A stretch of DNA of 43,063 nt from Patescibacteria group bacterium (GTDB lineage Bacteria > Patescibacteriota > Patescibacteriia > JAGPKW01): assembly GCA_021734125.1 (NCBI GenBank), contig JAIPJN010000003.1, positions 1 through 43,063 on the forward strand. The letters run 5' to 3'. The stretch's first letter is position 1, and every line of letters starts with the position of its first letter. The notes under the pieces were generated by a model, which was not told the origin of the DNA, searched no databases, and saw only the letters and a list, made by a program, of their open reading frames with translations. Both the position numbers and the translations under genes were made by a program. Shown here in pieces: positions 1 to 43,063 of the stretch.

Positions 1-2
1 TA

Positions 3-197
3 GGTATTTCAGGAACAGCAGCTCTTATTATAGTAGTAATAGGTGGAGTTAAATGGATGTCATCAGGAGGTAATGAAACTAAAATTACTAGTGCTAGAAA
101 ACTTATGGTATCAGGAGCAATAGGAATAGTAATAATAGCTGCAGCATATGCTATTACAAGTTTCGTTATGAACCAAATGGTAGCAGTAGTTGGTTAA
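3..197 (+). CDS. T4SS-type pilin, C-terminal fragment
   Basis: The reading frame enters from the left edge and ends at a TAA, giving 64 codons of the C-terminal part. It reads as two hydrophobic segments around a short polar loop containing VKWMSSGGNE, followed by a lysine/arginine patch and a second helix ending in AYAITSFV. This pattern is typical of the small TrbC/VirB2-like pilins (PF18895-type) common in Patescibacteria, where they are linked to type IV secretion or surface fibres. The protein would be an inner-membrane pilin precursor. The start, signal sequence and neighbours lie outside the window, so only family membership can be inferred. Confidence 0.75.
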   Translation, partial: GISGTAALIIVVIGGVKWMSSGGNETKITSARKLMVSGAIGIVIIAAAYAITSFVMNQMVAVVG

Positions 198-224
198 TAT
201 GGAATATAATATATAAATTTGTAG

Positions 225-243
225 GGGCGCACATTGTGCGCCC
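225..243. repeat. Palindrome family A (GGGCGCACA core)
   Basis: A 19-base near-perfect dyad, arm GGGCGCACA around one central T, preceded by GTAG. Other copies are at 21799, 27955 and 29846. Confidence 0.9.
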
Positions 244-279
244 TTCATTATTTTAAAATATTATTATATAAAATATGTG

Positions 280-301
280 GGAACGCGCCGTGGCGCGTTC
301 C
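280..301. repeat. Palindrome family B (GGAACGCGCC core)
   Basis: Ten-base arms GGAACGCGCC / GGCGCGTTCC with a central GT. Further copies are near 8009, 8981, 21642, 27881 and 30721. Confidence 0.9.
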
Positions 302-398
302 TTTTTAAATATAAAAAATATTAATTTTAAATCAAAACGTACATTAAATTATTTGGAACAAATGTGTAATTTATTTAATAATATTAATATATAAATTT

Positions 399-433
399 GT
401 AGGAACAGGACGACAAAGTCGTCCTGTTCCTAC
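399..433. repeat. Palindrome family C (GGAACAGGACGAC core)
   Basis: Sixteen-base perfect arms beginning GTAGGAACAGGACGAC around a central AAA. This is the longest palindrome in the window. A sister copy at 10760 differs by a compensating C-to-T / G-to-A pair next to the loop. Confidence 0.93.
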
Positions 434-534
434 TATCCACATTTGACATTTATATAAAAAAGTTATATCATACATCTTATATTTATTATAAAAAAAGAAA
501 AATATATTTTTTTTAATTAAATAATAATATAAAT

Positions 535-607
535 AGGTCCTTAGCTCAGTTGGTAGAGCAACAGCCTTTTAAGCTGATGGTCGCGGGTTCGAGTCCCGCA
601 GGGCCTA
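535..607 (+). tRNA. tRNA-Lys (anticodon TTT)
   Basis: A full cloverleaf is visible. The acceptor AGGTCCT pairs with AGGGCCT through one G-U, the D arm is GCTC..GAGC, and the anticodon loop CTTTTAA carries TTT. The T arm is GCGGG-TTCGAGT-CCCGC and the discriminator is A. The genome continues CCG, so the 3' CCA is not encoded and must be added by nucleotidyltransferase. The other two tRNAs in the window do encode CCA. Confidence 0.95.
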
Positions 608-654
608 CCGACCATTCAATAAACACCAAATTAGTTTATTTAAAAAATAGATGG

Positions 655-660
655 TATAAT
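655..660 (+). promoter_or_regulatory. Extended -10 box for secG
   Basis: TATAAT preceded by TGG (the TGn extension) ends six bases before the secG ATG. Transcription would then start at or beside the A of the start codon, giving a leaderless message. No good -35 box is visible. Confidence 0.6.
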
Positions 661-666
661 AACAAT

Positions 667-891
667 ATGAATTGGAACAGTTTTATTAAAATTTTACAAA
701 TCACATCTTCCATATTATTAATAATAGCAGTATTATTACAGGGTAAACATTCAAGTTTATCAAATTTATTTGGAGGAGATGGAAGTTTTTATGCTACCAG
801 AAGAGGTGCGGAAAGATTTTTATTTATTTTTACAATAATATTAGCTTTTATGTTTGCAGGTAGTATATTAATAGATCTCATACTATTATAA
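667..891 (+). CDS. secG: Preprotein translocase subunit SecG
   Basis: A 74-residue small membrane protein of the SecYEG channel, which helps protein export across the cytoplasmic membrane. Two transmembrane helices (about residues 8-25 and 50-72) flank the conserved polar loop with GGDGSFYATRRGAERF, which is diagnostic of SecG. The ORF track begins at 550, but that ATG lies inside tRNA-Lys. The ATG at 667 gives the normal family length and directly follows an extended -10 box. No Shine-Dalgarno sequence is present, so leaderless translation is likely. The next gene begins eight bases after the stop. Confidence 0.9.
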   Translation: MNWNSFIKILQITSSILLIIAVLLQGKHSSLSNLFGGDGSFYATRRGAERFLFIFTIILAFMFAGSILIDLILL

Positions 892-892
892 T
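887..892 (+). promoter_or_regulatory. -10 box ahead of the oligopeptide-binding protein
   Basis: TATAAT overlaps the secG stop and sits seven T residues before the next ATG. This is again the spacing expected for a leaderless start. No clear -35 box is visible. Confidence 0.45.
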
Positions 893-899
893 TTTTTTT

Positions 900-2630
900 A
901 TGAACAATCATAAGAGATTTAATCTTAGAATTATTTCTAAAAAGAAAAAAGGTTTACCTAGTTTTAAACAACTTAAATATTTAAAAAAATATTTAAACAA
1001 AACAGAAAAAAGTATATTAAAAATATCATTTTTAGTTTTTTTATTAAGTTTTGGTTATTTTCTTTATGTTTCATATTCAAAGATTGAAAATATACCAGAT
1101 TATGGTGGTTCATATATTGAAGGAGTTATAGGACAAATGCAATATCTAAATCCAGTTTTAGCTGATACTAATAGTGTTGATGTAGATATAAATAAATTAA
1201 TATATAATTCTTTATTTAAAACAAAAAATAGAGAAATAGTACCAGATTTAGTAGAATCATATGAAATTAATAATGATGGTACAAAATATTCCTTTACATT
1301 AAAAAACAACATATTTTGGCATGATAATAAGCCTTTAACATCAGAAGATGTAGTTTATACAATAAAAACAATTCAAGATATCAAATATAGAAGTCCATTA
1401 TATTTATCTTTAAAAGATATAGAAATAGAAAAAACAGGAATTTTTACTTTTGATATAAATTTAGAAAAAGCTTATAATCCCCTAATTTCAACGCTAACAT
1501 TTGGAATAATTCCTAAACATATTTGGTCTAACATTAATTCATATAATTTTGCTTTATCTAAATATAATTTAAAACCAGTAGGAACAGGGCCTTATAAATA
1601 TAAATCACTAACTAAAAGCAAAGATGGTTTTATAAAATCATACACTCTACAAGTCAATGATTTATATTTTAGAAAAAAACCATATATAGAAAATTTTACT
1701 TTTAGATTCTTTAATGATAAAACAGATTTAATTGAAAAATTTAAAGAAAAAAAAGTCACTAGTATAAGTTATATAGAGCATTCTGAAAAAGAGCTTTTAA
1801 ATAAAAAAAATACAAATTTTTATAATCTTTATCTCCCTAAATACGACGCAATTTTTATAAATTCTGAAACTAATTCATTATTAAAAGAAGATTATATCAG
1901 AGAAAGTATGTGTCTTGGTACAGATAAATATGAAATTATAGAAACAGTTTTTGAAAATGATGCAAAAAAAGCAGATAGTTTATTTCCTGAAAATATGCTA
2001 GGTTATGATCCTGAATATAGTTTATGCGAATTTAATCCTAGTAAAGCCGTATCAATTATAGAAGAAAATGGATGGGAAAGAAGTGTAAAAGATGGAATTA
2101 TGGAAAAAGATGGTAAAAAATTAGAATTCATATTAACAACAGTAAATAATAAAGATAATGAAAAAGTTGCTAATATTATTAAAAAACAATGGGAAAATTT
2201 AGGAATAAAATTAAATATACAATTAATAGATAATAATTTTATAAAAGAAGAAGCAATAAAACCACGTAATTATGATTTATTATTATATGGCGAAGTTGTA
2301 GGTGCAAATTCTGATCCATATGCTTTTTGGCATTCATCACAAAGTAAAAATCCAGGTTTAAATTTATCTGTTTATGGGAGTAGTTCTGTAGATGAAGCAA
2401 TAGAAAAAGCAAGAAAAGCAACAACAGAAGAAGAAGTTTTAGAAGAATATAATACAATAAAAGAAATATTTAAAAACGATATACCTGCAATATTTTTATA
2501 TAATAATAGCTATATATACGTTACTTCAGATGAAGTTTATGGAATAAATTTAAATCAAAATATTACATATCCAAATGATAGATTTAATAATATTGAAGAA
2601 TGGTATGTTAAAACTAAAAAAAGATTTTAA
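900..2630 (+). CDS. Extracytoplasmic oligopeptide-binding protein (SBP family 5)
   Basis: A 576-residue protein resembling the solute-binding subunits of peptide/nickel ABC transporters (OppA/DppA, SBP_bac_5). A lysine-rich cytoplasmic N-terminus (1-38) precedes one transmembrane anchor (about 42-60), so it is probably membrane-tethered on the outer face rather than a lipoprotein. Family features include the GGSYIEGVIG..LNP entry segment (69-87), the W-x-D-x-x-P-L-T-SEDVVYT segment, and a C-terminal part with SDPYAFWHSSQ. No permease or ATPase gene lies nearby, so it is an orphan here. Its ligand cannot be judged from the sequence. It lies directly after secG and may also be transcribed with it. 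Confidence 0.85.
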   Translation: MNNHKRFNLRIISKKKKGLPSFKQLKYLKKYLNKTEKSILKISFLVFLLSFGYFLYVSYSKIENIPDYGGSYIEGVIGQMQYLNPVLADTNSVDVDINKLIYNSLFKTKNREIVPDLVESYEINNDGTKYSFTLKNNIFWHDNKPLTSEDVVYTIKTIQDIKYRSPLYLSLKDIEIEKTGIFTFDINLEKAYNPLISTLTFGIIPKHIWSNINSYNFALSKYNLKPVGTGPYKYKSLTKSKDGFIKSYTLQVNDLYFRKKPYIENFTFRFFNDKTDLIEKFKEKKVTSISYIEHSEKELLNKKNTNFYNLYLPKYDAIFINSETNSLLKEDYIRESMCLGTDKYEIIETVFENDAKKADSLFPENMLGYDPEYSLCEFNPSKAVSIIEENGWERSVKDGIMEKDGKKLEFILTTVNNKDNEKVANIIKKQWENLGIKLNIQLIDNNFIKEEAIKPRNYDLLLYGEVVGANSDPYAFWHSSQSKNPGLNLSVYGSSSVDEAIEKARKATTEEEVLEEYNTIKEIFKNDIPAIFLYNNSYIYVTSDEVYGINLNQNITYPNDRFNNIEEWYVKTKKRF

Positions 2631-2729
2631 AACTCTTAAATAAAAATAAATAAAAAATTAAATAGGTATTATTTATAATATCTAAATTAAATATAAATAA
2701 TTAATTAGTTAATAAATTAAATAAGAATA

Positions 2730-4520
2730 ATGGACACAAATAGTTCTCAAAACAGAAATCAAAAAAATATTTCTGAAAATAAAAAAACATTAAGAAGACC
2801 CACAAAAGGAAAATCTTCTTACAAAAGAAAAATATACGATCTAAGAAATACACCAAAAGATACCCTAGTTTCTTTTTCACTTGGTGGACAAGAAGAAGTT
2901 GGTATAAATATGATTGGATATAAATATAATGATGATATTATTTTTATAGACATGGGATTAGAATTCCCAGATGAAGAAATGCTTGGTGTTGATTATATAA
3001 TTCCAGATATAACTCCTCTTAGAGGTTTAGAAAAAAATATTAAAGGAATTTATATAACTCATGGACATTATGATCATATAGGAGCAATACCTCATCTTAT
3101 AGATAAACTTGGAAATCCAAAAATATATGGATTAAAACTTACTATAGGAATGATTAAAAAAAGACAAGAAGAATTTAGAGTTAAATCAAAACCTAATTTC
3201 ATTGAAATTGATATTGATGATACTTTAAAATTAGGAGTTTTTAAATTAAGTTTTATAAGAGCTTCTCATAATATTCCTGATAGTTCTATGGTTATAATAG
3301 ATAGCCCAGTAGGAAAAATAATACACACAGGAGATTATAAATTTGATATGACTCCAGTTGATTTTAATGAGACTGAAATACATAAAATAGCAGCCTTACA
3401 TAATCAAAAAGTATTAGCATTATATGCAGATAGTACAAATGCAGATCAACCTGGGCATCAAATTTCAGAACTTAAGGTTGAAAAAAGTATTAGAGAGCTT
3501 TTTACTAAAGCAGAAGGAAGAATAATTATTGGAACATTCGCTTCCCTATTATCTCGTATACAACAAATTATTAAGGTTTCTGAAGAATTAGGAAAGAAGG
3601 TAGTTATAGATGGTAGAAGTATGAAAAATAATGTAGCAATAGCCCATGAACTTGGATATTTAAAATATAAAAGAGGAACAATCATAGAATATAAAGATAT
3701 GGGAAGATATCCTGATAATAAGATTGTAGTAGCGTGTACAGGAGCACAAGGTGAAGACAGGGCTGTGCTTATGAGAATTGCTAATAATGAACATAGACAA
3801 ATTAGAATTCAAAAAGGAGATACAGTAGTTTTTAGTTCATCAGTTATTCCTGGTAATGAAAGATCAGTTCAAAAGTTAAGAGATTCTTTATATAAACATC
3901 ATGCAAATGTAATTAATTATACTATGATGGATATACATGCTGGAGGACATGCAAAACAAGAAGATATTAAACTCTTAATTAAATTAATAAATCCTAAATT
4001 TTATGTTCCAATTTATGGAACTCACACCCATCTTAAATTAAATGCTGAAGTTGCAGAAGAAACAGGTATTTTAAAAGAAAATATATTTACACCGTTTAAT
4101 GGACAACTTTTAGAGTTTAATAAAAGAGAAGAAGCTAAAATAGCAGAAAGTAAATTATATTTAAATAATATTTTAGTTGATGGTTTAGGTATTGGGGATG
4201 TTTCTGGTATAGTTCTAAGAGATAGAAAACAAATGTCTGAGCATGGAATGATAGTTATAATATCTACTATAAAAATGTCAACAGGAGATCTTGTAGGAAA
4301 TCCAGATATTATTTCGAGAGGTTTTATATATATGAATGCAAATAAAAAATTAGTTGAGGATATTAGAACAAAAGTAAAAGAAACGCTAAAAGATTCTGAT
4401 CCTTTGACTCCAGCAAACCAATCTTATATAAAAGATAAAGTAAGAGAAGATATAACAAAATTTATATATAAAAGAACCCATAGAAATCCTATGGTTCTTC
4501 CAGTTATATTACTTATGTAA
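2730..4520 (+). CDS. rnj: Ribonuclease J (metallo-beta-lactamase / beta-CASP)
   Basis: A 596-residue RNase J. These enzymes combine 5'-3' exoribonuclease and endonuclease activity in mRNA turnover and rRNA maturation. The zinc-binding signature HGHYDH is at residues 111-116, with SHNIPDSSM and the metal-binding HTGDYKFD further on. The beta-CASP segment carries ADSTNAD and later YGTHTHL. The C-terminal domain ends near the usual family length. Residues 1-40 are a lysine/serine-rich, probably disordered extension. The stop overlaps the uvrB start (TAATG), so the two genes are translationally coupled. No Shine-Dalgarno site is visible before the ATG. Confidence 0.95.
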   Translation: MDTNSSQNRNQKNISENKKTLRRPTKGKSSYKRKIYDLRNTPKDTLVSFSLGGQEEVGINMIGYKYNDDIIFIDMGLEFPDEEMLGVDYIIPDITPLRGLEKNIKGIYITHGHYDHIGAIPHLIDKLGNPKIYGLKLTIGMIKKRQEEFRVKSKPNFIEIDIDDTLKLGVFKLSFIRASHNIPDSSMVIIDSPVGKIIHTGDYKFDMTPVDFNETEIHKIAALHNQKVLALYADSTNADQPGHQISELKVEKSIRELFTKAEGRIIIGTFASLLSRIQQIIKVSEELGKKVVIDGRSMKNNVAIAHELGYLKYKRGTIIEYKDMGRYPDNKIVVACTGAQGEDRAVLMRIANNEHRQIRIQKGDTVVFSSSVIPGNERSVQKLRDSLYKHHANVINYTMMDIHAGGHAKQEDIKLLIKLINPKFYVPIYGTHTHLKLNAEVAEETGILKENIFTPFNGQLLEFNKREEAKIAESKLYLNNILVDGLGIGDVSGIVLRDRKQMSEHGMIVIISTIKMSTGDLVGNPDIISRGFIYMNANKKLVEDIRTKVKETLKDSDPLTPANQSYIKDKVREDITKFIYKRTHRNPMVLPVILLM

Positions 4521-6502
4521 TGGATTTTAAATTAGTATCACAATTTAAACCTAATAGAGATCAAGAAAAAGCAAGGGATTTTATAGTATCAAGAATACAA
4601 GAAGGAGATAAATACTCTACTTTATTAGGGGTTACAGGAAGCGGTAAAACTTTTACCGCTTCTTCTATAATTGAAAAAATACAAAAACCAACATTAGTAA
4701 TTTCTCATAATAAAACATTAGCTGCTCAACTTGCATCTGAATTTAAAAGCTTTTTTCCAAATAATGCTGTTCATTATTTTGTATCTTATTATGATTATTA
4801 TCAGCCAGAAAGTTATATTCCTACATCAGATACTTTTATAAATAAAGAAACTAGTGTTAATGAAGAAATTGATAGATTAAGATTTGAAGCTACGACTTCC
4901 CTACTTTCGAGAAAAGATGTAATTATAGTTGCATCTGTTTCTTGTATTTATGGTTTAGGAAAACCAGAAGATATAAAAAACAGATTTTTAAAAATATCTA
5001 AAAAAGATAAAATAAAAATATCTGAAATAGCCTCACATTTAACTGAAATACAGTATGAAAGAAATGATGTAGAATTATCAAGAGGAAAATTTAGAATTTT
5101 AGGAGATATAATAGAAATACATCCTGCAAATATGAAAAATTTAGTATATAGAATAGAATTTTTCGGTAAAGACATAGAAAAAATATCCCAAATTGACTTA
5201 TTAAATAGAAATACAGTAAAAGTATTAGATGAAATTTCTATACCTCCTGCAAGTCATTATTTAACGAAAAATGAAGAAATTAATTCAATTGTAAAAGAAA
5301 TAGAAAAAGAATTAGAAATACAAGAAGAATATTTTAAAAAAAATGGTAAATTAATAGAAGCTCAGAGGATAAGAGAAAGAGTTGCTTATGATATAGAAAT
5401 GATAAAAGAAATTGGATATTGTAATGGAATAGAAAACTATTCTAGATATTTAGATGGAAGAAGTGAAGGAGAAACACCATATACTTTAATTGATTATTTT
5501 GGTGATGATTATTTAACTATTGTAGATGAATCGCATGTAACATTACCCCAAATTAGAGGAATGTATAATGGTGATAGAGCAAGAAAGAGAAATTTAATAG
5601 AATATGGATTTAGATTACCTTCAGCATATGATAATAGGCCTCTTAGATATGAGGAATTTGAAGATAAAATGAATCAAATGGTATATATGTCTGCCACACC
5701 AACAAACGAAGAAATTATAAAAAGTGGAGATAATATAGTTGAGCAAATTATAAGACCAACAGGATTATTAGACCCTATTATTGAAGTTAGAAAAACGGAA
5801 AATCAAATAAAAAATTTAGTTTTAGAAATACAAAAAAACATCAAAAAAAATCAAAGAACATTAGTAATAACATTAACAAAAAAACAGGCTGAAGATTTAA
5901 CAGATTATTTAATAGATCTTAATATAAAAGTTAATTATATACATTCAGACGTAAAAACAATGGATAGAGTTGATATATTAAGAGATTTAAGAAAAGGAAA
6001 ATATGATGTTTTAGTTGGAGTTAATTTATTAAGGGAAGGTTTAGATTTACCAGAAGTTTCTTTAATAGGAATATTAGATGCAGATAAAGAAGGTTTTTTA
6101 CGATCTAAAACTTCACTTATTCAAATAATAGGAAGAGCTGCAAGACATAGTGGAGGTAGGATAATTATGTATGCCGATAAAATAACAGATTCTTTAGATT
6201 ATGCTATAAAAGAAACGAAAAGGAGAAGAAAAATTCAAGAAAAATATAATAAAGAAAATAATATTACTCCAACGTCGATTAAAAAAAATATAGAAGAAGC
6301 TGAAATTCCTGGAAGAGCTAAAAAAGAAGAAAAAGATTATAAAATATATAAAAAATTAAGTAAAAAGGATCTTAATTATATTAAAGAGAATTTAGAAAAA
6401 ACAATGCTAAAAGAAGCTAAAAATATGAATTTTGAAAATGCTAGTAGTTTAAGAGATGAAATTTTAGAGATAGATAGGATTTTAAAAAATAAAAAATTTT
6501 AA
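4520..6502 (+). CDS. uvrB: UvrABC excision nuclease subunit B
   Basis: A 660-residue helicase-like damage-verification subunit of nucleotide excision repair, which takes DNA from UvrA and recruits UvrC. The Walker A motif GVTGSGKT is at 37-44. The beta-hairpin that clamps the DNA strand includes YYDYYQPESYIP near residue 95. The DEAD-like box reads DESH, and helicase motifs include SATPTNEE and QIIGRAARH. A C-terminal UVR motif (NFENASSLRDEI) is the UvrC/UvrA contact. The start overlaps the rnj stop by one base. The 3' end overlaps the convergent murC gene by four bases, with no terminator between them. Confidence 0.97.
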   Translation: MDFKLVSQFKPNRDQEKARDFIVSRIQEGDKYSTLLGVTGSGKTFTASSIIEKIQKPTLVISHNKTLAAQLASEFKSFFPNNAVHYFVSYYDYYQPESYIPTSDTFINKETSVNEEIDRLRFEATTSLLSRKDVIIVASVSCIYGLGKPEDIKNRFLKISKKDKIKISEIASHLTEIQYERNDVELSRGKFRILGDIIEIHPANMKNLVYRIEFFGKDIEKISQIDLLNRNTVKVLDEISIPPASHYLTKNEEINSIVKEIEKELEIQEEYFKKNGKLIEAQRIRERVAYDIEMIKEIGYCNGIENYSRYLDGRSEGETPYTLIDYFGDDYLTIVDESHVTLPQIRGMYNGDRARKRNLIEYGFRLPSAYDNRPLRYEEFEDKMNQMVYMSATPTNEEIIKSGDNIVEQIIRPTGLLDPIIEVRKTENQIKNLVLEIQKNIKKNQRTLVITLTKKQAEDLTDYLIDLNIKVNYIHSDVKTMDRVDILRDLRKGKYDVLVGVNLLREGLDLPEVSLIGILDADKEGFLRSKTSLIQIIGRAARHSGGRIIMYADKITDSLDYAIKETKRRRKIQEKYNKENNITPTSIKKNIEEAEIPGRAKKEEKDYKIYKKLSKKDLNYIKENLEKTMLKEAKNMNFENASSLRDEILEIDRILKNKKF

Positions 6503-7914
6503 TCAATATCTAATGTAAAAATATCTCCTGCTCCTAATATCAATACAAGATCTTTATTTTTTAGATTTTTTTTCATTTTTTTAGCAGTTTTAATAAGATT
6601 TCCTGAATATTTTATTTTTAATTTAGGATTTCTTTTTTTTATAGATTTTACTAATTCTTTAGAACTTACTATATTTTTAGTTTTTAAATCTCTACCAGAA
6701 GGTTCATAAATATCTGATATAAAACAAAAATCAGCATAATCAAAACATTTAATAAAATCAGAGAACAAATTTTTTGTTCGATTAAAGGTATGAGGTTGGA
6801 ATATAACAAAAATTCTTCTTGAATCATACATTCTTTTAGCCCCTATTATTACTTGATTTATACTTGTAGGATGATGTGCATAATCTAAAACATATATAAT
6901 ATCTTTTTTTATATCTTTTTTTATAATTTCAAATCTTCTATGAGATCCTCTAAAATTAAGTATTTTGTATTGCCAATCTAATATATTATGCCTTAATTTA
7001 TGCATTTTAGATATTGTAAAACAGGTAGCAATAGAGGTTAAAGTATTATATATATTAAATTTTCCTGGAATACTTAATCTAAATTCAGCTAAAAATTCTC
7101 TATTATAATAAATTTCAAAAATTTGAACACCATCTTTTGTATCACTAAACTGAGCTATAAAATCAGAATCTTCATTTATACCAAATGAAATAAAAGTTAA
7201 ATCATGTCTTTTTTGAGAAATTTTTTTTATTAATTTTCTAATATTTTCATCATCTTTATTATAAACAACAACTCCCCCATCAGGAAGTTTATTTATCATT
7301 TTTTCAAAGGCTAAAATTACATTTTCTAAGTTTTTATAATAATCCAAATGTTCTGCTTCTATGTTTGTTATAGTTAAAACATTAGGATTTAAATATAAAA
7401 AATGTTCCATATATTCACAAGCCTCAACAATTAAGATATTTGAGGTTCCTTTTTTATAATTTTTATTATCAAGCTCCAAAACTTTAGCACCAACTATAAC
7501 ATTAGGATCAAGTGTTGTATTAGATAATAATATAGAAGATATACTTGTTGTTGTAGTTTTACCATTTGTTCCAGAGATAGCTATAGTATAAAAATTTTCA
7601 GATATTTCTCCTACCGCTTGAAAATAAGTCATTTCAGGAATTCCAAAATTTTTAGCTCTTATTCTTTCTGGATTATTCTCTAATACAGCACTAGAATATA
7701 TTAATAAATCTATACTATCATCTATATTAGATTCTTCTTGAATATTATAAACTTTTATTTCAAGATCTGGTAACATATCTAAATTACCAGTATCACTTCC
7801 TACAACTTTAATTCCATTTTCAAATAAAAAACCAGCAAGGGCTGAAGTTCCAGATCCTGCTATCCCCGAAATATATATTTTTTTATATTTTTTTAAAAAA
7901 TCCATTTCAATCAT
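6499..7914 (-). CDS. murC: UDP-N-acetylmuramate--L-alanine ligase
   Basis: An ATP-dependent cytoplasmic ligase that adds L-alanine to UDP-MurNAc, the first step of peptidoglycan stem-peptide synthesis. It shows the N-terminal Rossmann loop GIAGSGTSALAG, the ATP loop GTNGKTTTTS, the NIEAEHLDYY segment and the DYAHHPTSI motif of Mur ligases. The ORF track extends to 8046, but that extension runs through two palindromes and reads as non-protein sequence. I place the start at MIEMDF (7914), about seven bases after where a -10 box (TATAAT on the minus strand, near 7928-7933) would start transcription. MDFLKK at 7905 is an alternative. From 7914 the product has 471 residues, a normal family length. 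Confidence 0.93.
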   Translation of the reverse strand: MIEMDFLKKYKKIYISGIAGSGTSALAGFLFENGIKVVGSDTGNLDMLPDLEIKVYNIQEESNIDDSIDLLIYSSAVLENNPERIRAKNFGIPEMTYFQAVGEISENFYTIAISGTNGKTTTTSISSILLSNTTLDPNVIVGAKVLELDNKNYKKGTSNILIVEACEYMEHFLYLNPNVLTITNIEAEHLDYYKNLENVILAFEKMINKLPDGGVVVYNKDDENIRKLIKKISQKRHDLTFISFGINEDSDFIAQFSDTKDGVQIFEIYYNREFLAEFRLSIPGKFNIYNTLTSIATCFTISKMHKLRHNILDWQYKILNFRGSHRRFEIIKKDIKKDIIYVLDYAHHPTSINQVIIGAKRMYDSRRIFVIFQPHTFNRTKNLFSDFIKCFDYADFCFISDIYEPSGRDLKTKNIVSSKELVKSIKKRNPKLKIKYSGNLIKTAKKMKKNLKNKDLVLILGAGDIFTLDID

Positions 7915-7957
7915 TATTAATATAACCATTATACGTAAAATATAATAAAAAATAAAG

Positions 7958-7997
7958 GTAGTGGCCAGAGATCTCTGGCCTATTGTCGTCCTGTTCC
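7958..7997. repeat. Composite repeat: palindrome D (AGATCT centre) plus half of palindrome C
   Basis: GTAGTG leads into the perfect 18-base palindrome GGCCAGAGATCTCTGGCC (7963-7980). This is followed by TATT and then only the right arm of family C (GTCGTCCTGTTCC). An almost identical 40-base unit lies at 8850, in the same orientation. Confidence 0.9.
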
Positions 7998-8008
7998 ATA
8001 ATATTGTA

Positions 8009-8030
8009 GGAACGCGCCATGGCGCGTTCC
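8009..8030. repeat. Palindrome family B, perfect copy
   Basis: Arms GGAACGCGCC/GGCGCGTTCC with a central AT make a perfect 22-base palindrome, framed by GTA on the left and TAT on the right. It sits only 12 bases from the composite repeat to its left. Confidence 0.9.
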
Positions 8031-8104
8031 TATGAATATTGTGCATTCGGAAAACAAAACATTTTATATTTTATTTTTTTAAAAAACATTTTATCAAAAT
8101 AAAA

Positions 8105-8131
8105 AATGCACATGTATTATTCATGTGCATT
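8105..8131 (-). terminator. Terminator of the pentapeptide gene
   Basis: Ten-base stem AATGCACATG/CATGTGCATT with a seven-base loop. On the minus strand it is followed by a run of T. It lies about 20 bases past the stop of the pentapeptide-repeat gene. Confidence 0.8.
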
Positions 8132-8151
8132 AAATATTAAATCAAAAAAAT

Positions 8152-8760
8152 TTATTCCCTATAAATTTTCTTAATTTTTATTCCCATATTCCTGAAAACT
8201 TTCACATCAAATCCTGTATATAAACAAGATTCAATTGAGAAATTATTTTTAATATTAGATCCACTAAGATCCATATTTTCAATAATTGAATTAGATATTT
8301 TAATATTATCAAAATAAGAAGAACAAAGAAAAGCCATTTGAAAAAAACATTTATTAAATTTTACATTTTTTAAAAAAGATCCTTGATGAGAAGCATGTAT
8401 AAATGTTGAATTTCTAAATTCAGAATCACTAATTTTAATTTCAGATGCAATACTTAAATGGGATACCAAATGTTCAAAAAAAGAATTTTTTATAATAGCA
8501 TTATCTAATTTACAGTGAGAAAAAAAATAAACATCTTCTAAAGTAGAAGAAATAAATTTACATTCCTTAAAAGAACAGTTTCTAAAATAAATAGAAACTA
8601 ATTCAGTATTTTCAAAACTATCACCATCAAAGATGCAATTATCAAATTTTAAATTTGATATAGCAAGACCTGATAGATCTATTCCAGTAAAATCTTTGTT
8701 CTTAATTGAACCTGTTTTTGAGATTATGAGAATAAAATCTTCTCTTGAAAAACTATTCAT
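8152..8760 (-). CDS. Pentapeptide-repeat protein
   Basis: A 202-residue protein made almost entirely of degenerate pentapeptide units with the central-hydrophobic pattern (for example LSGLAISNLKFDNCIFDG and FRNCSFKECKF). These units fold into a right-handed four-sided beta-helix. Family members range from gyrase-protecting DNA mimics to structural proteins, and nothing here decides between them. The ORF track starts at 8772, but that ATG overlaps the ribosome-binding site. GGAGG lies five bases before the ATG at 8760, which I take as the start. The gene has its own promoter and terminator. It stands between two near-identical composite repeats in direct orientation. Confidence 0.85.
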   Translation of the reverse strand: MNSFSREDFILIISKTGSIKNKDFTGIDLSGLAISNLKFDNCIFDGDSFENTELVSIYFRNCSFKECKFISSTLEDVYFFSHCKLDNAIIKNSFFEHLVSHLSIASEIKISDSEFRNSTFIHASHQGSFLKNVKFNKCFFQMAFLCSSYFDNIKISNSIIENMDLSGSNIKNNFSIESCLYTGFDVKVFRNMGIKIKKIYRE

Positions 8761-8790
8761 ATTTTCCTCCAAAAAAATTGTTTAATGAAT

Positions 8791-8819
8791 ATTATCTCAT
8801 AAATAACAATAAAAATCAA
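8791..8819 (-). promoter_or_regulatory. Promoter of the pentapeptide gene
   Basis: On the minus strand TTGATT, a 17-base spacer and GATAAT precede the GGAGG-ATG start. Confidence 0.7.
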
Positions 8820-8849
8820 TGTTTTGAAAAAAAATAAAGTATAAATATT

Positions 8850-8892
8850 GTAGTGGCCAGAGATCTCTGGCCTATTTTCGTCCTGTTCTTAC
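8850..8892. repeat. Second copy of the palindrome D / half-C composite
   Basis: GTAGTGGCCAGAGATC..CTGGCC is followed by TATTTTCGTCCTGTTCT. It matches the unit at 7958 with about two differences over 40 bases, so the join itself was copied. Confidence 0.9.
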
Positions 8893-8980
8893 AAAAAATA
8901 AATAATAATATTTTATTTATATAAAAATGCACATTAAATTACGTGCAAATTTATGGAAGAACATTAATGGACAAAAATGA

Positions 8981-8998
8981 AACGCGCCACGGCGCGTT
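8981..8998. repeat. Palindrome family B (AC centre)
   Basis: AACGCGCC/GGCGCGTT with a central AC. The outer GG of the left arm is lost. It is followed by CCCACATGAATT, a flank shared with copies near 21901 and 27904. Confidence 0.85.
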
Positions 8999-9077
8999 CC
9001 CACATGAATTATAAAATAAAACATTATTATATATCAAACACACATTAAACTATGAACAATATATACAAAATATAAAA

Positions 9078-9099
9078 ACGCACGTCATATAATATGCGT
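9078..9099 (-). terminator. Possible gltX terminator
   Basis: ACGCA..TGCGT arms with a smaller inner CATAT/ATATG dyad. On the minus strand this is followed by TTTTTAT, about 35 bases past the gltX stop. The stem is short, so this is tentative. Confidence 0.4.
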
Positions 9100-9132
9100 C
9101 TTAAATATAAGTATAAATTTAAACAAAAATAA

Positions 9133-10623
9133 TTATTTTTGAAGCAAATTTAAAGCAAAATTTATTCTTTTTATAGATTCTTCTTTCCCTAAAACCCAAA
9201 TAAGTTCAAAAACGCCAGGACTTTTATCAACACCAGATAAAACATATCTTAAAGGCCATAAAACTTGACCATTTTTTAAATCTAAATCATTTATTAATTT
9301 TATAAAACCTTCTTTTAAATTATTTTCAATAATATTTTTGTCTAAATTATAATCTATATCAAAATTATTAATAAGTTTTAAAGAATTTTCTAAAGATGTT
9401 TTTATAATATTTAAATCAACACCCATTTTTTCATTTATTATATCTTCTATATTATAATCAAATATTTCAAATAAAAATAAATCATCTTTTATATCAGAAA
9501 ATTTATTAATTCTTTCTTTTTCTAAAATAGCAATTCTTTTTAAGAAATCTTTATCTATATTATTAAAAGTTATTTCTTCTTTAAAATATTCCAAAAATTT
9601 AGAAAATTCCATATCTCTTATATATTTACTATTAATCCAATTTAATTTTTTCATATCAAAAACAGCACCACCTTTATGAACTTTAGACAAATTAAAAACT
9701 TCTATCATTTCAGAAAGAGAAAATATTTCTTTCTCATCTGGAGTATTAAAACCTAATAAAAACAAAAAATTTAAAATAGCTTCTTTTAAATAACCTTCAG
9801 ATAAATAATCATCAACTGAAACTTTATTTTTTCTTTTAGATAATTTAGTTTTATCTTCATTTAAAATTAAAGGTAGATGAGCAAATTCAGGAAGAGAAAA
9901 ATTAAAAGCTTTATAAATTAAAATTTGTTTAGGAGTATTTGTTATATGATCTTCACCTCGTATAATATGAGATATTTTCATTTCATAATCATCAATAACA
10001 ACAGTAAAATTATATAAAGGTTCATTTATAGATTTAGCTATAATAAAATCATCAAAATCATCAGTATTAAAAGAAATATCACCTCTTACTAAATCATTAA
10101 ATTTTATTCTTTCATTTTTATTTATTTTTAATCTAATAGTAGCATTTTCTCCATTTTTTATTCTTTTTTCGGATTCTTCAATATATTTTTTAATTTCAGA
10201 GCTATCTTGATTATCAGAAGGCCTACATTTGCCATCATATTTATAGGCAATTCCATTATTTTTATTATTTTCTTTTTTTGCATCTAATTCTTCTTTTGTA
10301 CAGAAACAAAAATATGCATTTCCTGAATATAATAAATCTAATAAATATTTTTTATAAATTTCTCCCCTATTACTTTGATAATATAAATTTTCGTCTTTAT
10401 CGGTTCCAATACCTTCATCTGAATAAATTCCTAAATTTTTTAAACCAGAAATTATATTTTCAGCATATTTTTTAGTAGATCTATTTTTGTCGGTATCTTC
10501 CATTCTAAAAACTATTTTCCCATTGTTTTGTTTTGCAAATAAAAAATTGTATAAACAGGTTCTAATTGTTCCAATATGTAATAATCCAGTTGGAGAAGGA
10601 CAAAATCTAACTTTTACAGACAT
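9133..10623 (-). CDS. gltX: Glutamyl-tRNA synthetase
   Basis: A 496-residue class I aminoacyl-tRNA synthetase that charges tRNA-Glu. The HIGH-box equivalent is HIGT at residues 16-19 within PSPTGLLHIGT, and the second ATP-binding motif is KLSKR. FRMEDTDKNR is the family's amino-acid-binding segment. The C-terminal half is the helical anticodon-binding domain. In lineages without glutaminyl-tRNA synthetase this enzyme often also charges tRNA-Gln, followed by GatCAB amidation. The window cannot show which applies here, although a tRNA-Gln gene is present. No Shine-Dalgarno site is visible. Confidence 0.96.
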   Translation of the reverse strand: MSVKVRFCPSPTGLLHIGTIRTCLYNFLFAKQNNGKIVFRMEDTDKNRSTKKYAENIISGLKNLGIYSDEGIGTDKDENLYYQSNRGEIYKKYLLDLLYSGNAYFCFCTKEELDAKKENNKNNGIAYKYDGKCRPSDNQDSSEIKKYIEESEKRIKNGENATIRLKINKNERIKFNDLVRGDISFNTDDFDDFIIAKSINEPLYNFTVVIDDYEMKISHIIRGEDHITNTPKQILIYKAFNFSLPEFAHLPLILNEDKTKLSKRKNKVSVDDYLSEGYLKEAILNFLFLLGFNTPDEKEIFSLSEMIEVFNLSKVHKGGAVFDMKKLNWINSKYIRDMEFSKFLEYFKEEITFNNIDKDFLKRIAILEKERINKFSDIKDDLFLFEIFDYNIEDIINEKMGVDLNIIKTSLENSLKLINNFDIDYNLDKNIIENNLKEGFIKLINDLDLKNGQVLWPLRYVLSGVDKSPGVFELIWVLGKEESIKRINFALNLLQK

Positions 10624-10759
10624 ATATAAATATTTTAAAAATTTGTCTCAATTATATAACTAATTAGCTTGTTTTTCAATAATTTGTATAATATTGGTTA
10701 TAATTATTTAATTTAATATACATTTAATTTTAATAATATCGTTTTATTTCATAATTCAT

Positions 10760-10794
10760 GTAGGAACAGGACGATAAAATCGTCCTGTTCCTAC
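10760..10794. repeat. Palindrome family C, variant copy
   Basis: GTAGGAACAGGACGAT around AAA, with the perfectly complementary right arm. Compared with 399-433, the innermost base pair is changed on both arms, so pairing was kept. Confidence 0.93.
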
Positions 10795-10884
10795 CATTGT
10801 TGATTATTATTAACATTATTATATAAATTGCACGTTTGTTTTTATGTGTATTAATTTAAAAATTATTGTTTTGATTTATTTATC

Positions 10885-10924
10885 GGGTGCACAATGTTTA
10901 TGACCAGCCATGGCTGGCCACTAC
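10885..10924. repeat. Chimera: half of family A joined to palindrome D (CCATGG centre)
   Basis: GGGTGCACAATG is one arm and the centre of family A. It runs into GACCAGCCATGGCTGGCC and then ACTAC, the right end of family D. Confidence 0.85.
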
Positions 10925-10983
10925 ATTATTCATATATTAATATTTTTATATAAAATTATACATAATTTAATATACATTTGAAT

Positions 10984-11013
10984 TTGGTAAATAAAAAAAT
11001 AATATGATATAAT
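10984..11013 (+). promoter_or_regulatory. Promoter of the secreted unknown
   Basis: TTGGTA, an 18-base spacer and TATAAT. The expected leader is about 50 nt and includes a hairpin GTACTG-AAAA-CAGTAC just before the AGGAGG ribosome-binding site. Confidence 0.6.
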
Positions 11014-11069
11014 ATCTGTATCTTTAAAAATTTATTGCAAATGTACTGAAAACAGTACTAGGAGGAAAA

Positions 11070-11777
11070 ATGAAAAAAATAATGATAATTTTACCAGTAT
11101 TTATTTTACTGAACGCATCATTATTTGCTTTTGGACTTGATATGGAGTATCAAAATTTTAATTTACTGGAAGAAAAAAAAGAAAAGGGGGTTTTAAACAT
11201 TGAAATAAATCAAAGTATTCCTATTACTGAAAATTTTGGAACAGAATTTATAATAAACTTTAATCCAATATTTTTAGATGATTCTGAAGTTATTTTAGAT
11301 AAAAATTTTCAATTTACTGGAAGTATATCTTATAAAGATATTCTTTTTTATTTTAAAAAAGATATTAAAGAATATTTAAAAATAATAGGAATACAAAAAA
11401 AATATTCTCAATACAAAAAAATGGGAATAGAATTTTTACTTCCATATAATCATTACTCTTATGAAAATAATTCTATATATTTGAATAAAAATAAAGCTGT
11501 TATTTTTATAATAGAAGATCAATTTTTCAAAAATAATGAAAATTTTAGTATTTTTATAAAAGAGAAATTAAAATTTGAAGAAATAAATTCTTATGTAAAA
11601 AATGAAAATTATAACGAATTTATTAATTCTAAAATAGATATTTCTATTCAAAATAAAATAGGAGTCCAAAGCGGTTATTTTAATTGTGGAGTTTTAAATA
11701 CAATTAATATTAATACTCCATTAAAAACAAAATTAGATTTTAATGATTCAAAATTATTTGTAGGATTTAAATTCTAA
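11070..11777 (+). CDS. Unknown exported protein
   Basis: I do not recognise this 235-residue protein. Residues 1-20 form a classical signal peptide (MKK, a hydrophobic core, then a small-residue region NASLFA). The mature part alternates hydrophobic and charged residues with many lysines and aromatic residues, which suggests a beta-rich fold. No cysteine pair or lipobox is visible. The start is firm: AGGAGG lies five bases before ATG, a promoter stands upstream and a terminator follows. A four-base-loop hairpin abutting the ribosome-binding site could control access to it. The neighbours (gltX, rmlD) face the other way, so it is a stand-alone unit. Confidence 0.75.
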   Translation: MKKIMIILPVFILLNASLFAFGLDMEYQNFNLLEEKKEKGVLNIEINQSIPITENFGTEFIINFNPIFLDDSEVILDKNFQFTGSISYKDILFYFKKDIKEYLKIIGIQKKYSQYKKMGIEFLLPYNHYSYENNSIYLNKNKAVIFIIEDQFFKNNENFSIFIKEKLKFEEINSYVKNENYNEFINSKIDISIQNKIGVQSGYFNCGVLNTININTPLKTKLDFNDSKLFVGFKF

Positions 11778-11791
11778 ATTTCTTTTAAATT

Positions 11792-11824
11792 AATCCGTCT
11801 AAGATAATATTAGGCGGATTTTTT
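11792..11824 (+). terminator. Terminator of the secreted unknown
   Basis: Stem AATCCGTCTAA/TTAGGCGGATT (one G-U pair) with a seven-base loop, followed by a run of T. Confidence 0.85.
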
Positions 11825-12671
11825 AAGAGATAAAATTTTCAATTAAAGCATCATTCCAAACTCTGTGAGTAAAATCAGTTTTTGTATCAATTAAATAAGA
11901 ATATTTAGGTCTTTTTGCTTCAGTTTTAAAAAAATTAGAAGATACAGGATTTATTTTAATATTTATATTATTAATTTCACATATTTTTTTTGCAAAATTA
12001 TACCAAGAAATGCAACCAGAATTAGAAAAATGATAAATACCAGAAGAATAATTTTTTAATATTAAATAATTTGTAAAATTGATTAAATCAAGAGTATAAG
12101 TTGGTGACCCAAATTGATCATTTATAATATTTAATTCTTTCTTATTTTTTGCTAATTTTAAAATAGTATTTACAAAATTATTACCGATTTTATCAAACAA
12201 CCAAGAAGTTCTGATAATATAATATTCTAAATTAGATTTTTCAGAAATTTCTTGAATATATTTTTCACCTTTTAATTTACTTTTTCCATAAATATTTAAA
12301 GGATTTAAATCTTCATTATTTTCACAATATCCATCTTTATTTTTACCTGAAAATACATAATCTGTAGAAAAATGAACAAATTTAGTATTCAATTCAGAGC
12401 AAATTTTAGCTAAATTCAGAACAGATTTAGAATTTATTAAAAAAGCTAATTCCCTATTATTTTCTGCTTCATCTACTTTTGTATAAGCAGTACAATTAAT
12501 AAGAAAATCAGGATTTATTTTTTTTAATGTATTTTGAACTTTTAAAAAATCAGTTATGTCCAATTCATTTTTACTAAAAGAAAATATTTTATAATTTTCA
12601 TTTTTTATAAAAAAATCAAACATTCTTTTTCCTAACATTCCATTTTTACCTAATATAACTATTGTTTTCAT
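11823..12671 (-). CDS. rfbD: dTDP-4-dehydrorhamnose reductase (RmlD)
   Basis: A 282-residue short-chain dehydrogenase/reductase that would perform the last step of dTDP-L-rhamnose synthesis. The NAD(P)-binding loop GKNGMLG is at residues 8-14. The sequences NCTAYTKVDEAE, HFSTDYVFSG and the catalytic YGKSK are RmlD hallmarks. The other rhamnose genes (rmlA, rmlB, rmlC) are not in the window. Product use would fit the rhamnosyl-type glycosyltransferase further right. The gene stands alone between two terminators and has no Shine-Dalgarno site. Confidence 0.9.
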   Translation of the reverse strand: MKTIVILGKNGMLGKRMFDFFIKNENYKIFSFSKNELDITDFLKVQNTLKKINPDFLINCTAYTKVDEAENNRELAFLINSKSVLNLAKICSELNTKFVHFSTDYVFSGKNKDGYCENNEDLNPLNIYGKSKLKGEKYIQEISEKSNLEYYIIRTSWLFDKIGNNFVNTILKLAKNKKELNIINDQFGSPTYTLDLINFTNYLILKNYSSGIYHFSNSGCISWYNFAKKICEINNINIKINPVSSNFFKTEAKRPKYSYLIDTKTDFTHRVWNDALIENFIS

Positions 12672-12726
12672 ATTATATAATAATTTTTAACAAAGACATA
12701 TTTATATTAAATCAAAAAATAAAAAA

Positions 12727-12751
12727 AATAACCAGTTTGAAGCTAGTTATT
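12727..12751 (-). terminator. Terminator after rpmE
   Basis: Stem AATAACCAG/CTAGTTATT with a seven-base loop and T-runs on both strands. It closes the four-gene minus-strand operon. Confidence 0.8.
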
Positions 12752-12762
12752 TTTTTAAATAT

Positions 12763-13059
12763 TTAAGATTCATCTTCTACAGCATTGGCTTTTTTTATTT
12801 TAGAATCTCTTCTTTTTTCTTTTTTTTGTGCTTTTGTTTTTTGATAATCTTCAATTTTTGCTGCAGATCTTTTCTTAAACTTATCTACCCTACCTGAAGT
12901 ATCAATTAAATTAGCTTTTCCTGTATAGAATGAATGACAATTAGAACATACATCCGTAGTAAGTTCTTTTACCGTTCCACCAGTTTTAAAAACTTTACCA
13001 CAAGAAGAGCATGTAACAGTAGCATCAGTATAGAATGTTGGTTGTATATCTTTTTTCAT
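12763..13059 (-). CDS. rpmE: 50S ribosomal protein L31
   Basis: A 98-residue L31 of the zinc-binding type, with cysteines at 17, 20, 38 and 41 (CSSC and CSNC) and the CHSFYTGK signature. It bridges the ribosomal subunits near the central protuberance. It is longer than the usual 70 or so residues because of a C-terminal lysine-rich tail (about 70-98), probably disordered or rRNA-binding. It is the last gene of the operon, six bases after the DUF3048 stop. Confidence 0.93.
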
Positions 13060-13065
13060 ATTTAT

Positions 13066-14214
13066 TTATTTAATTTCTATATTTGTATTTATAGGTACTA
13101 TATTAACCCAAATTTTTCCATTTGTAAACTTATATTCAGAATCTTCAACAAAAAACTTAGTTTTTTTATCTTCTCTAAACCATTTTCCTTCAATATATTT
13201 TCCATCTCTTATTAAAATAACATCTCCTCCTAAATTAGATTCTAACACCATTTTTTTTCTACCAACTGAATCTATAACAGAGGTTTCTACAAATTGAATT
13301 ACTATATTTTTAGTTTCTATTATATTATCTTTAGAATCTAAATCATAATAAGGATTATTTTTAGAATAAAATCTTTCATAATTATTAGTTTTTTCATTAT
13401 ATTTCCATAAAACATTATAATTAGGGGTTCCATATTTAATAAAAACAGATTCAGCTACAGAATTATTTTTAAACTTTGATAAATAATTTTTATTATTATT
13501 AAATTTATAAGATTCAATATTATTTTCATTTTCAATATTAAAATCAGAAATATAATCTTTTATTAAATCAGTAGAACTATATGCATTATGAGGCGCTATT
13601 TGGTAAATATTTCTCCAAAAATAATCATTTTCATAAACCATTCCATTCAAACTTATAATATCATAATAATTATTACTAATTTCATATAAAGCTTGATTAC
13701 TTCCACCAAAATGGACATACAATGGTGAATATTCTTCTGCAATTTTAACAAAATATGGTCTTGCTGATCTTATTGGTCCAATTTTTGGAACATTAGTAGA
13801 TCCATCAAATATAAATAAAAATCTAGTAATTTTAGCCTCAGCAAGAGCTTCATAAACTATAGAAGCTTCATTTATACCAGAAAGAGGTCTAGCATCTGAA
13901 CTATTTTCAACCATAACTGCATAAGGTCTTAAATCGTTATCAATTCCCTCTTCTAATTCTACACCGTTTAATTTACTTATATTTTTTTTATCATTTTCAG
14001 ATATAGTATCTCCTATTAATTCTAAATTATCTTCATTATTAATCTCATTTTTATACATATATGAAGATACAGATTCATCATAAGTTTGCATATATCTATA
14101 AACAAAAAATAAAAAAACAGCAAAGAAATCTATTACTATAAAAACCAATAAACAAAGGACCCAAGAAGATCCTTTGCTTATAATTTTCTTTTTTTCTTTT
14201 TTTCTTTTTTTCAT
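13066..14214 (-). CDS. DUF3048 domain protein, membrane-anchored
   Basis: A 382-residue protein. A basic N-terminus and one transmembrane helix (about 17-40) are followed by an extracytoplasmic region. That region carries the DUF3048 features RPYAVMVENSSDARP, GINEASIVYEALAE, ITRFLFIF and GPIRSARPY. The family includes Bacillus YerB, and its biochemical role is unknown. It lies between L25 and L31 with gaps of 14 and 6 bases, so it is co-transcribed with ribosomal protein genes. That may be transcription economy rather than shared function. Confidence 0.88.
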   Translation of the reverse strand: MKKRKKEKKKIISKGSSWVLCLLVFIVIDFFAVFLFFVYRYMQTYDESVSSYMYKNEINNEDNLELIGDTISENDKKNISKLNGVELEEGIDNDLRPYAVMVENSSDARPLSGINEASIVYEALAEAKITRFLFIFDGSTNVPKIGPIRSARPYFVKIAEEYSPLYVHFGGSNQALYEISNNYYDIISLNGMVYENDYFWRNIYQIAPHNAYSSTDLIKDYISDFNIENENNIESYKFNNNKNYLSKFKNNSVAESVFIKYGTPNYNVLWKYNEKTNNYERFYSKNNPYYDLDSKDNIIETKNIVIQFVETSVIDSVGRKKMVLESNLGGDVILIRDGKYIEGKWFREDKKTKFFVEDSEYKFTNGKIWVNIVPINTNIEIK

Positions 14215-14228
14215 TGTATAGACAAAAA

Positions 14229-14888
14229 TTATTCCTTTTCAGTATTTTTATTTTCATCAGACTCAGAAGATTCTTCTTCACCCATTTCACCTTCTTCTCC
14301 TTCTTCAGTTTCAGGTTCTTCTATTTTTTCTTCTCTCATTGTTTGAATAATAAATATAACTTCTTCTTTGTCTTGTAATAATTCAAATTTTTCAGGGATA
14401 TTAAGATCAGATATTCTAATTAAATCACCATCTTCTGATAAAGAAGAAATATCAACTTCAAAAGATTTAACCAAATCCTCAGGAGTACATTTAACTCTTA
14501 TAGCTTCTAGATGTTGATCTAATAATAAACCTTTTTTAGATGCAGGAGCTTCTCCTATAGCTTCTATAGGAATTTCTGTAGTTAATTTTTCACCTTTTTT
14601 AACTTCATAAAAATCAATATGTATTAAATCTCCTTTATAGTTCCAAGAAGCATCATTTATAAGGACTTTATGAATTTTTCCATCAATATCAAGATCTATA
14701 ATAGAACTTTTTTCAGCTATTTGAGCAATTTTTAAAAATTCTATCTTATCAACAGAAATATAAATATTATTTTTTAAAGAGTGACTATAGATAACAGCAG
14801 GAATTTTATTTTCTCTTCGTAAAGATTTATTTTCTGATCTTTTTAAATCTCTTTTTTGTGACTTTAATTCAATTTTTTCTTTTATCAT
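14229..14888 (-). CDS. rplY: 50S ribosomal protein L25 (CTC form)
   Basis: A 219-residue L25 that binds 5S rRNA. The N-terminal domain includes the RRENKIPAVIYS segment. The CTC-type C-terminal beta domain runs to about residue 185. The last 35 or so residues are strongly acidic (runs of E with S and G) and are probably disordered. Second gene of the operon, 13 bases after the zinc-ribbon gene. Confidence 0.93.
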   Translation of the reverse strand: MIKEKIELKSQKRDLKRSENKSLRRENKIPAVIYSHSLKNNIYISVDKIEFLKIAQIAEKSSIIDLDIDGKIHKVLINDASWNYKGDLIHIDFYEVKKGEKLTTEIPIEAIGEAPASKKGLLLDQHLEAIRVKCTPEDLVKSFEVDISSLSEDGDLIRISDLNIPEKFELLQDKEEVIFIIQTMREEKIEEPETEEGEEGEMGEEESSESDENKNTEKE

Positions 14889-14901
14889 TTCTGTAAAATT
14901 A

Positions 14902-15243
14902 TTAATTAATATTATTTTTTATTTTCATATTTTTTATATCATCTATACTTATAGGTTTTTTATTTTTCAAATTTAAAATTTCAGATGGATTTAAATCTGT
15001 TAAAAAAACTACAGCATTACCTATACCAGAAGAAGCCATATCTAAAACAGATATTACAGCAGCTCCACAGTAATTACATTTAGCATAAAAAATATTTCTA
15101 TCTTTTTGCCTATCAATAAGCTTAACTGACATAGAACTCTTTTTATTTTTATTATTACAAAGAGGACATACAGAAGCCGATTTCATAAGCTGTTCAGTTA
15201 TATCGTTAAAATTATTATCTAACATAAAATACAAATAATGCAA
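14902..15243 (-). CDS. Small zinc-ribbon protein of unknown function
   Basis: 113 residues (107 if it starts at the second Met, 15225). Two cysteine pairs, CPLC and CNYC, separated by about 30 residues, form a probable zinc ribbon. A serine/alanine-rich segment and a C-terminal helix follow. It heads the L25-DUF3048-L31 operon, so it may be linked to ribosomes or RNA, but this is only context. A promoter with the expected start at about 15250 favours the first Met, with a very short leader. I do not recognise the family. Confidence 0.7.
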   Translation of the reverse strand: MHYLYFMLDNNFNDITEQLMKSASVCPLCNNKNKKSSMSVKLIDRQKDRNIFYAKCNYCGAAVISVLDMASSGIGNAVVFLTDLNPSEILNLKNKKPISIDDIKNMKIKNNIN

Positions 15244-15256
15244 ATTATTTAAGCTA

Positions 15257-15285
15257 ATAATAACAAATGTTTCAAAAAATGTAAA
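15257..15285 (-). promoter_or_regulatory. Promoter of the L25-L31 operon
   Basis: On the minus strand TTTACA, a 17-base spacer and TATTAT. The predicted start is about seven bases before the first ATG. Confidence 0.65.
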
Positions 15286-15329
15286 CTCCAGATATTAATT
15301 AATAGTTTTTTATATAATTAAAGAAAAAA

Positions 15330-15803
15330 TTAATATTGCTGAAATTTTACTGCCCTTCTAGCTTTATTAATCTCATCTTTTTTCTTTAAGTCTTCTTTCT
15401 TATCATAAGCTTTTTTCCCTCTAGCAAGTGCTATTTCAATTTTTATAAAATTATTTTTATTATAAACCTTAATTGGAACTATTGAATAACCTTTTGTTTT
15501 TACTTTTTGATGTATTTTTAATATTTCATTTTTATTTAAAAGTAAATTTCTAGTTCTTTCAGGGTCGTAATTTTCGTTTTTTTTAGCCATTTCATATGGC
15601 CTTATCCTAGAATTTAATAAAACAATAGAAAAATCAGTCATTATTTTAACATAAGCTGATTTAATAGTCATTCCACCATTTCTTATAGATTTAACTTCAC
15701 TTCCTAAAAGTTTTACCCCAGCTTCATATTTATCTATAATTTCATAATCTAATTTAGCTTTACTATTTACACAATAAATTTTATTTAAAAAATTCTTTTT
15801 CAT
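15330..15803 (-). CDS. smpB: SsrA-binding protein SmpB
   Basis: A 157-residue small protein that delivers tmRNA to stalled ribosomes (trans-translation). The family core is visible: NSKAKLDYEI, the LLGSEVKSIRNG turn, SAYV, the RTRNLLLNK segment, ALARGKK-YDKK, and the basic tail that mimics mRNA in the channel. It lies about 60 bases from the divergently transcribed tmRNA, so both partners of the rescue system share one intergenic region. A promoter on the minus strand places transcription at the ATG, so the message is probably leaderless. Confidence 0.96.
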   Translation of the reverse strand: MKKNFLNKIYCVNSKAKLDYEIIDKYEAGVKLLGSEVKSIRNGGMTIKSAYVKIMTDFSIVLLNSRIRPYEMAKKNENYDPERTRNLLLNKNEILKIHQKVKTKGYSIVPIKVYNKNNFIKIEIALARGKKAYDKKEDLKKKDEINKARRAVKFQQY

Positions 15804-15809
15804 AAATAA

Positions 15810-15838
15810 AAAATAGCATATTCCCTTGATTTTTTCAA
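15810..15838 (-). promoter_or_regulatory. smpB promoter, leaderless spacing
   Basis: TTGAAA, a 17-base spacer and TATTTT on the minus strand. The -10 ends six bases before the smpB ATG. It overlaps the -35 of the tmRNA promoter. Confidence 0.65.
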
Positions 15839-15853
15839 AAAATAATATATAAT
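15826..15853 (+). promoter_or_regulatory. tmRNA promoter
   Basis: TTGATT, a 16-base spacer and TATAAT. The -10 ends ten bases before the mature tmRNA 5' end. Confidence 0.65.
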
Positions 15854-15863
15854 ATCAGATACT

Positions 15864-16165
15864 GGGGATGAATTTTAGAGTCGCTAAAATTCAAAAAATT
15901 TATAATGAAGAAGTTATAAAGTTAGTTGCAAAAAACAAGATTGCAAACGCATTCGAACAAGCGTCTAACGCTTTCAGAATGCAACCAGTGATGGCCTAAA
16001 TTTAAAATTTAGGAGAAATCACACCTTTCGATATTTCGATATTTCGAAGAAAACTATTCTAGTTTTAGAATAAAAACAAAAGTTTTGATATTTCTTTTTA
16101 AAAAAATATTTGCATTCTTATAAATAGAATTTTACACACGGGTGCAATTCCCGTCATCTCCACCA
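15864..16165 (+). ncRNA. ssrA: tmRNA (SsrA)
   Basis: Transfer-messenger RNA that rescues stalled ribosomes and appends a degradation tag. The tRNA-like ends pair as GGGGATG with CATCTCC, and the 3' end is ACCA, so CCA is encoded. The T arm reads ACGGG-TGCAATT-CCCGT. The tag frame resumes at GCA (15928) just after TTAGTT and ends in TAA at 15999. It encodes 23 residues starting AKNKIANAFE and ending MQPVMA. The tag codons are clearly GC-richer than the protein genes nearby. No terminator separates it from infC 60 bases on, so infC may be read from this promoter. Confidence 0.96.
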
Positions 16166-16227
16166 CAAATTAATAATTAAATAAAAAATTTATTTATAAC
16201 AAAAATTATAAAAAAAAATCAAAATCA

Positions 16228-16749
16228 ATGCCGAAATACAGAAAAAATGAAGAAATTAAAGCAGATAAAGTTATTTTAATTGGTCCAGAAGGAGAAGCTA
16301 AAGGTGAAGTAGATTTAAATTATGCTATTACATTTGCTAAAGAAGCTAATTTAGATCTTGTAGAGGTTTCCCCTAAAGCAGAACCTCCAGTTTGTAAAGT
16401 TTTAGATTTAGGACAATTCTTATATGAACAAAAGAAAAAAGTAAAAGCTAATCAGAAAAAAAATATAAAAGTAGTAGTAAAAGGGGTAAAATTATCTCAA
16501 AATATAGGAAAACATGATTTTGAAACTAAATTAAAACAAGGTGAAAGATTTTTATCTAAAGGAAATAAGATAAAAATAGAACTACAACTTAAAGGAAGAG
16601 AAAAAAAATATGCTGATATTGGTAAAGAAGTTATATATAAATATATAGAAAACTTGAAACAATTAGGAAAATTTGATATTATCATCGAAGATCAGTTAAG
16701 TTTTAAACATGGAAAAATAAATTGTATAATAGCTTTAAAAAAGAAATAA
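16228..16749 (+). CDS. infC: Translation initiation factor IF-3
   Basis: A 173-residue factor that binds the 30S subunit and checks the start codon. It has the N-terminal domain (NEEIKADKVILIGPEGEAKG, the LDLVEVSP segment), a lysine-rich linker (about 75-90) and the C-terminal domain with FETKLKQGERFL. It begins with a plain ATG rather than the rare AUU used for self-regulation in many bacteria. No Shine-Dalgarno site or long leader is visible. First gene of the classic infC-rpmI-rplT operon. Confidence 0.96.
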   Translation: MPKYRKNEEIKADKVILIGPEGEAKGEVDLNYAITFAKEANLDLVEVSPKAEPPVCKVLDLGQFLYEQKKKVKANQKKNIKVVVKGVKLSQNIGKHDFETKLKQGERFLSKGNKIKIELQLKGREKKYADIGKEVIYKYIENLKQLGKFDIIIEDQLSFKHGKINCIIALKKK

Positions 16750-16750
16750 A

Positions 16751-16948
16751 ATGCCTAAGATAAAAACAACAAAACAGATATCAAAAAGAATAAGAATTAA
16801 AAAATCTGGAAAAATGGATCATGAAACATGTGGTCAAGATCATTTTAATTCTAGAGAAAATGGTAATACTAAAAGAAATAAAAGAAAGAAAAATCAAATA
16901 TCCAAAAAAGGTGGACTTTTTGATTTAGCTAAAAAAACAATTCAATAA
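16751..16948 (+). CDS. rpmI: 50S ribosomal protein L35
   Basis: A 65-residue basic protein with the L35 N-terminus (MPKIKTTKQISKRIRI) and a HFNSRENG-x-TKR-like centre. It starts one base after the infC stop. Confidence 0.93.
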   Translation: MPKIKTTKQISKRIRIKKSGKMDHETCGQDHFNSRENGNTKRNKRKKNQISKKGGLFDLAKKTIQ

Positions 16949-16970
16949 TTTATTAAGATTAAGAAGTAAT

Positions 16971-17324
16971 ATGAGTAGAGTTAAAAGAGGTGTTAACCAC
17001 ACTAAAAAGAGAAAAAAGTTACTTAAACTTACTAAAGGTTATAGACTCGGTAGAAAAAATCTAGTAAGAAGAGCTAAAGAAGCGATTAAACATGCAGGAG
17101 TTCATGCTTATGTTGGAAGAAAAGATAAAAAAGGAGATTTTAGAAAAATATGGACTATAAAAATAAATGCTGCTTTAAGGGGTTTAAATGAAAAATATAG
17201 TTATAGTAAATTTATAGGAAATTTAAAGAAAAATAATATAGAAATAGATAGAAAAGTATTAGCTGATTTAGCAGAAAATAATCCAGAAGTGTTTAAAAAT
17301 ATAGTAGAAAAAACAATGAAATAA
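16971..17324 (+). CDS. rplT: 50S ribosomal protein L20
   Basis: A 117-residue 23S rRNA-binding protein needed early in 50S assembly. The basic N-terminal arm begins MSRVKRGVNHTKKRKK with GYRLGRKN. The globular half includes RKIWTIKINAALRGLN and YSKFIGNL. Last gene before a strong terminator. Confidence 0.96.
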   Translation: MSRVKRGVNHTKKRKKLLKLTKGYRLGRKNLVRRAKEAIKHAGVHAYVGRKDKKGDFRKIWTIKINAALRGLNEKYSYSKFIGNLKKNNIEIDRKVLADLAENNPEVFKNIVEKTMK

Positions 17325-17326
17325 TA

Positions 17327-17363
17327 AAAATCCCTTTAGTTCTATAAATTAAAGGGATTTTTA
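17327..17363 (+). terminator. Terminator of infC-rpmI-rplT
   Basis: Stem AAATCCCTTTA/TAAAGGGATTT with an 11-base loop, then T-rich sequence. Confidence 0.88.
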
Positions 17364-17392
17364 AAATTTAAAATAAAAATAAAAACAAAAAT

Positions 17393-17974
17393 ATGTCAGA
17401 AGAAGAAAAAACTCAAAAATTAATAGAACATTTAGTAAAAATAAGGAATGAAGTTGATATTGCTTTAGAAGATTATAATTTAAATAAAAAAGATACTTCA
17501 ACTATAAAAAATAAGTTAAATGATGTTAAAGAATATAAAGAAGATGAAGATAAGGTGATAGAAGGTATATTTAATGGAGAAATTATGATAGGACCAGAGG
17601 AAAAACAATATAGTATTCCATCAAATTATATTTCTAAATCTAAAATAATAGAGGGAGATAAATTAAAACTTACTATAAAGCCAGATGGAACTTTTGTTTA
17701 TAAACAAATAGAACTTATGCCAAGAAAAAGAACAAAAGGTATATTATCAAAATCTAAAGATGGTGGCTTTGAAGTTTTAGCTGAAGGAAAAACATATAAA
17801 GTTCAAAAAGCAAGCATAACTTATTATAAAGGTGAAATTGGAGATGAAGTAATTATTTTAGTACCAAAAAATAATAATAGTGTTTGGGCTGGAGTTGAAA
17901 ATATTATTAAAAGTGGTAATAAAGAAAATAAAGAAATAAAAGCAATAAGTCTTGAAGAATTAAAAAATAATTAA
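17393..17974 (+). CDS. Conserved protein of unknown function with a beta-rich core
   Basis: 193 residues. An N-terminal helical part (1-55) is followed by a compact beta-rich region. It contains GEIMIGPEEKQYSIPSNYIS, EGDKLKLTIKPDGTFVYKQI and a basic turn MPRKRTKG, then GEIGDEVIILVP. I recall proteins of this shape as widespread unknowns in Patescibacteria, but no function is established. The pattern resembles small OB-like or TRAM-like nucleic-acid-binding barrels, which is inference only. It lies between rplT and ybaB-recR, 17 bases before ybaB. Confidence 0.65.
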   Translation: MSEEEKTQKLIEHLVKIRNEVDIALEDYNLNKKDTSTIKNKLNDVKEYKEDEDKVIEGIFNGEIMIGPEEKQYSIPSNYISKSKIIEGDKLKLTIKPDGTFVYKQIELMPRKRTKGILSKSKDGGFEVLAEGKTYKVQKASITYYKGEIGDEVIILVPKNNNSVWAGVENIIKSGNKENKEIKAISLEELKNN

Positions 17975-17991
17975 TAAATTAATAAAAGGAT

Positions 17992-18285
17992 ATGGGATCA
18001 ATGTTTTCAAAATTAAAAGAAGTAAAAGATTTAGCAGGACAAGCTAAAAAATTACAAGGTCAATTAAAAGATGAATTTATAGTTACAGAAAAATCTGGTA
18101 TAAAAATAACTATGAACGGTAATCAAGTTATAGAAAAAATTGAAATATCAGATGAGCTTTTAGGGAAAAAAGATAAATTAGAAAATGGGCTAAAAGATGC
18201 TATAAATGATGGTATTAAAAAAGTCCAAAAAATAATGACAGAAAAAATGAAAGGTATGGATGAATTTAAATCTATATTAAAATAA
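17992..18285 (+). CDS. ybaB: YbaB/EbfC nucleoid-associated protein
   Basis: A 97-residue DNA-binding protein. The helical N-terminus (FSKLKEVKDLAGQAKKLQGQ) and the GIKITMNGNQVIEKIEIS strand region match the family. It sits directly before recR, the order seen in many bacteria. The start could also be the ATG at 18001 (MFSKL). A weak AAAGGA precedes the first ATG. Confidence 0.92.
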   Translation: MGSMFSKLKEVKDLAGQAKKLQGQLKDEFIVTEKSGIKITMNGNQVIEKIEISDELLGKKDKLENGLKDAINDGIKKVQKIMTEKMKGMDEFKSILK

Positions 18286-18288
18286 AAA

Positions 18289-18885
18289 GTGTTTCCAAAT
18301 AAATTGCAAAATTTAATAAAAGAAATCCATAAATTACCTACAATAGGAACTAAAACTGCTGAAAAAATAGCACTTTATCTTTTAAATCAAAATCAGGAAG
18401 AAAAAAGTGAGTTAATAAAAAGTATAAATGAGTTAAAAGATATAAAGTTATGTAAAGCATGTTTTAATTTCTGTGAAAAAGATTACTGTGATATATGTTT
18501 AGATAAAAAAAGAGACTCTTCTGTTATCTGTATTGTTGCATTTCCTAAAAATATACAAACAATAGAAGCGTCATCTAAATTTAATGGAAAATATCATGTA
18601 TTACATGGAGTTTTAGATACTATTAATGGAATTTCTGAAGAAGACATTAAATTAAAAGAGTTTTTCAATAGAATTGAAAAAAATAAAGACAAAATAAAAG
18701 AAATAATTTTAGGACTCTCCCCTACTATAGAAGGCGAAGCTACTATGATATATATTTCTAAAAAATTAAAAAAATATGATATCAAAATAACTAGATTTGC
18801 AAGAGGTATACAAGTGGGTTTAGATATTGATTATACAGATATAATAACTTTACAAGATGCTATATCAAAAAGAACTGATATTTAA
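18289..18885 (+). CDS. recR: Recombination mediator RecR
   Basis: A 198-residue protein of the RecFOR pathway, which loads RecA on gapped DNA. It has the helix-hairpin-helix region (LPTIGTKTAEKIALYLL), a four-cysteine zinc finger CKACFNFCEKDYCDIC and a Toprim domain (ILGLSPTIEGEATMIYI). It ends with the RecR C-terminal TDIITLQDAISKR. It starts with GTG, three bases after the ybaB stop, so the pair is translationally coupled. RecF and RecO are not in the window. Confidence 0.95.
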   Translation: MFPNKLQNLIKEIHKLPTIGTKTAEKIALYLLNQNQEEKSELIKSINELKDIKLCKACFNFCEKDYCDICLDKKRDSSVICIVAFPKNIQTIEASSKFNGKYHVLHGVLDTINGISEEDIKLKEFFNRIEKNKDKIKEIILGLSPTIEGEATMIYISKKLKKYDIKITRFARGIQVGLDIDYTDIITLQDAISKRTDI

Positions 18886-18889
18886 ATAA

Positions 18890-18918
18890 TTGACCAAAAA
18901 TATTTTTTTTGTTATAAT
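18890..18918 (+). promoter_or_regulatory. rplU promoter
   Basis: TTGACC, a 17-base spacer and TATAAT, overlapping the end of recR. A second TATAAT lies at 18926-18931, closer to the ATG. Confidence 0.75.
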
Positions 18919-18946
18919 TCTCTTATATAATTTTTAAAGAACTACA

Positions 18947-19267
18947 ATGATTACTGTTATAAAGACTGGCGGAAAACAATATAAAGTTAAAGAAGGTGAT
19001 AAAATAAAAATAGAAAAAATTAACCTTAAACCAGAATCAAAATATACTTTTGAAGAAGTTTTATTATTATCAGATGAAGATGGAAGTAATACAGAAATAG
19101 GAAATCCTTTATTAAAAAATGTAAAAGTAGAAGCTACTATATTAGATCAAGGAAAAAATAAAAAAATAAGAGTTGCTAAATATAAAAATAAAATAAGATA
19201 TAATAAAATATACGGACACAAACAACCTTTTACAGAAGTCCAAATAAAAAAAATATCAAAAAATTAA
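18947..19267 (+). CDS. rplU: 50S ribosomal protein L21
   Basis: A 106-residue ribosomal protein with the N-terminal ITVIKTGGKQYKVKEGD, the IGNPLL turn, and the KYKNKIRYNKIYGHKQPFTEVQI C-terminal signature. It has its own promoter and terminator. The usual partner rpmA (L27) does not follow. Confidence 0.96.
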   Translation: MITVIKTGGKQYKVKEGDKIKIEKINLKPESKYTFEEVLLLSDEDGSNTEIGNPLLKNVKVEATILDQGKNKKIRVAKYKNKIRYNKIYGHKQPFTEVQIKKISKN

Positions 19268-19278
19268 ATAAAGTACTC

Positions 19279-19309
19279 AAAAAATAGGAATTATATATTC
19301 CTATTTTTT
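19279..19309 (+). terminator. rplU terminator
   Basis: Thirteen-base stem AAAAAATAGGAAT/ATTCCTATTTTTT with a five-base loop, ending in T. Confidence 0.88.
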
Positions 19310-19353
19310 ATTATAATTTTTTCTTTAATCTAGTAATTAAAAAATAAGATTGC

Positions 19354-19359
19354 TATAAT
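19354..19359 (+). promoter_or_regulatory. Extended -10 box for the flippase
   Basis: TGCTATAAT ends six bases before the ATG, again a leaderless layout. Confidence 0.6.
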
Positions 19360-19365
19360 ATTACT

Positions 19366-20796
19366 ATGTCTGGTAAAGCTATTGCTAAAAATTCAATTTA
19401 TTTAATAACAGCCTCTATTTTACAAAAAATATTAGCATTTTTTTATTTTGTTGTTTTAACTAGAAATTTACCAACTGAAACTGTTGGAATATATACTTTT
19501 GCTTTGAGTTTTTGTTTTATTTTTGCAGTTTTTATTGATTTTGGTTTTAATAGTTTACTTATTAAAGAAACTGCAAGAGATGAAAAAAATATTAATAAAT
19601 ATGCATCTTATGCAATTTTATTTAAATTAGTCTCAGGTATTTTATTTTGCCTTGTAGGAGCAACTATAGCATATTTTTCTAATTATGATTTTTTAAAATT
19701 ACAAACAGTATTATTAGGTTTTATTTTAGTTTTTATTGATGGGTTTACTACAACATTTTATTCAATATTAAGGGGGAAACAAAAAATATTTTTTGAAAGT
19801 TTAGGTTTATTTTTATATCAATTTTTAATATTTTTATTAGGTTACTTAGCAATAAAAGGAGGTATTACTATTCCAACTTTAATGTTTATTCCTATAATAG
19901 CAATTACTTTTGCATTTTTATTTTCTTTATATTTCTTAAGAAGAGAAACAGAATTTAAGTTTGATAAAAAACTTTCTTGGAAGTTTTTCAAAACTATGTT
20001 TATTATGGCTTTACCATTTGCTGCAACTGGAATATGTACTAAACTTTATAGTTCAATAGACACTGTTTTAATATCAACAATGATAAATGATACAAATGTA
20101 GCTTGGTATCAAGCGGCTTATAAAATAGTTTTTGCTCTTTATTTTATTCCTAATGCTATAGGTGCTGCAATATTCCCTGCTTTTAGTAATTATTTTCAGA
20201 ATAATAAGGAAAAATTAAATATTACTTTTGAAAAAGCATTTTTAATATTATCCATAATGTCTATACCTATGACTTTTGGATTATATGTACTAGCTGAACC
20301 AATTGTTTTGTTAATTTATCCAAATTATATTCCAACAATTCCTGTGCTTAAAACATTTTCTATTATATTTTTCTTTTTATTTTTAAATGTTCCATCAGGT
20401 TTAATATTAAGTTCTTGTAATAAACAAATATTAAATACGAGAAATTCATTTTTATCAATGTTAATTAATATTATTTTAAATATAATATTAATAACCAGAT
20501 ATCAAATAGTAGGCGCTGCAATAGCTTCTGTTATAAGTTTTGTATTTTTATTTTTTATAAATACATATGGTGCAAATAAAATTATAGATATAAAAATTAA
20601 AAAAATATTATCAAATATATTTAGAATAATATTAGCATCTTTTATTATGTCTTTATTTACATACTTTTCTAATATAAATATATTTTTAAATATAGTAATT
20701 TCTAGTGGTATATATTTTATGATGCTTTTTGCATTAAAAGTATTAACAAAAAATCAAATAAAATCTTGGATAAAAATATTTATTAAAAAATCATAA
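19366..20796 (+). CDS. Polysaccharide flippase (Wzx/MVF-like)
   Basis: A 476-residue integral membrane protein with about 12-14 predicted helices. It resembles the oligosaccharide flippases (PF01943/PF13440) that move lipid-linked sugar units across the membrane. The family-like N-terminus is AKNSIYLITASILQKILAF followed by a YTFALSFC-type second helix. A central SSIDTVLIS segment resembles the conserved region around helix 7. The substrate cannot be named. It is separated from the glycosyltransferase/polymerase cluster at 32-36 kb. It is probably translated without a leader. The tRNA-Arg gene starts four bases after its stop. Confidence 0.87.
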   Translation: MSGKAIAKNSIYLITASILQKILAFFYFVVLTRNLPTETVGIYTFALSFCFIFAVFIDFGFNSLLIKETARDEKNINKYASYAILFKLVSGILFCLVGATIAYFSNYDFLKLQTVLLGFILVFIDGFTTTFYSILRGKQKIFFESLGLFLYQFLIFLLGYLAIKGGITIPTLMFIPIIAITFAFLFSLYFLRRETEFKFDKKLSWKFFKTMFIMALPFAATGICTKLYSSIDTVLISTMINDTNVAWYQAAYKIVFALYFIPNAIGAAIFPAFSNYFQNNKEKLNITFEKAFLILSIMSIPMTFGLYVLAEPIVLLIYPNYIPTIPVLKTFSIIFFFLFLNVPSGLILSSCNKQILNTRNSFLSMLINIILNIILITRYQIVGAAIASVISFVFLFFINTYGANKIIDIKIKKILSNIFRIILASFIMSLFTYFSNINIFLNIVISSGIYFMMLFALKVLTKNQIKSWIKIFIKKS

Positions 20797-20800
20797 ATAA

Positions 20801-20875
20801 GCACTCATAGTTTAATGGATAAAACATAGGATTGCGGTTCCTAAGATAGAGGTTCGATTCCTCTTGAGTGTACCA
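20801..20875 (+). tRNA. tRNA-Arg (anticodon GCG)
   Basis: The cloverleaf has acceptor GCACTCA/TGAGTGT (G-U first pair), D arm GTTT/AAAC, anticodon arm TAGGA-TTGCGGT-TCCTA and T arm AGAGG/CCTCT. The discriminator is A, with encoded CCA. The anticodon is an unmodified-type GCG, reading CGC and CGT, not the ACG (inosine) form found in most bacteria. Confidence 0.93.
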
Positions 20876-20892
20876 AATTAAAATATTTAATA

Positions 20893-20933
20893 AAAAAAGG
20901 AGCCGAATTTAAGTTTTTTTACTTAAATCCGGC
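20893..20933 (-). terminator. Terminator of the 132-residue unknown
   Basis: On the minus strand GCCGGATTTAAGT pairs with ACTTAAATTCGGC over 13 bases, followed by TCC and seven T. One pair is G-U on the minus strand but A-C on the plus strand, which shows the RNA is read from the minus strand. Confidence 0.88.
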
Positions 20934-20958
20934 ATATTTTGGTTATTCTGAACCACAG

Positions 20959-21028
20959 GAAAATTATTTTATGGCTAATAATTTTCAGTTAAACCTCCTA
21001 GACAGTATCACCAGTATAATACTTCTAG
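20959..21028 (-). other. 3' untranslated region with two further hairpins
   Basis: Between the ORF stop and the terminator lie two stems: CTAGA.AGTAT/ATACT.TCTAG (20998-21028) and a ten-base GAAAATTATT/AATAATTTTC (20959-20986, eight-base loop). An AGGAGG lies between them on the minus strand, but I see no ATG, GTG or TTG frame of useful length after it. Confidence 0.6.
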
Positions 21029-21045
21029 AATCACCTTTTTCAAAT

Positions 21046-21444
21046 TTACCAGATTAAGGTAAATTGATCAGATGCCACCTTTTCAGATGGTCTGGAGCGC
21101 TGAGTCTCCGGAGTAGCATTATATGCTACCATCTTCCCTTTAGGTAAATCAGCAAATTGATCTACTAAAGTTGAAAAAAGTGCAGGAACTAGGACAAAAT
21201 CCACGTCCTTTCGAGATAGAATCTCTGAAAGAACGGATTTTCCTTCTTCCTCTAAAACCTTTTTAAAGGTTATTAGAGAAAAAAGTCCTTTTTGTCCAAT
21301 TTTTTCGCTCTCATTTTTGAGAGTAAAAAACTGAACAAGTTCCTTGGAACAAGGTCCTACTTCTTCCCCAGTCCAAAACATTGTTGGATGTGGAGAGAGG
21401 GAGACGATCCTCATTCCGGCAACCACTGAAATATTTAATTCCAT
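21046..21444 (-). CDS. Unknown 132-residue protein of atypical composition
   Basis: I do not recognise this protein. It reads as a compact alpha/beta protein: an N-terminal strand (MELNISVVAGMRIVSL), a central helix rich in K/E (FKKVLEEEGKSVLSEIL), the strand DVDFVLVPALF, and a polar C-terminus. No signal peptide or membrane segment is visible. Its codons (CTC, GTC, CGG, CCC) and GC content are visibly unlike the surrounding genes. GGAGG lies five bases before ATG. It has a near-consensus promoter, a leader built of three consecutive hairpins and a strong terminator, so expression seems high or controlled. It sits beside tRNA-Arg, a common insertion point, but I found no flanking att-like repeat. 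It could be acquired DNA. Confidence 0.7.
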   Translation of the reverse strand: MELNISVVAGMRIVSLSPHPTMFWTGEEVGPCSKELVQFFTLKNESEKIGQKGLFSLITFKKVLEEEGKSVLSEILSRKDVDFVLVPALFSTLVDQFADLPKGKMVAYNATPETQRSRPSEKVASDQFTLIW

Positions 21445-21535
21445 AGTTGCCTCCTTTTTTTTAAAATATTATCTTTAATATAGACTGGCTATATAAGATA
21501 AACGACCCAACGGGCCGATAGTTTTTAAAAACTAT
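21445..21535 (-). promoter_or_regulatory. Structured 5' leader of the 132-residue unknown
   Basis: From the predicted start (about 21535) the leader is almost all stems. ATAGTTTTTAAAAACTAT (21518-21535) is followed by CGGCCC..GGGTCG (21503-21517). A long stem TTATCTT-ATATAG/CTATAT-AAGATAA (21469-21501) ends just before the A-run and GGAGG. This could be a cis-regulatory RNA or a 5' protective structure. Confidence 0.55.
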
Positions 21536-21541
21536 ATAAAT

Positions 21542-21570
21542 ACTATAACATATTTTATACAAAATGTCAA
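21542..21570 (-). promoter_or_regulatory. Promoter of the 132-residue unknown
   Basis: On the minus strand TTGACA, a 17-base spacer and TATAGT. This is one of the best matches to the sigma-70 consensus in the window. Confidence 0.85.
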
Positions 21571-21641
21571 TGTATTTTGATAATATGTATGGAGATATGG
21601 TGGATTTTTATATAAAATAACATTAATTATAAAAATTGGTA

Positions 21642-21663
21642 GGAACGCGCCGTGGCACGTTCC
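21642..21663. repeat. Palindrome family B, one mismatch
   Basis: GGAACGCGCC..GGCACGTTCC with GTA/TAC flanks. Confidence 0.88.
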
Positions 21664-21692
21664 TACATGAATTGTGAAATTTCAAATTAAAC

Positions 21693-21711
21693 GGGCGTAT
21701 AATATGCGCCC
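21693..21711. repeat. Palindrome, variant of family A (GGGCGTATA core)
   Basis: GGGCGTATA-A-TATGCGCCC, a changed core in the family A frame with one wobble pair. It is preceded by AAATTAAAC, as is the chimera at 21860. Confidence 0.8.
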
Positions 21712-21798
21712 GATAAATAAAATATTAAAATATAATTTATAAAAAATATATATAAAAAATGTGCGTAATTTTATTAAATAACATTAATAAAATTAAAT

Positions 21799-21817
21799 GG
21801 GCGCACAATGTGCGCCC
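21799..21817. repeat. Palindrome family A, inverted copy
   Basis: GGGCGCACA-A-TGTGCGCCC followed by CTACATGAATTG. This is the reverse orientation of the copy at 225. Confidence 0.9.
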
Positions 21818-21859
21818 CTACATGAATTGTGAAATAAAACGATAATTTTTAAATTAAAC

Positions 21860-21899
21860 GGGCGCACGCTTTTCGTGGAAAGCGCCGTGGCGCGTTCCC
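21860..21899. repeat. Chimera of half family A and half family B
   Basis: GGGCGCAC is followed by GCTTTTCGTGGAAAGC and then GCCGTGGCGCGTTCCC, the centre and right arm of family B. Confidence 0.8.
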
Positions 21900-22025
21900 A
21901 CATGAATTGTTAAATAAAATAATAAAAATACACATTAAAATTACATACATTTTTTATATAAAAATATTAACAATTTATGATATACTGTAAAATAATAAAA
22001 TAAAATTAAAATTAATTTGAAACAA

Positions 22026-22643
22026 ATGTATATAATCTTTGATACAGAAACCGTTGGTTTACCCAATAATTGGAATGCTCCTTTTTCAGATCTAGAAAAC
22101 TGGCCTAGAATGGTACAGATCGCTTGGATGATATTTAACGAAAATAAAACATTAATAAAAAGAGCAAATAAAATAATAAAACCAGAAGGTTTTACAATTC
22201 CTGAAGAAATAGCAAAGATTCATAGAATAACAACAGAAAGAGCTATAGAGGAAGGATACGATTTAAAAGAAGTCTTGTTAGAATTTAATGAAGATATAGA
22301 AAATAATGATTATTTAATAGCTCATAATATAGCTTTTGATGAAGCAATAATATCATCAGAGTTTTTAAGAAAAGAAATGGAAAGTAATTTAAATAGCATA
22401 GAAAAAATTTGCACAATGAAAGAATCAAGAGAATTTTTTAAAAGAAGAACAGGAAAAGAAAAATGGGCAAAATTAACAGAATTATATATAGAGTTATTTG
22501 GTGAAACCTTTGAAGATGCTCATGATGCTCTAGTTGATGTAAAAGCATGCGCTAAATGTTATTTTGAAATGGTAGATAAAGGAATAATAGAAAAAAAAAT
22601 TAGGAAAGATATTCCTAAAAATACTCAAAATAGTTTATTTTAA
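22026..22643 (+). CDS. DEDDh 3'-5' exonuclease (DnaQ/epsilon-like)
   Basis: 205 residues from the ATG at 22026. The track's start at 22017 is a TTG three codons earlier. Exonuclease motif I is FDTET (residues 5-9), motif II is LIAHNIAFD and motif III is HDALVDV, giving a complete DEDDh active site. The protein is a stand-alone proofreading-type exonuclease domain with no polymerase or helicase fused. It could serve as a replicative proofreading subunit or in repair. Its stop abuts the stop of the convergent gene with no space for a terminator. No Shine-Dalgarno site is visible. Confidence 0.9.
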   Translation: MYIIFDTETVGLPNNWNAPFSDLENWPRMVQIAWMIFNENKTLIKRANKIIKPEGFTIPEEIAKIHRITTERAIEEGYDLKEVLLEFNEDIENNDYLIAHNIAFDEAIISSEFLRKEMESNLNSIEKICTMKESREFFKRRTGKEKWAKLTELYIELFGETFEDAHDALVDVKACAKCYFEMVDKGIIEKKIRKDIPKNTQNSLF

Positions 22644-23177
22644 TTATTTATCAAGCCTTAATACAAAATTATTATAACCAGAAACCCAAATTTCTAAAAA
22701 TCCAGTATTTTGTAAAAAATCTTTATAATTATCTTTAAATTTATAGAAAAAAAGATCAGGCTGAGCTCCTAAATTATCTAATAATAAAATTAGATCTTTT
22801 TTTGTTTTATTTTCATATTTATTAGCTTTTTTAGAAATAACACCTTTTAAATTTTGAGAAAATTTAGGAAGAGTTACTTTTCTAGCAAATAATTTATTTT
22901 GAAATAAATTTCTAAAATTATTATTTTTTTTATAATTTACATATCTACCAAATTCAGCAGAATAATTAGGATCACACTTAGTAACTTGAATTTTTAATCT
23001 AGGAAGATCAGAATTTGAATAACAATAAACATCAACTTCATTTATACCATCTTTTGTATTTTCCCACTCATTTTTCTCTATTTCGTAATAATCAGTGCTA
23101 TTTTTTTCATTGTACACTTTTATAAACCTTTTTACTGCTTCAATTTCAGATATATATTTAACATCATTATGTAACAT
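22644..23177 (-). CDS. Unknown protein, possible PD-(D/E)XK-like fold
   Basis: 177 residues, not recognised. It starts with a helical part (EIEAVKRFIKVYNEKN). The middle has NEVDVYCYSNSDLPRLKIQVTK, where an acidic residue, an aspartate and Q-V-T-K are spaced like the core of degenerate restriction-type nucleases. The C-terminal part has KKDLILLLDNLG and the strand FLEIWVSGY. It lies five bases after the hisS stop and is probably co-transcribed with it. The nuclease idea rests on motif spacing only. Confidence 0.6.
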   Translation of the reverse strand: MLHNDVKYISEIEAVKRFIKVYNEKNSTDYYEIEKNEWENTKDGINEVDVYCYSNSDLPRLKIQVTKCDPNYSAEFGRYVNYKKNNNFRNLFQNKLFARKVTLPKFSQNLKGVISKKANKYENKTKKDLILLLDNLGAQPDLFFYKFKDNYKDFLQNTGFLEIWVSGYNNFVLRLDK

Positions 23178-23182
23178 AAAAA

Positions 23183-24496
23183 TTATGAAAGTTTTTTAAT
23201 TAATTTATCAATATTTAAAATAAATTGTTCACCACTTTTCATATTTTTTAAAGTATAATTACTATTATTTTCCTCATTTTCACCAATTATCACAATATAA
23301 GGAACACCTATTTTATTAGCATACTCTAATTTATTTTTAAGATTTTTTTCATTTTCAAAAATAGAGGCATTTATATTATTTTCTCTCAATTTAGTTATTA
23401 AATTTAAAGAATAAGAAATTCTATTTTTGTCCATAGGTAAAATTAAAACTTTAGAAATACTATAATCTACATTTTTTATAAGTTTTAAATCTCTTAAAGC
23501 ATAAAATAATCTATTTAAACCAATAGACATACCAACTCCTGGATATTTTTCATTACCATATAAGTCACACAAATTATCGTATCTTCCACCTGAAGCAATA
23601 GAACCAATTTCTTTATCATTTTTCAAAAAAGTTTCAAAAACAGTTCCTGTATAATAATCTAAACCCCTTACTATAGATAAATCAATTTCATAATGACTTT
23701 CAGGTAAATTTAAATCTTTTAAATATGAAATTACAGTTGATAATTCTTCAACACCGTCTTGCATTAAAGAATTATTTACATTAAAAGTTCTTAAATTTTC
23801 AAGAACATTATTTCCTTTTGATAATTTTATAAAATTAAAAATTTTTTCTATATCTTCATCTTTAATATTTAAAGCTTTTAACTGTTTTTTAGCCTCTTTT
23901 TTAGAAATTTTATTTAATTTATCTATAATTAACATTACTTTATCTGTTTTGTCTGTAAAATCTTTTAAAAAACCTAACAATATCTTTCTATTATTTATTT
24001 TTATGATAAATTTATTTTTAATATCTAAATTAATAAGAGTTTTATAAATTAAATTAATAATATCAGCATCATTCAAAAAAGATAAATTATTTTTTGAAAT
24101 AATATCAGCATCACATTGATAAAATTCTCTATACCTTCCTTTTTGTGGTCTTTCTCCTCTAAAACTTTTCCCTATTTCATATCTTCTAAAAGGAAAATTA
24201 ATATCATTTTTAGAGAAAACAACATATTTAGCAAAAGGAACAGTTAAATCAAATCTTAAAGCTAAATCATTATTACCTTTTTGAAATTTATAAATTTCTT
24301 TTTCAGTGTCAGGAGAAACTTTAGCAAGTAAAACTGAACTTCTATCTATAACAGGAGTATCCGTTGGTTCAAATCCAAAAAGTTCATAACTATTTCGAAT
24401 AATATCTTTTATTTTATTAAATAATATTTGATCAGAAGGAGAAAGTGCTATTATACCTGATAAAGATTTTAATTTTTTATTTTGAGCCATATTCAT
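23183..24496 (-). CDS. hisS: Histidyl-tRNA synthetase
   Basis: A 437-residue class II aminoacyl-tRNA synthetase. Motif 2 is FRRYEIGKSFRGERPQKGRYREF. The histidine-specific segments are GLDYYTGTVFE and the SIASGGRYDNL region, and the motif 3 area is GVGMSIGLNRL. The C-terminal anticodon-binding domain follows from about residue 340. The start is either the first Met or MAQNKK two codons later; neither has a Shine-Dalgarno site. It is divergent from the helicase gene across about 80 bases. Confidence 0.96.
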   Translation of the reverse strand: MNMAQNKKLKSLSGIIALSPSDQILFNKIKDIIRNSYELFGFEPTDTPVIDRSSVLLAKVSPDTEKEIYKFQKGNNDLALRFDLTVPFAKYVVFSKNDINFPFRRYEIGKSFRGERPQKGRYREFYQCDADIISKNNLSFLNDADIINLIYKTLINLDIKNKFIIKINNRKILLGFLKDFTDKTDKVMLIIDKLNKISKKEAKKQLKALNIKDEDIEKIFNFIKLSKGNNVLENLRTFNVNNSLMQDGVEELSTVISYLKDLNLPESHYEIDLSIVRGLDYYTGTVFETFLKNDKEIGSIASGGRYDNLCDLYGNEKYPGVGMSIGLNRLFYALRDLKLIKNVDYSISKVLILPMDKNRISYSLNLITKLRENNINASIFENEKNLKNKLEYANKIGVPYIVIIGENEENNSNYTLKNMKSGEQFILNIDKLIKKLS

Positions 24497-24566
24497 ATTT
24501 TGTTAACAATTTATTCTTAATTTTACCAAAAATATATTATAATTAAAACAAGTACTGAAAAAATAA

Positions 24567-24572
24567 TATAAA
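24567..24572 (+). promoter_or_regulatory. -10 box of the helicase-nuclease, leaderless spacing
   Basis: TATAAA ends six bases before the ATG, with no ribosome-binding site. Confidence 0.45.
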
Positions 24573-24578
24573 AATAAA

Positions 24579-27500
24579 ATGAATAAAAAAAATTTTAAAG
24601 ATAGATTAAATTTTTTAAACAAAAAACAAAAGGAAGCTGTTGATAATATATATGGACCATTATTAGTAGTTGCTGGCCCAGGAACAGGAAAAACAGAACT
24701 TTTAGGAGTTAGAGTGGCAAATATTTTAGACAAAACTGATACAAATCCCTCTTCAATTTTATGTTTAACATTTACAGAATCAGCCTCAATTAATATGAGA
24801 GAAAGATTAACAGGTTTAATAGGAAAAGATGCATATAAAGTGAATATAAATACATTTCATGCTTTTTGTTCTGAAGTAATAAATTCATATCCAGAATTTT
24901 TCTATAATGGAGCTACATACAAACCTCTTGAAGATATAAGACAAATAGAAATAATAGAAAGAATTATAATAAAAAAATTAAAGCATAGTTCTAATTTTAG
25001 GAGCAAAGTTCCCTCTCAAGGATATACATATATCAAAGATGTTTTAAATAGAATAAAAGAATTAAAAAAAGCAGGTATAAGGAGTGAAGATTTTTTAAAA
25101 ATTATAAAAGAAAACAATAAATTTGAAATTGAATTTAATAAATTATTAGATAAATATCTAACAGGTGTAAATTTTAATAGCTATAAAAAAGTAATTTCTT
25201 TATTTGAAGAAATATTAAAAGAAACTTATAAGATAAAAATAAGCGAAGAAAAAATTAAAGGTTTTGAACCTTTAAAAAATTCAATTTTAAGAAAAATTGA
25301 ATTAGCAATAGAAGATGCTAAAGAAATTGAAAAAACTGGACCACTTACTAAAATAAAAAAGGATTTATTCGTAAAAGATAAAGAAGATGTAACTAAATTT
25401 ATATTAAAATCTAGCTCAAATTATGAAAATTATTTAGATCTTGCCATAGTATATCAAGAATATAAAAAAGAGTGCGAAAAACTAGGTTTTTTTGACTTTG
25501 AAGACATGATAATAGATGTAGTTACAGAATTAGAAAATAATGATGAACTAAAATATAATCTTCAAGAAAAATATCAGTTTATACTAATAGATGAATTTCA
25601 AGATACAAACTATTCTCAAATGGAGATAGTAAGAAATTTAACAGATAATAAAATTTTGACGCCAAATGTAATGGCTGTTGGAGATGATGATCAGTCTATA
25701 TATAAATTTCAAGGTGCAAGTATGAAAAATATGGCTGATTTTATAGAAAATTATAAAGATACAAAAGTAATAATATTAGATGAAAATTATAGATCAACAA
25801 GTGAAATATTAGAATATTCCAGAAACACAATAGAATTTGCAGAAGACAGATTAGTTAATATAAAACCAGAATTTTCAAAAAAATTAATAGCAAGTAATAA
25901 AAAAATTAAAAAAGGAAATATTAAAGAAGTTGAATTTAATTCAGAAAATGAGGAATATTTATATATAGCTTTAAAAGTAAAAGAAATACCAAAAAATGAA
26001 AGTATTGCAATAATATCTAGAACTCATAAAAATTTAGAGAAAATTTCTAAAATTTTTGACCAAGAAAATATAGATTTTGAATATGAGAAAAAGAGTAATC
26101 TTTCTTCTGAAAAGAATATAAAGCAGATTTTAACTATAATAAAATTTTTAGACTCTATAATAGATAAAAAAATAGATAAAGATTATTTACTTCCAGAAAT
26201 ATTAACCTATGAATTTTTTGAAATTTCAAATGAAGAAATTTGGAAATTTGCAGAATTTGCAAAGAATACTAAAAATTGGAATGAAAGCTGGTTTTCTTTA
26301 ATGAAGAATTATAATAATGAAAAAATAAAAGAAATACATAAATTTTTTATGGACTTGTCAGCAGAAGTAAAAAGAAAAACAGCTGAAGAAATACTTGATT
26401 ATATTATAGGAAATGAAGAGTTAAATGGGTATAAGTCAAATTATAAAGAATATTATTTTTCTAGTTTTAATAATAAAAAAGATAAACTAAATTATTTAGT
26501 AAATCTTTTAAATTTACAGGGATTATTTAGTAAAATAAGAGAATATTCAGATAAAGATACTTTATATATAGATCAAATAGTACGGTTTATAGAACTTTAT
26601 GAAGAGCATAAGATGAATATAGAAATAAGCGATAGGATTAAAACTGGTGATAATAATTTAGTATTATTAAGTGCTCATAAAGCGAAAGGTTTGGAATTTG
26701 ATAATGTTTTTATAATTCACTGTAATTCAAAAGAATGGGATGCAAATAAAAGTGGTAAAATACCGCTTCCATTTAATATGCCACTTAGTCCAGAAAAGGA
26801 TAATTTAAATGATAAATCTAGATTATTTTACGTTGCAGAAACAAGAGCTAAAAGTAATTTATATTTAACAAGAACTATATATAATAAAGGCAAAGAACAA
26901 GAAAAATTGAGTTTTTTATATGATCCAAAAATAGAAGGTGAAATTAAAAAAACCGATGAAAATTATTTAGCAAAAAGAGAAGAAATTGGTAGAAAAATTT
27001 ATTTACCTAATTTAAATAATTATAAAGAAAAAGAGCTTATAAAGCCTTTTGTTGAAGATTATAAATTAAGTGTTACTCATCTACAAAATTTTATAGACCT
27101 TAATTATGGAGGTCCAGATAATTTTTTAGAAAATAGTTTATTTAGATTTCCAAAAGCAAAAAATGCTCAATCATCTTATGGAACTTCTATTCATAATACT
27201 TTTAAAGAATTTTATAATATTTTTACTAAAAATAAAAAACTTCCAGAAGTTTCCTTGCTTATAAAATTATTTGAAAAAAATTTAAAGTTACAAAGATTAA
27301 ATCCTGATGATTATAATACTTATTATAAAAAAGGAAAAGAAGAATTGGATAGATATTATAAGATAAATAAAAATAAATTAAATTATACAGATATAGTTGA
27401 AAGGGATTTTAAAAATCAAGGAGTAGAAGTTGATGGTTGTATTTTAACTGGTAAAATTGATAGATTTTCTATAAATGAACAAGAAAAAACTATAAAAGTT

Positions 27501-27854
27501 TTTGATTATAAAACTGGAAAGATATTTAGAGATTGGAATAAAGGATTAGAAGGTAATGATAAAATGAAAGCTTTTAAATATAAAAATCAATTAGTTTTTT
27601 ATAAATTATTGATTGAAAATTCGAAAGATTATAGTAAATATAAAGTTTTAGAGGGTGAAATAGAATTTTTATCTGCAAAAAATGAAAAAAATATGAATTT
27701 ATCTTATTCTATTTTAGAAGAGGATGTAATATTTTTAAAAAAATTAATAAAAACAGTATATAGGAGTATTATAAATTTAGATTTTCCTGACACCAGTTCT
27801 TATTCTCCGACATATTCTGGATCAATGAAATTTATTGAAGATTTAATAAAATAA
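24579..27854 (+). CDS. UvrD-family helicase fused to a PD-(D/E)XK nuclease
   Basis: 1091 residues. The superfamily 1 helicase part shows Walker A AGPGTGKT (32-39), CLTFTESAS, the DEFQDTN Walker B, GDDDQSIYKFQGA, ENYRSTSEIL, the LLSAHKAKGLEF motif and FYVAETRAK. From about residue 850 a RecB-type nuclease follows, with SYGTSIHNTF (histidine), TGKIDRF (aspartate) and VFDYKTGK (D-x-K). No iron-sulphur cysteine set (as in AddB or Cas4) is visible. The architecture recalls AddA or actinobacterial AdnB/UvrD2-like helicase-nucleases, so a role in double-strand-break end processing is plausible. No second subunit lies nearby. Confidence 0.9.
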   Translation: MNKKNFKDRLNFLNKKQKEAVDNIYGPLLVVAGPGTGKTELLGVRVANILDKTDTNPSSILCLTFTESASINMRERLTGLIGKDAYKVNINTFHAFCSEVINSYPEFFYNGATYKPLEDIRQIEIIERIIIKKLKHSSNFRSKVPSQGYTYIKDVLNRIKELKKAGIRSEDFLKIIKENNKFEIEFNKLLDKYLTGVNFNSYKKVISLFEEILKETYKIKISEEKIKGFEPLKNSILRKIELAIEDAKEIEKTGPLTKIKKDLFVKDKEDVTKFILKSSSNYENYLDLAIVYQEYKKECEKLGFFDFEDMIIDVVTELENNDELKYNLQEKYQFILIDEFQDTNYSQMEIVRNLTDNKILTPNVMAVGDDDQSIYKFQGASMKNMADFIENYKDTKVIILDENYRSTSEILEYSRNTIEFAEDRLVNIKPEFSKKLIASNKKIKKGNIKEVEFNSENEEYLYIALKVKEIPKNESIAIISRTHKNLEKISKIFDQENIDFEYEKKSNLSSEKNIKQILTIIKFLDSIIDKKIDKDYLLPEILTYEFFEISNEEIWKFAEFAKNTKNWNESWFSLMKNYNNEKIKEIHKFFMDLSAEVKRKTAEEILDYIIGNEELNGYKSNYKEYYFSSFNNKKDKLNYLVNLLNLQGLFSKIREYSDKDTLYIDQIVRFIELYEEHKMNIEISDRIKTGDNNLVLLSAHKAKGLEFDNVFIIHCNSKEWDANKSGKIPLPFNMPLSPEKDNLNDKSRLFYVAETRAKSNLYLTRTIYNKGKEQEKLSFLYDPKIEGEIKKTDENYLAKREEIGRKIYLPNLNNYKEKELIKPFVEDYKLSVTHLQNFIDLNYGGPDNFLENSLFRFPKAKNAQSSYGTSIHNTFKEFYNIFTKNKKLPEVSLLIKLFEKNLKLQRLNPDDYNTYYKKGKEELDRYYKINKNKLNYTDIVERDFKNQGVEVDGCILTGKIDRFSINEQEKTIKVFDYKTGKIFRDWNKGLEGNDKMKAFKYKNQLVFYKLLIENSKDYSKYKVLEGEIEFLSAKNEKNMNLSYSILEEDVIFLKKLIKTVYRSIINLDFPDTSSYSPTYSGSMKFIEDLIK

Positions 27855-27880
27855 TTAAAACGATAATTTTTAAACAACGT

Positions 27881-27904
27881 GGGAACGCGCCGTGGCGCGT
27901 TCCC
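27881..27904. repeat. Palindrome family B, long copy
   Basis: GGGAACGCGCC..GGCGCGTTCCC with GT/AC outer bases, giving pairing over 13 bases per arm. It lies about 25 bases after the helicase stop and may act as its terminator. Confidence 0.9.
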
Positions 27905-27954
27905 ACATGAATTGTGAATAAATATTATTTTAATTATGATTAAATATATTGTAG

Positions 27955-27973
27955 GGGCGCACATTGTGCGCCC
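27955..27973. repeat. Palindrome family A
   Basis: GGGCGCACA-T-TGTGCGCCC preceded by TTGTAG, in the same orientation as the copy at 225. Confidence 0.9.
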
Positions 27974-28077
27974 GCAAATAAAACATGAATTGTAAAATAA
28001 AACAATATTTTAAAATAAAACGTATATAAAATCATGTATAAAAAAACATGCAAATTTATATAAAATCATTCACAAAA

Positions 28078-28106
28078 TTGACAAATATTAAAGTATATGA
28101 TATAAA
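28078..28106 (+). promoter_or_regulatory. Promoter of the 57-residue membrane protein
   Basis: Perfect TTGACA, a 17-base spacer and TATAAA. Confidence 0.82.
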
Positions 28107-28138
28107 TATAATCATAATTTTAATAAGGAGGATACATA

Positions 28139-28312
28139 ATGGAAATAAATATTTTATTTATTTTCTCTATAATATTTATAATTGGAGCTTTGTTAGATGG
28201 GTTGAATTTCAAACTTTCTAAAAAGAAAGATTATAAGTATTGTATGAATTTCAAAATTATAGGAGGGTTTGGATTTCTATCCTTATTTACTTTAATAAGG
28301 ATATTTACATAA
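28139..28312 (+). CDS. Small membrane protein (57 residues), not in ORF track
   Basis: An open frame of 57 codons with AAGGAGG eight bases before ATG, a consensus promoter upstream and a strong terminator directly after. The product has two hydrophobic stretches (about 3-22 and 41-55) around a basic turn (FKLSKKKDYKY), so it is probably a two-helix membrane protein with the loop in the cytoplasm. I do not recognise it. The complete transcription unit makes it a much safer call than its length suggests. Small holin-like, toxin or stress peptides have this shape, but nothing here decides. Confidence 0.75.
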   Translation: MEINILFIFSIIFIIGALLDGLNFKLSKKKDYKYCMNFKIIGGFGFLSLFTLIRIFT

Positions 28313-28314
28313 AT

Positions 28315-28350
28315 AAGCGTCAGTTTGTAATGAATTGACGCTTTTTCTTT
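28315..28350 (+). terminator. Terminator of the 57-residue gene
   Basis: Stem AAGCGTCA/TGACGCTT with a 13-base loop, followed by TTTCTTT. Confidence 0.88.
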
Positions 28351-28385
28351 ACTAAAAAATTAAGTTATGATATATTATCAAATAT

Positions 28386-28460
28386 TGGGAAGTGGCCAAA
28401 TGGTAAGGCAGCTGGTTTTGGTCCAGAAGATTGGGGGTTCGATTCCCTCCTTCCCAGCCA
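28386..28460 (+). tRNA. tRNA-Gln (anticodon TTG)
   Basis: Acceptor TGGGAAG/CTTCCCA is perfect, the D arm is GCC/GGC, the anticodon loop TTTTGGT carries TTG, and the T arm is GGGGG/CCCTC. The discriminator is G, with encoded CCA. Confidence 0.95.
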
Positions 28461-28569
28461 TTCTTCGTTTCTTAACGAACAAGGTGAGTTTTAGAACGAA
28501 GAATGTACTTCGTAGTCTTGTAAAGACGAAGAAGTACTAAGCTACGAATGGCACGGCCATTCTTTTTTT
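28459..28569 (+). ncRNA. Structured RNA directly 3' of tRNA-Gln
   Basis: About 110 bases fold into successive stems: an 11-base CATTCTTCGTT/AACGAAGAATG that starts inside the tRNA CCA end, then GTACTTC..GTCTT/AAGAC..GAAGTAC, then a terminator. TTCGTAG (28509) is complementary to CTACGAA (28542). GCCATTC (28457) could replace the terminator's own right arm, so rival folds are possible. The region may be a trailer of the tRNA transcript or a separate small RNA. Confidence 0.5.
28546..28569 (+). terminator. Terminator of the tRNA-Gln transcript
   Basis: GAATGGC-ACG-GCCATTC followed by seven T. Confidence 0.88.
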
Positions 28570-28586
28570 ATTTATGATTTTGGGAA

Positions 28587-28608
28587 ATAAATAGCTTTAG
28601 CTATTTAT
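28587..28608. repeat. AT-rich inverted repeat
   Basis: ATAAATAGCT-TT-AGCTATTTAT, a ten-base perfect stem with a two-base centre. It is unrelated to the GC-rich families. Confidence 0.65.
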
Positions 28609-28649
28609 GTGAGGGATGAGAAAGGAATGGTCTAATTCAAAATATGTAG

Positions 28650-28669
28650 GGGTCAGCGATCGCTGACCC
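28650..28669. repeat. Palindrome family E (GCGATCGC centre)
   Basis: A perfect 20-base palindrome with arm GGGTCAGCGA, preceded by GTAG as in family A. It is the only copy with this core in the window. Confidence 0.9.
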
Positions 28670-28720
28670 TTTATTATTTATTAACAAAATAACCTTCTTT
28701 TAAGATAAAATAGTGCTAAA

Positions 28721-29596
28721 ATGAAAAATATAGATAAGAAAATAAATAAAATTATGAATTTTGAAAATATAAACCAAAGACCATTATCTCTAATAGATAA
28801 AAATGCAGAAAAAATAATTAAAAAATATCCAGATAGAATATCTGAAGATTCATTTTATGATATATATAAAGACTCTGAAATAAAAGCAGATAAAGAATAT
28901 GCATCAAGAATGGAAGAAGAGTTTAATAAAGATCAAAGCCAAGAATCTAAAGATGCAAAAAAAATAGCAGATGCTATAGAAATAGTAATAAATAATCACA
29001 TTGATCTTTCAAACTGGTTGGACTATGGAACATGCACATATAAAACAAGCAGATATGATGACATAAAAAATGGAATAGATACAATTCTTGAATTTATAAA
29101 TGAAGATAACAAAAATGATTCAACTTTTTTAGGAGTAGCGTTTGATATAACATATAAAAATGATGTTAGAGATAAATTTTTAAGAATAAAAAGAGAGATA
29201 GAAGAAAAAAAAATAAATAAAGTAAAGTATTTTCAATCAGAAGAAAGTAATTATAAGGGCCAAATTGAAAACATTCCCAGATTAATTATAGGTTTAGATA
29301 TAAAAACTGGAGAAGAATTAATAGAATTATTTCTTGAACTAGGAGGAAAGAAAAAACTAGGAAATCATTTTTTTCAATTTGAATTAATTGATGAATTATT
29401 ATACCAATTAGATACATTTATGAAATATGCAGAAAAAGTAAATAATCAAAATGCATATATATTATATAAAGAAATAAAAGAAAAAATTGAAGAAATACAA
29501 AAAGAAAAAGATAAATTAAATACTCCAGATAAAGATTATAGAAATGAATATTTTTATAATTTTTGTGATATTTGCGATAATATTTTTAATAGATAA
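28721..29596 (+). CDS. Unknown cytoplasmic protein, 291 residues
   Basis: Highly charged (K, E, D) with no signal or membrane segment. A central block reads WLDYGTCTYKTSRYDD, then NGIDTILEF, then FLGVAFDITYKND, then KVKYFQSE. Acidic residues on predicted strands separated this way resemble the catalytic core of small nuclease-like folds, and I recall similar unknowns in Patescibacteria, but no function is established. The C-terminus is helical (YKEIKEKIEEIQKEKDKL) and ends in a cysteine pair, FCDICDN. No Shine-Dalgarno site is visible, unlike its short neighbours. A terminator follows. Confidence 0.7.
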   Translation: MKNIDKKINKIMNFENINQRPLSLIDKNAEKIIKKYPDRISEDSFYDIYKDSEIKADKEYASRMEEEFNKDQSQESKDAKKIADAIEIVINNHIDLSNWLDYGTCTYKTSRYDDIKNGIDTILEFINEDNKNDSTFLGVAFDITYKNDVRDKFLRIKREIEEKKINKVKYFQSEESNYKGQIENIPRLIIGLDIKTGEELIELFLELGGKKKLGNHFFQFELIDELLYQLDTFMKYAEKVNNQNAYILYKEIKEKIEEIQKEKDKLNTPDKDYRNEYFYNFCDICDNIFNR

Positions 29597-29603
29597 AAAT
29601 GTA

Positions 29604-29637
29604 AAATACACCCTATATTAAAAGAGTGTATTTTTTT
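29604..29637. terminator. Two-way terminator between convergent genes
   Basis: Stem AAATACAC/GTGTATTT with an imperfect inner part. Seven T follow on the plus strand and a T-rich run on the minus strand. It serves the 291-residue gene and the 42-residue gene. Confidence 0.78.
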
Positions 29638-29642
29638 AATTT

Positions 29643-29771
29643 TTAGTTTTCTTTTTCTTTTTCTTTCCTTATTTTTAAAGCTTGTTTATATCTCCTTCTC
29701 TTTTTTTTTCTAAAAATCCACATCCTTATTTTCCACTTTATTTTTTTAGGAAAAATTTTATAAATATCCAT
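29643..29771 (-). CDS. Small very basic protein (42 residues), not in ORF track
   Basis: A 42-codon frame with GGAGG five to six bases before ATG, a TTGACA promoter and a terminator at the end. The product is rich in lysine and arginine (MDIYKIFPKKIKWKIRMWIF, then RKKKRRR and a K/E tail). It would suit RNA or membrane-surface binding. It is not recognised. Low-complexity AT-rich DNA can give chance frames, but the full set of expression signals argues for a real gene. Confidence 0.65.
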   Translation of the reverse strand: MDIYKIFPKKIKWKIRMWIFRKKKRRRYKQALKIRKEKEKEN

Positions 29772-29804
29772 TTTTACCTCCTTTTCTATTAATTTTAATA
29801 GCTA

Positions 29805-29833
29805 AAAATAACACATAAACAAGAATATGTCAA
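29805..29833 (-). promoter_or_regulatory. Promoter of the 42-residue gene
   Basis: On the minus strand TTGACA, a 17-base spacer and TATTTT. Confidence 0.75.
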
Positions 29834-29845
29834 TATCTTATGTAG

Positions 29846-29864
29846 GGGCGCACATTGTGCGCCC
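29846..29864. repeat. Palindrome family A
   Basis: GGGCGCACA-T-TGTGCGCCC preceded by GTAG, about 12 bases upstream of the -35 of the 42-residue gene. Confidence 0.9.
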
Positions 29865-29907
29865 GTTTAATTTAAAAAATATTATTTTATTTATTAATTG
29901 GATGGGT

Positions 29908-29940
29908 GGAACAGGACGACCAACGTCGTCCTGTTCCTAC
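29908..29940. repeat. Palindrome family C, altered centre
   Basis: Thirteen-base arms GGAACAGGACGAC/GTCGTCCTGTTCC around CAAC, with right flank TAC. The left GTA flank has been replaced by GGT. Confidence 0.9.
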
Positions 29941-30060
29941 ATTATTTAATAATCAATATTATTTTAATAAACATAAATTTAACATTACAAAGCCACAAAT
30001 CTTTGACTAATCGGTTTTATTATGTAAAAATGAAAAAAATTAAATTAAGGAGGAATATAA

Positions 30061-30390
30061 ATGTTTAATAAACATAAAAAAAGTGTAGGTAAATGTAAAA
30101 CTAAAGAATTTGAACAAGAAATTTTTGGATATAATTACTACATAATAGACGAAAAAAACACTATTAGAATAATCTTCGGAAATTATAAAACAATGTTAAG
30201 AATAGATCAAAAAGTTTATATTTCCAAAGATCAGTTTGAATCTTTACCAGAAGGTCTTCTAGATAGGCAAAAAGTTGTCATAACTAGATTTAGAAAACCT
30301 TCTTATGAAGATCCAACAAATTCAATAGTAGAAGTGAGTTTTAATAATATAAAAAAATGGGTAAAACCTAGCAATATTAAAACTCATTAA
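30061..30390 (+). CDS. Unknown 109-residue protein
   Basis: Not recognised. AAGGAGG lies seven bases before ATG. The sequence is soluble and mixed alpha/beta, with a beta-rich centre (NYYIIDEKNTIRIIFGNYKTMLRI) and basic ends. There is no signal peptide. A terminator follows seven bases after the stop. It sits among other short SD-led unknowns. A 12-codon frame overlaps its start, but I do not consider it a gene. Confidence 0.7.
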   Translation: MFNKHKKSVGKCKTKEFEQEIFGYNYYIIDEKNTIRIIFGNYKTMLRIDQKVYISKDQFESLPEGLLDRQKVVITRFRKPSYEDPTNSIVEVSFNNIKKWVKPSNIKTH

Positions 30391-30396
30391 AAAAAT

Positions 30397-30430
30397 AAAG
30401 ACTAGCTATATAAAGTAGCTAGTCTTTTTT
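30397..30430 (+). terminator. Terminator of the 109-residue gene
   Basis: Twelve-base stem AAAGACTAGCTA/TAGCTAGTCTTT with a seven-base loop, then T. Confidence 0.9.
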
Positions 30431-30450
30431 AAAATTTTTGAAATAATAAA

Positions 30451-30606
30451 TTAAAAAAATAAAGGACAGTTTTTAGTTCCGTATGAAGGACAGTTTTTTG
30501 CTTTTACACAAAAATCTTTTTTTCTGTCTTCTTCAGGAAATTCACCTTTTGGTGGAAAATCCGGAGCTTGAAAAAACTCCCTGATTTTAAAAAGTATTTT
30601 TTTCAT
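30451..30606 (-). CDS. Small cysteine-containing protein (51 residues), not in ORF track
   Basis: A 51-codon frame with AGGAGG six bases before ATG and a promoter (TTGACC-17-TATAAA). The N-terminus is a basic helix (MKKILFKIREFF), followed by a proline-rich linker and a C-terminal block with three cysteines, CVKAKNCPSYGTKNCP. The block could bind a metal or form disulphides. It is not recognised. It faces the 109-residue gene, and the terminator between them also has a short A-run on the other side, so it may serve both. Confidence 0.7.
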   Translation of the reverse strand: MKKILFKIREFFQAPDFPPKGEFPEEDRKKDFCVKAKNCPSYGTKNCPLFF

Positions 30607-30635
30607 TTCTTCCTCCTATAAAATTTTCTATAACA

Positions 30636-30664
30636 TTTATACATTAATTTAAATAAAAGGTCAA
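30636..30664 (-). promoter_or_regulatory. Promoter of the 51-residue gene
   Basis: On the minus strand TTGACC, a 17-base spacer and TATAAA. Confidence 0.75.
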
Positions 30665-30720
30665 TATCCTTAAAATAAAGATGCAATTTTATATAATAAC
30701 ATCAATTTTTTAAATCAAAT

Positions 30721-30770
30721 GGAACGCGCCACGGCGCGTTCCCACATTCATAATATGCGTTCCCACATGT
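30721..30770. repeat. Palindrome family B with an extra right half
   Basis: GGAACGCGCC-AC-GGCGCGTTCC (30721-30742) is followed by CACATTCATAATATGC and a second GTTCCCACATG, as if the right end had been duplicated. Confidence 0.8.
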
Positions 30771-30803
30771 ACAAATATGAATTATAAAATAAAACAAATT
30801 ATA

Positions 30804-32285
30804 TTAATTTTCAGGTCTCATTAATGGAAATAATACAACATCCCTTAAATTTTGCTGTTTTGTAAGAAGTGCAATAATTCTTTCAACTCCCATTCCCCAT
30901 CCAGAAACAGGCGGCATACCATATTCCATAGCTCTTATATAATCTTCATCTTTATTCATAGCTTCTTCATCCCCCATTCCTTTAGCTTCCATTTGTTTAT
31001 CAAACCTATCTGCTTGATCTATTGGGTCAGTAAGCTCAGAATAAGCATTTACAATTTCCCAACCATTAATAACAAGCTGAAATCTATCAGCTATATTAGG
31101 ATTATTATCATTTTTTCTAGCAAGAGGAGAAACATCAATAGGATGATTTATTAAAAATATAGGATTAATTAATTTTGGCCTTGATACAACTTTATATAAA
31201 GCATCAATTAAATTTCCCCTACCTAAAGAATCTATATCTTTAATTTCTATATTTTTGCTTTTAATTTCATTTTTTAAAGATTCTAAATCAGGAAATTTAT
31301 CAATATCAATAGAACAATCTTTAATTAAAAGATCTCTAAAAGAAACTTTTTTCCAAGGAGCAGAAAAATCAACTTCAACCAATTTACCGTCTCTATTTGG
31401 AATTTCTATTTTTAAATTCCCTTTTAATTTTTTAATTACAGAAGTTAGCATTTCTTCAGTAAATTTCATATTATCTTCAAAATTCCAATAAGCTGCATAA
31501 TGTTCTATCATAATAAAATCTTGCAAATGAGAAGGATCTGTCCCTTCATTTCTAAAACACCTAGCAAATTCTACAACTCTTTCATACCCTCCTATAATAG
31601 CTCTTTTTAAATATAATTCAGGAGCTATTCTTAAATGAACATCAATATCTAGCGCATTATGATGAGTGTTAAAAGGTTTAGCTAGAGCACCTGAAGCAGT
31701 ATTACATAAAATAGGTGTATTTATTTCTTCAAAATTATAATCTTTATAAAATTTTCTTAATTCCCAAATAAAATCATTTCTAAATTGAAATCTCTCTTTA
31801 GTTTCTGGATTCATTATTAAATCTAAATATCTTTGTCTATATTTTAATTCAGAATCAGAAACACCATGAAATTTATCAGGTAAAGGTCTTAACGCTTTTG
31901 ATAAAAAAGTAAAATCTTTTACTAATATAGAAATTTCACCTTTTTTAGTAACAAACATTTCACCATATAGACCAATAAAATCACCAATATTAACTAAATC
32001 AACAAAATTTTTATATTTATCTTCATCCAAATCATTTATAGTAAAAACAGCTTGAATTTTTCCAGTATAATCTTGAATCTGAATAAATGATATTTTTCCC
32101 ATATCTCTTTTTAAAACAACTCTACCAGCAGTTTGAGCTTTTTTTCCAATTTTAAAATTTTTTAATTCAAGACAATTATTTTTTTTATCAAATTTTTCAG
32201 CGTATGGTTTTATATCTTTATTTTCTAATTCTTTTATTTTATTTAATCTCACATTTCTTTCATTTTTTTCATTTTCAATATCCAT
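30804..32285 (-). CDS. lysS: Lysyl-tRNA synthetase, class II
   Basis: A 493-residue enzyme. An N-terminal OB-fold anticodon-binding domain (about 50-145, with GRVVLKRDMGKISF and IQDYTGKIQAVF) precedes the class II catalytic core. Motif 2 is FRNEGTDPSHLQDFIMIEHY and motif 3 is GMGVERIIALL. Its partner tRNA-Lys(TTT) is near the left edge of the window. No Shine-Dalgarno site is visible, and a TAAAAT seven bases before ATG again fits leaderless transcription. The glycosylation operon ends upstream, 50 bases away. Confidence 0.97.
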   Translation of the reverse strand: MDIENEKNERNVRLNKIKELENKDIKPYAEKFDKKNNCLELKNFKIGKKAQTAGRVVLKRDMGKISFIQIQDYTGKIQAVFTINDLDEDKYKNFVDLVNIGDFIGLYGEMFVTKKGEISILVKDFTFLSKALRPLPDKFHGVSDSELKYRQRYLDLIMNPETKERFQFRNDFIWELRKFYKDYNFEEINTPILCNTASGALAKPFNTHHNALDIDVHLRIAPELYLKRAIIGGYERVVEFARCFRNEGTDPSHLQDFIMIEHYAAYWNFEDNMKFTEEMLTSVIKKLKGNLKIEIPNRDGKLVEVDFSAPWKKVSFRDLLIKDCSIDIDKFPDLESLKNEIKSKNIEIKDIDSLGRGNLIDALYKVVSRPKLINPIFLINHPIDVSPLARKNDNNPNIADRFQLVINGWEIVNAYSELTDPIDQADRFDKQMEAKGMGDEEAMNKDEDYIRAMEYGMPPVSGWGMGVERIIALLTKQQNLRDVVLFPLMRPEN

Positions 32286-32335
32286 AATTATGATTTTAAA
32301 AGTTAATGATATCTATATTATTAGCAGAATATAAG

Positions 32336-33931
32336 CTAAAAATCAATTTTTTTATTTAAAATATTTTTATCTAAATAAGTAATATAAACTATAATAAAGC
32401 CTATTCCTAGAGGATGATTTAAATATGGCGTAAAAAAGTTAACTACTAAAATAAATAAAAATGATAAAGTAAGTCCAAAAGCAACAATTCTATAATCCTC
32501 TTTTTTTATTTTATTTATATTTTTTATAGATAAATACAATAAAGCTAGTATAAAATATATAAAAATCAAAAATCCAAATATTCCAAATTTTAGTAATGTA
32601 TCAAAATAACCCCATTCTAAAGCGTAAGTTGTATACATACCCCCAACATTTTTTGCAACATTAGTAGGATCAGCACTTTCATAAGTTATTTTATATCCAA
32701 ATCCACCACCTAAAATAAAATTGTTTTTTATTTCTTCATAAAGTGGTTTAAGCATATTTATTCTAGACGACCCTGCAGCTTCTTGAGTCGGATTAGAAAG
32801 TCTTTCATTTAACCCTTTTGTAAAATTTGATGAAGATCCTGGAGGAAAATTAGTAAAAACAAATATAAATCCATAAGCTATTAAAAATGAAGTTATTCCG
32901 AGTAAAAATGTCCTAAAAAAAGAATAAAATAATTTACTTTTTTTATCTCTTATTATAAATAAAATGACAAAAATTGATATAAAAGAAGCAATAATTCCAA
33001 CCCAAAAACTTCTTGAAAAAGAAAGTATAGTGGAAATTGAAGCAAGAGTTAATAATAATATAAAGAGTTTATTTTTATCTGTTATTTTTTTTATTTTTAT
33101 CCTTGAATATGAAAATTTATAAGCAAAAATAGAAATTAAAAAAATAATCAATCCAGAAATATATATTTGAGATTGCATAAAAATTCTAGAAAAACCATAA
33201 GACATACTAGTAACTTCAGCTATTCCAAAATCAAAAAGCCAACTATAAAGATTTGATAAATAAAAAGGATTTACATGAGAAAAAATCCATAATAAAAATA
33301 AAGTAAAAAACATCAAAATCAAACTAGAAGCAACAGATAAAGATAATAAATCATAATAATCATCTTCTTTTTTAAATAAATCATAAAAAGGTAATAAATA
33401 TAGAAGAAATAAAAAACCATTCATATCAAAAAAAGTATCAGAAAAACCATTTCCATTTAATATTCCTAATATAAAAGCAAATAATAAAACAAGAAAAAAT
33501 ATGAAATAATATTTAAAAAATCTTGATTTTCTAAATGAAAAATAATTAATTTTTTTATTAACCAATAATTTTTGATCATTACTAAATTTATTATTAATAA
33601 TATCAATCAACAATTTTGAAAACCAAATTGATAAAATAATAACGAAAAATGCAATTCTTAAAGAAATTTGAAATCCAGAAAATTCAAAAAATAAAATATA
33701 ACCTTTAGAACTTATAATTAATTCAGCTAGAGCAATAAGCATACCTGCTTTTAGATTTTTATATGAAACTATAAAAAATATAATTACATAAACAAAAAAA
33801 GCTATATTATTAAAATCTTGATATAAATAAGCAATAAAAGAAAAAATTAAAGTTAAAACAGAAAATAATACAGTATAAGTAAAATAATCACTCTTAAAAA
33901 TTTTATTAATTGAAAGTTTTTCTAAAATCAT
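32336..33931 (-). CDS. O-antigen ligase/polymerase-family membrane protein
   Basis: A 531-residue polytopic protein with about 12 hydrophobic helices. A large polar loop in the second half carries GGGFGYKITYES and WGYFDTLLKFGIFGF. With an upstream SFSRSFWVG segment, this matches the Wzy_C / O-antigen ligase superfamily (PF04932). Such proteins polymerise or transfer lipid-linked sugar chains outside the membrane. It lies ten bases after the GT2 gene and ends in TAG, the only TAG I noted. The operon order is GT4, GT2, polymerase. Confidence 0.85.
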   Translation of the reverse strand: MILEKLSINKIFKSDYFTYTVLFSVLTLIFSFIAYLYQDFNNIAFFVYVIIFFIVSYKNLKAGMLIALAELIISSKGYILFFEFSGFQISLRIAFFVIILSIWFSKLLIDIINNKFSNDQKLLVNKKINYFSFRKSRFFKYYFIFFLVLLFAFILGILNGNGFSDTFFDMNGFLFLLYLLPFYDLFKKEDDYYDLLSLSVASSLILMFFTLFLLWIFSHVNPFYLSNLYSWLFDFGIAEVTSMSYGFSRIFMQSQIYISGLIIFLISIFAYKFSYSRIKIKKITDKNKLFILLLTLASISTILSFSRSFWVGIIASFISIFVILFIIRDKKSKLFYSFFRTFLLGITSFLIAYGFIFVFTNFPPGSSSNFTKGLNERLSNPTQEAAGSSRINMLKPLYEEIKNNFILGGGFGYKITYESADPTNVAKNVGGMYTTYALEWGYFDTLLKFGIFGFLIFIYFILALLYLSIKNINKIKKEDYRIVAFGLTLSFLFILVVNFFTPYLNHPLGIGFIIVYITYLDKNILNKKIDF

Positions 33932-33941
33932 TATATATAAA

Positions 33942-34838
33942 TTAAATTTTACCTTGTCCTCTTGGTTTTATTTTAAATATTTTTACCAAAAAAGACAAAA
34001 AGATACTAATAAAAGAAAAAATATAAATAAAAAAATATGGTATTTTAGAAAAATATTTCTTTGAATATATTTTCATACCCTTATTAAATCTTTTTTGTTT
34101 TTTTATAGATTCTACTTGATTAAAACTTCTTCCTTCATAATGAATAACTTCTGAAGTAGGAGTGTAAATTATTTTTTTTCCTAAATCATAAACTTTTTTA
34201 CAAAGATCTACATCCTCCCACCATAAAAAATAATCTAAATTCCAACCACCAATATTTTTTATAAAATTAGATCTTGCAAAAATGAATGCACCCATAATTT
34301 GATCTACTTTAGATTCTTTAGAATAATCAAAATCTGATAAAAAATATTTTTTAAAAAGCTTAGTTTTGCTAAATAAATGATGCAATTTAAGAAGTACACA
34401 AATGTTTATAATTGGAGTTGGTAATCCTTTTACGTTGTGCTGAATATCCCCTTCTTTATATTTTAATTTTGTGGTTGATAATACAATATCTTTTTCTTTA
34501 TCTTCCATAAAATTAAACATTTTATAAAAAGTATTTTCTGTAATTTCCATATCAGGGTTCATAAATAAAATATATTTACTATCTGATTTTTTAATACCTA
34601 TATTATTTCCTAAACTAAAACCATTATTTTTTTTAGTATCCAAAACTTCTAATAATCCTCTATTTATTTCATTTTTAAAATTTTCTTTCAACAAAAAAAC
34701 AGTATTATCAGAAGAATTATTATCTACAACAATAACTTTATAATCTAAATTTTTTGTAAAATTAAAAATAGATTGAAGATTTTTTATCAACAATGAAGAA
34801 ACGTTCCAAGTAACAATTATAGTATCTAAATCTCTCAT
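33942..34838 (-). CDS. Glycosyltransferase family 2 (rhamnosyltransferase-like)
   Basis: A 298-residue inverting GT-A glycosyltransferase. It has the N-terminal TIIVTWNVSSLL, the nucleotide-binding VVDNNSSDNT, the NPDMEI (DxD-equivalent) and the acceptor-side WWEDVDLC. A C-terminal amphipathic or membrane helix (IFSFISIFLSFLVKIF) would hold it at the membrane. The closest named types are rhamnosyltransferases, which would agree with RmlD elsewhere in the window. Its start overlaps the stop of the GT4 gene (ATGA). Confidence 0.88.
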   Translation of the reverse strand: MRDLDTIIVTWNVSSLLIKNLQSIFNFTKNLDYKVIVVDNNSSDNTVFLLKENFKNEINRGLLEVLDTKKNNGFSLGNNIGIKKSDSKYILFMNPDMEITENTFYKMFNFMEDKEKDIVLSTTKLKYKEGDIQHNVKGLPTPIINICVLLKLHHLFSKTKLFKKYFLSDFDYSKESKVDQIMGAFIFARSNFIKNIGGWNLDYFLWWEDVDLCKKVYDLGKKIIYTPTSEVIHYEGRSFNQVESIKKQKRFNKGMKIYSKKYFSKIPYFFIYIFSFISIFLSFLVKIFKIKPRGQGKI

Positions 34839-35965
34839 TTTTTGTATATTTCAATAGTTTTCTTAGCTATTTTATTCCAATTTAATTCTTTTTCTGCAAA
34901 ATTATAAGCATTTTTAGAAATTTCATTTAATTTTGAAGAATTATTATAAATTTTTAAAATTTTATCTGCCAAATCTTTATAATCAGAAGTCTTAAAAGTA
35001 TAACCATTATATGAATCTATTATAATAGAAGTAAAAGCATTAAGAGATGATGTAATAACAGGTGTATTAAATGCAAAAGCAGTATGAATAGCTCCACTTT
35101 GATAAATATTTTTATACGGATAACAAGCTAAATCAGATGCATTAAAAAATTTAGAAATTTCATTTATTTTTATATATTCTGGGAATAAATAAAATCTGTC
35201 TTTTAAATCTTTATTTAATAAATCTAAAACATATTTATCTACAATTTTTCCAGAAATTAAAAGACAAATATTTTCAGGTAAATGAGATAAAGATTTAATT
35301 AAAACATCTAAACCTTTATAATTTCTTATATAACCAAAAAATAATATATAAAATTTATCTTCTGGTATTTCTAATAATTCCCTTGCTTCTTTTTTTGTGT
35401 AAATTTTATTAAAATCCCTAAAATTTAAATAATTTCCATGAGGTATTACGAAAATTTTTTCTTGCTTAATATCAAAAATATTAATAATATCTGTTTTTAT
35501 ATAATCTAAGTGAACTATAATTTTATTAAAAGAATTATAAAATTTTTTGTATTTTTTAAATAAATGGCTTTTTGAAAAACTTTTTAAATCATATTCTAAA
35601 GGAATTAAATCATGAACTGTAAATACTATAGGTTTTCTATAAAAAAACTTTAAACATTTTATAAAAAATGAATCAAATTTAACACTTATAGGCCATTGAA
35701 AATGTATAGTATCATATCTCCCAAATAAAGCAGTGAAAAAAATAATACAATAATTCCAAAATAACCTAATTAATTTATGAAATATATTTCTTGTATCTTC
35801 ATAAAGCAATGGACTTAAAGAACATTTTAATTTAAAAAAAGAATATTCAGAAATATCAGAAGTAAGTATTTTTACTTTATTATTATCAAAAAGCGCCTTA
35901 GCAAAAGAGGCAGTATAATGAAGAATACCACCAGATTTTAAGGTATTTATAATTAATATTTTCAT
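34835..35965 (-). CDS. Glycosyltransferase family 4
   Basis: A 376-residue retaining GT-B enzyme. It shows the N-terminal INTLKSGGILHYT loop and HDLIPLEYD. The C-terminal donor-binding domain has FFGYIRNYKGLDVLI and YPYKNIYQSGAIHTAFAFN. It would add a sugar to a lipid-linked or surface glycan at the cytoplasmic face. It is the first gene of the three-gene glycan operon, and its TGA stop overlaps the next ATG. Confidence 0.9.
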   Translation of the reverse strand: MKILIINTLKSGGILHYTASFAKALFDNNKVKILTSDISEYSFFKLKCSLSPLLYEDTRNIFHKLIRLFWNYCIIFFTALFGRYDTIHFQWPISVKFDSFFIKCLKFFYRKPIVFTVHDLIPLEYDLKSFSKSHLFKKYKKFYNSFNKIIVHLDYIKTDIINIFDIKQEKIFVIPHGNYLNFRDFNKIYTKKEARELLEIPEDKFYILFFGYIRNYKGLDVLIKSLSHLPENICLLISGKIVDKYVLDLLNKDLKDRFYLFPEYIKINEISKFFNASDLACYPYKNIYQSGAIHTAFAFNTPVITSSLNAFTSIIIDSYNGYTFKTSDYKDLADKILKIYNNSSKLNEISKNAYNFAEKELNWNKIAKKTIEIYKK

Positions 35966-35994
35966 TTATAAATAATTTTATATAATATTTATCT

Positions 35995-36021
35995 GTAGTG
36001 GCCAGCTAGGCTTTCCACTAC
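35995..36021. repeat. Decayed palindrome family D
   Basis: GTAGTGGCCAGC..CCACTAC with the centre and right inner arm altered. The outer GTAGTGG/CCACTAC pairs remain intact. It lies just after the secA stop. Confidence 0.85.
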
Positions 36022-36029
36022 ATTATTTT

Positions 36030-38783
36030 TTATGCCCCACAACAATGTTTGTATTTTTTACCACTACCACAAGGACATGGATCATTTCTACCCACTTTTT
36101 TACCATGCTTATCTCTTAATTTTTCAGCATTTCCTTCCCGTGAACTAGTTTCTTTATTCATTTTTTCTCTAATATCATCTTTCTTTAAAAAAGCATTGAA
36201 TTGTTCTTTTTGTTCAGCTCCGGTCATTTTAATATCTTTTAAATTGTCAGCATTTTCTGGGGTTATTAATTTAACTTTAAAAATAGAGTAAACAATTCTA
36301 TTTTGGATATCATCCATCATCTTATCAAAAGCCATATAAGCTTCTTTTTTATATTCAACAAGAGGATCTCTTTGTCCATAACCTCTCAAACCTATTCCCA
36401 TTCTTATTGAAGATATATTTTCAAGATGTTCTATCCAAAGTCTATCAATAACTCTTAAAATAATATTTTTTTCTATTCCTCTTAATATTTCGGGAGTAAT
36501 ATCTTTTTCTAAAAGCGCATAAGAAGAAGCCGCTAAATCAAATAAATATTTAACGATAGCTTCTCTATATTTTTCTACATTCTTTTCATTTTTTTCTCTT
36601 AAATTTTGTAAAATCTTTTCCATTCCTGAAACTCCCTCTTTTAAAGGAAATATAGTAAGCATAGTTTCTGATATTTCTTTTAAATCCCATTCTTTAGAAT
36701 TTTCTTGTGCAGCATGAAATGTTACAACTTGGTTTATTTCAGATTTAATAAAATCTAAAATAATTTCTCTAGAATTTTCATTATTTTCTAATAAATAATT
36801 TCTTTTATTATAAATTAAATTTCTTTGATTATTTAAAACATCATCATATTCAACAAGGTGTTTTCTGATATCAAAATTATTCCCTTCAACTTTTTTCTGA
36901 GCAGATTCTAAAGATCTAGAGACTAATTTATTCTCAATAGGAAGATCATCTGGAATACCCATTCTATTCATCATATTTTTCATTCTATCAGGAGAAAATA
37001 TTCTCATAAGATCATCTTCTAAAGAAACATAAAATCTACTTTCACCAGGATCTCCTTGACGACCAGACCTACCACGAAGCTGATTATCTATTCTTCTAGC
37101 TTCATGTCTTTCTGTTCCAACAACATACAAACCGCCTAATTTTTTAACTTTTTTATATTCTTCATCCTCTTTTGGATTTCCTCCCAACATAATATCAACT
37201 CCCCTACCAGCCATATTAGTAGCAACAGTAATAGATTTAGATTTACCAGCTTGAGCTATAATTTCAGCTTCTCTTGCATGATTTTTAGCATTTAAAACTT
37301 CATGAGGAAGTCCTGCTTTATCTAATAATTTATCTAATAATTCATTTTTATCTATAGAAGCAGTACCAATCAAAACAGGCTGACCTTTTTCATATCTTTC
37401 TCTAATATCCTGTATTACAGCATCAAATTTAGCTTTTTCTGTTTTATAAATTTTATCAGACTTATCTAATCTTATAACAGGTTCATTTGTAGGCACTACT
37501 ATAGTTTCTAAATTATAAATTTTACTAAATTCTTCAGCTTCAGTTATAGCTGTACCAGTCATACCAGCCAATTTATTATACATTCTAAAATAATTTTGTA
37601 ATGTTATTGTAGCTAAAGTTATACTTTCATTTTTTATATCTACACCTTCTTTTGCTTCTATTGCTTGATGTAAACCCTGAGAATACCTTCTACCCGGCAT
37701 AAGTCTTCCTGTAAATTCGTCAACAATAACAATTTCTCCTTCTTTTATTACATAATCTCTATCAATATTAAATAAAACTTCAGCTTTTAAAGCTTCTTCT
37801 AAATGGTGAACAAGTAAAATTCCTTCATCTGTATAGATATTTGCAACTCCAAGCATAGATTCTATTTTTGCTAAACCTTCTTCAGTAAGTGTTGCCGTTC
37901 TCATTTTTTCATCAATATTATAATCAGTTTCTGCATTTAATCTTTTAACAATTTGAGCAAATTTATAATATTGATCTTTATCTCCACCAGAAGGGGCTGA
38001 AATTATAAGGGGTGTTCTAGCTTCATCAATTAAAATACTATCAACTTCGTCTACTATAGTATAATTTAATTCTCTTTGGACTTGATCTTCTTTCTTATCA
38101 ACCATATTATCTCTTAAATAATCAAAACCAAATTCATTATTAGTTCCGTATAAAATATCTAAATCATAAGCTTCTTTTCTAGTAACGGATGTAAATTTAA
38201 ATTTATAATTTCCAACAGTTTCAAAAAATGAAGAAGAAGTTTCTTCATCTTCATCTGTTTTTTCATTACTATCTAAAATTTCAAGTTTCATAGATGTTTG
38301 ATGACCTATAAAACCAACGCTAAGTCCTAAAAAAGTATAAACTTTTCCCATATTAAAACAATCTCTTTTTGCAAGATAATCATTAACAGTTACAATATGA
38401 ACTCCTTTTCCAGAAAGACCATTTAACACTCCAGGTAAAGTTGCAACTAGGGTTTTTCCTTCTCCGGTTTTCATTTCACAAACATAATTTTTGTGTAAAA
38501 AATATCCAGCTAAAACTTGAACGTCAAAATGAGTCATTTTTAGAATTCTTGTAGAAGCTTCTTTTGTAATAGCAAAAACATCTTCTAGAATATCTTCCAT
38601 TTCTTGTTCATAATCTTGTGATTCTAAAATTTTATTTTTATAATTATAAATTGCATTTTTTAATTCTATATCAGATAATTTACTATATTTTGAGGATAAA
38701 GAATTAACTTTTTCAACAATTATTTGATTTTTTTTCATTATTTTTTCATTTGGATCAGGAAAAATTTTATTTAAAAAAGACAT
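36030..38783 (-). CDS. secA: Preprotein translocase ATPase SecA
   Basis: A 917-residue motor that pushes preproteins through SecYEG. Walker A is MKTGEGKT and Walker B is VDEVDSILIDEARTP. The helicase-type motifs TNMAGRGVDI and RGRSGRQGDPG are present. The C-terminal SEC-C zinc motif is GRNDPCPCGSGKKYKHCCG. A short acidic, low-complexity insert (DEDEETSSS, about residue 175) lies early in the first nucleotide-binding domain. The start has no Shine-Dalgarno site. A TATAAT on the minus strand lies about 30 bases upstream. Confidence 0.97.
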   Translation of the reverse strand: MSFLNKIFPDPNEKIMKKNQIIVEKVNSLSSKYSKLSDIELKNAIYNYKNKILESQDYEQEMEDILEDVFAITKEASTRILKMTHFDVQVLAGYFLHKNYVCEMKTGEGKTLVATLPGVLNGLSGKGVHIVTVNDYLAKRDCFNMGKVYTFLGLSVGFIGHQTSMKLEILDSNEKTDEDEETSSSFFETVGNYKFKFTSVTRKEAYDLDILYGTNNEFGFDYLRDNMVDKKEDQVQRELNYTIVDEVDSILIDEARTPLIISAPSGGDKDQYYKFAQIVKRLNAETDYNIDEKMRTATLTEEGLAKIESMLGVANIYTDEGILLVHHLEEALKAEVLFNIDRDYVIKEGEIVIVDEFTGRLMPGRRYSQGLHQAIEAKEGVDIKNESITLATITLQNYFRMYNKLAGMTGTAITEAEEFSKIYNLETIVVPTNEPVIRLDKSDKIYKTEKAKFDAVIQDIRERYEKGQPVLIGTASIDKNELLDKLLDKAGLPHEVLNAKNHAREAEIIAQAGKSKSITVATNMAGRGVDIMLGGNPKEDEEYKKVKKLGGLYVVGTERHEARRIDNQLRGRSGRQGDPGESRFYVSLEDDLMRIFSPDRMKNMMNRMGIPDDLPIENKLVSRSLESAQKKVEGNNFDIRKHLVEYDDVLNNQRNLIYNKRNYLLENNENSREIILDFIKSEINQVVTFHAAQENSKEWDLKEISETMLTIFPLKEGVSGMEKILQNLREKNEKNVEKYREAIVKYLFDLAASSYALLEKDITPEILRGIEKNIILRVIDRLWIEHLENISSIRMGIGLRGYGQRDPLVEYKKEAYMAFDKMMDDIQNRIVYSIFKVKLITPENADNLKDIKMTGAEQKEQFNAFLKKDDIREKMNKETSSREGNAEKLRDKHGKKVGRNDPCPCGSGKKYKHCCGA

Positions 38784-38866
38784 TTTTTTCGTACATTAAA
38801 CAATTAATTATTATAATTTTACAATAAAATTACAGAAAATGCGAATATAAATAAAAATTATACAAT

Positions 38867-38890
38867 GGCCAGCCATGGCTGGCCACTACA
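38867..38890. repeat. Palindrome family D (CCATGG centre)
   Basis: Perfect GGCCAGCCATGGCTGGCC with right flank ACTACA. It lies between the permease stop and secA and shares its core with the copy at 10902. Confidence 0.9.
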
Positions 38891-38901
38891 TTTTTTACAA
38901 A

Positions 38902-40107
38902 TTATTCGTGTCTTAATGCGTCTATTGGATTTAATTTACTCGCCTTTTTTGCTGGATAATATCCAAAAACAATACCAATAAAAGCACATATTCCTAAACC
39001 TAATCCAATAGACTTCAAGGATAAAATAGAATCAAAACCAATTAAAGATGAAGCAATAGACGATAAACCCCAACCCATTAATATACCAATTATTCCTCCA
39101 ATTAAAGTTAATACAATTGCTTCAAGTAAAAATTGATTAGTGATTTCTTTATTTTTTGCTCCGATAGCTTTTCTTAAACCTATTTCTTTAGTTCTTTCAG
39201 AAATATTAGTAAGCATCATATTCATAATTCCAATTCCTCCAACTAAAAGTGATATTCCAGCAATGGCAGCTAAAACTCCAGATAATGTTCCCATAATAGT
39301 ATCTGTTAATTCTAATATATCTTCTTGAGAAATAATATTAAAATAATCTTGTTCATCTTTATTTATAATTCCCCTATTTTTCTCTAAAATATATTTTATT
39401 TCCTCTTCTTCTATTAAGGGATTAGCATCTGTAGCTAATTCAACAAACATAGCATTATAACTATCATTACCAGTTATAAATCTTCCAGCAGTATTTACAG
39501 GAAGAAAAATCCAAGAAGTCATATCATTCATTCCCGATGCTTCAGAATCATCAAATACACCTAAAACTAAATATTTAGTTCCATTTATTTTTATTTCTTT
39601 TCCAATAGGATCTTTATTTTCAAATAAATCCTCAGAAATTTCAGGACTAATTATTGCAACTTTAGAATATGCATCATTCTGTAAACTATTAAAAAAAACT
39701 CCGTTTTTAAGACCCATATTCATAGTTTCTAAATAGCCGTCAGGAATTCCTGTTATAGAATAAGTTTCAGAAATATCAAGATAAGAAACATCAGAAGATG
39801 CAGAAATTACTCCATAAGCATTTTCTATATTTTCTAATTTTAATAAAGATTCAACATCATCATAATTTAACATTTCAGGTCTTATATTATTTTCAAAAAA
39901 AGTAGGAGAATTAATGGCAATTGTTAAAAAATTAGATCCAACAGAATTAATTTCACTTTCTATTGATGAAGAAGCGCTTTCTCCAACAGAAATCATAGAA
40001 ATAACAGAGCCAATTCCAATAACAATACCTAAAACAGTTAAAAATGTTCTTATTTTATTAGTAAACAGTGAATTAAAAGTTTCTGATATTAAATCAAATA
40101 ATTTCAT
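38902..40107 (-). CDS. MacB/FtsX-type ABC transporter permease
   Basis: 401 residues. An N-terminal helix (about 20-42) is followed by a large extracytoplasmic MacB_PCD domain (45-265) and three C-terminal helices with the FtsX signature (NMMLTNISERTKEIGLRKAIGAK). It would couple ATP hydrolysis to movement of a periplasmic-type domain. It starts one base after the ATPase stop. It is the last gene of the three-gene operon, and a palindrome follows. Confidence 0.93.
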   Translation of the reverse strand: MKLFDLISETFNSLFTNKIRTFLTVLGIVIGIGSVISMISVGESASSSIESEINSVGSNFLTIAINSPTFFENNIRPEMLNYDDVESLLKLENIENAYGVISASSDVSYLDISETYSITGIPDGYLETMNMGLKNGVFFNSLQNDAYSKVAIISPEISEDLFENKDPIGKEIKINGTKYLVLGVFDDSEASGMNDMTSWIFLPVNTAGRFITGNDSYNAMFVELATDANPLIEEEEIKYILEKNRGIINKDEQDYFNIISQEDILELTDTIMGTLSGVLAAIAGISLLVGGIGIMNMMLTNISERTKEIGLRKAIGAKNKEITNQFLLEAIVLTLIGGIIGILMGWGLSSIASSLIGFDSILSLKSIGLGLGICAFIGIVFGYYPAKKASKLNPIDALRHE

Positions 40108-40108
40108 A

Positions 40109-40831
40109 TTAATTAGAAAATATTTTTTTAGTTTTTTGATTTTTATAATCTTCAGTTATCATCCCATCTTTAATCCTGATAATTCTATCAGCAGAATTAG
40201 CAACATATTCATCATGCGTTATTAAAATAATAGTAACCCCTTCGTCTTTATTTAATTTTTGAAAAGTCTTTAAAACAAAATCTCCAGTTTTACTATCTAA
40301 ATTTCCTGTTGGTTCATCTGCTAAAACAATTGAAGGAGAATTAACTAATGCTCTAGCAATTGCTACTCTTTGCATTTGTCCACCTGAAATTTCATTAGCC
40401 TTATTTTTTATTTTAGTCATATCAAACGAAACACTTTCTAAAAATTTTAAAGCAATTTTTTTTCTTTCTTTTATATGAATTTGGGTATTATAAATAAGTG
40501 GAAGTATAACATTATTCAAAACATTTGTTTTCCCTAATAAATTGAAAGATTGAAAAACAAATCCAATTTCTTTTTGTCTGATATTAGATAATTCTCCAGA
40601 GTCCATTTCTGATATATTTTTATTATTTAAAAAATAATCACCTGAATTTGCAGTGTCTAAAGCCCCTAAGATATTCATCATAGTAGATTTACCAGATCCA
40701 GAAGGCCCAATAATTGCAATAAATTCTCCTCTATTTACAAAAAAATTTATATCTTTTAATGCATGAAAAGAATTAGAACCCTTACCATAATACTTATTTA
40801 AATTTATACATTCAATAACTTTTTCTGACAT
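40109..40831 (-). CDS. ABC transporter ATPase (MacB/LolD type)
   Basis: 240 residues. Walker A is GPSGSGKST. The Q-loop is FVFQSFNLL and the signature is ISGGQMQRVAIARAL. Walker B is VLADEPTGNLDS and the H-loop is ITHD. The short stand-alone form partners with the FtsX-type permease immediately downstream. The six-base gap from the adaptor gene indicates co-transcription. Confidence 0.95.
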   Translation of the reverse strand: MSEKVIECINLNKYYGKGSNSFHALKDINFFVNRGEFIAIIGPSGSGKSTMMNILGALDTANSGDYFLNNKNISEMDSGELSNIRQKEIGFVFQSFNLLGKTNVLNNVILPLIYNTQIHIKERKKIALKFLESVSFDMTKIKNKANEISGGQMQRVAIARALVNSPSIVLADEPTGNLDSKTGDFVLKTFQKLNKDEGVTIILITHDEYVANSADRIIRIKDGMITEDYKNQKTKKIFSN

Positions 40832-40837
40832 TTTATA

Positions 40838-42700
40838 TTATTTAGAAGGATAAGTTTTCGCCCCACCTCCTCTACCTTGAGGAGCTGTTGATGTTTCCAT
40901 ATTCATCATATCCATAAAATTTTTAGTAGTATCAGAAGATGTGTTTATAGTCCTAGTTATAATTTCTTCACCAACTTCAATTCCAGATAAAATTTCATAA
41001 TTAAAATCATTATAATCACCTATTTTTACATATTTTTTTTCAGGAGAGTTATTTTTCAAAACTTCAACATAAAAACCATTATCATCCTCTTTTAAAGCAA
41101 AACTGCTTACTAATAACAAATTTTCTTTTTTAGATATTATAATTTTTATATCAGCATTCATACCATCTCTTATTTTGCTATATTTTTCTGAATTTTCTTC
41201 ATTATTTATAGAAACTACAACTTTATAATATGTTAAATCAGAATATCCTTCTTCAGGTAGTCTAGAAACAGATATAACTTCACCAGAAAAAGTTGTATCT
41301 ACAAAAATATCAAATTTTATTTCTACTTCTTGTCCTTTTTTAATTTTTGAAATATATGTTTCATTAACCAAAGCTTCTATTGTTTTTTTATCAGAATTTA
41401 TACTTAAAAGTTGAGTATTGGAGTTTACAGAATCTCCAACATCAACATCTAAAGATGTAATAATTCCAGAATTTGGTGCTTTTATATAATATTTATCTAA
41501 ATTTTTATATAAAGTATTTAAATTATTTTGAGATTGAGTTACACTAATTTCTCTAGATCTTATATCTTTATAATCAGCACCATCTAAAAGATCCTTTAAA
41601 CTTTGTTGTTGAATTTTTATATTTTTTTCAGCGTTTTCTATAGATTCTTTAATATTATTTATTCCTGTTCCAGAATCACTATACATTAAATTATTTACAG
41701 TTGTTACATGAGAGTTTATAGTTGGAGTAATTTGAGAAAGTAAAGTATTATATTCAGTTAATTTATGATAAACAGTCCTTAAATGTTCTTCATTATAATC
41801 AATCCAATAATCATATAAAATATTTTCGGACCTTATTAAATCATATATAGCATCAGAAATCTCTTCTGTTTTTTTAATTAAAGTTTCAATTTCTTCTTTT
41901 TTTGAAGAAGTGTCTATATTATAATAATAATCAATATTTTTAGAATAAATACTTTTTGCTTTTAAATAATATAAAGTAGCAGTTCTTATATATTTTTCTA
42001 AATCATTTTGATCAGTTATATTATAAAAATTAGCATCAGTTGTAAGAATGTTTGTCCAATAATCTGGAATTTCTACATTCCAAATATCAGAATTATCTAA
42101 AGTATAGTTATCATCTTCTTCATCATATGTTATATAAAGATCTGATAAATATAAAATTTTTCTAGAATCAGAAAGTAAATCATTAAAATCTAAATATATA
42201 GAATTAAGGGTTGTTAGAATTGAATTATATTTTCTATCTAATTTTATTTCTAAATTTTCAAGATTTTGTTTAGCCTGAGTTAAAGATTGTTCTGCTCTAA
42301 GAATAGAAAGATCATCAACCGGCTCTTTTATACTTTCTAAATTTAAATTAGCTATTTCAAGAGAATTTTTTGCATTTAAAATATTATCATTATAAGAAGA
42401 TGGATCTAATATTAATAAATCTTGTCCTTTTTCTACATAATCACCTTCTTCTACATTAATAGATAAAATTTCCTCAGAAACTTCAGCTTTTATTATATTA
42501 GAATAATTAGAAACAACTTCCCCTGAAACTTCAACATAATCTTCAAAAGTTTCCTTTTCTAAAATTTCAGTTATATAAGAAATTGTATTTCCTGTATTAT
42601 TTTTATTTTTAAATAAAAAAAATAAAACAATTCCTAAAATAATTAAAATTAAAATTAACCATTTAATTAATTTTTTAATTTTTTTCTTATTTTTTAACAT
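40838..42700 (-). CDS. HlyD/MacA-type efflux adaptor with a very long helical hairpin
   Basis: 620 residues. One N-terminal transmembrane helix (about 14-30) is followed by the first half of a lipoyl/barrel-sandwich domain (VSGEVVSNYSNIIKAEVSEE..EGDYVEKGQDLLIL). A helical region of about 290 residues follows, then the second lipoyl half (YIKAPNSGIITSLDVDVGDSV), a beta-barrel and a membrane-proximal domain. It ends in a glycine-rich tail (RGGGAK). Typical MacA is about 370 residues, and the extra length is nearly all in the hairpin. First gene of the operon. Confidence 0.9.
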   Translation of the reverse strand: MLKNKKKIKKLIKWLILILIILGIVLFFLFKNKNNTGNTISYITEILEKETFEDYVEVSGEVVSNYSNIIKAEVSEEILSINVEEGDYVEKGQDLLILDPSSYNDNILNAKNSLEIANLNLESIKEPVDDLSILRAEQSLTQAKQNLENLEIKLDRKYNSILTTLNSIYLDFNDLLSDSRKILYLSDLYITYDEEDDNYTLDNSDIWNVEIPDYWTNILTTDANFYNITDQNDLEKYIRTATLYYLKAKSIYSKNIDYYYNIDTSSKKEEIETLIKKTEEISDAIYDLIRSENILYDYWIDYNEEHLRTVYHKLTEYNTLLSQITPTINSHVTTVNNLMYSDSGTGINNIKESIENAEKNIKIQQQSLKDLLDGADYKDIRSREISVTQSQNNLNTLYKNLDKYYIKAPNSGIITSLDVDVGDSVNSNTQLLSINSDKKTIEALVNETYISKIKKGQEVEIKFDIFVDTTFSGEVISVSRLPEEGYSDLTYYKVVVSINNEENSEKYSKIRDGMNADIKIIISKKENLLLVSSFALKEDDNGFYVEVLKNNSPEKKYVKIGDYNDFNYEILSGIEVGEEIITRTINTSSDTTKNFMDMMNMETSTAPQGRGGGAKTYPSK

Positions 42701-42791
42701 CTTATTATTTTATATTTTAAGCACTTAAAGTATTACTCATATTATAATAAAAAATATTCAAAGTAAACTAAATTTTTACTAAAATAAAAAA

Positions 42792-42817
42792 AACTCTCTT
42801 AATTTATTAAGAGAGTT
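42792..42817 (-). terminator. Terminator of the edge gene
   Basis: Eleven-base stem AACTCTCTTAA/TTAAGAGAGTT with a four-base loop. On the minus strand it is followed by eight T. Confidence 0.88.
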
Positions 42818-42829
42818 AAAATTTTTAAA

Positions 42830-43063
42830 TTAAATAGGAAGAATTTTAACTACTTTTATATCTTCATATAAAAGTAATTTATCTTTTAATTTTAAAATTA
42901 ATCCCAAAAAATCTTTTGTATAATTACCATTTCTAAAAAAAACAATAATTATAGAAGCATGATAACCTTCTTTTTTACAATAAATGTTTATATCTTTATT
43001 GTGTTTAGAAAGTTCACATACAACATCATGAATAGCATTAAAATAATCACCCGCACCTTCAAA
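42830..43063 (-). CDS. Unknown protein, C-terminal fragment
   Basis: The frame enters from the right edge and ends at TAA, giving 77 residues. The visible part has mixed strands and helices: FEGAGDYFNAIHDVVCEL, then INIYCKKEGYHASIIIVFF, then a lysine-rich helix and VVKILPI. It is not recognised. A strong terminator follows the stop, which supports a real gene. Confidence 0.6.
   Translation of the reverse strand, partial: FEGAGDYFNAIHDVVCELSKHNKDINIYCKKEGYHASIIIVFFRNGNYTKDFLGLILKLKDKLLLYEDIKVVKILPI

Follow-up and report, generated by a model that had tools for sequence, protein, structure and literature searches.

Background

Stem-loops in 5' leaders of the ompA type stabilize bacterial mRNAs. 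Ordinary bacterial coding regions fold barely above chance. In E. coli, abundant mRNAs have more structure than scarce mRNAs do, and cleavage by RNase E occurs at unpaired A/U-rich sites (PMC4619774); an E. coli array study, in the portion quoted in the same paper, found computed structure to be no predictor of mRNA abundance. In the GORS of positive-strand RNA viruses, for which phage MS2 served as our yardstick, local stem-loops occur throughout the coding sequence beyond what composition and codon usage provide. Obelisk RNAs combine self-paired ORFs with hammerheads (PMC13096302).

The window, which is the whole stretch of DNA analysed, comprises 43,063 nt of contig JAIPJN010000003.1 (assembly GCA_021734125.1) from a Patescibacteria group bacterium, and has an overall GC content of 0.235. 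It contains a single-gene transcription unit whose message is predicted to fold from end to end. We know of no description, among open papers in PubMed Central, of cellular mRNAs folded in this way.

Organization of the unit

The unit lies on the minus strand and consists of a promoter, leader stems, a GGAGG, a 132-codon ORF, two trailer stems and a terminator with a U-run. Its features, with the adjoining tRNA gene for context, are as follows.

21571..21640, minus strand: upstream block with 76-81% identity (promoter included) to two other units of this genome, on contigs C26 and C22
21565..21570, minus strand: -35 hexamer TTGACA; the promoter core is also found at C26, C22 and C16
21542..21547, minus strand: -10 hexamer TATAGT, after a 17-nt spacer
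21469..21535, minus strand: leader with three consecutive predicted stems (21535-21518, 21517-21503 and 21501-21469)
21450..21454, minus strand: Shine-Dalgarno (SD) sequence GGAGG, five bases 5' of the ATG, read from the sequence
21418..21451, minus strand: predicted hairpin enclosing the start codon and the 3' end of the SD
21046..21444, minus strand: CDS for the 132-aa protein P0001, its mRNA a predicted chain of hairpins; conserved motif DxVLVP...KxVAxNATPETxR
21184..21338, minus strand: tightest folding within the CDS, with predicted hairpins 21338-21292 and 21289-21184
20996..21030, minus strand: predicted trailer hairpin 1 (TTCTAGAAGTATTATACTGGTGATACTGTCTAGGA)
20941..20995, minus strand: predicted trailer hairpin 2 region
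20893..20933, minus strand: intrinsic terminator, a 13-bp stem with one G-U pair, then a U-run
20801..20875, plus strand: adjoining tRNA-Arg(GCG) gene, convergent with the unit

The near-consensus promoter (TTGACA-17-TATAGT, 21570-21542) proposed in the initial annotation was recovered with 11/12 matches, among the three best in 20 kb, and the promoter block recurs in the same genome at C26, with weaker copies at C22 and C16. Transcription is predicted to start at about 21536, with a leader stem beginning at the predicted first base. The three leader stems and GGAGG, like the two trailer stems and 13-base terminator, were found as that annotation described them. The U-run stops at 20893, leaving 17 bases between it and the convergent tRNA-Arg gene, and the unit sits in chromosomal DNA with this gene on one side and an exonuclease gene on the other.

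The leader, previously taken to be the key feature, is not exceptional. Its 92 nt gave a statistically modest z of -2.1, with 9 of 300 shuffles equally low. No Rfam riboswitch or leader family scored above threshold at the unit, and its identity as an Rfam riboswitch or sRNA was rejected. The entire trailer is exceptional (z -6.6).

The GC-rich codons noted earlier are real: the ORF has a GC of 0.39 and a GC3 of 0.30, compared with about 0.20-0.28 and 0.07-0.14 in most neighbours. A phage-like gene on contig C9 (L046 4236-5021), likely a prophage remnant, has a GC of 0.39 where the genome has about 0.2, and served as the control for composition. Recurrent palindromes form REP-like arrays between many genes of this genome (GGGCGCACATTGTGCGCCC; GGAACGCGCC-GGCGCGTTCC); in the window they lie at 21640-21900, 27880-27980, 29840-29940 and 30720-30745, the first of these adjoining the unit.

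The picture of a self-contained unit of odd composition encoding an accessory protein was upheld. In two other genera of the same family (G001 and G002) the flippase neighbourhood has neither the tRNA nor any such unit, which marks the unit as accessory.

P0001 and its relative

From its sequence, the ORF reads as a true protein-coding gene, since the SD is correctly spaced, the frame is not open by chance (0/2000 shuffles) and a full-length relative is conserved as protein. P0001 had no match above curated cut-offs or above chance in Pfam, NCBIfam, PHROGs, PADLOC or the PDB, and searches of phages, plasmids and IMG/VR found no relative, the sole weak partial match being to a Rhizobium plasmid (E 0.7). 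These results bear out the suggestion that the element is undescribed. A YvcK/CofD similarity guessed from the order of the motif was supported by no search. Structure prediction, which had also been proposed, was carried out with AlphaFold2 and gave a poor model (pLDDT 36 for P0001 alone, 45 with two sequences). P0001 is a small, cytosolic protein, probably of the alpha/beta type, and belongs to a family that is rare in Patescibacteria.

The proposed protein search found no known family and a single relative among 381 genomes of the class (E 4.8e-5), a 144-aa ORF with no assigned name in Patescibacteria group bacterium STF1_138, which belongs to a different family of the class. Two scans of genome contigs recovered this ORF alone. 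The two proteins align over residues 7-116 with 30% identity (blastp E 5e-8); their full-length similarity is significant and the motif DxVLVP...KxVAxNATPETxR is common to both. The relative is itself strongly folded: of 152 ORFs in the 144 kb of its genome that were sampled, it has the most extreme z (-7.1), although one short ORF there exceeds it in energy ratio. Its GC is 0.485, compared with 0.28 overall in that genome. That P0001 and its relative are both among the most folded of their own genomes is hard to attribute to chance. As the trait is common to the gene and its sole detectable relative, from another family, it is suggested that folding is under selection.

Folding of the message

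The strongest anomaly of the unit is its coding region. The predicted MFE of the 644-nt transcript was -234.4 kcal/mol, compared with -145.3 +/- 6.7 for dinucleotide shuffles (z -13.4). The CDS alone gave a z of -7 to -9 in repeated runs against dinucleotide shuffles, and of -7.2 and -7.7 against synonymous shuffles, in which protein and codon usage are fixed. By these predictions the message is folded beyond its composition and codon usage. The predicted fold takes in the first base, start codon, coding region and terminator rather than clustering at the 5' end. An earlier suggestion, a dual-function RNA with its information in the leader and trailer, does not agree with folding that spans the whole message, nor with a conserved protein.

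By the same measure, 24 E. coli genes had a mean z of -0.4 (minimum -3.2) and two coding stretches of MS2 had z of -6.4 and -5.1; the synonymous z of the E. coli ompA coding sequence was -0.6. The ratio of energy to expectation was about 1.5 for the window CDS, 1.3 for MS2 and at most 1.13 for E. coli. Folding was computed throughout and each genome was sampled in part, the window's own genome by 349 kb of stretches that include the window. Among 978 ORFs of at least 100 aa from six genomes, the gene on C26 ranked second by folding, a gene in G001 fourth, the window gene fifth and the STF1_138 relative seventh; top-ranked ORFs of 60-74 aa, which are mostly intergenic palindromes, were set aside. 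Elsewhere in the window an RNase J-like gene (2730-4520) is unexpectedly folded over its first 700 nt (synonymous z -4.9).

Other folded orphan genes

Further genes, most of them orphans, are folded to differing degrees.

G000:C26 5347-6066 (L002 1586-2305): P0002, 239-aa exported orphan
Window 30061-30390: 109-aa orphan with an SD and its own terminator
Window 11070-11777: exported orphan in a self-contained unit with a stem before the SD and a terminator (synonymous z -3.4)
L055 11723-12298: exported orphan in a self-contained unit (synonymous z about -5 to -6)
G001 L088 8961-9443: gene of HAD-like appearance, in the same family as the window genome (synonymous z -10.2)
G002 L151 10039-10284: short hyper-folded orphan ORF

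The promoter of P0002 is nearly identical to that of the window unit, and the gene is convergent with a 16S rRNA gene. Its message is predicted to form about 25 consecutive near-perfect hairpins, with z of -21.5 (dinucleotide) and -12.0 (synonymous), stronger than in the window unit. Scans of genome contigs for relatives of P0002 gave weak partial matches at most. The C26, L055, L088 and L151 units each have their own promoter, a hairpin-rich coding region and a terminator, and those in G001 and G002, two other genera of the family, follow the same plan of promoter and terminator. Where tested, the proteins of these units fell in no recognized family (the L088 gene had no match in Pfam); by the searches made the orphan proteins are unrelated, and P0002 and P0003 appear to be exported. 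Two other orphans, window 30061-30390 and a gene for a 191-aa exported protein on C26, are hairpin-rich to a lesser extent. The former has the highest fold-over-expectation ratio of the 978 ORFs (1.93), its absolute folding energy being low because of its low GC.

The claim that nothing else in the window has a comparable leader or trailer was correct in that the trailer is exceptional; it went too far in that both 30061-30390 and 11070-11777 have terminators, the latter with its stem before the SD. Two tiny ORFs with an SD and a promoter-like TTGACA or TTGACC site also lie on the minus strand of the window (29600-29840 and 30445-30670), the first of them with a terminator.

Across 19 other genomes of the class, sampled for about 290 kb in all, the ratio of well-folded ORFs peaked at 1.29, and in samples of three more genomes (G131, G170 and G087) at 1.44 (ORFs of at least 100 aa). 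From this survey, hyper-folding is rare and concentrated in the family of the window genome.

A hammerhead-like sequence beside the relative

Directly downstream of the STF1_138 unit is an 80-nt sequence resembling a hammerhead.

L059 1105-1184 (rc 2177-2256), JAQVMR010000007.1, minus strand: hammerhead-like 80 nt, from a descriptor scan

Its sequence has a perfect hammerhead core CUGAUGA...GAAA, an NUH site (CUC) and three stems, with a 7-bp stem I, CUGAUGA, stem II, GAAA and a 5-bp stem III. It was the only match to the descriptor in 2.6 Mb, a total over both strands that includes overlapping loci; a further 1.1 Mb gave no match and 4 Mb of shuffles gave none. Rfam hammerhead models do not report it, and the descriptor found nothing at the window unit, C26 or the other units.

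Interpretation of the folding

It is most likely, from the predicted folds, that the genes of the window, C26 and their kin are accessory protein genes whose messages have been selected as RNA for end-to-end folding. We infer selection at the RNA level, and the reason for it is probably mRNA protection or translational control. Codon choice and UTRs would have shaped the window message into local hairpins along its full length. Less surely, the benefit may be a compact, nuclease-resistant and long-lived message in a very AT-rich cell, in which unpaired A/U stretches would be easy targets for endonucleases, with the start codon inside a hairpin as a brake or switch on translation. Taken jointly, a monocistronic accessory gene whose message evolved by RNA-level selection to fold end to end, as protection or as a translational brake, has about an even chance of being correct. 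Against it stands the E. coli array study cited above; strong structure would also be expected to hinder translation, as would the SDs of the C26 and G001 genes, which are predicted to be mostly paired.

RNA-level selection is favoured by an excess of G-T wobbles and by stronger folding of the sense strand under dinucleotide shuffles. Counted over the stems of the three main units (window, C26 and STF1_138), G-T wobbles number 35 and A-C wobbles 10 (P = 0.003 against composition). Sense and antisense z were -7.2 and -5.5 for the window CDS and -21.5 and -14.7 for the C26 gene. The strand test is not uniform, since under synonymous shuffles the C26 antisense strand is as extreme as the sense strand (-14.2 and -12.0). 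For covariation there are two homologues, at 30% identity.

The folding might instead be mainly regulatory, with hairpins at the SD and start codon, leader stems and coding hairpins forming an RNA switch or ribosome-pacing device that sets the amount of protein. In the model the SD and start region is paired in C26 (unpaired probability 0.19) and G001 L088 (0.09) and half paired in the window unit, where the start codon lies inside a hairpin, and a promoter core is common to four units of the genome. However, the folding covers the entire CDS and trailer rather than chiefly the 5' end, the leader alone is weak and Rfam offers no riboswitch or leader family at threshold, so that a mainly regulatory role is possible but unlikely.

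A DNA-level or mutational origin is doubtful to a greater degree. The hairpins would then be cruciforms used in recombination or uptake, or products of foldback (template-switch) mutations that make genes from palindromes. It is consistent with the palindrome array next to the unit, with the orphan status of the genes and with the well-folded antisense strand. Yet the bias of 35:10 for G-T over A-C wobbles is in the RNA sense, codon choice is tuned around a conserved protein, and a 30%-identical relative from another family still has the trait, at a distance where foldback palindromes should have decayed.

An origin of the units in an RNA replicon or an RNA-mobile element resembling a viroid, an obelisk or an RNA phage, later converted into a DNA copy and supplied with a promoter, is very improbable. 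Folding that exceeds that of MS2 and the perfect-core hammerhead-like sequence after the STF1_138 locus would suit such an origin, given the pairing of self-paired ORFs with hammerheads in obelisks (PMC13096302). Against this, the units carry sigma70-type promoters, SDs and terminators, their fold is local with no rod, the hammerhead is absent at the window, C26 and other units, and Rfam hammerhead models are silent on the STF1_138 sequence. We give just as little credence to a related version, in which the units, now carried as DNA, descend from or are related to a self-processing RNA element, forming a rare mobile class in which RNA is selected too and some members end in a hammerhead.

An ordinary horizontally acquired gene folded by virtue of higher GC alone (0.39 in a window of 0.235, and so foreign-looking) was rejected as barely credible, because dinucleotide and synonymous shuffles that keep composition still leave z at -7 or below, the phage-like gene of GC 0.39 in the same genome is weakly folded and GC3 is uncorrelated with folding in that genome (rho 0.03). 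Hardly more can be said for a structured non-coding RNA with an incidental ORF, which would fit the degree of folding and the shortness of the ORF but not the SD spacing, the frame or the relative conserved at the protein level.

If selection for end-to-end folding of these messages is confirmed in cells, they would provide natural evidence of whole-message folding selection in bacteria and a ready test system for the effects of folding on stability and translation. Confirmation might also tie Patescibacteria genes to ribozyme-bearing RNA elements.

Comparison with known systems

Obelisks and viroid-like RNAs resemble the window unit in their size of about 1 kb, orphan protein and mostly self-paired ORF, and the hammerhead-like sequence at the STF1_138 locus adds to the likeness there. 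They differ in that obelisks are circular RNA replicons without a DNA copy, whereas the window unit is chromosomal, encoded in DNA with transcription signals. The obelisk fold is globally rod-like, while that predicted here is a chain of local hairpins, and the hammerhead present in a subset of obelisks is absent from the window unit.

As in ompA-type mRNAs, a leader stem begins at the predicted first base, and there are trailer and terminator stems. The difference lies in the coding region, which is predicted to be folded in the window unit and is not in E. coli ompA. P0002 on C26 is more folded even than the window gene (z -11 to -21).

The closest parallel in folding is with the GORS of positive-strand RNA viruses. 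In the model, the window CDS likewise has local stem-loops beyond composition and codon controls across the coding region, as strong as in MS2 or stronger. Unlike those viruses, the unit is a single gene of a bacterial chromosome, with a DNA promoter and an intrinsic terminator and with no replicase or capsid gene nearby. RNA-virus-like folding with the protein kept is predicted for a chromosomal protein gene, for its relative from a different family and for a few unrelated genes within the lineage.
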